From assembly GCA_021432635.1 (NCBI GenBank), contig MU270022.1, positions 186,001 to 250,000 of the forward strand: a stretch of DNA of 64,000 nucleotides, read 5' to 3'. The notes beneath the pieces were generated by a model, which saw nothing but the letters and a program-made list of their open reading frames with translations, had not been told where the DNA came from and ran no database searches. This DNA comes from Thozetella sp. PMI_491. Taxonomy: Eukaryota; Ascomycota; Sordariomycetes; Chaetosphaeriales; Chaetosphaeriaceae. Below, piece after piece: positions 1 through 64,000 of the stretch; within the stretch, counting starts at the first letter, position 1; the number at the start of each line of letters is the position of its first letter. Both the position numbers and the translations under genes were made by a program.

Positions 1-2593
1 CTCCGATAGCATCCAGCCTAGGGCGGGCCGGAAAAGGCTGCGAGGCGCACGGATCTCATGCTATCGTGACTGGGCAGCTCCCCCACGCAAAAAGGGCATT
101 GGCGAAAGCAATGCGTGCTGTAAGGCTTGGCGGGCATGAGACGGGCAAGATAGCCGACCCGTTTCGACCTCGCATGTCTGTTCTTTTCCTGCGTGGAACC
201 AACAAGCCAGGCCAGCCAACTCCAAGGGCGCCTTGGAAATGCTGGAGAGGCAGAAGAAGGAAATCGATGTGAGATCCAGAGGCTGGATGGCAGCCCTCCC
301 GTTCATTGGACGGGCTCGCCGAAAGATTGATGGGTCCTACGGTGGGCTACGAGCGAGCTAATGGGGAAGTGGCTGCTTCCCTGTGGCCCCTCCGCGCTTG
401 CCTGGCTTTGCCTGGCCATGACACCCCTCCCCTGGCGGTTCCTCTGGATGTGGGATTCCAAAGGGGGGAGGGGAGCGGGGACCGTCGCCCCTAATTTTCA
501 GGCCCGCCTAGGTCGCCATGAGGCACCACGAGGAGGCCACGCCGTCCACTACGACGCAGGAGCAGATCTTTGTGTCAGGTTCCTGGTTCCGCCGCAGCGT
601 CACTACCGAACTGGCGAACTCGCTTGCCTCGGCATCGACTCGACCAGTCGATACGGATGACATGGCCTCGATCCGGGGCTGCCTGTCGGAAAATAAAAGG
701 CATGCCCGATACGACAGGAATGCACGCCTGGCTAGGTCAGTAAGACACCGGTGTAGAAACCGGGGGGGTTGGAGGCCCAGCCATCCGGAAGCGCCTGTAG
801 GAAGGGACATGGACGGGCAGGGGGGGTGCGAGAGACGAGAGGAGGGGGGCAGCAGTTGGATTTTGCAATGCGCCGGTGCCGCTGACACGCAGGACATTCG
901 ATGCCAGTCTAGGCCTCAAATCCAGCAGCAGCAAGAGCCCAGCGAACAAGCGAGCGAGCGAGACCTGTTGTTGATGCTCGCCTAGGCAAAAGTCCAGATA
1001 ACTCTAACGTGTGGAGGACGCCCAAGGCACTGACTGCATGTACTGTTTCCGCCCACAGGACGCCACAACAGCCTTCGCGTGACGTGCGACACTAATGCCT
1101 ATGTAGGTCTCTTAGTTGTCGGCAGCAAAATGCCCACTGCCACACCAGAGCCACTGACTGGCATCTGAATTTGGACAAAGGACCAAAAAAATTAGATACT
1201 AATCTGTACCTACGTCGTAGACAAGATAATTACTACAGGTGGAGGGGGGGCAACCTCGTCACCTGCTTCCGAGATACCACCTTGTCGGCACTAGCATGGT
1301 CAGGCAGTTATCGGCTCTCCAGTAGCTTGCGTGATAGCTTGCCCACCGGAGCGTATCGCGTCGATTGTCGAGCAGTAGAGTGCTTTAAGGGGCTACAGGC
1401 TGCCTGTATTCGGCTCTTGGGCCGGACCCCGCCCACCTCAAGCCACGGTGCTCTCCTCCTGGAGGAGAGGAAAAGACTAATGCGGTGCCCAGATCAAGGG
1501 GTAAGGTAGTGGTGAAGAAGAAAAAGAAAGAAGGGGGGAAATGACCAGGGCCTCCTTAGTGGTGTTCCAGTTTGCCAGCCAGTTTTCCAGCCAGGTACCT
1601 GCCTACATACGTATTCCCTGAGGTAGATCGCTGTTGCCAAATGCGTGAAGGAGAAGCCGCCGGCCAGCTATCCTCGCACCCTCCTGACCCCCCTTGCAAA
1701 TCGGATACTACTTGGTAGTGAGTGGTGGGAGTAAGGCCCTCGAGGCGCTTGATCCCCATTCATTCCAGGGCTATCTTTACCGCTCCTCGCTGCTCGTGCT
1801 CCTCCTACCACGGACCATCCTCTTTGTTATCTACCCCCCCCTCTTCGCCCCCGCCCCTGGTTTGACTCTGCACTATTACAATTGTGCTATTCCCCGAACC
1901 AGGTGCCAATCCCCCCTTTTTTTAATAGGTGCTGATTCTTCTCCTTTGTCACCGCCTGGTTTTATCCCGTACTCTGGTTTGGCTCTTTTTGGCCATCTTT
2001 TTTGCCATCTATCCTCCCTCCTAATAGCACATTTTCGACACACAGAGAGGAAGCCTGCTTCGACCCCAGTGCTGCGTGTACTCTGCTCGCCTCGTTCAGC
2101 TTGTATTCGGTTTCCTCACGGGTCGCCTGCTGTAGCATTCACGCACCCGTGCCCCTCAGTCCCCTCGTTGAGCCTGCACATTCCGACTGCTTCCGCCGCC
2201 CCCAAGAGCGCTTCCACGAGCCTGCAGTCCCCGAAACACGGAACCTCATTCAGCAAGACAACGAGCACCGCACCTACCCGTGTGTCGCCGCGGCTCACCT
2301 ACTCCTAGCGGGCAGAGACGAGCCAACCCAGAGGACACACAGCCGTTGGTCGCCTCATCGCGCGACACAATCTTCCCCCGTTGCGGAGCTTGTCGCCACT
2401 GCTAGGAATTAGTTCTCGAAATAGTCGGTCCCATCCTCGGTCGAGTTCCCGGACTGCCCGCAGAGCCACCCACACCTCTGCGACCTCCAGAACCACGCCG
2501 AAACGCCTGCAAAGACTTTGTAGACTATAATGTCCCTTCTGCAAGGACCGTGATTGCCGTCGCTCCCTTACAGACAACAGAAAGCCCGTGACA
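1..2593. other. Upstream region of the YANK kinase gene; no gene recognised
   Basis: About 2.6 kb with no open frame that looks like a conserved protein. Several frames stay open for 100-200 codons but read as low-complexity, Arg/Pro/Ser-rich sequence typical of GC-rich noncoding DNA. From about 1760 to 2590 the plus strand is strongly pyrimidine-rich, as is common in promoters and 5' leaders of filamentous ascomycetes, so this part is probably the promoter and leader of the kinase gene at 2594. A purine-rich tract lies near 1514-1542. No tRNA or transposon was seen. Confidence 0.5.
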
Positions 2594-4719
2594 ATGGGCA
2601 ATGGTCAGGGCAAACCCGTCGAGTTTGACGGCGAAGGTATGGCGCCTATCTCGCTCTCTTTGGGTGGCCCTTCCCCAGGCTTGGTCCTGGAGTTAGACGC
2701 TGACAATAGCTCCCCATCGCAGCGAACCTGAACCATTTTCGCCTCCTACGAGTCGTCGGCCGTGGTGCTTTTGGAAAAGTGCGAATCGTCGAGCGAAAGG
2801 ACACAGGTTTATCGTTTGCTCTCAAGTACATCCGCAAAGATGAGGGTATGTCTCAAAAACTACGGCAATCACTGCCCTCATATGTGCCGGCCGATCAATG
2901 GAATATGGCTGACACATGGCTGCCTTGATAGTGGTTCGATCCGAGAGTGTGCGAAACATCATCAGGGAACGACGAATGCTCGAGCATGTGAACCATCCCT
3001 TCATCTGCAATTTGCGCTACAGCTTCCAGGATATCGAATATATGTGCGTCTAGTGTGCGCGGGCGGGCTATACCGAGCGGTTGGGCTAACATGGGACATA
3101 GGTATCTGGTGGTAGATCTCATGAACGGTGGCGACCTGCGGTTTCACATCTCCCGGAAGACATTCACTGAAGACGCCGTACGGTTCTGGATTGCCGAGCT
3201 CGGCTGTGCTCTGAGGTACATCCACGGCCAGGGCATCATACATCGAGATGTTAAGCCGGACAACGTGCTGCTGGACGCCGATGGACACGTACACTTGACG
3301 GATTTCGTGAGTGTCGGACTAAAACTCCATCCCATGCTGCTCACTGACTTCCTTGCCAGAATGTCGCTTCGGACATCATCCCCGGAAAGGTCTTGACGAG
3401 CAAATCAGGTACGCTAGCCTACCTGGCTCCGGAGGTCTACGCAGGCCACGGTTATGACGTTCGTGCCGATTGGTGGTCTTTGGGTGTCTTGTTCTACGAG
3501 TGCATCTACAACAAGGTAGGTTTTGATCCCAACAACTAGTTGGTGTGTCCTGGGGCGCACCCGACCATAGCTCACGTCACTGGGCTCCCTCTCCATGAAC
3601 CACCTCGGAACCCCAGCAGTGCTGACGTCCGGCGCAGAGACCGTTTGAAGGAAATTCTGAGTCGTCCCTAAGCCAGGTCATCCAAGCTGCCAATCCAAAA
3701 TACCCCGTCACATCCCCTCCGGTATCCCTGTTGTGTCTCTACGGCATCAAAGATGCTCTTCAGCCGAACCCAGATAAGCGGCTCGGCGCGACATGGGAGA
3801 GCTTCACGCAACACGAGTTCTTCTCCGTCCTCGACTTTGAAGCACTAGAGAGGAAGCAGATTGACCCGGTCTTTGTGCCATCCTCCGACAAGACCAACTT
3901 CGATGCCACATACGATCTTGAGGAACTGCTACTCGAAGAAGCACCACTGGAGGCGCGGGCGCGTCGCCAGAAGCCGCGAGAGCGACTGAAGGAGGATGCT
4001 ACTGACAAAGAGATCAGAGAGGATGAGCTCTATCGGATGATTGAGCAGGATTTCCGGCCATTTGACTACACCCATGCCGCATACAAGAAGTACGTCTCGG
4101 CTTCAACCCCATTTACAGGCAGGCGCCTTGGACTAACCATACTCCTAGGATTGCTGCTGCACAGGAGGATTCCCAAGTGAATAACGGGGGCTTTAATAGT
4201 CAAGGACCTCCAGCGCAGGCTTTGACAACCGACGAGGCAACAGTAGTCAACCCAACATCGACCAATGGGTCAGTTCACTCGACGTACCAGAACGATACGC
4301 GGTCTTCACAACGGAGCGTCAGTGGTAGCCCTTCCAGCTCTCACAAGCGTGTCCCTAGCACCCATTCACGCCGTGCTCCTCCCGGCAGGCCGCCGCCGCT
4401 CCCTCCATACCCGCAGGCTTACACCAACGCCCCCAACGGCAACCGGACAGGCTCGATGGGTCCTAACATCATTGCCCAAAGCCCAACAGGCGGTGTTCAG
4501 GTGACGCTGGATGGTGGTGGTAGCTGGAGCGACTTGGCCCGCCAGGACGCCACGCTCCCTGCCGACGCGAGCGGCGCCAACAACGATCTCGGAGGCAAAC
4601 CTGAAGCCTCCGGAGGCGTGTTTGGCTTCTTGAGCCGGAAAAAGGGACGGTCAGCCAGTCCAAAACCGAAGGAACGCGGCGTGCTAGGAAAGGAGGGTGC
4701 AAGAGTAGTTATCGGCTGA
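2594..4719 (+). CDS. YANK-type (STK32-like) AGC serine/threonine protein kinase, 553 aa, 7 exons
   Basis: Exons: 2594-2636, 2723-2845, 2932-3043, 3102-3306, 3360-3515, 3638-4089, 4149-4719; all introns are GT...AG and phases agree. The kinase domain starts about residue 20 with the Gly loop GRGAFGKV (27-34), ATP lysine K49 in FALKY, the catalytic HRDVKPDN (140-147), and DFN at 160-162 in place of the usual DFG. DFN, together with [13 protein letters not shown] and the spacing, matches animal STK32/YANK kinases. The protein begins MGNGQGK, a plausible N-myristoylation site after Met removal, which would favour membrane association (inference). After the kinase core comes an acidic/basic linker and a Ser/Pro-rich tail of about 190 residues with little predicted order. 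The gene converges on the AP-1 gene across 1.9 kb. Substrates are not known from sequence. Confidence 0.9.
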
Positions 4720-6648
4720 GACACTTGATCAAAAGGCTCATCTGGTTTGGGATCTACGTTCGGCGTTCATTTTCTTCTCTGCTCCCCACGCCGCCCCAAC
4801 TCACTTCTACAAGATAAGGAGGTGCAGCCCGTGCGGACGAGGCGCACCGGGTCTGTTGACGTTTCTTTTTCGATACCCCCGAGAACAAGACGGCTACCGA
4901 GCTTCTATCTTTGCTTTTTCTATCAGGCACTCGAATGCGAACTCAGCTACGCGCTCGCCATGGTTACTTGCTGGTCTCCAACAGACGCCGGCCAGTCGTG
5001 GATATCACTTAGGAACCATGAGATGTTTCGGCACATGTTCTTTCCCACAGCACTTTGACAGCGATCCCTACAACGCACAGCTTTCTCCGGATCCGAACTT
5101 GCAAGGGTGGCTCTATCGGATTCCTCAGACTGCCTCCTAGCCAACCTTCGCCTCTTTGGGGTAAAGAAGACCTATCTACCCTTTAATCCCCCGGTCATAA
5201 AGGCGCTCTGTAGGCCCTGGCCCCCAAATCTGGGTGACCTTGTTGTGTCGCAAGTTCTAGGCGAAGGCGAGGGAGCTGCAGAGAGGTGGAAGGGCAGATG
5301 GCTAGCACCCTGTCGCCCCAACCTCAGGCAAACGAGGTGCCAAGTAGATGTCCAGTGGACCGTGGGAGAAATGGCGATTGGAATACCGCGCCCATCTGGG
5401 CTACAAACCTAAGCATACGACGGGATCGAGGCTGGCTGGATCCATTGTGCATGGAAATTGGTGAGCGTACGACGGGCCCTGCCCGAATCTTTGTTGAAGT
5501 ACCACCGCAGTATGGTAGCAATTGGACGCAAGGACGACAATGTGGCGAGACTGGATTAGAGAGACCTCTGTTGTCGTGTATATATACCTTACATACACAT
5601 GCTCGGCGCAACCATTTGGCAATGCTGGGAGCGCGGAAGGCGCACACGCTGCATCAACACAACTCATAGCGAACATACTAAGGCTTTGTTAAAATGTTCC
5701 TCCACCCTCCCTCGTTTGAGTTGGCCCGGGCTACCACCGTGCGGCGGGGACCACAAGCTCAACCCGTGATGTATGGCTCTCCCTTCGACGCAGCGACTCA
5801 TGGCTCCGGCCCACGGGAAGACTTAATTCGGGGCTAGCCCTGCAGCTTACGCATAGTGCGTGGTCTCGAGCTCGGAAAGGCCCATACGGGATCAGACGGT
5901 GGGCCACCGAGGCTTGCTAGGACATTTTGGGAGGCAATGGAGTCACCGCGCAAACACGTCTGGGCCTGACCTTTCTTTCTGAGTGCCATGACATCATACG
6001 GTGAGGTCATCATCTAACGAGGTACTGGGGAGCGAACATATGTTGGGGCTAGTTGATCTTGTCGAGGAACCGAGAGTCTAGAAGACGTTGCCTCGTAGTG
6101 TCAGGGCAAGGGATACAGGTCAAGTAGAGTACCAAGAGGTGAGTTTTGCTTCGAGTGACTAGATTGTAAGGTCTCAACCGAAAGATAGCAACCCAGGTCC
6201 CAAAATCCTCGCACTGCTTCTCTCATATATCGGGCACGAATCCATTCATCTCTGCCATCCTTCATTATCGTAGGCCGAATTCCTCACAAAAGCAGGACGA
6301 CTCTCGCCACTCAGACCGTGAACCAGCTCTGGAAGCGAGCCCCAGGGGGCAACCTTTCCCCCTTGGGCTACGTTCCCCATATCCGTCCTGGCCGCCTTCT
6401 TTAGTGGCCTAACTGCAAACTCCAAAGATTGCCTGGCCGCCCCTTTTCAACCCGTCTGACCGTGTACTCCAGCGAAGCAAAAGGGCCCAATGTCTTTTGA
6501 CCCCTCGGTATATCTTTGTGTGCGCCAGCCCGCCTGTTAGCCTCCTTTTGAATGGGGCAAAACCAATCCGTTGCCTGACCGGGATAGCCTGCGAGGACCA
6601 AACGGTTACATGAAATGTACATCAGCAGTGCTGTCTGTGGCATCAGCA
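4720..6648. other. Convergent intergenic region between kinase and AP-1 genes
   Basis: This 1.9 kb space separates two 3' ends, longer than needed for two terminators. One plus-strand frame with an ATG at 5299 stays open to 5669 (about 122 codons), but its product resembles no family I know and it lacks clear gene context. The rest shows no coding signal. A short TATATATA-like stretch occurs near 5579-5587. Confidence 0.4.
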
Positions 6649-8593
6649 TCACGCCGTCGTCGCGTTGCCCTCGAGGGGACATTCAGACATGTCTCCATCG
6701 GATTTGCCCAGGTACTTCTTCATCACGTTCTTAAAGTCCTTCTCGTCCACCACGGCGCCGGATCCGGAACACTTCGCTTTCTTCTGCAGGTCCGAGCAAA
6801 GGCCGTCGAGGTCGAAATCTCCGTTTTGGACCTTCGGGCACGCCTGCAGTCTCTCCCTGTAAAAATTGTCAGTAAAGATGAGCATGCCGCTTGCTAGGCC
6901 GGGCCGAGCGTACCAAATTTTATTGCATGTCAAAAGCTGCGTGCTGCTATTGGGGTCGTCGGATTCCTTCGCCGCGTCAATCTGGGCAAGAAGGTCCTTC
7001 TTCGGCACAGGCGCCACAGGCACGTTGTACGGCGTGGTAAAGTCAACGTCAAAGGCATCGTTGAAGAAACTATCGTCATAGCCCAGCGACAAGACATTCT
7101 CTTGGGGCTCCCGATACCCGCCAAACAGCTGCGGGTCAAATTGGAAGTTGTTTTCCGGCAACCAGTTGAAGTTCATCTCCATGTTGGCGAAGTGCCCGAA
7201 ATCTAGCGATGTTTTAGCGACGGCTCAATGGAGCACAGTGACTTGGGTTGGGCCTTCGGCAGGGATCCGCAGAATGATGTCTTCTGGGCTGCCAGAGGGT
7301 TTGTCAAGAAGTCTCACCTTGCGTCACACTCGAGAGTGCATTACTCTCCTCCCCGATTGTTGTCAAAGTATCGACCGGCTTGAAGCCCGTTGGGGATTGT
7401 GTGCTTGGCTCCGGGGACGTGCCGCAAGAAGAGCTAGCGCCGGCGTTAGAATTAGATGATGCAGAAGGCGAGCTTGTAGACGCTGCAGCACCCAAGCTGT
7501 AGTGCGAGTCGAAGCTGGACCTGGATGCATTGGCGACATTGGTGTTTGTCAGGCGCGGGCTGAAGAGACCAGCTGACATATTGGCGAGATCTTCCTTGGC
7601 CTGAGAATCTAGGCCGACCTGGCTGTAGGTGCTCGAATTCGCAGGGCTGACGGCATCCTTTGATGCCTCGCTGCGAGGGCTGAGCTGATCGCTGTTGGCC
7701 CGATTCAGGGGCATGGCAGGGGAGGACTTAGTCGGCTCAGTGCTTGTGACGGGGGGGCCTGGAAGGGCGCCAAACTTGGGGAACTCGAACTGAAAATTGA
7801 CATCGTTGATGTTGTTGATGAACGGCTGGCCAAAGGGCTTAGGGGGTCCTTGGCTGGACGACCTGCTGGTGGCCATCAGAGTCACCCGTTTCTTGTATTC
7901 ATTCAATTCGACCGTCATTCTATCCACCTTCGCACGCAGAACCTCGTTCTCGTTGTTCGTAGCCTGCGAGGCCTTCTCCAATTCGGAAACCTTGGTCTCC
8001 AGGTCCTTGAGGTGCTTCTCCTTGCGCTCGCGGAACGCCCGCTGGGCCGCCCGGTTCTGTGCCTTTCGCTTCTGATGGAGTGTTAGTAAAGAGGTTGCCT
8101 GTGCGGCGGCCCTGTTCGAACTTACCGAGCTGGGCTCAGTAGTGAGCGGCTTGCGACCGGGCTTCTTTGGCACCTTCTCCTCGCTCTCTCGCCTCTTTCC
8201 GCCGCCATTTGGCTCGTCGTCGTCGTCGTCATCCGGATGGCTCCTCTTGTCTGGGGTCTCACTCTCCGGAGAGTCGGACTTAGTGTCGGACTTAGGTGTC
8301 GACGTGCCTGGCAAATCTCCGATCATCTTTGCACCATTGCCGTTGTCAAACGAGAAGTCGAAGCTCGAATCAGCGCCTCCGAAGTCCAGCTCGTAGTCGA
8401 GGAATGGGCTCTCCTGGAAGCTGGCGCCGTCATTTGTCTCGAGAGGAGACTGGTTGACGGTAGAGGGAGAAGGACCAAAGCCACTGTTCGGTGTCCCACT
8501 AGCGGGTCTGTTTGAGTTAAGCGCAGCAAAGAGCAGGCTCTGCTGCTGCGGCGTGAGAACGAAATCGTTCAACGGGTTCCGCGCCGACGCCAT
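6649..8593 (-). CDS. AP-1-like bZIP transcription factor (Yap1/Pap1/NapA family), 572 aa, 4 exons
   Basis: Exons on the minus strand: 8593-8126, 8071-7318, 7202-6914, 6856-6649. The protein starts with the fungal AP-1 N-terminus (DFVLTPQQQSLLFAALNS) and has an acidic stretch with a run of Asp and a basic bipartite region. The bZIP spans about residues 157-217, with basic motif QNRAAQRAFRERKEKH and heptad leucines behind it. A single cysteine of the n-CRD lies at about 372 (SSSCGTSPEPS). The c-CRD carries C500, C510, C524 and C533 around GDFDLDGLCSDL, the region that in Yap1/Pap1 combines nuclear export with peroxide sensing by disulfide formation. Expected role: nuclear activator of oxidative-stress and detoxification genes, held in the cytoplasm until oxidised (family knowledge). 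Intron 1 (54 nt) splits the region just before the basic motif and is stop-free and in frame. Confidence 0.95.
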
Positions 8594-11500
8594 GGTTGAC
8601 TAAGCCTCAGGCCTCGCTGTGGATAGTGATGGGGGCAAGCAGGCGAAAGAGGGCCGGTATTCGCGCAAGAAGAGTACAATCGATGGGATTGGGAAAGGAA
8701 GCGTCTCTAGATAAACCAGTCCGCTGACGTAGGGGCCACCGGCCTTGGGGGGAAAAGCGAGACAACCAGGCGGCACAATGGAGGCGTGGCGGGGTCTTGA
8801 AAACTCCGTGACGCAATTCGCTCTCCAAGACTGGAACCCGGGAAATGTGAATATTTAGCGGCGATGGTTAGAATGACAGCGTGTACGGTAAGGGACGCAG
8901 AGAATAGTGCGGGTACGAAGAGGACAGGCAGAGAGCAAAAATCGCCTCCAGAGGGCTGGGGTGAGAGGCGTAGGTGTTCAAGGTGAGATCCAGACGAAGG
9001 AGGCGAGGAGCCGGGGGTGGTCCTGTGTGGAAGAAGAATGGTGGCCTTTCCGCCTGAATTTTTGCCTGACTCACTCGGCCTAGATCCTTCTGCCCTTCTC
9101 AGGCAAGAAAGAATTACGGGGGGGGTTAAGGGCCCGAGGCAATCCAAGGTGGAGCGTTCTGGCTTTGCAAGGGGTTGGGGTGTTAGGTACATGCAAAAGG
9201 CGAGGATCCAGAGAGAATGGGCAACTGGCAAGGAGGGGTTGTGAAAGTGCTTCATTTGAATTTGTCAGCTGTAGTGGCTGGTGGAAGCGACTCGCATCCG
9301 CCGAATCTGCCATGCCGCACAGGGATTCCCCCGAGAGGACCCCTCGGAGTTGGAGGGGTCATCAGGCCACAAGGCCACATCATCTGCACCGTACGGAATA
9401 CATGTGTAGGAGACGGTGGGCGTGATACGAGAGCCCAAGTATGTACCATGAGTACCTTCGGAGTAACGACTCGGCGCTGCCGCCCGCCCAGCGACAATCC
9501 TAACGCCTCTCATGATGATGAAGATGATCCGGACGCCAACCTGCCCACTTTCCCTGCACCCTCCCCATTGCGGAGTTCCCGAAGGCGACCCAAGTCAATC
9601 GAGACTGACCAGAGAAGGCTGGCAAGAAAGGGTGAACAAGAAAGAATGTTCTGTAGAGCAGTTTGAGCAGAGACCGAAGGTGGCCAGGCTGCAACATGAT
9701 CGGCAAGTTGGTGGGGTCAGAGCCCGAGCGGCCGGTGTACTGATGCGCCCTGCGATCTTATTCAACAAGACCGCGGACGCCACTTGCACCACTTGCAGCA
9801 GCCGTTGATAACCTTAGCTCCTCTCCCTTATCTCCGTACTCCCGAGACTACGACGACGTCCCCCCCCCCCCCCCCCCTCTTCTTTACCCTCCCCGCCCCC
9901 ATTCTTTTGAATCTCAGTGGTCTTTTTCTCATAAGAGACACATGGACGCCCTACTACGTGCGGCAGAGGAGCTGGCTAAGGTAGTCCACAAACTCGATAT
10001 CAACTTCCTGGCCTCCTCATCCCTTCACCAGCTGATGGGGGAAGCAATCCCTCCTTCCGGTAGTTCCCTGCTGACCCTAAGTCCAAGATCGGCGCAATTT
10101 GCTATTGGGCCGCGGCCACGGCTTCCATGCGTGCCTTGCTCCCCCAAGGTCCCGCCGGGCCAAGTTGGGGGACCTTGGTCGAAGCGCTGGGCTGAGTAAG
10201 GTCTGGCCGTCTCAGGGCTCGACACAGGAAGTTTTAACGTGGCCAAGTACCGGCTCCTACGCGAGAACGCACGTCGGTACCTCTAACCAGATCGACTTTG
10301 TTAGTTACCCCCAACCCATGTCTCAGTCCGCCCCACGACAGCAGATACCCGTGCGAGCCGTGCCAGGAATTCGCCACCAAGGGTATCATCCAGGGCATCA
10401 GTTTGGGAAGCCATCCTATCTAGTCGGGAGTGGTTCCCTAAGTCCATTTCGCCCTAGAAGCACCAGCCACGATGGCTTAGGGACCTAGTGTGCGGCTAGA
10501 ACGGAGAGGACGCACGAGTAAAAGAACCACCATCCACTCCATCTACCCCATCCGCTCTTTCCTTTCTTCCCTGCCATTCTCCGGCCGAGGGGGTGAGATC
10601 GACTCAACTACACAGCTCTAGACCCTCCGTACCGAGAACCTCCGCTTCATGCATCTGCTAGTGGTCGCAAATTTGGAGAACATATAATAAGAGTAATTGG
10701 CCAAGGCCCAGATACAGGAAGCTTACAGCGTCAGCAACGAGCCAAAGTAGCCAACAGGGAGCTGAAAAGAGCCAGCAATGAACCTGCAGGGCCGGTTACC
10801 GGCTGTATGGTCCTCAAATCGAGCCCTCAGATCTGGCTAGCCTCTGTCTTCGTACCAAGCTACAGGGCGTATAAGTGGTTTGTAGGTCGGGTCGGCTTCC
10901 TCGCTGGACATGCCAGTTCCAGGCTCGACCTCACATCTTGGCGGCCCAGCAGGTTTATCAGGCGGGGCGAGGGCAGCTCTGCGGCTTTTGACTTCCGTTC
11001 CGGCAGCAGCCGGAGTTTGCTGTGGTATTTTAGGGGGCATATGAATGGCTCCAAAATGCTGCTTTGTGGAGACATAAAGCCGAGGTCGACGGCTCCGGAC
11101 TCGGCGCCACCACGATGTGCTGGCCTGGGCCCATCGGCGTTGTACGTGGAAGTAAATGGATTGCTTCAGACGAGCAACTGCTCGAGTCAGTCGCATTCTA
11201 CCAAGTAGACATTCTGCTGCTGATGCCCTAGCCGTACGGCCCAGGGTATATCCCGTACCCCTCGGCCGACAGGTCCCAGGAACCGCTGAGAAAGGATCGA
11301 GAAAGGGATTGAGACATCTTCCATGCCCCCATAATGGAGACCGACTGAGTAAGTAACAAAGAGGGCCTGTCAAAGAACAACCTCCCGGAAAAGTAGGACT
11401 ATACATTCCTCGACATTAAAGTTTACTGCACAGCTAGATGGACTCGCAGCTGAAAGAAGCGTCACTCTCCCCCCTGAGACATTGTGGCCCGTGCTCGTGA

Positions 11501-11781
11501 CTTGCGCAGGAGGTTCAGCAGGTCCAGTAGATGCCGACCCCGCCCCCCCTAGGGTCATGTCCAATCCATGACATGGCACCTGTTTCGCTGCGGAGCGCCT
11601 AAGCCGCCCCATTCACATCAGCCTCGCCGGAACCTAAAACAAACATTCGGCGACGACAACTGACGACAGCCATCTCGCGCCTACAGCTACCGAAGCGCAA
11701 CCCAGACCCTGCTGCTGCTCCGCCTCGAATCAAAACACGACGCCGTCGACGCGGTTCTCAAGACCCCTTTGATTTGTAGCG
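8594..11781. other. AP-1 upstream region and AP-1/Dos2 intergenic space
   Basis: About 3.2 kb between divergent starts. The first 700 nt left of 9300 are purine-rich on plus (pyrimidine-rich on the AP-1 sense strand), as expected for the AP-1 leader. The remainder holds only frames with no family resemblance; the longest, on minus from 11406 to 10837, ends in a plausible but unrecognised peptide. An 18-base C run lies at 9860-9877. No RNA gene or transposon was recognised. The last 150 nt or so before 11782 should be the Dos2-like promoter and leader. Confidence 0.45.
9860..9877 (+). repeat. Homopolymer run of 18 C
   Basis: Uninterrupted C18 following GACGACGT and followed by a CT-rich tract. 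Such runs are prone to length polymorphism and to assembly or sequencing error. On the other strand the G run could stack into a quadruplex-like structure (inference). Confidence 0.9.
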
Positions 11782-13128
11782 ATGGATCTGGCATATGACC
11801 ACATCCAGGAGCAGTCCTACCGCAAGGACAACGAAAGCTCCACCGCCGCCAGCGACGACGCCGACAAGAAGCCAAAAGAGCAGCAGCCAACGCTGAACGC
11901 CGAGTTCCAGGATGCCTACCGTGCATTCTCCTCTAGCCCCTGGGGCGCGCGGATTGGAGGCTTCTTGGGCAACGTCGTGAAGCAGGTAGGGGACAGGCAA
12001 TCAGTGGAGCTGGGGGCTCACCGACTTCGTGATCTAACCTACCTCGCACTCTAGGGCGAGTCCGTTTACCGGGAGGCCGAGAAAGAGCTTACGGCCGTCG
12101 GCCATGATGCTACGCGAGGTTTCACGGACCTACGAGACTCCATCATCAGCCGCACCCGCTCCCTGTCTCTCGCTACGAGCCTACCCCCGGGGGACGCCAG
12201 CGCAAGCCGGGACGCCGCCGGCACGACCCCAACCGGGACTAACGACATTTCGTCGGAGGAAGCCCTCAAGGAGTCAGAGACCGTGCTCTCGAGGCTCAAG
12301 GGTGAGGCGGCGAAGCGCCTCAAAGATCTTCAAAAAGCCGAGGATGCTGCCGACGAGGCGCTCCTGCGGTTCGGCTCGAACCTGCGGGATTTCCTCAAAG
12401 ACGCCATCAGCGTGACGCCCCCAACCCCCGGTACTGGCAGCCAGGGCAGCACGGTCCTGTTTGAAAGCAAAGACGCCCAGGGGAAGCGGGTCATCCACAC
12501 CTCCCGCTTCGATGCCCAGTTGCATGTAATTCACACCAACACCGAGAGCTTCACGAAGGACCCCACCGGGTCGGAATACGAGGAGTGGACGAAGAACTTT
12601 GATATCGAGAAGAAGACGAGCGACATCGCGGCGGATCTTGCCAAGTACCCCGAGCTGAGGACAACCATGGAAAAGCTCGTGCCAGATCAGATCCCTTACG
12701 CCAACTTCTGGCAGAGGTACTATTTCCTGAGGCACGGTATTGAGACCGCCGAGGCGAGGCGGCGCGATCTCCTCAAAGGTGTGTGCAAAAATAGACGGTC
12801 AAGTGCCTTCTAACCTAGGTGCTTTGCTAACCACTTGACAGCTGCCTCTGCCGAGGAGGAGGTTGGCTGGGATGAAGACTCGGACGATGAGGCCCCTAGC
12901 AAGGCTGCCCGGCCTGGATCGACCGGGTCTTCTACCACGATCCACCCGCCCGCCCAGAACCTACTCAAGCCCTCCGAGCCCCGAAAATCCAACGATGAGA
13001 AGTCGCAAGCCGATAGCGAGGCCAGCTACGATGTTGTCGGAGCCACCTCGGGAGTGCCCAGCCAGGCCCCGAGCAGCCCCAAGGAGTCCCGGAAGGGTGA
13101 TGATAGTGACGAGGAGGACTGGGAGTAA
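11782..13128 (+). CDS. BSD-domain protein, Dos2/SYAP1-like, 404 aa, 3 exons
   Basis: Exons 11782-11985, 12055-12778, 12842-13128 with matching phases. The N-terminal part ends in a segment (SSPWGARIGGFLGNVVKQ) typical of this family. A central helical region follows, and a BSD domain at about residues 232-298 holds the conserved EYEEWTKNF start and the Phe-Trp pair near residue 284 in ANFWQRYYFLRH. The tail is acidic and Ser-rich and ends DSDEEDWE. BSD domains occur in TFIIH p62 and in synapse-associated or Dos2-like proteins; the single BSD plus the overall plan fits the fungal Dos2 group, whose exact role is poorly known. The gene is convergent with TSR2, 244 bp between stop codons. Confidence 0.85.
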
Positions 13129-13372
13129 GGCTCCATGGGTATGGAGCACAAGCGTGAGTGTGTTGTTGCGGACGGGACGCAGCGGTTCTGCATCCCGGAA
13201 GTTTTCTTCGTTGGGCAGGATGGCGTTCACCTGGTGGCACCTTTTCCTTGCCGTATACCTCTGGTGGCGGCCGTCGCGGCCGTAATCGTTCTTGCCGTCT
13301 AGCCTGCATCTCAAAGTCGTCGTTGTGTCTGCTGGCTCCGTAGCCTCCCCCGCAACTAGTTCGATGCCCCGT

Positions 13373-14076
13373 TTATCTTTTCTTCCTCGTGACTGTCGTG
13401 AAGCCGTCCTCGTCCACCTCGGGTGCCGCCTTTTCCCGTGGAGGAGCTGCTTGCGCATCCCCCATCTCTACATCTCCGTCTCCATCCTCATCTTCCCCAT
13501 CCTCGTCAGTGTCCCAGTCGGTGTCGTCGTCCTGGTCTTCCGCCTTGGTGAACAGGGCCGTCACCTTGCTCCCCTTCCGGGCCTCCCACCGCCGCCGGAG
13601 CCCGTCAACCTCGTCGAACTTGCCGCGCAGTACCTCGGCCCGCATCCGCATTATCTGCTCGGCCGTCTCGAAGGCAGAGTCATCGTCGACGCTCACTTCG
13701 AACTCATCCTGCATCACCTGGACGAGGACGGTCTCGACATCAAACTGCTCAGGCTCGTCGTCCGCGTCGGCGCCGTCCTGTCCTTGCGACGGCTGCGCAG
13801 TGGTGGGCTTCGGCTTGCTAAGGTCCGGGAACAGGTCGACGATCGCGCCGGCGAACCAGTCCCGCTTGTCCTCCGAATCCGGGCCGCCCCAGTGATTCTG
13901 CACTGCGAGGGTTAGGGCCGGCCAAAGATGCAATGCAAAGGCGATGCCTTGTTCAAAGTTTGCCTGACATGTCGCTAGAGAACGATGCACGGTTAATACA
14001 TGGCTATGAAAATACATGGGCGCCCTGGAGCATCCTTACCCAGCGAAGGAGCTTCTGGCCGCGAAGTGGAAGCCAT
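13373..14076 (-). CDS. TSR2: Pre-rRNA-processing protein TSR2, 212 aa, 2 exons
   Basis: Exons 14076-14040 and 13974-13373. The first exon codes for only 12 residues plus one base; splicing to the acceptor at 13975 restores a frame reading ATCQANFEQGIAFALHLWPA, the conserved opening of TSR2. The WGG motif (VQNHWGGPDS) and the helical domain follow, and the C-terminal third is a strongly acidic Asp/Glu stretch ending in a basic TRKKR. In yeast Tsr2 is the chaperone (escortin) for Rps26/eS26, releasing it from importin and delivering it to 90S/40S precursors; the acidic tail drives that release (family knowledge). The start was chosen because it is the only ATG giving a phase-compatible first exon. 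Confidence 0.92.
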
Positions 14077-15322
14077 GGCGTAGGGTTTCTCACAACCGCA
14101 GGGGGGCAATATCTGCGTGTGTTGATGGGGATGGAGGGGTCGCTTTGGTGGGGTGAAGTATTTTTTTTTCTTTCTATTCCTGCCAGGCTTATCGCATACA
14201 ATCAGGGGTTAGGGTCTGTCGAACAGCCAATTTTGTTCCATGCCTTTGTCGCTGCTTTCTTGCCCCTGCATGATTTGAAAAGAATCTCATCAGTAGACTA
14301 GATGTGGCATATCGATTAACTGCTCGGCATTAACTCTCCGTCGATAAATCTCACTTCTTGACAAATCGATAAATGATAAGATTTATGAAGGGCGGCTTCT
14401 CCTTGGCTATCCATAAATCGTGAGGACCGAAATACATCTGGGCTAGCCAGCACAGAACCCACATCAGGTTTAGAGTCGTTAAAAACGCCTTGCTTCTCCT
14501 GCCATGTTCTCAGGACAAACCTCTGTTCTTTGGCACCAAAAAAGGAAGTATTGGTAGCCACTTACGTGGCTGTGTAGGCACTCAGATGACAATGTTCACC
14601 AAGGTAGATTACATGATCGTGGCCTTATTGGTACATGCCCCGTAGGGAAAGAAATCGAGGCCAACGCTGTTCTAAAAAGCACTGGTATAGATTAGTTGAC
14701 TAGATGTCTCCTAGGGAAGGGAGCCAGTTGACGAGAATTCCAGCTTTCGCCTAGCCGTATCTTCCCCTGTACAGCAACTCCTCTTATTGAGCTTGTCCTG
14801 CTGACTGCATGATCAATGTACTTCTTAACAGACCAATCGGGTGCACTACTTAGCCCAGGGTGGGACGTAAGCCTGGAGATATCCCAATAACAACATCTAG
14901 CGACGACAGTTTTCGCACACTCGGCCCATCACATCAGCAATTCCCGCCTCCATTTTTAAATGCTGATGCTGCCAATCTGGCGGCCCAAAGCGACATACGT
15001 GTGAACTCCCAAGCTTCTCGATCGCCGTCTAAGCGACGTCGAGACCCATCACAGCTGTCTGCGGGACGACCTGCCCGTATACGGACGTCGGCAGCCGGCA
15101 CTGCGAGGCAGGAGCAAGGAGTTTTTCTCCTCGTGGCCTCTCGTGTCTCCTGAAGGCGGAATGTGCGTGCTCGAGTCCCTCTATCCACCTCCAACTCTCG
15201 TGTTCTCGCCCTGGTTTCCTTCCACCGGCACCTTACGAGCCGCTCTTGGGCTACTTATGGCCCACTGCTGTCGTGAGCGACGGGCTCACGCCCTCGCACC
15301 ACGCCAAGTCCTTCTTGCCCCC
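14077..15322. other. Intergenic region with an AT-rich patch
   Basis: 1.25 kb between the TSR2 start and the Fmp52 stop. About 14300-14420 is clearly richer in A+T than the surroundings and carries repeated GATAAAT/ATAAATC words. A minus-strand frame from 14561 to 14316 encodes 81 residues without recognisable similarity. The patch could be a decayed repeat, but no terminal repeats or transposase motifs are visible. Confidence 0.4.
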
Positions 15323-16024
15323 TTAACTCAACCATTCCGTCCTTCCCAGCCGCACAATATCAGCACACTCAATGACCCAATACTTCGCTGGCGCCTTTCC
15401 CTCGTTAGCCAGCTTGGCTGCGTGCACGGCAGCCCTGGCGATGACTTCGGCATCCTGGCCGAGCATGTCCTGTGCCCCCTGGCTAATAAAGCGGCCTAGG
15501 CCGCGGATGACGGCGTTTAGAGCGCCACCACCGACATGTGGGACCTCGCGCTCTCCTAGGATCGCGCCGGGGCGAAGAATAATAGCCTGCTCGAAGTCGA
15601 GGGCCTTGATGGAATCCTCGACGCCCTGCTTCATCTTGGAGTACGGGACGGACGAAGAGAGCATGCCGCGAGTGCCCGCGCTGGAGATGAAGACGTAAGT
15701 CCGAGTGCCGACCTTCTTGGCGGCCTGGGCGAGTTCGACGTTGAGGTCGTGGTCGATCTTCCACTGCGGCTGTATGCCCCCAGCCTGGGCACGCGTCGTG
15801 CCTACGGCGGCGAAGACGGTTGATGGGGTGGGCGAGAGAGCCGCGAGCTTGGTAGCCCACTGCGACGTGTCGGCCTCGATCGTTGCCTGCAACTTTGGCC
15901 CCTCGGCCTTGGGGGCGCGGCGCGAGATGGTTTGCACGACGCCAAAGGTATCACTAGCAAGCGCCGTTGTGAGAATATGCGCGCCGACGAGGCCGGTGCA
16001 GCCGAAGATTGCAGTAGCAGCCAT
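15323..16024 (-). CDS. FMP52: Fmp52-like mitochondrial NAD(P)-binding protein, 233 aa, single exon
   Basis: The start at 16024 is the first in-frame ATG and gives the family N-terminus MAATAIFGCTGLVGAHIL, a Rossmann dinucleotide-binding turn. The rest matches the atypical short-chain dehydrogenase fold seen in Fmp52 and the TIP30-like group: VFAAVGTTRAQAGG, then VFISSAGTRGM with a Ser-x(10)-Tyr-x-x-x-Lys pattern in SSSVPYSKMKQG, and AIILRPGAILGERE. Length fits the family (about 230 residues). Fmp52 of yeast was found in the mitochondrial outer membrane proteome; its substrate is unknown. The gene is divergent from riboflavin kinase, with 1.2 kb between starts. Confidence 0.9.
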   Translation of the reverse strand: MAATAIFGCTGLVGAHILTTALASDTFGVVQTISRRAPKAEGPKLQATIEADTSQWATKLAALSPTPSTVFAAVGTTRAQAGGIQPQWKIDHDLNVELAQAAKKVGTRTYVFISSAGTRGMLSSSVPYSKMKQGVEDSIKALDFEQAIILRPGAILGEREVPHVGGGALNAVIRGLGRFISQGAQDMLGQDAEVIARAAVHAAKLANEGKAPAKYWVIECADIVRLGRTEWLS

Positions 16025-17220
16025 TTGCAGAATCTGTGTTGATCGTGCTGGTGCAGAATCAATGGATTGTGCGCTGCTCCAGGATGGCTGAAGCGCACGA
16101 GTCAAGCTTGCAAGGAAGTCGCCGGAGGTGTACACAAAGGATGCACAAGGCACGCGAGGTGCCTTAATCTATGACGCAAGGGGGACGCAGAAAAGCCAGG
16201 TGTCGCGGGCCAGGCCTCGGCCCTACCTTACCGCGGCGACCCTGTCACCACCCAACTCGCTGCTAAATAGGTAGAGTAGGTACTGCCCTCCCTGCCATGC
16301 TCTCTTCTGTCGGCAACAGCCCCATCCAAGGTAGGAGCGGGAAGCGAGGCGGCAGTTTGGATTAGACCGAAGTCCGACGACGAACCTAACGCAAAAGAGC
16401 TGCTACGGAGAACATACAGAAATCCAGAGAGGAGACGGAGGTATGGATTAGGCCGGCAAGGCTACGGTTTGGAGCAAATATCCGTCCAAAGCTGACTCCC
16501 CGTTACGGAATAAATGACCCTCGGGCCAAAAAGTGCTAGCTGGGCAAGCTTTGACGGAAGCGAGGCCACCGGCGCGGCTGCAAGAGCCGAGGGAACCCTG
16601 GGGCCCTGCGCAGGGGACCTCTCAGATGAAGTGGAAGAGTTTCCCTAGCTCGTCGGATCGTTCCGACACCATGGTTCTCGCGTAGGTGGGAAGGGACGGC
16701 AGCAACTCAGCAGCTCCGCAGCTCAGCAGCTGTACATAAGGTACATATCTAAATAATGCCAAGCTACAGTAGGCACGGTGCTGCTATCCTACCTCAGCCC
16801 AGCTATCCATGTACAGAACGCAACTGTATTGTATGCACTTCTTTCGTTAGGTACTGTACATAGGCGCGTGTCCCTCGCTGTACCTAGGTCTGCACAGCAC
16901 TGGGGTTCTGTCGCACGGGTCCTCCCTCGCAAATCCGATCGGGCCGCTGATAACAAAATAGCGATTGCCCCGCCCCCGCCGTCGTGCTTACCCAACTTTC
17001 CCACCCGTCGGAGCGAATAGAGTCACCGGCGAGCGAGGCTCTAAGTGAATCGCCCACCAGCCACCACACACCGCTTCCTTCCAGACTTGCCCTCTCCTTG
17101 AAGCCCACGACAGCACTCCTGGCCGGTCTTTCCCTGCTCGCAACCTGTCGTTCCAGCTACCCCTCGCAACCGCTTTCTGGGCTCTCCCCGTCCAACAACT
17201 TGGAACCCCTCACCGGCGCA
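16025..17220. promoter_or_regulatory. Divergent promoter region of FMP52 and FMN1
   Basis: 1.2 kb between the two start codons without a coding signal. It contains several GTAC-centred words, including TAGGTACTGTAC at 16848-16859 and GTACCTAGG near 16880, which recur elsewhere in the window (for example at 47492). The last 200 nt before 17221 are pyrimidine-rich, consistent with the FMN1 leader. No TATA box is convincing. Confidence 0.45.
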
Positions 17221-17817
17221 ATGTCCCCCCGCCCTCTCGTCCTCGGCCCCGAGACGGGCCCTGAAGCCCCTTATCCGCTCCGCATGGAAGGCAAGGTCAT
17301 CAGCGGCTTCGGGCGCGGGTCTAAGGAGCTGGGCATCCCGACTGCGAACCTCCCGGTAGACTCCTCCGTGACCCCGTGGATCGCCGACATCAAGTCGGGT
17401 GTTTACTTTGGGTGGGCGGCACTGCGCCTGCCTGCCGCGCACCCAAACCAGGCTACCGCCGATTCAGCCGAATCGGCCCAGGCGAGCTCCAGCTTCAGCC
17501 TCTATCCTATGGTCATGAGCATTGGCTACAATCCCTTCTACAAAAACACGGTGCGGTCCGCCGAGGTACACGTGCTACACCAGTTCGCTGAGGACTTCTA
17601 TGGCGTGGAGATGCGCCTGCTGCTGGCGGGCTTCATCCGCGAGGAGAAAGACTACTCCGGCCTAGAGGCGCTGATCGAGGACATTAACATCGACTGCGAC
17701 GTCGCGAGGAAGAGCTTGGACCGAGACGCATGGAGGCCGAAGGAGACAGGCAAGGGCACATTGGATGGTAGCTGGTTGGTACGGCCCAGCGAAGAAGCCA
17801 ACGGCCCAGCGGCCTAG
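17221..17817 (+). CDS. FMN1: Riboflavin kinase, 198 aa, single exon
   Basis: Phosphorylates riboflavin to FMN with ATP, the first committed step of flavin cofactor formation. The conserved flavokinase elements are all present: GRGSKELGIPTANLP (31-45) with the PTAN motif at 40-43 that binds Mg-ATP, the GVYFGWA strand, IGYNPFYKN, and the catalytic Glu at about residue 115 in SAEVHVLH, followed by DFYG and the FIREEKDYSGLEAL helix. A Ser/Ala-rich loop (about residues 75-92) is inserted between strands. The frame is open upstream for 79 more codons but holds no in-frame ATG before 17221; that stretch is most likely leader. This is the monofunctional eukaryotic enzyme, with no FAD synthetase part. 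Confidence 0.95.
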   Translation: MSPRPLVLGPETGPEAPYPLRMEGKVISGFGRGSKELGIPTANLPVDSSVTPWIADIKSGVYFGWAALRLPAAHPNQATADSAESAQASSSFSLYPMVMSIGYNPFYKNTVRSAEVHVLHQFAEDFYGVEMRLLLAGFIREEKDYSGLEALIEDINIDCDVARKSLDRDAWRPKETGKGTLDGSWLVRPSEEANGPAA

Positions 17818-18394
17818 GCAAGAAGATAGGGGGGCTGAGGCGAAGGTGGGGAAAAGGGTGCGAGGGTTTTAGATTCGCTTTTCAACGGCGGCGTTACCTG
17901 GCACCTGCCCGGTTGGAATGCTTCGGATACAGGAAGAGGGCCTTATGAACCGGCCAGAGCCATGATTTTATAGACGGTGGCAGACGGTGTCACCTAGAGA
18001 GACTGGATACCGGCGCCGTTCGATGGACGTCTACTTCCAGGGTCCCAATGAAAACGCGCATGGATGCGTATGTTCAATTGTGCCAGCTCGGTCGTTCCCA
18101 ACTGGATTCGACGAATAACCGAGACTGTTTACTCATGGAAGGGTATGGTCATGAAGCGAACCCAAAATGCCCGTGGCCCCTGAAGGCGTCTCTTCCCGAG
18201 AGAGTTAGGTATATCCCGTCCTGAAAAAGCAATGGTCCAAACACCACATATATGCCGCCCTGTCCCCCCCCGATTGACCTCTCTTCCTTCCTCTTTCATT
18301 CACTCCCTCACTCTCTTTTTGGGGCACTTCCCGTCCCAGAATGCTAAACTAGCCAACGAACAGCGGCGTAAAGAGACACGCAACCAGGAGAGAA
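17818..18394. other. Convergent 3' region between FMN1 and the ERT1-like gene
   Basis: 577 bp between two stop codons, expected to hold both 3' untranslated regions. No coding or RNA gene signal was seen. Confidence 0.5.
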
Positions 18395-20744
18395 TCAGAC
18401 AGCCAGCTGGTTGTGATTGCGATAGTAACATGGAAGAAACTAGAGACATTAGCTGCCTGCGAAGATGTAGCCCAGTATGCTCGACGAAGGCTTACATTCA
18501 CAATTATCATCATGGGTATGTCGAAAGTGTCCCGCTTGATGGCGAACGTGTAACTGCACTCTAGCCTGCCGTCTTTCTCGAGCTTCGAGATGCCGTGCTC
18601 ACCGTCGATCTTAGCCACCCGATTGCTCAAAATACTACTCCGGGGGTCCTTCTGAAGGGTCTCGTCGACAGTAGCCGACATGGCATCGATGTTCGCTTGC
18701 GTCCGATACTTGAGAAGCCGGCACTTCCTGTACACCTTGCCCCGGCTGTCATTAAAAGCCAGGTGCGCGTAATCCTCGTAGAATTCGATGACGCTGTCAT
18801 CGTCCATGAGCTCCGCGAGGAATACAGGTTGATCAGGACGGTCGGCTGCCGGGTCTGAGTTCATGCCCCTTAGCTGGGGAGTTGTGAGGCCCCCCTTTCC
18901 GGAGGACGAGCCGGACCGCAATCCGCTACCCGTGTTGACGTTGAGGTTGGGCTCCTTGCCCAGCAGAACCTCCTTCGTCCATCCTGTCAACGCTGTGAAT
19001 TCCTTGTTCACCCCAGCCAGTTCCCCAGAACGCCTGCATGCAATGGCCGGGCTTGAACACTGGAGCATGAAGTCCTCATACTCAAACAGCGCGCGCTGGA
19101 ATGACTTCTCCATGAACACCAAATCAAGCCTGTTCAGGGTCCTCATGCAAGAGATAAGGGGAGAGCGAATGCTGGCCAAGGCTTTGGCGATCCGGAGGGA
19201 CTGGTCCTTCGAAAACCGTTTCTGAACATGGGCAATCAGGCTGTGGAAGCTACTCACATAAGGGAATGGCTCCTTCACCGACTCGTAGATGTATGAAGGG
19301 TCGCGCTGCCGTTTGCCCAGGACGGACTGGGGGCCAATCCTAGCGAGGGTGGCCTTGGCCTTGGGTCGTGCGAGCACCGCGCTCGCCGCTCCGGGGGGTG
19401 CGGAATACGTGGCCGTGGTAGGAGAGCCTTCGAACCCAAAGGTTGTCGGCTGGGGACTGTTATTTTCGGTACTCGGACTTTGGAGACTGGAGGGGCCAGC
19501 CGCGATTGCGTAGGCATGTGGCAGCCCGTGCTGAAGATTGCCCTGTGAGTATATTCCATTCCCGTTCTGGTCCAGGCCGAGGAAGTCATTTACCATGCTA
19601 CCGTTCTCGTAAACTTTATTTTCAAACTGGCCAGCGCCATTCCCATATACGCTGGAGAAAGTTGCGTCCCCGGAGCCTTGCTGCGAGATGGAGGGATCTC
19701 TCGGGGGCGTCTGAGCTGCCCCAGACGACATGTGGCCAAGCATACCAAATTCCATGGCACCGTACTGACTGCCAAAGTTGAGGCCTTCTAGGTTGAAGTT
19801 GAAAAGGGCCGGGTTACTAGGGTCAAACAGGGCCGGCGTGAATCCGGCCGCCATCTCATTTGTTACCTGAGGGACCGTGATGCCGCCAAGTGGATTCGTT
19901 GGGGCCTGGAAGGTAGGAGACACCGGGGACGGTTGGTTTCCAAACGGTAAGGCGTCCTGTATTGTGGCCATTGGGGTTCCTGTCGTTGTCGAGAAGGTTG
20001 GGAACCCGGAAGTATTCGACTGGGAAGGAGAGAAGAAAGGTGGGACGTTGTTTGTCGACGCTTCCGAACCCGAATTGGACTGATGTCGGCTGTTATTTGG
20101 CCGATTTGCTTGTGGCTTTTGGTCAAAGCTGGGCCCCAGGACATCTCGCAGCGCCTCTGGAGGAGCGTCGTGAAGGTATTTGGCCTTCTTTCGCACGCCG
20201 TCTTGGCAAGCATCTGCTAGCCCGCGCTTGATACATCTTTGGCAAGGACGTTCGTCTCCTACGCGCGGGGTTAGCTAGTGATCTCGGGCTCCTTGGACAG
20301 GAGCGCAGGTGCCGTTGCTACAGAACCTCGCCCACTCCACGGCAGAATAAAGGCCAGTACTGAAAAACTCGAGCTACGTAAATACTTAAAGGCTGCGTCG
20401 CCGAGACGGGCTGCCATAGATCCCGCGAGACACATCCATGAAACACACGAGGTGGGAAAGGAGATAGTAGGGACGAAGTATAACCTACCACATGTAAGAT
20501 GAGCTCTCTGACATGCATAACAAGCACGCCGAGCCTTCTTTCTCCTTGGACGCATAGGGTCCTTCGGGTCGTACTTCTTCTTGACTTCCCCATTTCCATC
20601 AGCATCTGGGGAAGCGTGGTTGCCGTCCATTTTGTCGAGTTCGTCTTTGAGTTGCGAGTCAGGGTCGTGCTCGTCGTACTCGTTCTCACTTTCAGACAGG
20701 GCAGCTGAGACGTCTGCCTCGCCAGGTTCTTGTACTTCCGACAT
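18395..20744 (-). CDS. Zn(II)2Cys6 transcription activator of gluconeogenesis (AcuK/ERT1-like), 687 aa, 3 exons
   Basis: Exons 20744-20489, 20258-18496 and 18439-18395. The zinc cluster spans C75-C103 ([12 protein letters not shown], then PCQRC after intron 1), with the 230-nt first intron placed inside the cluster. The middle is a long Asn/Ser/Pro/Gly-rich region, and a PAS-like domain follows ([20 protein letters not shown]) as in the ERT1/AcuK/AcuM family. The last exon is only 45 nt and gives the conserved end [15 protein letters not shown]; without this splice the conserved C-terminus is lost. Family members activate PEP carboxykinase and fructose-bisphosphatase genes during growth on gluconeogenic carbon. 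Whether this is the AcuK or the AcuM paralogue cannot be settled without a tree. Confidence 0.93.
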
Positions 20745-23700
20745 GGTGTCGCGGCTCTTATATAGCACAAGTACTCGTTCTCAAGCTGTCGGGCCAAGGC
20801 AATTCGAAGCCAGGTCAGCTCTTGCGACACCGCTGTGCTCCAAAATGCCGTATATCTTCTCTACCTCCGGACAAGGGGGGAAGAGCCGTGGTAGTAAGGT
20901 CCTTAGGCCCTTGACGGTCCTGCAGAGCAACTCAAGGTGTGGTGACACAGCACCACGAGTGATAAGCGCTGCACTATGAGCTGTGACCGGGGTTGACAGG
21001 CGTTGGAAGCTAGATTAGAACAAGATACCCGCTGCCTCGTACGGAGCAGGAGGTGAGGGATGCGGACGTGCGGGCGTGTGAGGCTGGTGTGGCAAGCGTA
21101 AAACTCGGACCCCTGGCGGGATTGCGGGAGTCGTGTGCACAGTGGCGGAGGAGCAGAGCACCACTTCTAACATCAATCGCCAGCACGGGGTTCGGCTCTG
21201 GCAGTTGTGCACTTCCGTGATGTATTTTATTGACCGACGGGCTGGCAAATGACGGGCCCAGCTGGTGATGAGCGGAACACAATGACAGAGTGCTGTCTCG
21301 TATTTGAGCAGCAGCCACTGGACCACTCCAATAGTCTCGTGGCCGGCAGGTTTGAGGCGTTCTTGTACCACGTCCTGGCACACCTGAGGAGAAGATATGG
21401 ATCTCTCGCGGCCGAGGGAGGCAGGGTGGGTAGTGTAGCGGAGGGACGAGAGACTCGTGGGCGTCCGTAAGGTCACGCGACAGCAGGCAGGGCAGGGTCT
21501 CTGGGGCTTCTGGAGCGCGCCCGTGGGGAGGACTGCAGTGTAGTCGGCAAGGCGATAGGACAAGGTCGATCTGCAGCCACCCGTGGATTAATTCCTATCT
21601 GCATCCGAGGCCCTCAGTAGGGACCTATGGAGAGGCTGGAGAGGTGGGTGGGCGATTCGACACGGCTCGAGGACCTCGTAAAGGACCGGAGGGCGCTGGT
21701 CGATAGCCGCCTCGTGCTTCCGGCGTCGCGAGGGCCGTGTGGCCGGGTAGAGATGCCGAGGAGGGGAGAGTGGCGGAAGAGCGGACGTCGGGGTGCGGTC
21801 GCGCTGGTGCGCCGCAATTGAGGGGCCGGATGAGAAAGAGTTGGCAGGCTCGATTGCGACGGCTCGGGCGAGGGCTTGGCAGGTGGGGTGAAAATCAGCA
21901 TCGATCAGGCAAGCCTCTCTTTTCTCGCGCCTCCACCCGGGACTGGATTAGTCCCCAGCACCAAGCCTAGCATCACACGGGCGTCCGGAGCGAAGGAGGT
22001 GTGGCGGCGTGGCCCTAGGCCGTCAATTGGCAACTCAAGATGTCAGGAATCGTCTCAACTCAGCTCTGGCGTAGAGGAGCAACACGGGCAGGGGAGCTAA
22101 GAAAAATGCTAGGCTGCGGGGTTTTTGGAGTCTGTCCCAAGGGAAAAAATGGCAGCGTCGACCTTGGAACCGCTCTGCCCCCAACTGGCACCAATCGACG
22201 GGCGTCCTATTGGCGGGAGGAAGACTGACATTTCCCGACGACACCCGCTCATGTACCGGGTACAAGCCTTGGCGCCAGAACCCCAGCAAATACCAGCCCG
22301 GTGGACCGAGACATGGCAGTACCAGTGACCGCCCTGCGCCACAAGCTTGGGTTCCTGATACCCGAGGGATAGTCGGCCTTGGGTCCGACTAGGAAGCCTT
22401 CCGAGGTCTCTTAACATTGTCCTTCATTGCCCAGGCAAACATACGCCCCCCTTCGTTTCCGGGGCTCTGTTGTGGGTTTCTCCCAGCAAGGCAGGGTCGA
22501 ATTGTAGGGCGAGTCGGTCCAGCAGCATGGAATGGCCAAGGCCGCGAGAGGAACGTTGCCAGCACCATAATCCAAATTAAACTTCAAACTCCCTCCACAC
22601 CTTTGTCGTTGAACTCTGCAGAGACGGAAAAAGTACGGACGGTTTTCACCTCCAGGCCTTGGCATCTTGGCAGACTTAGACTTGGGTCTCTCCTCTTTTT
22701 TTTTGACGGCCTTGAAACTAAGACAGCAGAATGCATCCATCCCGCCCTGCATACGAACTGGTGGCGTCCAAGCATCGGCCCCTGACGAGTAGGCCAAGCA
22801 CTTGTGCAAGAGTGAACATCCCGGCACCGGACATTTCGTCCACGGCCAGGCTTGACGAAGAACCACCAGTGTTGGCACTGCTCATGCCATGTCAATCACG
22901 CCCTCGTTTGCATGTGCGATTGGTGTGCGCTGGGCCTTCGGACAATCTAGAGCTGCAGCATGTATCACCGCGCGCTTCCTTCGCCTCTCGCCACTCGCCT
23001 CTCCTTTCACCTGCTCGCAGGTCTGCTTATCCTTTCCTGCAGACGCTCTGCGCTTGCACGGCAGACTATAGCGTCGGGAAGGAACAGGGAGGCTTGCAAG
23101 GCGTCACCGCGTATCATGAGTTTCCATTAGCGCGGCGGATAGGACGAGTAGTCATGCACAAGACGACGTGACCTGTTTCTCCATCTCCCTACTGCTGTGT
23201 CGATGCTTTGTCCAATGCGCACGTTGTACGCGTGATCCTCCTCTCCATCCCTACCCAAGAGCAGCTTCCCCGACTGGTCGCCCTTAGCAGGCTCCTACAG
23301 AATCGATGAGGCCTGGTGCTGATATCTTTCTTGGCGCGGCCGTGGCATGATGTTCTCCGGGCCACCAGCTCCGGCTGGGTCTGAGCCTGTCCTCCTCCTA
23401 CCTTGCTTTCCCTCGTCCTATCCAGCCCCCTGTCGACACCGAGATGTTACACGGAGCAAATTGGTGCATTTCCGGCCGAGTGCGCCCTCGTCACATCTCC
23501 AGGCTTTTTGCATTGTAGCGCGCCGACCGATTCGAAAGTACAAATGATGGAGTGTTGAGGCTGCGTGGTCCGTATTAAAAGCAGTCCGAACTCGGCCACT
23601 CTAGGTCACGGTAGCCAACCTTGCTCCCCCCTTCCTCCCTTCGCGTACGGTCTAGGGAAGCTGCAAGGCCCGGCAGTTTAGAACAGTACCTACTGCAGAT

Positions 23701-24115
23701 GGCCCAGGCATGCACCACGAGGCACCTTGGCCACAGCGAATCTTGGCATTGGCTGTTGCCGCTATCTTGTAGGTACAAGTTAGATCGATTCCAACTGGCC
23801 GAGATGCAGGCGTGCAGTACACCATCGCGCGTTGTGTAAGCCAGAAATGGCCGCTCCTTCTCCCCCGTCCTACACGGCAATTCTTGAGTGGCAACGAAGC
23901 CCTAGAAGCATGCCCTCGTGGAAAGGTGTCCTGGCCCCGATGGCCACTTCGTTGGTGTAGTATAGCAGACGCGGGGCGACTCTCTCATCCGGACTCTGTC
24001 TCTTCAAGTCGCCGCCGCTGCGTTGTAGGTGAGGCGGGAGCCTCTCGCGTAGTCTCTGGAGCCTTGATACATCGCCATTTATGGGCATGGCAATAAGGTA
24101 GATGGCAGCTCCCAT
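20745..24115. other. Upstream region of the ERT1-like gene and 3' flank of the MFS gene
   Basis: 3.4 kb with no recognisable gene. All open frames are short or low-complexity. TATATAAG occurs on the minus strand at 20757-20764, only 13 nt upstream of the ATG, too close to be a normal TATA element for that start. The long upstream space is in line with the other transcription factor genes in this window. Confidence 0.4.
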
Positions 24116-26837
24116 TCAGCGCGTTGCAAACCTACTCTTTGAGCGAAGTTTCTTGCCGTATCGGAAGAACAGATACGGGAATGGTAGCATGATCACCGTC
24201 AAGAAAGCCAGTAGCGCGGTAGCCCATTGGTAACCCAGCCTCTCGTACATTTGAATGCCGAACAACGGGAAGACAGCTATACGAAGACGCCGCTAGGATT
24301 AGCATCATCACGATAGATAAGAATGGGCACGTCAAGGGTGATTTCAGCCGAAGGGAGACGGCATTAGTAATACCGGGATGCTGGCATACCTGCAAAAGTG
24401 CAACGCACGAACGCGTTTCCCGCCAGCGCACTCGCAGCGTATAGTGGGTACGCGTCGACCTGTAACGTAGAACATAATCAGCATTAGCCCGGTAGCAAGC
24501 TCGCACCACTGTTCCAATAGCCATGTCTGAGCCTCACGGACCCAGGCGAGATGTTGCGCCAGGAGATCCCAAGACCAGGCTTCAAGGTGGCACGACCTGA
24601 GATAACTCACAAGAAACTGCCGGAATAGTCAGTTTTTAATCTCAAGCTTTATTGGGTGGTTTGCGGGAAGGGAACAGCTCGTACCGTAAATATGCCAGTA
24701 AATGCCAGCAGAGTACTGCAGCATGATTAGTATTTCCGGAACATGGGGACGCAAGACAATAAAGAGAGTCGGCCGTATCGGGCGTCCGCATCTCATGACA
24801 AAGCCATGAATAACATGCCGTGACCCCATGTTTTGGCTACCACAACGCATCATGTCCAGCATCAGGTAGATGCCTGTTGCTGTCGCCCACTCATGGCAGG
24901 TGCATAAGGCATGCATGCCGTGGCCGAGAGCAGAGCTCCAAGGAGGTCCACACTCATAAAGTCACTGGAAGGAACGAACTTACCCGAGACCAAATACAAA
25001 TGATCCAATGATAGGGACTATCCAGTGGATTGACGGGTATGTCGTGAATCCGAACCCTACGCAACCTCGCGTCAGCGCTGGACAAATCAAGAGCTGTTGA
25101 GGATCGAGGCCCCCCTAGAGAACACAGGGACAAGAAAGAGCAAGGTGTACTCACAAAACAGACCGATGCTGATCAGCGGGGCGCCAAAGATGACAGAGGG
25201 GAGCTGGTCCTCGGGCTCTCCCTTCGACTCCCCAGTCTCCTCGCCGCGTTTCTCAGCAAGGCGATCGCGGACCCGATGCCATATCGGTGTACTGAGAGCG
25301 GCCGAAATCATCGCGATGAGCAGGCCCATGAAACTCAGACCGACTTGCCACAGGTTGAAGCCGTGGTTGTTGGTAAAGACAAGGGGAAAGGCACCGAAGA
25401 ACAAATACAAGATGCCAAGCAGAATGGCGGAATACAGATCCAGGATCAAGGCCATGGGCTCGAAGGCCAGGATCTGGAAGGGCCGGATGACAGCGTATTT
25501 AAGCGTCACTAGGAATGATTTTTGCGATTTCTCAATGGGTGCCTTCCACCGCTCATCTCCGGTCTCCTTCCGCAGTTTCTGGGCCTTCTGCTTCAACAGC
25601 ACGGGGTCTAGTGACGTTAGCGCCCAATCCTAGCTTTTACACCGTGGGTAACAACAACATAAACCTCTCGCCCCAAGATATGGACGAGGGGTGCGAGCAG
25701 GCAGTCAATTGGGCAACATACGGTAAGTCTCTGGGACAAGCAGGGCGAGCATCAGCCAGAGGCAGAAGCTCCAGATGATGAGCATGTAGTGCGTCCACCG
25801 CCAATTGGTATAGCTGTTGATCAAGCCGCCAAATAGCGGGCCGGTTGAGGGACCGACGAAAGGGGCGAGCGTGAAGATGGCCATTGGGGCCTGCATGTCC
25901 TTACGCGTAAACATGTCGCCGACCGTGCCGCCGGAGACGGAGAGGAAGGCACTACCGGCAAGGCCCTGGAAGAATCGCGCGATGATCATGGTCTGGATGT
26001 TCTGGGCCACCGCCGACGGAATGATCCAGACGAGATAGGCGCCAAAAGCACACAGGTAAATGGGCCGCCGGCCATAGAACTCGGCCAGTGGGCTCCAGGT
26101 GAAGCCCCAGGCGATGCCCAGCACGAAGGTCGACAAACCCAGCGTAGCCACCAGCCGCGAATTGCCGAACTCGGCATCCATCTGCGCGTAGGTGGCCGTG
26201 TAGATGGCCGATGCATTGGTCCTGTTATGGGGGGTTTCCCACGGTGAGCAAAGCTGGAACGGAGCGGGCGGGCGGGCCGAGCCCGGGTAAAAGGTCTTAG
26301 ATCTTGCAGGACCGGCCCGTCCGTGGCACTGAGACGACCGGCGATCCTCTGGGAGGTCGTGCAATGGGAAAACACGCACGGCCCACCCATGAAGAATGAG
26401 AGGGGTTGAGGTATATGGTATAGAAATAGGACTTACACGCAGAACGAGCCAAACGAGGTGATGCTAATGATCAGCCATTTCCTCCACAGAGGCATGCTGC
26501 GAGGGCACATCGGGTCTGCATCCCCATTCTCCCATGCCACCTCAAACGGGTCTTTCTCCTCCGGGGGTGACGGTGTGGCGTCCGGTGCTCCGGCTTCCGC
26601 ATCTTGGCTCAAATCATCCACACCATAGCCGTTATTCGACCGCTCCCGGGTCAGTGAAGCATTCCTGCTTCCGGGCCGGGAGCCTCGTGCGGCGCGGCTC
26701 CGAATCGGCTCGAAGGCGACTGCTTCTTCGGCGTCCTCGTCCTCGTGGACACTGTCGTCTGTCTTCTTTTCCGTGAAAGATGGTGAGTCTTGAGATTCCT
26801 TGGCGACTTGCCCCACCTCTACTTTTTGTTCCGGCAT
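24116..26837 (-). CDS. MFS transporter, DHA1 drug/polyamine antiporter type, 564 aa, 8 exons
   Basis: Exons on minus: 26837-26437, 26221-25722, 25607-25155, 25056-24984, 24715-24685, 24616-24611, 24459-24390, 24276-24116; every junction is GT...AG and phases add up. The first 133 residues form a charged, Ser-rich cytosolic tail ending PLWRKWLIISITSFGSFCV, the first membrane helix. Motif A-like EFYGRRPIYL, the WRW of FGGLINSYTNWRWTHY, the family loop LLVPETYHPVL and the final FFRYGKKLR all match the fungal TPO/QDR-like DHA1 group. Helices 10-12 are split among five small exons, one of only 6 nt (Phe-Leu) that restores the family segment FTFLVDAYPLYAAS. Likely a plasma membrane proton-coupled exporter; the substrate cannot be inferred. 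Confidence 0.88.
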
Positions 26838-28444
26838 CGTCGCGTCCGGGCGGGTCTGGTGATGGGTGACACTTAGGGGCCGGCTGGTTTGCGGTGCTAT
26901 CGGGAAGAAGAAAAAGAAGGCGAGAGGGTAGGGGTTCGGGGAGAGGAGGCGCCCCGGGAATAGAGTGGGCGCGGCGAACAAGGAGCAAGGTCGAGCAAGC
27001 AGATCAGTTCAAGCGGTGCATTGGTCCTCCGACTCGGAGCAACGACGGTTCCTTGGGCACGAGTTCTCCAGTTGGCACGGCGAGCGGACGAGTCGCGGTT
27101 TTAAGCCGACCTCTCTCGAAGAAGTGGTTATCAGATACCTAAGAACTACTACCAGTATTACTCCATCGCCCCACTGCTGGTCCAGCATTTCATTTCCTCG
27201 CCCCAAGACCCTTGCCAGCTTGCCAGAGCGAACCAAACCCAACCCCTGCGACATCGCGGGTCCGGCCGGCGCGGTGTGCTCGCGCCTGTGGGCGGGCGAC
27301 CCACGTAGCCTCCGGCCACGGCAAATGCTTACTACAGTACCGTGTAGGGTACTTATGTGTTAGCGCATACCTAGCACCATGCTGTCGGGCCTGTCGGAGC
27401 GCGGCCGCCATGGCGGGTAGACGGGAAGGCGTAGCTGAATCAGCGCCGGAACATCGTCAACCCCCTCCATCCACAGAGCAGCCAACTGCATGTACCATGG
27501 TACTGGATCTTTGGGTATCTGCCTTTAGGTATCTTTGAAATCATCGTTGTTTGGCCAAATGGCCGCCACTCGGGTACCCGGCAACTCGGAGACACTAGTT
27601 TTCCCACGTTCTATACGTAACTTTTAACCCGTCGAGGCAGGCCAAACCACTCAAACGGCGGCGCATTGGCTCTCGCATGAGTCAATCTGGAGCTGACATA
27701 GCCAAGGGTTTGACACTACCCAAGTTATCTACGAATTACAGTATGCTTGGAAACGCGACTGGACCTCCACTCTTAGAACGCCCTAATCCGGAGAGAAAGC
27801 AAACGGTCGGATTAGCACTAGCCGGAGTACATGGCTGCAGTTCTTTTTCCTCTTTACATGGAGCGACTGACAATCTGCTACGGTGGGTATAAAATTCCAA
27901 CCTACCTACAGCGCAGGCCCGCTCGGCGTTTGTCGTACATACTACGGGTGCCTCTGACTCGCGTCGATCGCGAGCGGAGAACTCGCTGCAGCGCTATTCC
28001 CACCGGGTCTTTTTCTCCCTTTCGTTTCTTTGCTTCAAACATCTCGAGGCGCACCCGGCCAAGACTGCCTAGGTGCTAGAGAAGGAAAAGGCGCTATAAA
28101 CCAGACCAACAAACGTCTTTTTCTAGCTAAGGCACCCTAGGCAACTTAGGGAAACGCTCCCACGGAAGAAAAAAGGTTCCAAGAGTCCCTTATTATTTAC
28201 ACTGCCTAGTATGCTACCAATACGCGCACATCTTTGTTTAAATACAAGATATCATTGCTCATGTTAAAATCGGCCGTTCCGTGTCTCGTCCTTTTTTGGA
28301 TGCAACGTCCAGTCTAGTGAAGAACCGGCTACCTGCTTCCAGGGAGCTGCAATAACCAAGCCAAAACCTACACCAGGATACAAACAGTGTCCACAGAACC
28401 CAATCCAAAACGCCCCAAGATATGCCAAACCACCCAACCTGCAT
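26838..28444. other. MFS promoter region and 3' flank of exgD
   Basis: 1.6 kb. The first 300 nt left of 27150 should contain the MFS leader. Beyond that only short frames occur, with no family resemblance. GTAC-containing words cluster at 27335-27355. Around 28070-28260 the sequence is poorer in GC than average, and no repeat ends were found. Confidence 0.4.
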
Positions 28445-30819
28445 CTAGTAATATTCCGGCAAGTCTGAGAAAGACGGGATCGTCGTGTTGCAGCTGAAGC
28501 TTTTGGCGTAGGCCTTGGCGGGAAGGATACCTGCCGCCATCCCCTTCTTGTAGCTCCACTGAGGTCTGCGGTTGGAGGTTAGCTGGCTGCTCACGGGCAT
28601 GATCGAGCGCGAAGGCACCCAAAATCGGTAGACGAGGAGGACACAGGGGAGTGGCGGGACGGGGAATGGGGAAACAGGAGAAAGAGGCAATACTCACGCT
28701 GACTCGGTGTCCCACACCCAGTAGAACCAACCCCAGCCCTTTTCAAAGCTAGTCATCTGCGCCTCGGCAAACATAAGCAAAAACTGCTTGTACGACGCGC
28801 TCCACTTGCTCGGGTCAGCGTTGGCCTGATCACAGCTGCACTGGCTGTTGGTTAACGGGCAGCGCGGCGTGGTGATATCTGAGGCAGGGTTGCCCGTGAC
28901 TAGTGTGCCCGTCCACCGGTTCCCCCAGCCAACATTGGTCAGATACTGGGCGCAGTCTGTGTCAGCCTGCGACCACTCGGCCATGAGCGTCGGGCCGTAC
29001 CCAGTTGTGGTGTCCATGCTGCGCAGCGTCTGGTCAGTCCAGCCATCGCACGCGTAGGCCACCTTCTGCGTGTGGTTGAAGACGATCTGGTTGGTGTTGA
29101 AGATGACGTATTGGTGCACATCCAGCGCCATGTCGCTATAGCCTGTAAGCTCGCCCTGCCAGTTGTCCAGGCCGCGGAAGCCGTCGCCGAACACGACAAC
29201 TGCCTTATTAACGCCGTTTTTCCGCACCATCGCATACGCCGTTGCTGTCCAGTTGAGTACCGATGGCACCGACAGAAAGGTCATTCTTGGCTCGTTGGCC
29301 AGCCCATAGTGACTGATGATGTTCTGGTACCGGGGCTGGGCGAAGAACTTGGAGAGCCGGTCATGCAGATCCAGCGACCGCTGCGCATTGAGGTCCCCAT
29401 TGGAGCCATTGAACCACCCGATGTAGCCTTGCCTGCCGCTGTGGTTCCACCCATTCTGGCTACCGGGGAGAGCGTGTAGGTCCAGGTTGATCCGCAGCCC
29501 GTACTTTCGCGCCCATTCGATGGCCCGAAGCAGATAGCGCCACGACGTGCGGAACAGGTAAGGGTCCGAGTCGTATGTTTGCACTGCCCAGTACGAATAA
29601 GGGATGCGAACATGATCCAAGCCAGCATCGGCAATCTCCTTGAACGTGGATTCGGTTACGAAGGTCGCATAGTGCTTTTCGAGAGTGCCAGCGCAGCCGG
29701 AACCTAGGTGTTGGCAGAGCGTATATTCGTCGACAATCCCCTCGCTCTTGTCGTAGTTGAAAAGTGACGGCGTGATGAATGGCTCTATGGAGAGCCAGCC
29801 GCCAATGTTCACTCCTCTTGCCGGGCGCTTCGCGTAGTCGCCCCAGTCCTGGTTCAGAGCCGGGACGAATTCGTTTGCCGCTTTGGAGTCGTCCCAGGTC
29901 GAGTTGAGGCCCATGATTGGCAAGTCCCCCACCATCACGTCGGTGTATGTGAGGTTGAAGTCAGTCGTATCGGTCCACTTGAATGGATTTAGCCATGTTG
30001 GGGCTCCAGCAGGTACGCTGCTTGGAGAGACGCCTGACAAGTTCTGGCTGTTTGAGTCGCTGGCGGCGGCATTGTTCTTGCTGACGACAACGGCCACCGC
30101 GATGATGATGGCTAGAGCAATGGCCACACCGATACCGATATATATCCCTAGTGTCCCATCAGCAGCCAGTCCAAAAGATACTGTTGGAAAGGGGTTAACT
30201 TACAGAGCCGCTTTCGCTTCTTCTTGCTGTCCCGGTACTCGTATAAATCCTCTTTCTCAAGACTGTCGTAGCTGCTCGTGCCTCCGGCACCTCCCCTCAG
30301 GTGTCTCTTCTCCCTTCCTTCTTCCATCATTGCGCCGCTAACCACTCGTTTTTTTTTTCGCCTTTCCTGGTATTTTGCGCTCCGATCGTCCGAGGAACCA
30401 ACCTCCTGATAGCGCTCTTTCCTAGCCGGCCTCGATTTGGACACCCGGTATTCTCGTAACGGTGTGGGCTCCGGGGAGTTGCGGTCGTCTCGATAGTGTG
30501 GGTTTGTCGTTGTATCTCGGCATTCGGGCTCGTCCCTTGCCTGTATCGACTGCCTCTTCGGTCTCGAATCTCGCTCTCTTCTGGACGCCCTCTTCGCCTC
30601 TGTCTTCTGCTCCGCGGAGGCTTTACTTGCATTTTTGGCATTTTGCCGATTGAGTTGCGCGAGCGCATCGATTGACAAGGCTTGTCCGACACTTGAGTTT
30701 TCGGAAGTTGAGGCGGATGGCTGTGACCTTGAGGTTGACTTCCGCTTCCTGTGCCGCCTTTCCCGTTCTTGGTCTGACTCCCGTCGTCGGTGAGACGCCC
30801 TCTCAGGCTCGCGCGCCAT
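28445..30819 (-). CDS. exgD: Membrane-anchored glucan 1,3-beta-glucosidase D (GH5), 728 aa, 3 exons
   Basis: Exons 30819-30204, 30147-28698 and 28565-28445. Residues 1-205 are a highly charged Arg/Lys/Ser-rich cytosolic domain, followed by one membrane helix at about 206-229 (IYIGIGVAIALAIIIAVAVVV), so a type II membrane protein with an outside catalytic domain. The GH5 (subfamily 9-type) exo-beta-1,3-glucanase signatures are clear: RGVNIGGWLSIEPFI, HVRIPYSYWAV, LHALPGSQNGWNHSG, the acid/base Glu of GLANEPRM (E491) and the nucleophile Glu of LMAEWSQAD (E596). Several Asn-x-Ser/Thr sites lie in the outer part. The role is trimming or remodelling of cell-wall beta-1,3-glucan. The start is the first in-frame ATG. 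Divergent from the E1-beta gene, 653 bp between starts. Confidence 0.95.
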
Positions 30820-31472
30820 TGTGTGAAATCGAAGATGTGGTGTCACCGGTAGGTTTTCATCTGTAAAATTGACTGGAATTCTTTCATGATTCAAACCTGC
30901 CTTGGAAAGTCATGTGCGAAAAATGCGGTGGTTGACGGGGAGGCTGCCACGTCATGACCCTGATTCGCCCAGGTGCACAAAGTCAAGAGGCCGGCGATTG
31001 TTGGCCCAGCAACAACAGGCCCATTCCCCTGCGCCGCCTTGGAAGCCATGACACACCCATTCAGCATCCCCGTAGGTGGCCCCATGCGCCGCCCAAATTG
31101 AACGGACCTGACTGCACTTCAACGTCCCAATGGTTTATTTGGGCCATGTTGGCGAATTTCTGGTGAAGTTAGAGGCTCTTGAGGCTTCGCGGCCGCTTTT
31201 GCACAGGCGAGATACGCACCATGTCATACCGCACAGGTAAAGTGGTTGCAGATGAACAGGGGTAGCCCCACCCCGGAGTCCAGGGCCCGCCATCAGCCGC
31301 TCAAAGCCGAATTCATCGTCATCGGTCGGCTTAACGAAGCGGCGGCGGCTTTAGGGGCAAGAGTGCCAACCTGACCGATGTTCTTCCACGCCCCCCCAAA
31401 CTGCTCTTGGGACATTCTGAATCTGGTCGCAAGAGCTTCGGCGTCACAATATCTGTACTGAGGGTTCCTGCC
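30820..31472. promoter_or_regulatory. Divergent promoter region of exgD and the E1-beta gene
   Basis: 653 bp between two start codons. No coding signal. A short out-of-frame ATG lies on the minus strand about 70 nt before the exgD start, near a possible acceptor (TTTTACAG), so the exgD leader may be spliced (inference). Confidence 0.4.
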
Positions 31473-32749
31473 ATGATAAGTGCACCAATGCGTCGAATCT
31501 CCCGGCTGGGAGGCCCCGCGTCCCTCCTCGGGGCGGGCAGGGCGGCCCCGCGCCTCTGGCTCGGCCTGCTCTCTGGCCGCTCGTACTCGACTCACCCTCC
31601 CAATGCGAAGCTCAACCTCCCGATCGACTATTCCATGACTCCCCTGCTGGCTCACACTTCTCAAGCAGCGCTTGCGAACCCCGAGCTCTCTCCCGAGGCC
31701 CGCAACAGCGGCACAAAGCGCATGAATCTCTTCCAGGCCGTCAATGACGCGCTGGGCACCGCGCTGATGCAGGACGAGTCGGTCCTCATCTTTGGAGAGG
31801 ATGTGGCCTTCGGGGGTGTCTTCCGCTGCACCACCAAGCTAGCAGAGACATATGGAGGAGACCGCGTCTTCAATACGCCGTTGACTGAGCAGGGCATTGT
31901 CGGGTTTGGCATAGGGCTGGCTGCTGAGGGAATGCGGCCAGTTGCCGAGATCCAGTTCGCCGACTATATCTTTCCGGCCTTCGACCAGCTCGTCAACGAG
32001 GCGGCCAAGTACAGATACCGTGATGGAGCTAATGGGAGGAGTGCAGGCGGGCTTACTGTCCGAATGCCGTGCGGAGGTGTTGGCCACGGGGGCCTGTATC
32101 ATTCCCAGTCGCCTGAGAGCCTGTTCACACACACCCCCGGGCTGAAGGTCATCATTCCTAGATCGCCGATCCAGGCGAAGGGCCTGCTGCTTTCCGCAAT
32201 CCGCAGCAATGACCCATGCCTTTTCATGGAGCCGAAGATTCTGTACAGAGCCGCCGTCGAGCAGGTCCCGACGGCAGCATACACGTTGCCTCTATCTAAA
32301 GCCGAAGTGCTGAAAGAAGGCAAAGATGTTACTATCATCTCGTACGGCCAGCCGCTGTACAAATGCATGGACGCCCTGAAGCGAGCCGAGCAGGATCTAG
32401 GTATCAGTGTTGAGCTCATCGACCTCCGCACTATTTTCCCATGGGATAAAGAGACGGTGCTCAACAGCGTCCGGAAAACAGGTCGCTGTATGGTTGTACA
32501 CGAGTCCATGATTAATGCCGGCGTGGGAGCGGAGATTTCGGCCGTCATCCAAGGGGATCACGAAACTTTCATCAGGCTTGAAGCTCCCGTGGCACGAGTA
32601 GCTGGTTGGAGCATACCCACACCTCTGTTGTACGAAGCATTCAACTTCCCCGATGTTGCGAGTAGGTACCAACGCTGTCACGAACTGTGGCAACAACGCT
32701 AACGTTACTAGGGATTTACGACAACATTAAAAAGCTTGTCGAGTACTGA
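31473..32749 (+). CDS. Branched-chain 2-oxoacid dehydrogenase E1 component subunit beta, mitochondrial, 408 aa, 2 exons
   Basis: Exons 31473-32661 and 32712-32749. The first 40 or so residues are rich in Arg, Ser and Ala with no acidic residue (MRRISRLGG ... SGRSYST), a good mitochondrial presequence with a likely cut near RSY. The mature part follows the BCKDH E1-beta pattern: [90 protein letters not shown], then the transketolase C-terminal domain with [10 protein letters not shown]. With E1-alpha, E2 and E3 it oxidises the 2-oxoacids of Val, Leu and Ile. A 50-nt intron precedes a 38-nt last exon giving [12 protein letters not shown]; the unspliced read-through would replace this conserved end. 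An ATG 15 nt further in (31488) is an alternative start. Confidence 0.95.
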
Positions 32750-33842
32750 TCTCGTATATATACCGGGTTTAGGCGCCTGGACATAGGGTCGTCGTCACGG
32801 TGCATTTCAAAGCGCATGTGGGCCTAAAAAAGTCACGAGCTGCAGTGAGGGTGTCTGCTCAAGCCATTGGAGGTTGAATGGGGAGGTGGGCTGGCAAATC
32901 ACAGCATATAAGCACTGTCTTCAAAAAAGACATCTGCCTGCTCTTTGTACCTAGACGGGGCAGATTGCCTCCTATGAGAGGTTTTTAAATATCGACTTCG
33001 ATAACGATGATAGGCACGACGAAGAAATCTGTCAACGGTGAGGTCAGCACGCAGAGGCATCTAACACTTAGGGACATGCGAGCCGGGGTCGAAAGGGGTA
33101 AATGATCGCCCAGCAAGCTTGTTACCTAGCGTGAAATACCCGAGTCGCACAGGCCATAGAAGGTCGGTAAGTGGTTATTTAGCAATCGGAGGAAAGCCTC
33201 GTGCGACCTGGAAAGCGCGGTGTGTATATATTTCCCAATCCAGTAGGTGGGGGCGTTGCGTTCGGTGTGTCTCTTGCTTGGGGCTCCTTGACCCTTAAGG
33301 GTTCCTTGCACTATCTTGCCTATACAACACTGTAATGTAATACAAACTGCGTTCGCTGTGATGACTTGGGTGTTTGGCGCCCGTTTGCGCAAGGTTGCTA
33401 GGTGAATGGCACATATCATGGGTATAGATGTCTTCTCTGTTGGACAACCCCTAAGTAAAGGCCGGCCGGAGGAGATTAGCAGCGGATGCTATTACGGCGT
33501 AACCGGACCAATATGGCATTTTGATTTTCCCCTAAATCCTTACGCCAGCGCGAGGATATGTATCTTGCTAATAGGGCAGTTTGCCACGCCCCTTAAGGGC
33601 GAGAGCAGTGGGGTTCCTCTTGCAGCTGTAGACGGCTGACACACGCACAATTGCAACTGACATATCCAACATCCCACCTCAGCAGCCTGCCCCGCACTGT
33701 TTCACTTGCGGCGGACTGCTCGTGCTCCTCCTGGCGTCAAGCATCGCGAACCGGGCCTCTTGAGGGAGTCAAGCGCCGAAGCATTTTCCCGTCACCTCCC
33801 GCCTTGGAGACTTTAGACCACCTCTTGGCAGTAGCGCCCAAT
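32750..33842. other. Intergenic region between E1-beta and capping protein genes
   Basis: 1.1 kb between tandem plus-strand genes; holds the E1-beta 3' region and the capping protein promoter. No coding, RNA or repeat feature was recognised. Confidence 0.45.
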
Positions 33843-34907
33843 ATGTCCAACAAGGAAATTCTGTCCTCCTTCGTGGAGGGAGCTCCTCCAGGCGAGGTAT
33901 GCAACTGTTGAGAGCGCCACTTCCGCCACCCTACAGAGACCCAAGCTAACTGGCCTCCCAGCTGGCAGATGTCATTGCTGGTACGTACCAACAGAGCTGC
34001 ATCCGCACCTATTTCTAACGTCGGCCCTCCTCTAGACATCAAGGCCCTCACCATCTCGACCCCGAACGTTCTAAGCGAGCTCGGCCCGGCGTTCGAAAAG
34101 TACAACGAAGAGCAGTTCGCGACGGTGAAACTCCCTGGGAGCAGCCAGCAGGTGATCGTGAGCTCCCATAGTTCGCTAGGCGATGGGCGGTACTACGATG
34201 TCGAGAGCTCCTCCAGCTTCGAGTTTGATCACGCAACACAAAAAGCGAGCGCCGCCCAGAGCTACGTCCTGGAAGGCGCGCAGGCAGATTTGGTGTAAGC
34301 AGGATGGAATAGCATGGCATCTCGTGAGCATGGCTGAGCATCGGATGTAGCAAGTCGACCCTGAAAAGCCTGTCCAGCTACGTCAAGGAGCACTTCCCGA
34401 GCGCCGCCCACGGCGTGTATCCGATCGAGAACGATTCCAAGATTGCCATCATCATCGTGGCCAACAAATATAGCCCCAACAACTACTGGTATGATGCATG
34501 CCAGATCCTGGGGAGATGAGGGCAGAAACGTCGATTGGAAAGCTCACATGCGTTCTAGGAACGGACGATGGCGCTCCTTATACATATTCGACCCGTCCTC
34601 AGGCAGCCTGGAAGGCTCTCTCAAGGTGGATGTGCACTACTACGAGGACGGGAACGTGCGGCTGTTGACGAACAAGCCGCTGTCGGCGTCGATCCCTTCG
34701 GGCACGGGGGCTGGCATCTTGAAGGAGATCTCGACCGCGGAGAAGAAGTACCAGGAGGAACTGAACAAGGGCTTTACAGGTCTGAGCGAGGGCGCCTTCA
34801 AGGGGCTGAGGAGACAGCTGCCGGTGACGAGGCAGAAGATCGAGTGGGACAAGGTGGCCAGCTACCGGCTCGGCCAGGACATCGGCGGGGGCAGCTCCAG
34901 ACGATAG
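33843..34907 (+). CDS. F-actin-capping protein subunit alpha, 272 aa, 5 exons
   Basis: Exons 33843-33896, 33962-33980, 34036-34294, 34351-34488 and 34559-34907. The second exon is only 19 nt (LADVIA), bounded by clear GT...AG sites. The protein has the family opening SSFVEGAPPGELADVIADIKAL, then KYNEEQFATVKLPGSSQ, DHATQKASAAQSYVLE, GVYPIENDSKIAIIIVANKYS, NGRWRSLY, VDVHYYEDGNVRLLTNK, and the C-terminal actin-binding helix region KGLRRQLPVTRQKIEWDKV. With the beta subunit it forms the CapZ heterodimer that caps actin filament barbed ends. Length is close to the usual 265-275 residues. Every family block is present, so the gene looks functional. Confidence 0.96.
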
Positions 34908-36458
34908 GGTCACATGCTTAGAGGGGTAAAGAGGAAAAGGAGGGGGGGTAAAAGGTCGCCTAGCTCGAGGGGGGGCTTCAGAGGCGCTAGGTATACCAAG
35001 ATGCAAATGTAGAGCCATGCCGAGGCCAGCTGGCACCGGGATTAAAAATCTGACGCATTCTTCAGCGTGTTTGCCAGCAGCTGCTACACCCCTCCCTCCT
35101 CAAACCTCTCCCAGCGCCGGCAGTGTTAGGGAGGTTAGCGGAGACCGGCTATAGATTCGGCAATTATGTCGTGCATAATAGGATAAGATGGACAGCATTT
35201 CCAGGTGGTGGCCGGCCCGGTAGCGCTAAACATATCGCCGCCTCTGGGTTGTGCTAGGCCCTCCTAGCCAGCGGATAGCCTACCGGTGATGTCTCGGAGG
35301 TGTCCTCGGGTTCCAGCATGCCTTCCCCCCTCTTCTCTCCCTTTCTTTGGCGGCGGGGTGCTCTATCTCGGAGTTGTCCACTAGCCCTCGGGCCAGAGTT
35401 ATGCAGCTCTGGGTTGATGGGGCGGGGCTTGCACGATCCACACGATCCCTCCCGAATGCCGAGTCGGACGATGCCAGCCACTCGCAGCCTGAACGAATCG
35501 CTGCTCATTTCGGTAGCTGCTGATTGGCTCGCCCTGACGTGGTCAGATAAATAGACTGTGTTCCAAGGAGTTTGAGCAATTTTCGTGGCCCAATTTACAG
35601 GAGACGGAGGTCCGCTCACGCTGAATCCTCCGAAAAAAATACCCTCTGCGCAGTGGCGGTATCTCAACCACCACTCAAGTATAAAGGACCGTCTGAAATC
35701 TAGTAGACATGGCATAAATGAAAATACTTTTGTTCTTGTCTCCACGGCGGCAACACCATCTAGAATTAGCCCGGAAGCGCCGGATCTCGGTGCCCCGGCG
35801 TGCCCCGGCGGCCCGGAAATATTAGCTACTACAGTATTATCTAGAATGTCGCTAACTACAGAAGGTAGTAGGCCGAGAGTGCCCGGAAGCCTTCCTGCAA
35901 CTGGGCTAGCATAGTCTGAAATTACAAAATACATAGTCGAAATATCTAATTCACTCGGTCTCGCTACATGTGGGTCTATCGGGATGTTCCCATTGCAGTT
36001 GCGACCCGCGGGGTGAGGGAGCGCCTCCAAATGTGCCAGGGGAGGCCGTGGCACCCACTTGCCCGGGACCCTATTCTGGTCGCCTTTTGAGTTTCTGGAA
36101 ACTTGTACATTTCTCGGGCTGCCGACCCTCCTTGCCGCGGAAACTTGTGCCCAGCTCCTCCTAGTGCAAACAAATCGTGCTCGTCTCTGTTCATTATCGT
36201 CCTCGTGCTCGTGCTCGTGCTAGCCCATCTTGTGCAAATATCTGCTTGCCTACCTTAGATACCTGGGTGACCGGGTTCCCGTGTGTTGTTGCACCGGAGC
36301 AAATCTGAGCTCATCTCCCGAACAAGGGTAGCCAATCTTTCGATATCTCTGCCACCTAAGAATTTCTGCCTCCTCCCCCCAACAAACCTCCGAACCACCA
36401 CCGCTCCGATCCTCCACCGAACGATTCGACACGTCCTCGCGACCTCAGAACCGCCAAA
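34908..36458. other. Intergenic region before cytochrome b5, with a long unrecognised minus-strand frame
   Basis: 1.55 kb. On the minus strand a frame stays open from about 36054 to 35254 (over 260 codons), with an internal ATG at about 35934; its middle part uses A/T-rich codons unlike neighbouring genes, and its product resembles no family I can name. It could be an orphan gene, a decayed repeat or chance. A CGTGCT hexamer repeat lies near 36202-36222, and the last 60 nt before 36459 look like the cytochrome b5 leader. Confidence 0.35.
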
Positions 36459-37183
36459 ATGTCGTCGCTCAAGGAGTTCACGTACCAGGACGTTGCCGAG
36501 CACAACACAAAGAAGGATATCTACGTCGTTATCCACGACAAGGTCTACGACTGCACCAAGTTCGTCGACGAGCACCCGTAAGTCCGCCCCGAAAGACTCA
36601 CCACCTCCGCCAGCTCTGCAGAAGGCACGAAAAATCCTCCGAACGGCCTTGCTGCACCTACCCTCCGCGCCACCGTGTCCTTGTGAGAAGGAAGGGGGAA
36701 CGAGCGAAGATTTGGGGGGAAATCATGCCAAAAGGAAAATCAGAGCTAACCGTTGGTTGGAATGCAGTGGTGGTGAGGAGGTCCTCCTCGACGTCGGTGG
36801 TCAGGATGCGACCGAGGCCTTCGAGGACGTCGGCCACAGCGATGAGGCGCGCGAGACCCTTGAGCAGCTTGAGGTCGGAGTTCTGAAGCGCAAGGTAAAC
36901 CATCCATACTCACCCACCGCTCTCCCTTGCTCGTCAAAGCGACCAGACCGCGGAGTATTCTTAGCCACTACATCTAGGTGCCGAATGCCCCTGCTAACTT
37001 GGATTGCTTCTCTAGCCCGGCGACCCCACGCCCAAGAGCCCCTCCGCCGGCGCCGTCGCCCCGGCGGCGAACACGGCCAGCGCTACCGGCCTCGGGATCG
37101 GACTCTACGGGGCTGTTCTTCTTGGCGGTCTGCTTGCGTTCGGCTTTTACCAGTACCAGCAGCAGCAGGCCCAGACCGCTTAA
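36459..37183 (+). CDS. Cytochrome b5, tail-anchored, 137 aa, 3 exons
   Basis: Exons 36459-36577, 36768-36894 and 37016-37183. The heme-binding core is complete: [20 protein letters not shown], the EHPGGEE motif giving axial ligand His39 (split by intron 1 within the Pro codon), and DVGHSDEA giving the second ligand His63. After a Pro/Ala-rich linker, the C-terminus has one hydrophobic helix ([20 protein letters not shown]) and a short Gln-rich tail, the layout of an ER tail-anchored microsomal b5. It passes electrons from cytochrome b5 or P450 reductase to desaturases, sterol enzymes and P450s. Intron 1 is long for this gene set (190 nt). Confidence 0.95.
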
Positions 37184-38668
37184 GGCACTCGCAACAAGAC
37201 ATTCCGACAAGCCGATAACTGCTGCCTTCGCCCTGCTGCCCGCCAGTTCCTCTGCTCAGGCGTGTCACAGGCGAGACAGAAGGTTGGAGCGGAGCTACAG
37301 TTGTGCCATACATTGATGGGTTTCTGCGCCACGGTCTTCATGCAGCACATCGCTTCCTGCCGCACCTCATTTTTTTTCGCGGGCCCCTTCTTGTCCTCTT
37401 GGTGGATTTCGTGTGCCTGTGACGCAAACCTGGGCTTGGCATAGGACGAGCTCACCGGTTACATATTGTATCTAGTGGGAAGCTGATAGACCTCTTTTAA
37501 TCTCTTTGAACCCACTTTCCCCATCCTTTTGCGCGCACGATTTCGTGCTGTCTGGGATAGTTTGATATATCTTATGGTCAAGGTATGCAATGTCCGATAC
37601 GGCCCTAAGGGCACAGAAAGACTCTTGGTCGACAGCTTCACCAATACCAGCGTAGATGTGGTCCATAGCATCAAGCTATATAGGGCTTCTAAAAATGATC
37701 ATTCCCCATGGCATATAGACACGGCACTACTAGTCGCCCGCGGTGTAACGTAGCCACAGATCCTTAAGATTCGTACGCCTCACTATGTCAATTTCCAGTG
37801 AGATCATCTATCTCAGTTTGATGTGCCTAGCACAATTCATCGAAATCACCAAACTCCTTGAATCATATGAAGAAGTGCATCATCGTGCTAATAATGCGGT
37901 CGTCGAGTGTGAGCGGAGTTTCTCGAATACAGCTCGAACGCGCCGTACGCGGCTCTTTCTATGTAGTTCCCCGGGCAAACTACCTCGGTACGTAACGATT
38001 CTTACTTCTAACTAATTCGGCATGGGGGCCGTACATGGGCCGAGGGGGCTGAACCCAAGTTCTCAATTGATGTAGCAGTCCTTGTTCTACCACAACAGTT
38101 CCTACGGGGCATTGTCATGCAGTTGAGGGCTATCCGGGTGCTGATATCAAGCTTTCGGTGTGGCAGCGCATTGTCACACAGTCGTAAGCCTCGTTCAACA
38201 TACCCATCAATTTCTTCACATTTCCGTGGCCTCTAGGATCGCCTGGCTGGATTTTCTTGCTGAGAGCTTCCGTTGCCTGCGATGCCCCAGAGTCAATTCC
38301 TAAGCTTTACTGGCTTCGGTCAGCACTCATTCCATCGTTGAGACCCAGTAAGTCTGAACAAGCGGCAAAAAGGCAAATCGACACACGCAGCCTAGACAGG
38401 CAAAGAATGAATGAGTAGACGGAATACTTGCAAACTTCCGAAGGTGACAGAAGCCGCCCAGAAGACGCTGGTCCGGGCGGTAAAAGTGGGGCAATTAAGC
38501 TAGGCACCGACTAGGCAACCTACTCATCCTTACTCTCCGGATCCGTCGATCATTCAACCTCATCCCACCGTCCACAAGCACTTTCCTCGACCACGCCGCG
38601 ACACGCCGGTCCCCTATTCTTCGACACCACCCGTGAGCGAGTGATACGCAGAGAAAAAGACAGGCATC
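37184..38668. other. Intergenic region between cytochrome b5 and TFIIE-beta
   Basis: 1.5 kb between tandem plus-strand genes. The stretch 37480-38040 is less GC-rich than the average and has only short open frames. No RNA gene, repeat or conserved protein was recognised. Confidence 0.45.
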
Positions 38669-39553
38669 ATGTCGTCCTTCCTGGAGCGCCAGCAGGCTTC
38701 CTTCACCGGTAGCATGTCTGCCGCGGCCTCGCAAATTGCTGGCAAGAAGCGTGCCCTCGCACCTCCGTCGCCGTCGCCCTCTGTCACCTCGACTACGTCG
38801 GTGCCAACCGCCACAACGCCGCACAAGGACCGCGACCATACGCCGTCGGTTCTCTCGCAGCCGCTGCAGACCGGGTTTGGCGAGACCAACATCGCCCAGA
38901 TGTCGTATGCTATCCAGTGGCTCCGCAGCAAGGCCGGCCAGCCCCAGACGATCCATGACGTGATCGGTTATCTGTCCATCGCGGGCGGCGAGCCGGCACA
39001 CATGGCCTTCGCCGAGAACATGCGCAAGAACCCGCGTATCGAGTGGACCCCGGATCCGAACCTCAGCGAGCAGACGTGGGAGACGGGAACTTACCAACAT
39101 AAGCCCATCATCAACGTCAAGACCAAGACTGAGCTGCTGGCTTACCTGCAGGCGCGGGCAGATGCCACGCCGGTCGAGGTCAAGGATCTGAAGGACGGCT
39201 GGCCGGACTGCGAGAAGGGCATTAACGAGCTGGAGCTGGACCACAAGATCCTGGTGATCCGGGCCAAGAAGGACGGGGTGCCGCGCCTGGTGTGGCAGGA
39301 CGACGCGAGTCTTCACCACAAGGTTGACCCGCAGTTCATTAGCATGTGGAATCGGGTCGAGATTCCGCCCGTTGACAGCATTGTGCAGAGGCTCAAGGCC
39401 GTCGGCCAGAAGGCGACGTCGGACGACCCGAGGGATAAGGCCCAGGCGCCACGGGTGGAAAAGAAGAAGAAGCGGGCGGCACGGCGCACCGGCAAGGCCA
39501 CCAACCTGCACATGGAACATCTCCTGCAGGACTACAGCCACTATAGGAAATGA
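38669..39553 (+). CDS. TFA2: Transcription initiation factor IIE subunit beta, 294 aa, single exon
   Basis: Small subunit of TFIIE, which recruits and stimulates TFIIH at RNA polymerase II promoters. The N-terminus opens with a short helix, then a Ser/Thr/Pro-rich linker. The TFIIE-beta core winged-helix region lies at about residues 70-130 (MSYAIQWLRSKAGQPQTIHDVIGYL, with FAENMRKNPRIEWTPDPN), and a second winged-helix stretch at about 135-210 (KTKTELLAYLQARADATPVEVKDLKDGWPDCE, HKILVIRAKKDGVPRLVW). The C-terminal part is very basic (EKKKKRAARRTGK), as in the family, and ends in a helix. Length is slightly less than yeast Tfa2 (328). No intron is needed. Confidence 0.95.
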   Translation: MSSFLERQQASFTGSMSAAASQIAGKKRALAPPSPSPSVTSTTSVPTATTPHKDRDHTPSVLSQPLQTGFGETNIAQMSYAIQWLRSKAGQPQTIHDVIGYLSIAGGEPAHMAFAENMRKNPRIEWTPDPNLSEQTWETGTYQHKPIINVKTKTELLAYLQARADATPVEVKDLKDGWPDCEKGINELELDHKILVIRAKKDGVPRLVWQDDASLHHKVDPQFISMWNRVEIPPVDSIVQRLKAVGQKATSDDPRDKAQAPRVEKKKKRAARRTGKATNLHMEHLLQDYSHYRK

Positions 39554-40312
39554 CGGGTCCTCGGCTGCTTCCAACCTTCTTTCTCATCCCGACAGGGTTT
39601 TGCATGGATCGGCGTTCAGAACGTGGCATCATTTTCTCCCTCTTCTCCTTGCTCGCGGGGGAGCGTCAAGGCAAGGCGCCAAGACGGGGAGGCACGAAGG
39701 CGTTTACAATGGAATTTGCTTGGGGGCGAGGCTATTGGTACAGCTTGGCGCGTTACGGATGTAAAACTAAAATCAACGACAAGAAGCTGACAAGCGAGAG
39801 CCGCGAGGAGTCTGGCGTTTGTTATCCAAGCCAAGGTAGGGGCGGAGGGCAATTCGGCTGGGCGCCTCGATAGTTCTCCAAGAATGGCAGAGGACTATTT
39901 GAGATGCGTGGTCCCTTGGGATGTCCCCCGAAAATAAAATTCGCAGGCCAGCAAGTGTTGGATGCTAGAATGCTTGGGTTTACTCCTTTATCAGGATGGA
40001 TAGACACATAATGACCATTATATAAACGTCTAAGAGGGCTTCGTCGAAGGCTCGCGAGTGCCGTGGTAATACGAGGAGAGAAAAAAGCAACTCACTGCCC
40101 TTGCTTTTTCAACGAATTACATGCTCCCTTCGTAGCCTAACACAAACCGCTCAAGTTCAATCTGCTAGTCCAGCGTCTTTAAAAGGCGCACAACATAGAG
40201 TAAATGAAAAATGAAAACTTGATGGCTACTCCCACTCGCCCGCTTCAGTTTCCACAATGGCTCCCATCTTGATAACAATACCGATCTGTCGCCTAGAGAT
40301 GTACGGCCACCT
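39554..40312. other. Convergent 3' region between TFIIE-beta and the DsbA-family gene
   Basis: 759 bp separating two stop codons. No coding or RNA feature seen; expected to hold both 3' untranslated regions. Confidence 0.45.
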
Positions 40313-41435
40313 TCAAGGCCCGGCTACGCTTGGCCTCCTCATCGCCATGGTCCCCTTCGCTATCTCCCCCATCACTACCTCCTCTCCCTTCCCCAGCTCT
40401 CCGGCTCGGATCTTGTCGAATAGGCCGAGGAAGATGCCCGGCTCCTGCATGCCTCCCACCCTGTAGCGATCCTGCACCACAAAGCTCGGCACACCGTTGA
40501 TCCCGATAGCCTTCGCCCTCGCGATAGAGGTATCGACTCGGGCATTCGCCTCGGGGCTGTCCAGCCATGCTAGCACAGTTGCGTCGTCCGGCAGCAGGCC
40601 AAGCTGCAACGCCACCTCCACCAGGAATCCTCGGTCCGATATGTCCCTTCCTTGCTCGAACGCGCCACGGAACAGGGCCATCACCACGGCATCCTGCCGT
40701 GTGTCGACACCGTGGGGTGGCGGCGACTGAGATCCCAGAGTTTGTTGATGGTGCTGGTCAGCAGCGGCGTCTTGGTCCATGGCCAAGAGGATCAGCTTGT
40801 GAGAGTCGTGCGTGTTACCGGTCATGCCGTTCCATTCAAACTCGAACCCGTATTCCATCGCCAGCTTTGAGAGCCGTTCGAAGAAAGCGGGTGCTTTCGA
40901 GCCGAGGCGGTTGACGAAGAACGCCTTCTTTCTCAGTTCTGCGCGACGGTCAATCTTCATGCGGTGCAAAGCGCAGTAGCTCGGATTGTGTGCGTGCTGC
41001 AACCTCCCCATTTGTCCCCAGGAGGCGGGATCGAGGCCGAGGGAAGTGGTATCTGGCCGCCCAGTCTTAGCAACGCCAGTGCCATCCAGGGGTCGACTCA
41101 AGCCACAGGGCCTATCCCCTCGTCTCTTCCCGCCTCTTCGCGGAGAAGGAGCGAGGCCGCGGAGACAGTTTAGCTGCGAAATGGAACATACCGGTCGCCT
41201 TGGCATTCGGCATCAACTCAAACGGCTTCCAGGAGAGGCTGAACTCAGCATCCGGGTTCTGCTCTCGGTATGTCTCGATGGCCCGATCAAGATGCTTCTT
41301 CCCAATGTAGCACCAGGGGCAAAGGGTGTCGGAGTAGATGTCGATGGTAAAACGCGGAGGCGGTCCAACCTCGATGTCTTGGTGAGGGTGTCTCCCCTCA
41401 GAAGAGTCCGCGAGAAGGTGGGCGACCTCCATCAT
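40313..41435 (-). CDS. DsbA-family (FrnE-like) thioredoxin-fold oxidoreductase, 289 aa, 2 exons
   Basis: Exons 41435-41192 and 40938-40313, joined over a 253-nt intron with matching phase. The active-site CPWC motif is at residues 39-42 in YSDTLCPWCYIGKKHLD, followed by the family features SWKPFELMP, the helical insert starting FVNRLGSKAPAFFERL, and the cis-Pro loop INGVPSFVVQDRYRVGG. This is the cytosolic DSBA/FrnE/2-hydroxychromene-2-carboxylate isomerase-like group, found widely in fungi with poorly known substrates. A low-complexity insert (QDAAADQHHQQTLGSQSPPPHG) interrupts the helical domain and is unlike typical members. Two adjacent ATG codons open the frame at 41435 and 41432; the first was used. 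No signal peptide is seen. Confidence 0.85.
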
Positions 41436-43085
41436 CAACTACGAGCCAAGCCAAGGACGAATTTCAGGATGAACTAAGCGGGACTGAAAGGAGAAGGAGA
41501 TGGGGATGGGGAGCGAGGTGAGGTGAGAGGACGACAGTATCGCCGGCAGCCCTTGGGGTACGAAACCAAGGCCGAGAGAAAGAAGCCTTTGCTAGAGAAG
41601 GATATCGTTGGAGTTGCAACAATTCTCCAGGCAGCCGGACGGTTCTGTTTATTGGCGACGAAGCAAAAGGGGCCGGAGATGGGGAAGGGCAGTCGAGGCT
41701 GGGGAGGTGATACCGGCGGCGACCGCACGAATAAATCTGAAAGCAGGTAGCCTTTAGAATCCGGCACGGCACAACCAACTGGGCATCTACACGCAGTTAC
41801 AACCATATACAGTCAAATCTCTGGCAAACACTGTCGCCCTCGTGTGACCCGGCCGAGGCGTCGTCTCCGCTAGGTCCTGTCTTAGTGGAATGCCGATTAC
41901 TGATCAAAACCAACTCGGGGTAAGAAATCCAATTTGGCGAAAACCCGCCCCCAGGGAGCGTCCCAGGCAAGTCTGGAGCCCTCTGACCCCGACGAGCCGG
42001 CCAGCTGCATGCTCCGCTCGCACCAATGTGTCCTTGGCATCCGCTCTTGCCCTTCTCCGATTGCACCGCTGTGCCATCTTCTCGAGGGGGGGAGGGGGGG
42101 GGGGGGGGGGTGGAGTTCCAACCCATGCTCGCAATGAGTCCCGGCGGGTATACAGGCGCTAGTAGCAAACTCCAGCTGACCAGGGTTTGCCCCTTATATA
42201 AACGATGGCGACCCCTTCGGCTGACATAGGAACCTTCCCTGGGGTGGTTATAAATCCACTACCTTGCATGCCCTACTAGGCTCCCTACTGGAGGGAATCG
42301 GTCTTCTTCGTCACCACCACCACTACCACCACCACTCGTGAGCTTGTGGTTGACGAGCGTGGTACGCATGCAAGTGAGGGATAAAGTCCGGCGGACATCT
42401 TTATTTACCGATGAGAGGCGGGCCGTGATCAAATCATCAAAGTTTTTCTTTGTTAGTGGCTTAGTACGTTACAAAGTCTATAGAACACACCCCCCGGACC
42501 ATCCATTTTTCTTTTGATTGCCGACCTAAACGCAACCGGCCCACCAGACGAGACAAATGAATCAAGGGAGCGAAAAGGTAGAGAGCGAAAAAAAAAAAGA
42601 CCGCAAAAAAGGAAGGCCGTGAACACCTCCGGCCCTGCGTGGGGGCATTTATCTGCCCATCCAGCCATGCTATCGTCCCTGCAGCGCAGTTCCTTTGAAG
42701 GATAACCCTCTGCGTTCGTTACCAGTCTAATCGAGAAGGAGGAAAAGAGAATATGGTGAGAGGTCGTCATGAGAGTGGTCGTGTTCTTGAGGGCCAAAGA
42801 TGGAAGAAGCAAATATGCCCCCAGCTCTTTGCTGGTATCATTAAAAATATTTTCCGTGCCGGTCCTGACCGCCGTATAAACACCCGGATTTCCATCAATC
42901 CGGTATCGTCGAAGTGGGGAGATATGGGTAAGGCTGCCTTCTGAGCAGAGATGGCCGGGTGGCATGAAAACACTGATGCCGCCATGGCAAGCTCGCTTCC
43001 TACCACCATGTTCAGGGCCGCAGGTGTTGCCTCGAAGGGACAATTGGTGTTGTCTCAAAGAGGCAGTGGGGGGGTGGAATAATGA
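41436..43085. other. DsbA-gene promoter and 3' flank of the C2H2 factor gene
   Basis: 1.65 kb. The left part should contain the DsbA-family promoter. A run of 17 G at 42094-42110 is preceded by seven G and one A. A CAC/ACC-rich microsatellite-like stretch lies near 42313-42338. On the minus strand a frame is open from 43058 to 42453 (about 200 codons) immediately downstream of the C2H2 gene; it is most likely 3' untranslated sequence, although a spliced C-terminal extension is formally possible. Confidence 0.4.
42094..42110 (+). repeat. Homopolymer run of 17 G
   Basis: G17 directly after GGGGGGGA, together a nearly pure 25-nt G tract. Prone to replication slippage and assembly error, and able to form G-quadruplex structures (inference). 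Confidence 0.9.
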
Positions 43086-44529
43086 TTACTGAGCACCTGC
43101 CCAAAGCTCACCTGGCCGGGTCTTCTCATACGACGCCGAACCGGGATCGCTGCTACCAGGCCGTCGCATCTGAGGCTGGGCGCCATAGCTGAAAAGCTGG
43201 CCCATCTGACCAACCGAAGCGGAGTATTCCGCGGGATCGGGGTAGTTGTAGGCGCTTCCGGTCGCGCTGTGCGTCGGCGAGGCTACAGGTTGCGACGGGG
43301 ACGGCCAACCAGTGCTGCCCATGTGGGGGCTGCCGACAGCGCTGCCGGGGCCTTGGTGGTGCTCGATGCTGGGCTCCAGAGTCTGCGGCGGGCCGTATCC
43401 CGTGGGATGGGAGGTAGGACGCACGCCACTGTTGAAGCCAGATGATGTGGTCGAGGCGGGGCTTGCAGCGTGGACGTCTCGGAGATGAACGGGGAGCGAG
43501 CTGTTGCTCATGTACTGCATGCTGTTGATGTTGCTCAACTCTACGCTCGGCGACATTGACAGGTTGCGGTGAGCAGGGGACGGGGTCGAGAGAGGAGATC
43601 CATGATTGCTAGTCTGGTCGCCCTCAGAACGTGTCTTGGCACGAGCAGCAGCGGCACTAGCACCACGAGCCAAAGCCTCGGCGGTGGCTCTAGCAGCGTC
43701 TTCGAGGGTTCCGGTGTGGTGGTTCTGGTGTCTCGTGAGAGTAGTGCGTCGGGTGAAGGTCTTCTGGCAGTCGGCGTAGGGGCACTTGTACGGCCGCTTG
43801 CCCGAGTGGATCCGACGATGCCGGGCCAACGAACTGCTGTCGCTGAAGGGCTGTAGTACACTGTCAGCGCGTCTGCTAGCCGAGACGACCACGGGCAATG
43901 TGGACGGGCTTACCTTTCCGCAGCGCTCACACAGATGAGGCTTCTCGCCCGTGTGCACGCGAGTGTGCACAGTCAAGGCTGAGCGCTGGATGAACTGCTT
44001 GCCGCAGCCGGGATGGTCGCACACATGGGGGCGGACGCCGCTGTGAATACGCTCTGGCACCCGGTTAGTCTACATTCTTAGAAGCTCCATCGAAGCATCT
44101 CTACATACCATGCCGGGCCAGGTCGCTCCGTCGTGCAAAGCCCTTCCCACAGGTACTGCAGGGGTAAGCCTTGGGGGGTTGATGGGGAGCCTTGGGAGGG
44201 TTGTATACTGCAGAGTGGCTCATGCCAGGAACCATATTTGGAGGGGGTAGCGGAAGACCCATAGGGGCGGCTGCAAGGTTGGCAGTCGTCATCTGTGGTA
44301 GGGGGAGTGCTGCGCTCATGGCTGTGGGGGACGGGTAAGAGGTGTTCATCGGGCCAGAATAGCGAGAGTGCTCCGAGCCGTGAGGGGAGCCGGCGCGTTC
44401 CATCGTGAGCTGCGGGAGAGGCTGGAGGATCTGGGGATCAGGCTTCATGCCTTGGACAGACATGCCGCCTTTGCTGTTCAAAACGTTGCCGATGCCCATG
44501 GCAGCGGCCGAGGAAGGTGACTGGGACAT
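43086..44529 (-). CDS. C2H2 zinc-finger transcription factor with four tandem fingers, 441 aa, 3 exons
   Basis: Exons 44529-44109, 44053-43914 and 43850-43086. Four classical fingers run from C124 to about residue 235: CSTCGKGFARRSDLARH, CDHPGCGKQFIQRSALTVH, CERCGKPFSDSSSLARH and CPYADCQKTFTRRTTLTRH. They are joined by canonical linkers (SGVRPH, TGEKPH, SGKRPY), so sequence-specific DNA binding is very likely. Introns cut finger 1 and finger 3. The N-terminal region is Pro/Met/Ser-rich; the C-terminal 200 residues are Ser/Pro/Gly/Gln-rich and probably disordered. The factor resembles EGR/AZF1-like fungal C2H2 proteins, but I cannot assign a named orthologue. The start is the first in-frame ATG; the upstream transcript may be spliced at TTCTGGCAG near 44662. 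About 10.3 kb of gene-free DNA lies upstream. Confidence 0.9.
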
Positions 44530-47500
44530 AGTGAGCCCGTCGTGAACGAGGGCCGAGTTGACGCTTGGATCAACTGTTCGTCCAGCTCTCCGCGTCTTTG
44601 CGTGCACAGGTGCTGTCTCAGGCGGCAAAATCTTGGGTGACAGCAGAGATCAATCCCTGCCAGAAGACTGAACAGAGGGTAAGTACGTGAATGAAGAGGG
44701 ATGCAACAAGAGACTGAATGCTGAAAGAAAGGGTAGGTGTATGTTGGCGGCGGGAACCGAGCAGCCACCTTTCGAACTTGGCTGAGGTGCAACGGTCAAG
44801 GGTCACGAAGTGCCCAGAACCAGCAGTGTTGATGAACGCTTGGCGTGTGGGAGAAAAGGGCGTGGAAAAAATTCATTCACGAAAAGAATGTGAAAACTTA
44901 CCAGAGTTTGAGTTGTCAAGTCGCGGCTGGCGCGTCCTGTAAATACCACTGCAAGCGTGCAAGTTCGCCGGTACTTTGGCCGACTGGGGTCGTCTTGATT
45001 GATGGTGTCGTTGCACGGGTGCGTGGTCAAGGCGTGGCCTGCGTGCACGGTTCTCACACCAAGGATACTCAACGCGCTCAGGCCAACGACGTGTTAGTCA
45101 AGGTTGTGGACGTCCCAAATCGACAGTTGATTGGGATTCTTAGGCACGACAATTCCGCGATGCGGTCAAATCGATGCAAGGATTTTTTGGGGAGGATGTT
45201 GGTGGCGGTGACGTGGCGACTGGCTTGAGCGAAAAAAAAGCCCAAAAACGAGGCCCGAGATTTTCTGCCTACAAGCCCGGGTCGGGAGAGAAGTGAATCG
45301 CAAGATGAGGTTGGCGACTCAAGCAACTATGACCACTTCCTGCTGTCCTTTTGATTCCAGCAGTCTGATCCAGTCACTTGAGCTGTTATATCGGTTGGCC
45401 TGCCACAGAAATGGTCGATGAGGAGGGATCAAGGCTGCGATCGCGCGGTGTCTTCGGAGGAAGGAACAAAGACGCCTGACCAAGGCACAATCTTCTGCGA
45501 TCGAAGCAGTGTAGCCCGTCACTGTCTTCCGGGCGATGGATCGGTTGGGGCAAGTGCGGATGACTGTGGTGCAGACTCTGATCGTGTCAGCAGTCCTGGT
45601 CGCGGTGCTGTGGGAGGCTCGGTCGGTAGATCTAAGACTCGGCAAAGGCGGCCTTGAGAAGGAGTCGAGAGCTTGCCACACAGGCAGGGCCTAGAGGTGA
45701 TCAAGGATAGAATTAGCCCTCGAGTTCCTGGTTCGAGTCCATAGTACAGGGTACGGGGGCTGGGGTCGGTGCTTTTCGCATTGGAGGCCGCGCAGGGGCA
45801 GTGAATTTAATGACGTGATGTCCTCGCAACCCTCGATGCGAGACACCTTTTGGGACGTGATGGGCCAGCCTCAGGGTTGCCTCGGGTGACCCAATATCTT
45901 GAAGCAACGCGTTCGGGGGGGTGGGAAGATGGGTTGGGTCAGTGTTTTGGGGCGGATGGCGGGGGAGCGAGGGCTAGAGACAGCAGCTGAGGTGGGCAGG
46001 TCGCGCAGGGCAATGGGCCAATGTCGAGGCGAACGAGTCTGCCATCGGTGAGGGCGTGCAGGTCTCTGCCACGAGCAAACACGATCCAGTCGCCGGCGAC
46101 GACTGCGACAAGACACTTTGCTTGGGCAAAGGTCCTTGGAGGGAGAGGGGCCGGGCTCGGGTGCGGGAAGAGGTCACGGCTTCGATGGGGGTAGCAAAAA
46201 GCACGTTCCCTCCCTTGACGGACGGTATTTCTCTGGGATCGGGGGGCTACCGAGAAGGCATCGCCAATACGTACCGTGGCTTTCTATTTGGCTGACGAAA
46301 GGGTGCAGGGCAGGGCTGCGCGGATGAAAGGGAGAGGATGACGCGGAGAAAAAAAGGTTTGCTGGGTTGGGTCGGGAGGCGGATGGTTTAGAAAAAAATA
46401 ACACCCGTGACGGAGGTCTGGTTTAAGGGGGGGGGGTTGCTGAAAAGAATAGAGCAAAAGCAAATTGAGGTACCCTTGCCTGGGCTTGCCGTGAGTGGTG
46501 ACTCCAGAATCAAGGTAGGGCGAGTTGAAACGAACGGTAGTGGCAGGGACCACTGAAAATTTGTGGGTCCCCGCCGAATTTGCCCTGTGCGCCCCTGGCT
46601 CTCCCCTAGACCCCCCTGTACTCCCCCAACGACCCAAGTTTCTTGCTCCAAGCCCGACAGGGTACCTCCAGGTACCAACTGCACCAGCCGAGGGGAACAA
46701 GCCCGAGAAGTCTACTGTAGTACCTTCTGGTCTGTGGGGTGCGTGCCGTCACTAGGTGAGAGCTGTCTGCGTGGGAGGGAACCACAGCCAGGCGCTCTCT
46801 GTCGCCGGTCCTACTGTTGCTCCTCTTTCTGGGCTTGAATCATCTTCCCAAGATTATTCTCCGCTCGGCAGGGATAGCTTCACACTTGAGGCTCAACCTA
46901 CGCCCGATCGTCCCTTTCATTTTCGCTCTGGTTTCCTAACGACAAAGCAGCTACCTCGGACGGCCAGCGCGAGAAGAGGACACGTCTCGCCTATGGAGCT
47001 AGATAGCTTCGACGAGATAGCCCAGGAAGCGGTTGCCTCGGGACTGGAGGAAGAGCTTTGCCTCCCGGATGGCGTTTGCGACCTGGGCGTCGACAGTAGC
47101 ATCGTACCACAGGGCAAGCAAACAAAAAAAAATGAAGCTTTACGCCTCTATTCGGCTTACTCTCTTTCCCTCATCTCTTCTAGTGGCCTGCACCGAGGTA
47201 CATGGCCACGAAATGAGAAGAGACATCAGGAGACACAACCACGCTAGCCAAATGACTTGTCGCTCTCTGAGACGGACATTCAGACGCGGAGGACGGGGAA
47301 CGGAGGGGTTCGTCGAACGGCCAAAAAAATAGAAGTAAAGAAAAAAAAAAGAAACTGGCTAAATCTAGGGCCTCTCAGCCGGCGACAGCGCTCTCCGCCG
47401 AGAATCCGGTATATTGGGCCTGAGAGGAGTATCGCGAAGAGGCACAGTGGCAGTAGGCTGTACGACGAGGCCTTCGCTAGTTGCATGTACGTAGGTACTG

Positions 47501-48300
47501 TACCTATGCGTGCATTTACTGTATGTCTGTACTTCTGTGACCTCAAAAGGCCGGCGATGCCCGTGCCCCCGACCACTGACGCATGTGCCAGCGTCGCCAG
47601 CCTGGCTGCGCTAAGATTGGCATACCGTGGAATGCCCTTTCTCTCGCGCATAGTGTATTAGTGTAGTAGCGTTTGTCGCGGGCACCTGGGCTGGGCTCCT
47701 CTTGTCCTCATTTGTTTGGCCGCATGGCGCCCCTCGTATCGTCCATCAGGTCTTGTCTGCTGCAAGCCTCCGCGCTGCGCTGTGAGTGGTGACTTAATCT
47801 GTGCCTGCCGCACCCAAGTGAGAGACGCTCGGACTGCTAACTTAAACCAATCGTCGAAACAACAGGCAGGGATGGACCTGATTCGTCGTCGCGTCGCCCA
47901 GCCCGGGACGGGGGCCGGGGGGAAGGGGAGGAAGGAAAGTGGAGGGTTTTCGATACACCCGGGCCCTGCCCTCTGCCGCAACCAAGCAAGTACCGGGTAC
48001 AGCCCATTTCTGGGATCGCCCAGCTGCCACCCCTGTCCCTTCCATAATTCTTCGATGCTTCCTTCGATTGCAACGTTTTGGAGTCGTGAATCGCGCGTGC
48101 CCACGCCCGCACGTACGCACCAGCTCGCACACTCCCTCTCGTCTTCGTCGCCGGTCCCTCAACCATCCCGGCAGAGCTCGCCCCCCCTTCCCCCCCCCCC
48201 CCAACCCGACCCAAGCAAAGGTCGCTGGGCATCTGCCTAGGTTGTTGTGTCCGAGAAGAGAGCTGTGGTAGTACTCAGTTCGCAAACGCCCATGCGGTGC
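44530..48300. other. Proximal half of the gene-free region upstream of the C2H2 factor
   Basis: No conserved protein in any frame; longer frames (for example minus 45681-45319 and plus 46756-47247) are Arg/Ser/Pro-rich and lack family resemblance. The first 200 nt probably hold the 5' leader of the factor, with a candidate intron acceptor near 44662. GTAC-centred palindromes occur, the best at 47492-47506. Homopolymer tracts include C7-TT-C13 at 48181-48202. A TFIIIC B-box-like GGTTCGAGTCC at 45729 does not fold into a tRNA. Confidence 0.45.
47492..47506. promoter_or_regulatory. GTAC-centred palindrome TAGGTACTGTACCTA
   Basis: Arms TAGGTAC and GTACCTA are exact inverse repeats around one T. 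The same core TAGGTACTGTAC is found at 16848-16859 in the FMP52/FMN1 divergent promoter. The symmetry suggests a dimer-binding site, but no factor is known to me for it (inference). Confidence 0.4.
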
Positions 48301-49075
48301 CCTCGGGGCCGGCTGTCGGCCTCTGCAATTTATCCCAGAGCTATTAGCGACCAGCAGTGAGGCGGCGGTCAGTGAGTCCACGTGTGAGCCATCGACTACT
48401 AGCCCGCCACGCCCTCCCGTGGCACCTTGTTCGTCTACCCAGAAGGAGACGGTAGGTACCGCGACACCTTGCTAGACAGATAACGGACATTGAAGTCGTC
48501 TCTTGCTTTTCCTTCCCCCACCCCGTTCTGAGACATGCCCGACGCCCTGGCTGCACTTGCAGCATCCCAACCGCCCCTCGGCATGCGGTCACACACACAT
48601 AGCTAGTAGGATATGCATGCCCATGGCTGACCACCGACGTTGCGCTTCGATGAAGGGGGGTGGAGGGGGGGAGGGATTTCAGAGGTGTCAGCTTTTTGGT
48701 CGCACGCCATGAGCGGGCCTCCCAGGCGCCTAGTTTGAGAGCACATCATCTATGCCGACGGCGACGGATGATCTCCCTTCCAAAAGGGGGGGTTACCGGG
48801 CGGCAGAAGGCTGAAAATGAAAAATGACCGAGATTGACATGGATCCATGCCATCCGGAGAGCCGTCACCGAAGAGAAAGAAGTAGACCAACACAGGAGGA
48901 AGGGGGGGGGGGAACCCATCCGTACTGTGTAATCAACCTGTGGACAGCCAGCTGCCACTCTTAGCGAGCCCTGGTTGCAGGCGCATGGCCAGTGCATGAG
49001 CAGCCATTTCCGCGCGGCGGCAGGGGGGGTGACGGCGAGGTGAGCCACAATGCTAGCGCTACGCCGGTTGCGGCA

Positions 49076-49103
49076 GGTTTCTAGAAGGTTTCTAGAAGCC
49101 TTC
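49076..49103. promoter_or_regulatory. Tandem heat-shock-element-like repeat
   Basis: The 11-mer GGTTTCTAGAA occurs twice back to back (49076-49086 and 49087-49097) and is followed by GCCTTC, giving five alternating TTC/GAA units: TTC-TA-GAA-GGT-TTC-TA-GAA-GCC-TTC. Hsf1 sites are inverted nGAAn units, ideally spaced by 2 nt; here the spacing alternates between 2 and 3, a gapped form that Hsf1 is known to tolerate. No gene start lies within 4 kb, so the target, if any, is unclear. Confidence 0.4.
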
Positions 49104-50396
49104 GGTGCAGGAAAGGAGGCCCTAGCACCCATGGTTTGGAAAATGCGGCCCTGCGCCTCACGCTCCATCCCACCCCATTCATGCCCCTTGCGCCCTGGCC
49201 ACTCCGGGCGCCAGAGCTGCGGCCTCCTGCACGTCCCAGCGCCAAGCTAATGCTGGCTGAAGGAGCTTGGGGCAGCCAGCCTCCCTTCCCTTTCCCTTCC
49301 CTCGGAGGCGGAGGAGCGAAGGGGAGAGAGGAAAGGAGGGAGGGAAGCAAGACAAAGGATAGTGCCGCTCGTTCGCGCCTCCAGAGCCAGTAATCATCGC
49401 TTCGCCCTCCGCCGCCAGCGGCCTTCAGCTCGAGGGTTGGGCGGTCTGCTGGTGCGGAATGGGTGCGCGCAGCCGACTCTTACCGCCGTGCGACATAACT
49501 GAACTGCCTTTGACGGAGGGTTGCAGCCATGGTGCAGAACCTGAGGCCCATTGAGAACATGCACAACGCACCCCCTCTCTTAGCCTGGCGGGCGCCCCGT
49601 GCGATCCAGACTTGTTTTCATACCCTCCCCCTGCAACTGCAACCAGTACCCAGTACAGGCCGCCCTGCCTTTCTGGTTCGGTATTTTGGGAAGGGGTAAT
49701 CATTCACCGAGGACCACAGGCAATAGGTGCTGACCAAGACGCTCCAACCCCCCTCCCCCTTCTCCCCTTCTCCCTCCTCGTCTCTCGTCCTCCTCTGCCT
49801 CCGGATGTCGGTGCTCGCCGACCCCGGCACTCAGCGATCTTTCCCTTCACTAATTTGCCGGTCGTTCCTGTGTTATGCGGTGAGAATTACCATCCCGCCG
49901 GAGATCGCCCGTGGTGCTCTTAGCCGAGTCTGTGCGGCCGTATTGGAGAAATCTTAGTTTGATGGCCAAGATGGGGCCCTTTGAGGCCTACCCCAGCGCG
50001 ATCATCTCTCGGGCGAGGCCGAAGGGAGACCCAGAGATGGTGCCGCGATGAGCTGCGATACGGGACGCCATTGACACACGGGCAGGGTGGTCAGGGACGC
50101 CGGCGTGCAGGGATCTCCACGCTGGCATCCTTCGAGAAGGCTTCCATGCAGGGTTGGTGCGCTACTAGAGTTTCAAGCCTACGTGCGGCATTGGATGGTC
50201 CTAGATGCATCCTGGCGGCCTGCAGCCAACCCAGCCTCAATATGTCGCCAGCTCGACACCATCAAAAGGCCGACAGCGAGCCTAGCGGCGTCATGTACAT
50301 AGCGGACGTTCGGCTGCGAGAAAATTAAATTGGGACATCGACGAAGCCGGCGCGGTTTCAACAATGGTCACGAATGATACGCAGGGCGGGAGCGTA

Positions 50397-50435
50397 CAGC
50401 AGCAGCAGCAGCACCACCACCACCACCACCACCAG
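50397..50435 (+). repeat. CAG/CAC trinucleotide microsatellite
   Basis: Five CAG units pass directly into about seven CAC units. The stretch is not inside a credible gene. It should be length-variable between strains. Confidence 0.85.
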
Positions 50436-52436
50436 GATTACCACCACCGCAACGGCTAGACGAGACGGCCACCACCCTCCTCGTCTTCCGCGGCTGGTCC
50501 CAGAAAGGTGCGGGTCTGCATGGCAGCCGTCGCTTGAGGTCTTTTTGCCCCATCAGAATGGACTTTCCTCCCACCCACCGCCTTTCCCCCTCTTTCCTGG
50601 TAGCATCGATCAACCACCTCAGGCATCCCGAGATGCGGCATGGCGCACAATTCGATGAGCGCAAGCATTGACCATGGCCCCATCGGAGGATCCTCTATCC
50701 CAAAGCTGTGACCCTTCCCCCTCCCTCGTTAGGAAAGAGCGAGGGAGCGAGCTTCTAGAAGGCCAGTAGAAGCACAGAGCGGCGCGGGCTAGGGATGTCA
50801 ACATGGCGCCCCCACCCCTCCCTTGGCCGGCCGGGTGCCATGCAGCCCAGGTGATACCCCAGCCTAAAATGGCCGAGCAGACTAGCCGTGGTCGTTACGA
50901 TTTGATGGTGTGTTGGAACTAGCAGAAGACGGTGCATTCAGGTCAGCCTGTTCACGCCGGATGTTGATCTCCCCTGCCCGCTCTCTCATGTCCCTCCTCG
51001 GTAGTCTGTCAGCAGAGAGAGGGCTTGGACACGGTCGAGAAAGGTTCATCTCTTCATACGAGCCATTCATCTCCCACCAGGTGCTACTACGGGGCCACCA
51101 CAGTATGGAGAGCTGAGGCTAGCCGTCTGGTGTCAGGTCTAGTGGCCGCGTTGTCCAGAAAATGGCTTCGGGAGAAGCGAACTGGTGGCTGCAGCCACTC
51201 ACTAGCATCCCGATCCACCCAAGATGACATCAAGGTCCTGCTATCTCCTCCAATGCGTGGCTGAGTCGGGGGAAGCGTCGCTGCTAGCTGTTACAGAAGA
51301 AGCCCGGGCTAGCTTGCTCCCTCTTGCGTCCGTACAGGCTAAGCGGGAGATTGAGTCGACGGCCAACGGTCTCAATCTGCCTCATTTCGGGGTATCCGTG
51401 CATTCAGATCAGGTGGGAGATCAACAGTGCCCAATACCCGCCGGCGGCCTGGGCTGAGCGATCGGGTCTCTGCTCCCTTGGGCGCTAGCAGCCCACGATC
51501 TGCCTGCCTAGTGGGCTCTGTCAGAGGAGGAGGAGCTCTGATGATGCCACTCCCCAGGCGGTGCTATTCCAGGCTCCTTAGCGCCCGGACTGGTAATAGC
51601 TCGCGAGCTGTCGAGGGCCCCGTACGGCCACCCTTTGATCACTATGGGGAAAGTTGGGAAGATCTTCCTTCGCGACTCATCCTAACGAGGGAATTACACC
51701 CTTCGAATGACTAGCCAACCCTTGAGACCAAAAGAAAAAAAAACTGGCCTCGGCCGGTGCCGCAGATGTGTCTCCTCAACCCCGAGCGAAGAATCGCGGT
51801 GCCCAGGACGGTTCCTGCGTTATGCCGTACCCGCTAGAAGAACCAGGTTGATACATGCTCGCCATCAATGCGGTCGTCCAACCATCGCCGCGCTGCGTGG
51901 CCTTTGTACTTCGCAGCCAGCTCGCTCTACTAGGGGGGCACATCTAGCCTCCATTCTCCAGCGGACGATGCTCTTTGGGCATCTCTCCTAAATGAGGCAC
52001 CGCAATGCGGCGAGGAGATGGCTCCAATAACAGTCAAAGTGCCGTGGTACCAGCTTCGTGGGAGGGACTGGCTGGGCCCTTCGCACGCTGTGCAAGTACC
52101 TCCGGGTACCCAGGCTTGCTAGGCTGGGCCCTGGCTCTGTCCGTCGTAAAGACTCGTTCGCCTCAACAAAAGCTCCCTGTCCTTGTTGTCTAATTCAGGC
52201 GGGTATTCCGATCGGCAGGCGTTGTGTTTGCACTAAACCCACGTTTGGCCCTGATGGGCTTGGCTTGACGGATTGACGACCGAGTGGTGCCCTGGCAAAT
52301 GTCCAGAATGTGGGACCCTGGAGGCATGTTGTCGGTCCCACTCATTGCCCATCATCTTGCCAGAAACAGGCCGTCTCTGCTCGGACTTTCTTCCCCGTCC
52401 TCGGCCTTGCACTTGCCTCGTTTCTTGTCCTTTGCC

Positions 52437-52460
52437 CTTCTTCTTCTTCTTCTCCTCCTT
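52437..52460 (+). repeat. TTC/TCC-rich trinucleotide tract
   Basis: Pure pyrimidine stretch made of about five TTC units followed by TCC units, within a longer pyrimidine-rich segment. It lies outside recognisable genes. Confidence 0.7.
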
Positions 52461-54858
52461 ATTCTCATTCATCTCCCCTCGGCCACATCGTACAAAGTCG
52501 CCAGCGCGCTGGCCCGACCATCTGATGATCGTTAGGGGCTACAGCCTGGTGTGATGGCCCCTGTCGCGGGTGCCAACTCGGAAATCTGACCGAGGCAGGG
52601 GATACCAGTCCGCCCGGCGCCCCGGGACTGCTTCCCCGGCGGAGCCACGATGGGGGTTTATTGGCCCAGGAACATGGCCGAGAGACGTGCTCCACCGCCA
52701 TTCCCCCCTGCTCCTTTGGTTTTCCCAGTGCTGTGGCTCGCGAGCCTGCACCCCCGACGAGCATCAGCGTCGCAAGCGCCGGGCCCGGAGAACTCTCCGG
52801 TGGTCAGCGCTGCTGACCCGTTGACAGAGGCCTTGCTTGGGCCCGGGCGGTACGGCGATCACGCCTCGAGACGGCCCGGCGGACGGCGCAACGGGCGGCC
52901 AAAGCAGGGCAGCACAACGGCATGTGCACGGCCTCCTCGCCCCCAGGACACCGTCTCCACTAGGCCCGTGACCCATCCGCAATGTGGGAAACGCCAGACA
53001 CGCATGACGCTCGCGCCAGGTCTAAACCCCAGCAGTCCCAAAAAGTCCCCCCTCTGACTGCCCGCGGGCTCCATCCCAGAGCAGGGGCGCAGGAACAAAT
53101 ACAAAACGCACAGGCCAACCTGATACCGGTTGCGCGAGAGAGCCAGAGAAGGCTCTTGGCAGTGTGTCGTTCGGGCCTCTGTGCGTCTCGAGGGCCCGCG
53201 TAGACGGGATGGAGCTGGCGGGCTTTTTCGTTGCTTGGAACCCCTCTACGTCCCTCACGTCGGGTGCGCCGTATTCTGCCAGAGCGGTGGCACATGGCCA
53301 AGAACGTCGACAGGTCTATCCCCCAGACCCACGGCGGACGCTTGTTTTCGGCCGGTCGTGCCTGTTTTGGGAAGCGGCTCGCGTCGCTGGGGCCATCCCA
53401 TGAGGCCCTGCGGCCAAGGTGAAGGCGCTCAGATGCCTACTTGTACATGCGGTTTCGATACAAGCCCACAAACGCAGTCACGATGGCATACGCACCCCAT
53501 CGCATAAGAGCACCCGATGGAAGTGTGGCAGACAGCCGGCTTAGGCAGGATATGGAGACGCCACCAGGGCATTCTTCCCGGACGGGAACCAGGGGTGAGC
53601 GCTACACTCGCAGACAGAGCTGTGACGAAGTGTTAGTATAGGATCCGGAGAGAGAGGGCGGACGGATTTGGCCCAAGAGCTGTATGATATCAGATGTGAG
53701 GGCCAGACATGGGCAGTCATGCCGCAGGGTAAATACCCAATAAGCCGGGCAGCGACGCAGTGTTGCTCCGCAGCTTCAGCTACAAACCAATGTGAGCTCA
53801 GCGTTGGCAGCTACCGACATGCCGTGTTGGACCCGCTTATCACCATCGTCACTATGCCATCCTATCTCCCATGCGACGCCCAAGTATCATGTGATGGCCG
53901 CTTTAGGATAGCGATGGATCGATGCCAGGACTCTCTTACCTGGTTTTCCGGCTAATACAGCTAGGCATTAAGACTCACTTGTTTGGTCGCATCAGGCCAG
54001 ACGTGGGAGAGGGAAGGACACCGGCCGAGATGCTCCAAGCGTCCCGGTGCTTGAGCCAGCATGTGGCCTCGAACCGAAGGACTAGGGACATGAGTTTTGT
54101 CCAGGCGTTGTAATGTGCGGTATCTTCCTTGCCTCCTCGTGGTCCCTGTTCTGCTCGGCTGCTCTAGGCTGAGAAGCTGTTTATGCCCGGGTTTGATCCG
54201 TACGTCTGAGTGACGAATCATCTGGGCGACCATGTCGTTTCCACGTGGGAGAGCACACGCCATGAAGTAGGTCCCATGCTCTCTGGCTCGTCGGATTCTT
54301 ATATTGAGCCGCTCGGGGCCTGTATACTACCAAAGACACCCGTCCTACGGGTAGTGGTTGTAGTGCTTGGTTGCTGGGTGCGCCTCTAGTGAGAGCGGAT
54401 GATATGACCATGGGAGTGGGAGAGATAGTGCTACCGAAAGGTAATGACAGTGGTGGAACGCTCATCGTCCCTACAATGGCCTATAGGTGCTACTTGGACC
54501 TGCCATTGTCCGCTTCGTCATTGGGGAACTGCTTCGGCATTCGACAGATGAGAGATAAGTTTGATATATGGCAGAAAGTATTCTTCTATCTACAAACCCC
54601 CCTGTTATCGAGAAATGGCAGTAAGACCATGCTACCCCATGCTAAGAAGACGCGAGTCTGACATATGTTTTTTTTTGTAGACACAAGACCCCGTGAAGAA
54701 TCGATTGACCACGATCCCTTTTGGTTGAAGATCCCGACTTCCCAGATTAGTGCATTCAAGAGAAATAAATAGCAAGAACTCCCATGCTCCTGTCTATCCC
54801 CTCCCCTCGGGGCGATCATCCAGAGCCCATTTTGTCCAGCGTATCCCGGGCCCTCGAC

Positions 54859-55638
54859 TCACGAGCCATTGAGGTGCAGCTTCCCCTGCGTCTTCTCCAA
54901 GTGCTGCACCATAGCCTCGATCGTGCACACCTTGAGGCCCCATTTCCTCGCAAAAGCAATACAGGCCTCACCCCGCAACATACCGGGCTCGTTGCGGATC
55001 GCCCGGCCGGGCACCTCCTCGCCGTCCTCAATGAGTTCGCAAATCACAGCAGCTGGTTTCTTGCCCGCCATCCGGCACAGATCGACCGCGGCCTCGGTGT
55101 GACCTCTCCTCTGCCTGACACCGCCAAACTTGGCCCGCAGTGGGAGGACATGGCCGGGCCGCCGGAAGCTGTCTGGGGTGGAGGACTCATCAGCCAGCCT
55201 GCGGCAGGCCAGAGCGCGGTCATGCGCGCTGATGCCGGTCGTGACGGCGGGATCCACCGCGTCAACCGAGATGGTGTAGGCAGTGAGGAGGGAATCTTCA
55301 TTGTGCTCGACCATTTGGGGCAGTTCGAGGTCGAGTGTGCGCTGGGGTAGAAGGGGCGCGCAGATCAGACCCGAGCTATGCCGGATCATAAAGGCCATCT
55401 GTTGCGTAGTCACATCCTCGGCGGCAATGATGAGGTCCGCCTCGTTCTCGCGCCCGGGATCGTCCAGGATGACGACGAACTCGCCGTTTTCTAGAGACAA
55501 AAAGTATGGTTAGCTTGAGCGGGCTTGCCAATGGGGGTATCGGGAGGCTTCTGGAGACGGTAGAAGGCACGCACGGAAGGCCTGGACGGTGTCCGGGACA
55601 CTGTCGAATTGTGACGCATCAATTGCCTGGGAAGGCAT
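54859..55638 (-). CDS. RIB3: 3,4-dihydroxy-2-butanone 4-phosphate synthase, 231 aa, 2 exons
   Basis: Exons 55638-55575 and 55490-54859. Converts ribulose 5-phosphate to formate and the four-carbon unit used to build the xylene ring of riboflavin. The protein reads ASQFDSVPDTVQAFQNGEFV across the intron, then the metal/substrate motif DDPGRENEADLI with its acidic loop, MAFMIRHSSGLICAPL, TGISAHDRA, DSFRRPGHVLPLRAK and the catalytic RRGHTEAAVDLCR, closing with GEEVPG and a C-terminal helix. It is the stand-alone fungal enzyme (no GTP cyclohydrolase II part) and of usual length. The 84-nt intron lies before the catalytic core; the start is the ATG that puts PSQAIDASQF in frame. Divergent from COQ3 with 906 bp between starts. 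Confidence 0.95.
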
Positions 55639-56544
55639 GGCTGCGGACGTCTGCTCTGGTGGCAAGAGGAAGAGGGGATTCGTCCGCTTTGGCAAGCGGA
55701 TGTCACAAGCTCGGCGCTCTCCCCGCTAGCGAAATCGCGGGCTGCGGTCTCGGCAGAAGGCTCGGCTCAGTGCGGGGCAGCAACAGTTCGTAACGGCTCG
55801 ATCTCGGGATTTTTGTCTCGTACACGCGGTGCTGCTCGACAAGCTCGGTTAGGGGGGGGAGAGAAGGGAGGGAGGGGGGATGGTGTCAATTGAACAACAG
55901 CCGAGGAGCAAGCAGGTGGGCTGTCTAGGTATGTAAGGGGAACCGATTCTTCCAGGCGATGACTGCTTAGCCCCGCGGGAGCGGTGGGCTGGAAAGAAGT
56001 AGTCGGAACTTCAAGGAAGGCGCCGGCGGAAGCGGACCCTCGGTCGGCAACTTAGGGCCTGGAAGTGCACCCCGCGGTCCCGACAGGCTGCGATCACGCT
56101 TGTGAAAGACCCCGCTTACTGATCCTGACAGGCCGCTCTCAAATCAAGCAACTGCCTTACTCAGAATAACAATACGGACGCCGGCGTTCGGGGAACGAGA
56201 CCCTATCCGACGTGGCGCCCCGCTTGGCTTGGTTGACTCGACGCACACAGCGTAGTTGTCCCCTAATTAGTGCCAGAACCCTCCCGACCTGCGGCGCGCC
56301 CGACGGCACAATCCCCCCATGACCTGCAGGAGCTTACAAACTACCGCGCGCGGCATCGTCGCACGACCCTTTGGAACGCTCAGGCCATGGAGGGGCCGGA
56401 GCAGCCGCTAACGCGTTAGCGTGCTTCTAGAACCCCATTCCAACCTTGAGACGTCAACTTGCAGCTGCAGGGCAGCCAAGAAAAAAAGTTCGATCCAGCT
56501 ATCCCGAGTCTCAACCGGTGTTCGCCACAACGTCTTGGGGCATC
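55639..56544. promoter_or_regulatory. Divergent promoter region of RIB3 and COQ3
   Basis: 906 bp between start codons and no coding signal. A G-rich/purine-rich tract lies at about 55850-55880. The COQ3-proximal part carries a perfect palindrome and a TTCTAGAA word, listed separately. Confidence 0.45.
56407..56432. promoter_or_regulatory. 14-bp perfect palindrome with ACGCGT core plus adjacent TTCTAGAA
   Basis: GCTAACGCGTTAGC at 56407-56420 is its own reverse complement and contains ACGCGT, the core of the MluI cell-cycle box bound by MBF. Four bases further on, TTCTAGAA (56425-56432) is a minimal heat-shock-element pair, with CCCCATTC continuing the TTC register after a gap. Both lie about 115-140 nt before the COQ3 start codon, a usual place for promoter sites. 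Factor identity is inference. Confidence 0.4.
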
Positions 56545-57513
56545 ATGGCGAGACCAGCGTGGTACGCGAGTGCCTTCTTCCGCCTCGTCAGGCATGCAAC
56601 ACGCCCACCGCTTGGGGCCCTCTCCAATTCCAAGCAGCCCTATCGAATCGCGCTTGGGGCCTTCAGTCGCCGATGGCAGAGCTCGTCCACAGGCTCCACG
56701 AGCTCCCACCCGCGCGCCCCCGGCGCCTCGCCCTCCTCCTCCTCCTCCTCCTCCTCCTCCTCGGTCAACCCAGAAGAGATCTCACACTTCAACGCCCTCG
56801 CGGAGACATGGTGGGACCCGCATGGGTCCTCCCGGATCCTGCACCTGATGAACCCTCTGCGGCATGACTTTATTCGCGACTGCCACGCTTCGCAGCCAGA
56901 CCCGCCCTCCCCGGACCGCAAGCTGCGGTATCTTGATATCGGCTGCGGTGGCGGCATCTTCGCTGAGAGCGCCGCCAGGCTGCCCACCACCGCGTCGGTG
57001 ACGGCCATCGACCCCTCGCCCGAGGTCCTAGCCGTCGCCCAGCGCCACGCGCGCAAAGACCCGGCGCTGCATCCCAGCACGAACCCCGGCCGCTTGACGT
57101 ACCTGAACGCGACTATAGAAATCTTGCCGATGCCCGAGGAACCATACGACATCGTGTCCGTTTTTGAGGTCGTAGAGCACGTTGAAAACCCGGCCAACTT
57201 CCTGGACCGGTGTGGGCAGTTCGTGCGTCCCGGCGGATGGTTGGTGTTGAGCACAATCGCGAGGACGTGGGTGAGCTGGTTCACCACGAACCTGGTAGCC
57301 GAGGACATCCTTGGAGTAGTGCCCAAGGGCACACATGACTGGCGCAAGTACATCAATGAAGACGAGTTGAGGAGCCATTTTGCCCGCCAATCGGGATGGT
57401 CCAGCCCACGCATCATGGGTGTCGTCTATGTCCCTGGGCTTGGTTGGAAAGAAGTCACTGGAAGCGAGAAAGTTGGCAACTACTTTTTTGCCATCCGCAA
57501 AGATTCTGACTAG
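56545..57513 (+). CDS. COQ3: Ubiquinone biosynthesis O-methyltransferase, mitochondrial, 322 aa, single exon
   Basis: SAM-dependent enzyme performing both O-methylations of coenzyme Q synthesis on the matrix side of the inner mitochondrial membrane. The first 45 residues are Arg-rich and free of acidic residues (MARPAWYASAFFRLVRHATR ... FSRRWQSSST), a clear presequence. A run of Ser encoded by repeated TCC codons (about residues 62-72) follows, then the UbiG/Coq3 opening EEISHFNALAETWWDPHGSS, SAM motif I LDIGCGGGIFAESAA from residue 130, acidic post-I motif AIDPSPEVLAVAQ, and FEVVEHVENPANFL. The frame is open upstream to 56446 but has no earlier in-frame ATG. It is convergent with the Rec114-like gene, 177 bp between stops. 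Confidence 0.95.
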   Translation: MARPAWYASAFFRLVRHATRPPLGALSNSKQPYRIALGAFSRRWQSSSTGSTSSHPRAPGASPSSSSSSSSSSVNPEEISHFNALAETWWDPHGSSRILHLMNPLRHDFIRDCHASQPDPPSPDRKLRYLDIGCGGGIFAESAARLPTTASVTAIDPSPEVLAVAQRHARKDPALHPSTNPGRLTYLNATIEILPMPEEPYDIVSVFEVVEHVENPANFLDRCGQFVRPGGWLVLSTIARTWVSWFTTNLVAEDILGVVPKGTHDWRKYINEDELRSHFARQSGWSSPRIMGVVYVPGLGWKEVTGSEKVGNYFFAIRKDSD

Positions 57514-57690
57514 CACCTTTCCTATCGTTTCGCTGCTGGACTCGCCTAGGTCACCATATGCCCTCTTGCAGGAAGAGGGCCATGTATTATACGTTGTACC
57601 AGTACAGTTGCCAAGAATACCCATGGAGTCGGCGTGTGGCCCGAAAATGTCTTTTTGAGACTCGAAAAGCTATAACATTAAAGTATCGTG

Positions 57691-59978
57691 TCACTGGCGT
57701 GTGTTCTTAATCTGATTATATGCTTTCCCGGTCGCTATCTCCATGTCTCGTGCAACATGAGCCGCCCACTCCACACCAACTTTTCGTGCCATCTCTAGTA
57801 AGGCATGCTTCCCCAAACTCATGGCGGCCATACAATCCTCAGATTTCTCCTCCCAAGAGGCACGTGTCTTCCAAAATAGGTCTTGGTGCGCTGCTGTCCG
57901 AATGATAGCCTCCTCGACGGCCTTCATCAAATGCCCATCAGGCTCATTATTCATCTCGGCGTGAAGATCCGTGGACTTCTGCGAAGCTGGCTTGGCTGTA
58001 CCAAACTCTGCGGATGAGCTCGGGGTATAAAATAGCAGATTCTGTGTGTGGTTCTCTCGTCTAGGCGGGTGTTCACTACGGGCCCTCCCCACTGGCATAG
58101 TCCTCTTTTCGACCCCCAATATCTTGCTTCCTCCATCGCCGACCATGCTGATCAGGACCGGATCCACAGCCCATTCTGGGGTCTCATGAGTATCTTTCAC
58201 CTCACTGCAACGGTACGGCTCGGCGCCTTGCATAGAGTCTTGCATGTGAGACGTGGTATCCGAGAGGGCAGGCCTGGACTCTGGGGACTGGAAGTCACAT
58301 GGGTCCGCAGCCGACAGTGAGTCTCTAGAAGCAAGCAGTGACGGACCCTCGTTCGATACCGGCCATGAAAGCCCCGAATCTTTTGACCTGCCCGAATTGA
58401 ATCTTCTGGTGCTGACCGAACATGAGCCCCCCTGCAAGCCAGGTATTTTCTCAGTTCCCTTGGTAGACTCTTGCTGTGAATTATTATCCTGCCTTGTGGG
58501 TGCACCGGGACGAATGTTGTTTTGAGGAGGGAAATAAGGTGAGGTTGCATTAAAAACTCGCCCATCTCTATGCGGCTGGTGTATCTTGCTGAGAAATGGT
58601 AGTTGTCTGGTTGGAGGTAGCTCTGGCCTTCCCGGAGGTTCGATAGCAGGAGATGAAGTAGAGATGGAGCCTGATCGTAGTTGATAACGTCTCTGCTCTC
58701 GCTTTTCTTGGGGGTTCCTAGAATTTCGATGATCTAAAACAGATATTCCGACTTCTTGGGACGCGGTAGCTGCCATGGATTCTCTCTGAGCACTGTCGAT
58801 CGTGTCCATAGGACTCTGCAACCCTGGGTTGCTGGAGAGTCCTGTTCGGTACAGTGCACAGTCAAGCGACTGGCTGCTATGAGGCCTGCCATTACTTTTC
58901 ACTCTTACACCATAGTGCGGGTATCCAGCGCTCAGAGGGGACGGCGTAATGCTCGGGGGTAGTATGCCGTGCGAATTTCGATTGCCGTTGGAGACTTGAC
59001 TCGTGCTCGATGCTGGCCGTGGTGGCAGTGACCCTAGATTCCCGGGATACGGCAACACCAAGGGCAGATCGTGTCCTCTAGTGTCCTCCATCTTCCGGAG
59101 GACTGTTTCACGGGTTAGTTGTGACAAGCTTCCGATTTGTAGCCTGTGAGGGTGGATGATGGGGGCGTCTGTCCAACGTTGCTGAAGCTCAAGCCTTGGC
59201 AGTGGTTGCTGGGACGAGGGGGCAGGGTAGGAGAGCCTCTGGGCCGCAATCTCTTGAACCACCTTTGTGAAATCATCGTTTCGGCAAAAGAATACGTCCA
59301 GCCTGTGATTCTACTCGAGGGTTAGTCCACACCGTAGCTACCCGAAGAGTATTGACGCACAGGATCTTCGGGTGTAGAGTATCGAAAAGAAATCCGGCAA
59401 TCCTCTGTCATGTAGCTGATGTGCCAACGAGAACTATCACCACCTCGAAGACTCTTGAAGTCCCGAAGGTCTAACGCTTCCTAGCTACAGTTAGAGTAGA
59501 AACAAATTCCAGCAACATGGAGTTCTTACCAACTCCTGGGCCTTCTCCTTGACGTGGACTTCGAGCATCAAGGCATAAGAATCCTCCAACAAGGTTGACA
59601 GAATTGTCGCATTCGAGACGACTACATATTTCAAGACGAGCAAAGGATCCTGGTAGATGACTTCCCTGTCATTCACCAAGATCTTTCGGAGCTCGAAGCG
59701 GGATGCTACTCCCTTCATTGTGTGGTAAGAAAGGAAAGCTGCAGGGATTGCAGATGCCAGTTTCTATAAAGTCAGTTAGGGCGGCGTGGAGAAATTTAGC
59801 GTGAGGCTTCATTCTTACTATTATAGCTAGCAAGTGCCAAATACCGAGGAGGACGCCAGTTCTGCGTCAGAGAAAAGGGTCGGTAGGTTGCCTGGTTGGG
59901 AATAGTTACAAGCCCATGATGGACGTGGAAAAGAGGTTGTAGCGGCACAGAATTGGTAGAAATTCTAGAGGCAGGCAT
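57691..59978 (-). CDS. Putative Rec114-like meiotic recombination protein, about 702 aa, 4 exons
   Basis: Exons as modelled: 59978-59819, 59738-59530, 59480-59361 and 59310-57691; phases agree. The N-terminal 190 residues form an ordered, beta-rich module that ends WHISYMTEDCRISFRYSTPE and, after intron 3, HRLDVFFCRNDDFTKVVQEIAA, i.e. strands followed by a helix, as in the PH-like fold of Rec114/Rec7. A Ser/Pro/Arg-rich disordered middle of about 400 residues follows, and the end is a conserved-looking helical segment (LMKAVEEAIIRTAAHQDLFW to KVGVEWAAHVARDMEIATGKA). That plan fits Rec114, which with Mei4 and Mer2 activates Spo11 breaks, but the identification rests on pattern only. The N-terminus is uncertain: an alternative first exon from an ATG at about 60037 with different splicing is also phase-consistent. 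Confidence 0.45.
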
Positions 59979-60293
59979 CCTAAAGTGCTCTTAAGCCTTT
60001 CCCCCTTGGCTTCAGGTTCATCAGAGGAAGGAGCCATCTGCTGTCTCTCTCTCCAAGTTTCTCACCTAGGTGAGCCCTAAGATGGTCACGTGAACATGCG
60101 AGCAATCCATTGGCCCCGCTCTCCCGTTCCTATTGGTTCCTAGTACTTGGCGCAAGGGGCCCACCAAAAAAACCACCATTGATGAGACTGTCGCCAGTGT
60201 CAGCCTCGTTCGCGTCAACACTTGCGCGCGACTCCCTCTTGAAGGACCCGAACCCGCTACGGCGCTGCCATCGCGTCCGCATTCCCCATCACG
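59979..60293. promoter_or_regulatory. Short divergent promoter between the Rec114-like gene and RSC9
   Basis: 315 bp between the two modelled starts. On the minus strand an ATG at about 60037 opens a frame of some 43 codons that overlaps the first exon of the Rec114-like gene; it is either an upstream frame or the true first exon. No TATA element is evident. Confidence 0.4.
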
Positions 60294-63264
60294 ATGGCTC
60301 CCCCAAAGACGCAAGAGCACATCGTGGACCGAACTCCGGAATACGATGAGTTCATCAATAACCTGAAGTTGTTCCACGAGAAGCGTGGCACCAACTTCGA
60401 CCCCGAGCCGAAGATGGGCAACATCATCGTCGACCTGCTCAAGCTCTTCAATTATGTCGTCGAGCAAGGTGGATACGACAAGGTCTCGGAGGAGAAGCTA
60501 ATGTGGCGCAAGGTTTGCGAGACTTTGAACCTCATGCGCACAAGCGCGCCGGCCGATGCATACTCCTTGAAGCAGATCTTCTACAAGAACCTCGCCGCGT
60601 ACGAGATCAAGACTATCCACAATAAGGAGCCGCCTCCCCCCGAGATCCTTGAGTTCACGACGGCAAAGGGGGGTGGCTTGCTGACGCGAACCTTGGAGAA
60701 CTACGCCGGCAAGAGCAAGCTCACGGGCCATCGCGATTCCGAGGCGTCTGGTGACGACGGAACGCCCGCTCGCGACCGGCCGGGCGGCAGCGACACCCCC
60801 GGGTCCGGTCGGGCCGCGCGCGGCTTGCGGGAGGCACCCCCTCAGCGCGTCATCTTCCAGCCGGATACCTCGACGCGATCAACCCGCCATGCCTCCAACC
60901 AGCATTCAAACTCCAACACACACACACCAACCCAAGCCTCCCACCACCCCTCCAACTCTCACCATCATCACCAACCTCACCCCCCCCATCCCCATACTCC
61001 GGGGCCTATGGCGACCGGTCATCCGTACCAGCAACCCATTCGTGGCGCATCTCATATCTACAATCCTCAAGAAGCGGACCTGCAAGTCCAGAGCATCATG
61101 AGCTGGGATTCTCAGCGGAGCGACCCGCTGCAGCTTGGCATTGCGGATACCCCAAGCAGCAACCCGCAGCTATTTGCCTCGAGACAGCGCGCTCTCCGGC
61201 GCCAGCTGATCGGCGATCCTCCTGCAGTCCTTTGGCGCTACCATCTGCCTACTAGTAAGTCGTGCTAATAGATGACGAACCCTCTGGGCTGGCCCACAAC
61301 TGACCTCGCGCTACCCAGGCAACATCGACGGCCCCAACATATATGAGCGATGCCTGCTGTCTCTCCGATCCAATATTGCAGCAGAGCAGGCCTTTGCGCT
61401 CAACCACCTAGTCAAGATCTCCTTCGAGAGGGGCGACAAGTACAAGTTCACTCAGTTCCCCGGCCTCGCTGAGGGCCTCACAGAAAAGGCCCTTGAGGTT
61501 GGTAGCCTCTTTTACGAGGTGAACTGGTCGATCTCATATGACCCTTACGTTGACGAGGGTGCTATCGATGAGCTTGATGGTATCAATGGGACATCGGACA
61601 TTCTGCAGAGGATTGACCAGCTGAAACCGAAGCTCATCCACGACACCATGCAGACGGGTGAGTTTACGGACCAAATGGTCTTGGTCACTGAGGCTATTTT
61701 GACCATCCGCAACATGGCTATGCTACAAGAGAATGCCTTCTACCTGGCAGACTTCATGCCGCTCAAGGACCTTGTTTGTATTGTCTTGAATCTGCCAAAC
61801 AAGGACGTGGTCGTGGAGATCAAGCACTTCGCTCTTGACATCGCCGAGCAAATCACGCCTTGTCTCAGCTTGTCGCCAAGCGATCCTCTCTACAAGACCC
61901 TGCTGGAACAGCTCCAGTCCAAGGATCGGGGCACCATCCTCACGGCCTTGCGCGCGCTGGGCCGCATCGCCATGAACAAGGAAGAGACCAACAAGCTCAG
62001 TTCAGTTCCACGAGAGGCGCTACGTAACATCACAGACTGGCTGCTCCTCAACGACGACGAGCTCATGGACGCGTGCCTCGACTTCCTTTACCAATACACT
62101 GCTGTGGTTTCCAATCTGGATACCCTAGTGGAGGCCATTCGGATAGACCATCTGGTGTCGCACCTGATTCGATTGTTGTCGCACGGTGCGAAGAGGGTGC
62201 AGAAAGAGCTTACCATCAGCCAGGAGGACCCCCACGTCTACGACCAACCTTCGGAGGAGGTCCACCACATCCCCCGTGACCTGCTAGAAGAGCTTGTGGC
62301 TACTGAGGAGCCGGAGCGGTGCTATGCCTGGCTCCGCTGTTTGTTCGAAGAAGACGCCGAATCGCACATCACCCAGATCGCCATTTGGCAGGCATACAAC
62401 ACCGCCTTCCTAGAACCTCTCAAGAAGTCCAACAAAAGCATGATCAACGCGGCTGAGTTCATTCGGAATATCAGCCAAGTCTACAGCTCGGCCGGTGCGC
62501 AGATAGTGCGCGACCGCGGCCCGGATGGCAACGAGGTGCAGCGTTTCATTATCAAGGGAATACGGCCACGCTCTCGTCCGGTCAGCACTGACAACCGCGA
62601 GTACTTCCGCTGCTCCTGGACCCGGGTGCCGGGACGGCCCGTTAAGTGCGGCGCGTGGTTCCTGACGGCCGATAAGATGGGCGAGCATATCTTGGAGGAC
62701 CATCTCAAGGAGACCCGCGACGAGGAGAACAAGTTCAAGAACCGCGAGGACATGTTCACATGCCAGTGGGGCAACTGCACCAAGTACCCCAAGCCGACGC
62801 AGCTGAACTTGTTCGGCTTTGCAAACCACATTAAAATCCACGTCAAGAACGAAGAACGCAAAGCGAACCCGCCGCATGGTAGCGAATTCCCGCCACAGTC
62901 GTCTAGCGGCTCCGGCAAGCGAGCTTCTAAGAGCCGCTCCTCGAAGCCCGCCAAGACCATCAGCCTAACATTTGAGGAGACGGCAGCAGTTCGGGACGAG
63001 CGTAACCCCGCCGCCCCTCCTCAGGCTGTAGGAATTCCACTCTCGGCCGTCCTGATCTTGCGGAACATCGCACGAAACATCTCTAGGACAGATGCCGAAG
63101 GCACGCTTGCCAAGGACCAGGCTGAACATGGCGGGTACCAAGAGCGCCTGTTTCGCTCAGCAATGCCACGCCTGACTGAGATCATGACCGAGAACCGGGC
63201 CCTGGCGCCTCATATCACAAGTTTGTTACTGTTGCTAAGCCGTCCCTCTAGCCTGGAGGCGTGA
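60294..63264 (+). CDS. RSC9: Chromatin-remodelling complex subunit RSC9-like (ARID + RFX domains), 968 aa, 2 exons
   Basis: Exons 60294-61254 and 61319-63264. Residues about 12-110 form an ARID domain (EYDEFINNLKLFHEKRGTNF, LFNYVVEQGGYDKVSEEKLW-type pattern, QIFYKNLAAYE). A His/Pro/Ser-rich linker (about 195-245) follows, then an armadillo-like helical region from about 320 to 620. An RFX-type DNA-binding domain lies at about 650-740 (RCYAWLRCLFEED, IWQAYNTAFLEPL, FIRNISQVYSSA, IKGIRPR). Two Cys/His-bearing segments follow at about 755-850 (FRCSWTRVPGRPVKCGAW and CQWGNCTKYPKP ... HIKIHV), and a helical end. This is the layout of fungal Rsc9 and animal ARID2/BAF200, structural subunits of RSC/PBAF remodelers; yeast Rsc9 itself (581 residues) is much shorter. 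Nuclear. Confidence 0.93.
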
Positions 63265-64000
63265 GTCTCGTACCAAGCTTTCTAAAGCAGCTTAGAGATC
63301 GGCGAGCCGGCCTACTTGTCTAGAGATTGTGGCAGGGCGGTTGATACCGGCTAAGAGGATACGATTGGATTGAATCAGTGCGCAGGTTTTGGGGAGGGTA
63401 AGTTGCACTAGAGCTTAGTGCGGCTCGCTACGAGAATCCAGTTCTCACCCTTGGCGAGTCGATACGTTTGTCCGGCTTGCCCAAAGGTGCGACTGGACTT
63501 GCATCTCGTGCAAGTGGATGATGACACCCTCTGATTCCCACATCAGGTCTCGGTCTCGGTGCTATGTTTTGTACGATTAATACCCTGCCTGGCGTTCGGC
63601 ATCCGGGGAAGGATCAGGGTCAGGGTTCAAGATGGTTCGCAGACGAAGGTTTTGTAAAGTATCCAGCCCTCAGACAAAGGCAGTCGCTTTTTTTTTCCTA
63701 CTAGGATCCAGTCAGTGAATATGCAAAGTGTGTAGTCTGACCCATAAGTCCTTGAGTAAGTGCCGTTATAGTGCAGGACATATAATTTGGCTTGATGGAA
63801 TATACTCGTGATTGTGTAGCTCATCACGAAAGGGAAACTGACCCTGCCTCTTGTCTTGTTTATCTTGTCGTTTTAAGATGTACGAGGTAATTCGGCTGGC
63901 TTTAGCACTGGGTGGGGTTCCTAAATTGAAGTAGTGTATCCTGTGAGAGTCGAAACAATGAAGTGGGTGCGAAGGAGGGAAGGGGCCGGAAAAAAGTGCT
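63265..64000. other. 3' flank of RSC9 to the window end
   Basis: 736 bp with no coding signal. It probably contains the RSC9 3' untranslated region. A T9 run near 63689 and lower GC after 63640 are the only notable points. Confidence 0.45.

Follow-up and report, generated by a model that had tools for sequence, protein, structure and literature searches.

Within the window (the whole 64,000-nucleotide stretch of DNA analysed), a gene for an MFS (DHA1-like) transporter contains a coding exon of six nucleotides, TTTCTT, at positions 24616–24611 on the minus strand. Taking its features jointly, we consider it highly likely that this is a constitutive exon, that it was born by the gain of an intron (intron 5) beside an older one, and that it is spliced in two steps under intron definition. 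Comparison with paralogues in the same genome shows the coding role of the six bases, and it also points to their constant inclusion and to the gain of the upstream intron.

Structure of the gene around the six-base exon

The TTTCTT hexanucleotide, as read from the DNA of the window, lies between two GT-AG introns. Following the minus strand, intron 4 (24716–24983; 268 nt, phase 2, GTAAGT...CTGCAG) has the same position as an intron in each of the paralogues C7 and C12, and is followed by a 31-nt exon (24685–24715), which codes for the end of a glycine codon plus TLLAFTGIFT and ends ...GGCATATTTACG. Intron 5 (24617–24684; 68 nt, phase 0) has a GTACGA donor of only moderate quality, a branch-like CTGAC motif, and ends CGGCAG; it is followed by the microexon itself (24611–24616), coding for Phe-Leu, and then by intron 6 (24460–24610; 151 nt, phase 0, GTGAGT...CTAAT/CTGAT...TTACAG), whose position is shared with C7. 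The next exon (24390–24459), starting GTCGACGCG at 24459, codes for VDAYPLYAASALAGNAFVRCTFA plus one base of the following codon, and is separated by intron 7 (24277–24389; 113 nt, phase 1, and also at the same position in C7) from the last coding exon (24116–24276), which has the stop codon at its end. The letters directly 5′ of TTTCTT are ...CTGACTATTCCGGCAG and those directly 3′ are GTGAGT, such that the six bases have an acceptor on one side and a donor on the other, with a branch-like motif in each of the two introns, as expected of a spliceosomal coding microexon (15 nt or less). The flanking exons are 225 nt apart, accounted for by the 68-nt intron, the six bases and the 151-nt intron, and the coordinates and letters that an earlier note had given for this arrangement are exact. 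A larger exon around TTTCTT was rejected: the open frame containing it starts at 24628, leaving an in-frame exon that ends at 24611 at most 12 extra bases upstream. As a separate observation, intron 4 exceeds in length nearly all of the introns drawn for the paralogues (36 of the 37 are 188 nt or shorter), and its counterparts at the common position are 92 nt in C7 and 76 nt in C12.

Inclusion of the exon yields GIFTFLVDAYP, with the predicted junction ...ATATTTACG-TTTCTT-GTCGACG, and skipping yields GIFTVDAYP, with the predicted junction ...ATATTTACG-GTCGACG. The frame is kept in both, as had been proposed, with the skipped form two residues short, and this neutrality arises because introns 5 and 6 are both in phase 0. 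Retention of intron 5 introduces an in-frame stop, and retention of intron 6 shifts the frame.

Judged from its sequence, the product is an MFS transporter. A 315-residue part of it scores 72.4 bits against Pfam MFS_1 (cut-off 33.4) when Phe-Leu is present, and the score falls to 65.8 bits when the two residues are removed from the same part. All 25 of the NCBIfam matches listed are below their cut-offs (TIGR00710, for example, scores 100.1 against a cut-off of 200.9 bits), and the best-scoring named models among them are drug-efflux MFS groups, each sub-cut-off, so that no named subfamily such as Bcr/CflA reaches its curated threshold; DHA1-like is therefore a description of likeness and not a subfamily filing. 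Solved structures alike in sequence include Multidrug resistance protein D (2gfp) and QDR2 (32pz), with E-values of about 2e-9 and in the N-terminal half only (for QDR2, 2.4e-9 across residues 3–167). At the site of the microexon, with flanks of equal length, the match to QDR2 does not tell the two forms apart, with an E-value of 0.37 with Phe-Leu and 0.95 without. A 19-residue hydropathy profile places the site in a hydrophobic segment in both forms, and this segment is somewhat less hydrophobic without Phe-Leu; the two residues would form its end, right before a V-D-A-Y-P stretch that is much like that of the relatives.

Phe-Leu in the paralogues

The comparison set consists of paralogues within one genome (72.3 Mb in 157 contigs), in which a C-terminal query gave at least 78 matches, three of them to the window gene's own exons; a scan of viral contigs found no relatives outside this genome. 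We took 79 loci and dropped ten that were the window's own or had been fetched twice, leaving 69 paralogue loci. The paralogue proteins were used as queries against the window DNA with a purpose-written spliced aligner that is blind to the microexon. It uses BLOSUM62, GT-AG introns and simple scores for splice sites and branch motifs, and its splice-signal weights follow a general fungal consensus and are untrained. These query proteins had themselves been derived from the paralogue DNA under the guidance of either the inclusion form or a composite. This tilts towards inclusion the 21 paralogues that have introns at residues 20–60; the 48 without introns there are free of this tilt.

Exactly the introns 24684–24617 and 24610–24460 are picked by 64 of the 69 paralogue queries (the five others being L042, L047, L058, L070 and L076), and the microexon is picked by 47 of the 48 uninterrupted paralogues, in which no intron is drawn at residues 20–60. 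The inclusion form has the higher score in 67 of the 69 paralogues and ties with skipping in two, with no reversals; among the 48 uninterrupted ones it is higher in 47, with one tie. Among the 54 paralogues scoring 160 or more, the column of the first residue holds Y or F in 52, and that of the second holds L, I, M or V in 51. TTTCTT codes for the in-frame residues that its homologues lead one to expect, and FTFLVDAYP, which the earlier note had put forward as the form typical of the family, is borne out. Three further family loci on C15, C31 and C46 fall below the floor of 160 (scores 48.1, 42.6 and 86.0, respectively) and are not counted; the difference between inclusion and skipping is 7 for C31 and 9 for C46, both favouring the microexon, and −2 for C15, which does not.

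The choice of the microexon was followed across scoring schemes using 52 reliable queries, defined by a score of at least 160 and with L042 and L070 left out, their own models being wrong. It is picked by 51 of the 52 at intron costs of 6, 9 and 12, by 49 at a cost of 15 and by 41 at a cost of 18, and by 38 with splice-signal scoring switched off. These queries bear directly on the reading in which a single 225-nt intron spans 24684–24460, TTTCTT included, and the protein is two residues shorter. The outer sites of such an intron make a valid GT-AG pair with the frame open, and a single intron is preferred by two of the 52 queries at cost 15, by five at cost 18, and by one without splice signals; against this stand the 67 paralogues with a higher score for Phe-Leu and the lack of any with a lower one. 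Secondly, a single intron would leave the inner acceptor, the CTGAC motif and the GTGAGT donor as products of chance. We shuffled the 225-nt stretch 1500 times with dinucleotides kept, moving 172 interior bases and holding the outer sites fixed, and in none of the 1500 shuffles was the gain over a single intron matched jointly for all four test queries; singly, the observed gain was matched in 15 shuffles for L009, one for L011, 32 for L013 and none for L054. On this short stretch 16 of 18 queries draw both introns, and the other two (L013 and L017) find intron 6 alone there, with the 31-nt exon outside the alignment, and draw both introns on a longer region. Thirdly, C7 has an exon of 37 nt, equal to 31 plus 6, and altogether we regard the single intron as improbable.

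Inclusion of TTTCTT is very probably constant, because nearly all of the relatives compared from the same genome keep both residues. The earlier note had also suggested that skipping and inclusion could act as a switch for transporter activity, and this idea finds no support in the splice sites or in the relatives. A regulated microexon, with both forms occurring, would have a precedent in the glucose-dependent 20-nt microexon described for Trichoderma virens Xlr2 (PMC11121469), and the frame is kept on skipping; however, frame-keeping simply follows from having two phase-0 introns, both residues are almost never missing in relatives, and C7 and C12 carry them in exons that bar their separate skipping. 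Regulation of this kind is thus very improbable, and we give equally little credence to a version in which the gained intron made a two-codon exon that is skipped at least at a low level, giving an isoform with the helix end two residues shorter. If true, such skipping would be a frame-neutral microexon switch made by one intron insertion.

Some short exons drawn elsewhere in the paralogue set were rejected. A 10-nt exon drawn in L042 is spurious, as that gene reads in one frame up to a frame break, and alignments with low scores (158, 94 and 101, respectively) account for the short exons in L056, L074 and L077. The frame break in L042 (contig C50, minus strand, about 960–920) lies inside an otherwise continuous exon of an MFS paralogue.

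Origin of intron 5

The nearest paralogue, C7, is identical to the window protein at 238 of 426 residues (55.9%), and has introns that match introns 4 (phase 2), 6 (phase 0) and 7 (phase 1) in both position and phase; intron 5 is absent. Comparison with C7 shows that its single 37-nt exon, ending ...TTCACGTTCCAC before the next intron, corresponds exactly to the 31-nt exon and the six bases of the window gene. The second-nearest paralogue, C12 (219 of 422 residues identical), has GVFAFLVAEYP within one exon, and has intron 4 and is without introns 5, 6 and 7. A 12-row tree groups the window gene, C7 and C12 in a single clade with support of 100/99, and gives no inner order among the three.

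The history that we consider most likely is a single event, in which intron 5, 68 nt long, was gained at a point lying six bases upstream of the older intron 6 and so would have split a 37-nt exon into 31 and 6 nt. It is the simplest, because the 37-nt exon of C7 equals 31 plus 6, intron 6 is in register, and intron 5 is absent there. The microexon would be the same if intron 5 were instead old and had been lost in C7 and C12, an unlikely though not far-fetched origin, given that the tree leaves their branching order with the window gene undefined and that C12 is also without introns 6 and 7, such that losses may occur in the clade. Loss requires a gain and one or two losses, however, compared to one event for gain, and there is no accepted case of an intron at the exact intron-5 position among the 69 other paralogue loci. 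The only call there, in L070, was misplaced by the aligner's GT-only rule, and the locus's own DNA puts the intron one residue off; on the minus strand of L070 between 1200 and 1000, what looks like a GC-AG intron (GCACGT...AGCAG) separates the aromatic residue from the one that follows.

A gain of intron 5 would have parallels, as gains of introns near the sites of existing ones are described in fungi (PMC4457414). The parallel gains described there resemble that proposed here in being insertions into a 15-bp interval where other species have introns; they are, however, introner-like elements, whereas no second genome copy of window intron 5 was found. An 80-base query containing intron 5 gave only the self match in the 72.3 Mb genome, in a search that skips very common words and from which weak copies may escape, and the same type of search gave only the self match for intron 6. 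Intron 5 is therefore not a recent introner as judged by copy search, and we rejected an introner-like element as its source for want of near-identical copies.

Two further observations concern this part of the family. Query residues 29–36 are a hot spot for introns, with phase-0 introns drawn at residue 29 in six paralogues, at 30 in two, at 32 and 33 in one each, and at 36 in two, one of which is C7; the misplaced L070 call falls at residue 34. The donor GTACGA is used both by window intron 5 and by the C7 counterpart of intron 6, six coding bases apart; GTACGT is the donor in five of the 37 introns of the paralogue set, and the coincidence is probably due to chance, although it may reflect a history of duplication.

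Order of splicing and other microexons

Intron definition requires a donor, a branch-like motif and an acceptor for each intron, and introns 5 and 6, both short, each supply all three. It is unlikely that two full spliceosomes could occupy sites six bases apart at once, and the two introns are therefore probably removed in turn. Under intron definition, removal of the first short intron would join the six bases to a neighbouring exon, and the second intron would then be removed with the six bases already part of an exon of ordinary kind. Use of a 5′ splice site six bases past an exon junction, giving a 6-nt microexon, is described for the part-spliced transcript of a human reporter, and in the unspliced reporter the exon junction complex repressed that 5′ splice site (PMC6224609). 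Such repression, if valid in this fungus, would count against intron 5 being removed first.

Sequential removal is also a property of stwintrons, nested introns removed one after the other with no exon remaining, which are on record in filamentous fungi (PMC8469720), and the two adjacent introns here probably need it. At this locus, however, the inner acceptor and donor are set apart by the six bases, which break no splice element and code for the expected residues; a stwintron is extremely improbable, and a true exon with two-step splicing is the reading that we retain.

The description of the exon in the earlier note as near the lower limit for size is fair, although it is not exceptional, as six-base exons are already known in fungi: a length of 6 bp is reported for the shortest exon among the P450 genes of Phanerochaete chrysosporium (PMC1184071), and PMC3689799 and PMC4986451 cite microexons of codon size in Tuber melanosporum. 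The Phanerochaete genes are similar in having coding exons down to 6 bp (two amino acids) and frequent small introns, and differ in being basidiomycete genes whose microexons were proposed as candidates for alternative splicing (PMC1184071); for the window gene, comparison indicates constitutive inclusion, and a paralogue shows how the exon would have arisen through an extra intron. The Tuber NACHT-ANK microexons are also few-base exons in a fungus, although, as cited in PMC3689799 and PMC4986451, they are numerous alternatively spliced units of a single gene family, whereas the window gene has just one unit, at a conserved site. The microexon of T. virens Xlr2 likewise belongs to a filamentous fungus and was missed by gene prediction, but its length of 20 nt is not divisible by three, and it depends on glucose and was seen by RNA-seq (PMC11121469); that of the window gene is 6 nt, frame-neutral, and predicted from DNA. 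Plant microexons are similarly tiny coding exons that annotation has missed (PMC8831610), and unlike these the window microexon is in one gene and absent from the 69 paralogue loci compared. Among the matches listed, the titles and abstract openings of papers on fungal microexons contain no MFS microexon of a like kind. A 6-nt exon mentioned for Rhodosporidium DAO1 was set aside, as it apparently means the first six bases of exon 2.

For annotation, the gene carries a warning in that automatic gene models may omit Phe-Leu from the transporter protein. Since C7 has 37 nt where the window gene has 31 plus 6, and the older introns beside them line up, the gene would be a clean natural case of the birth of a tiny exon, and it offers a simple site for testing how efficient the two-step intron-definition splicing of six-base fungal exons may be.
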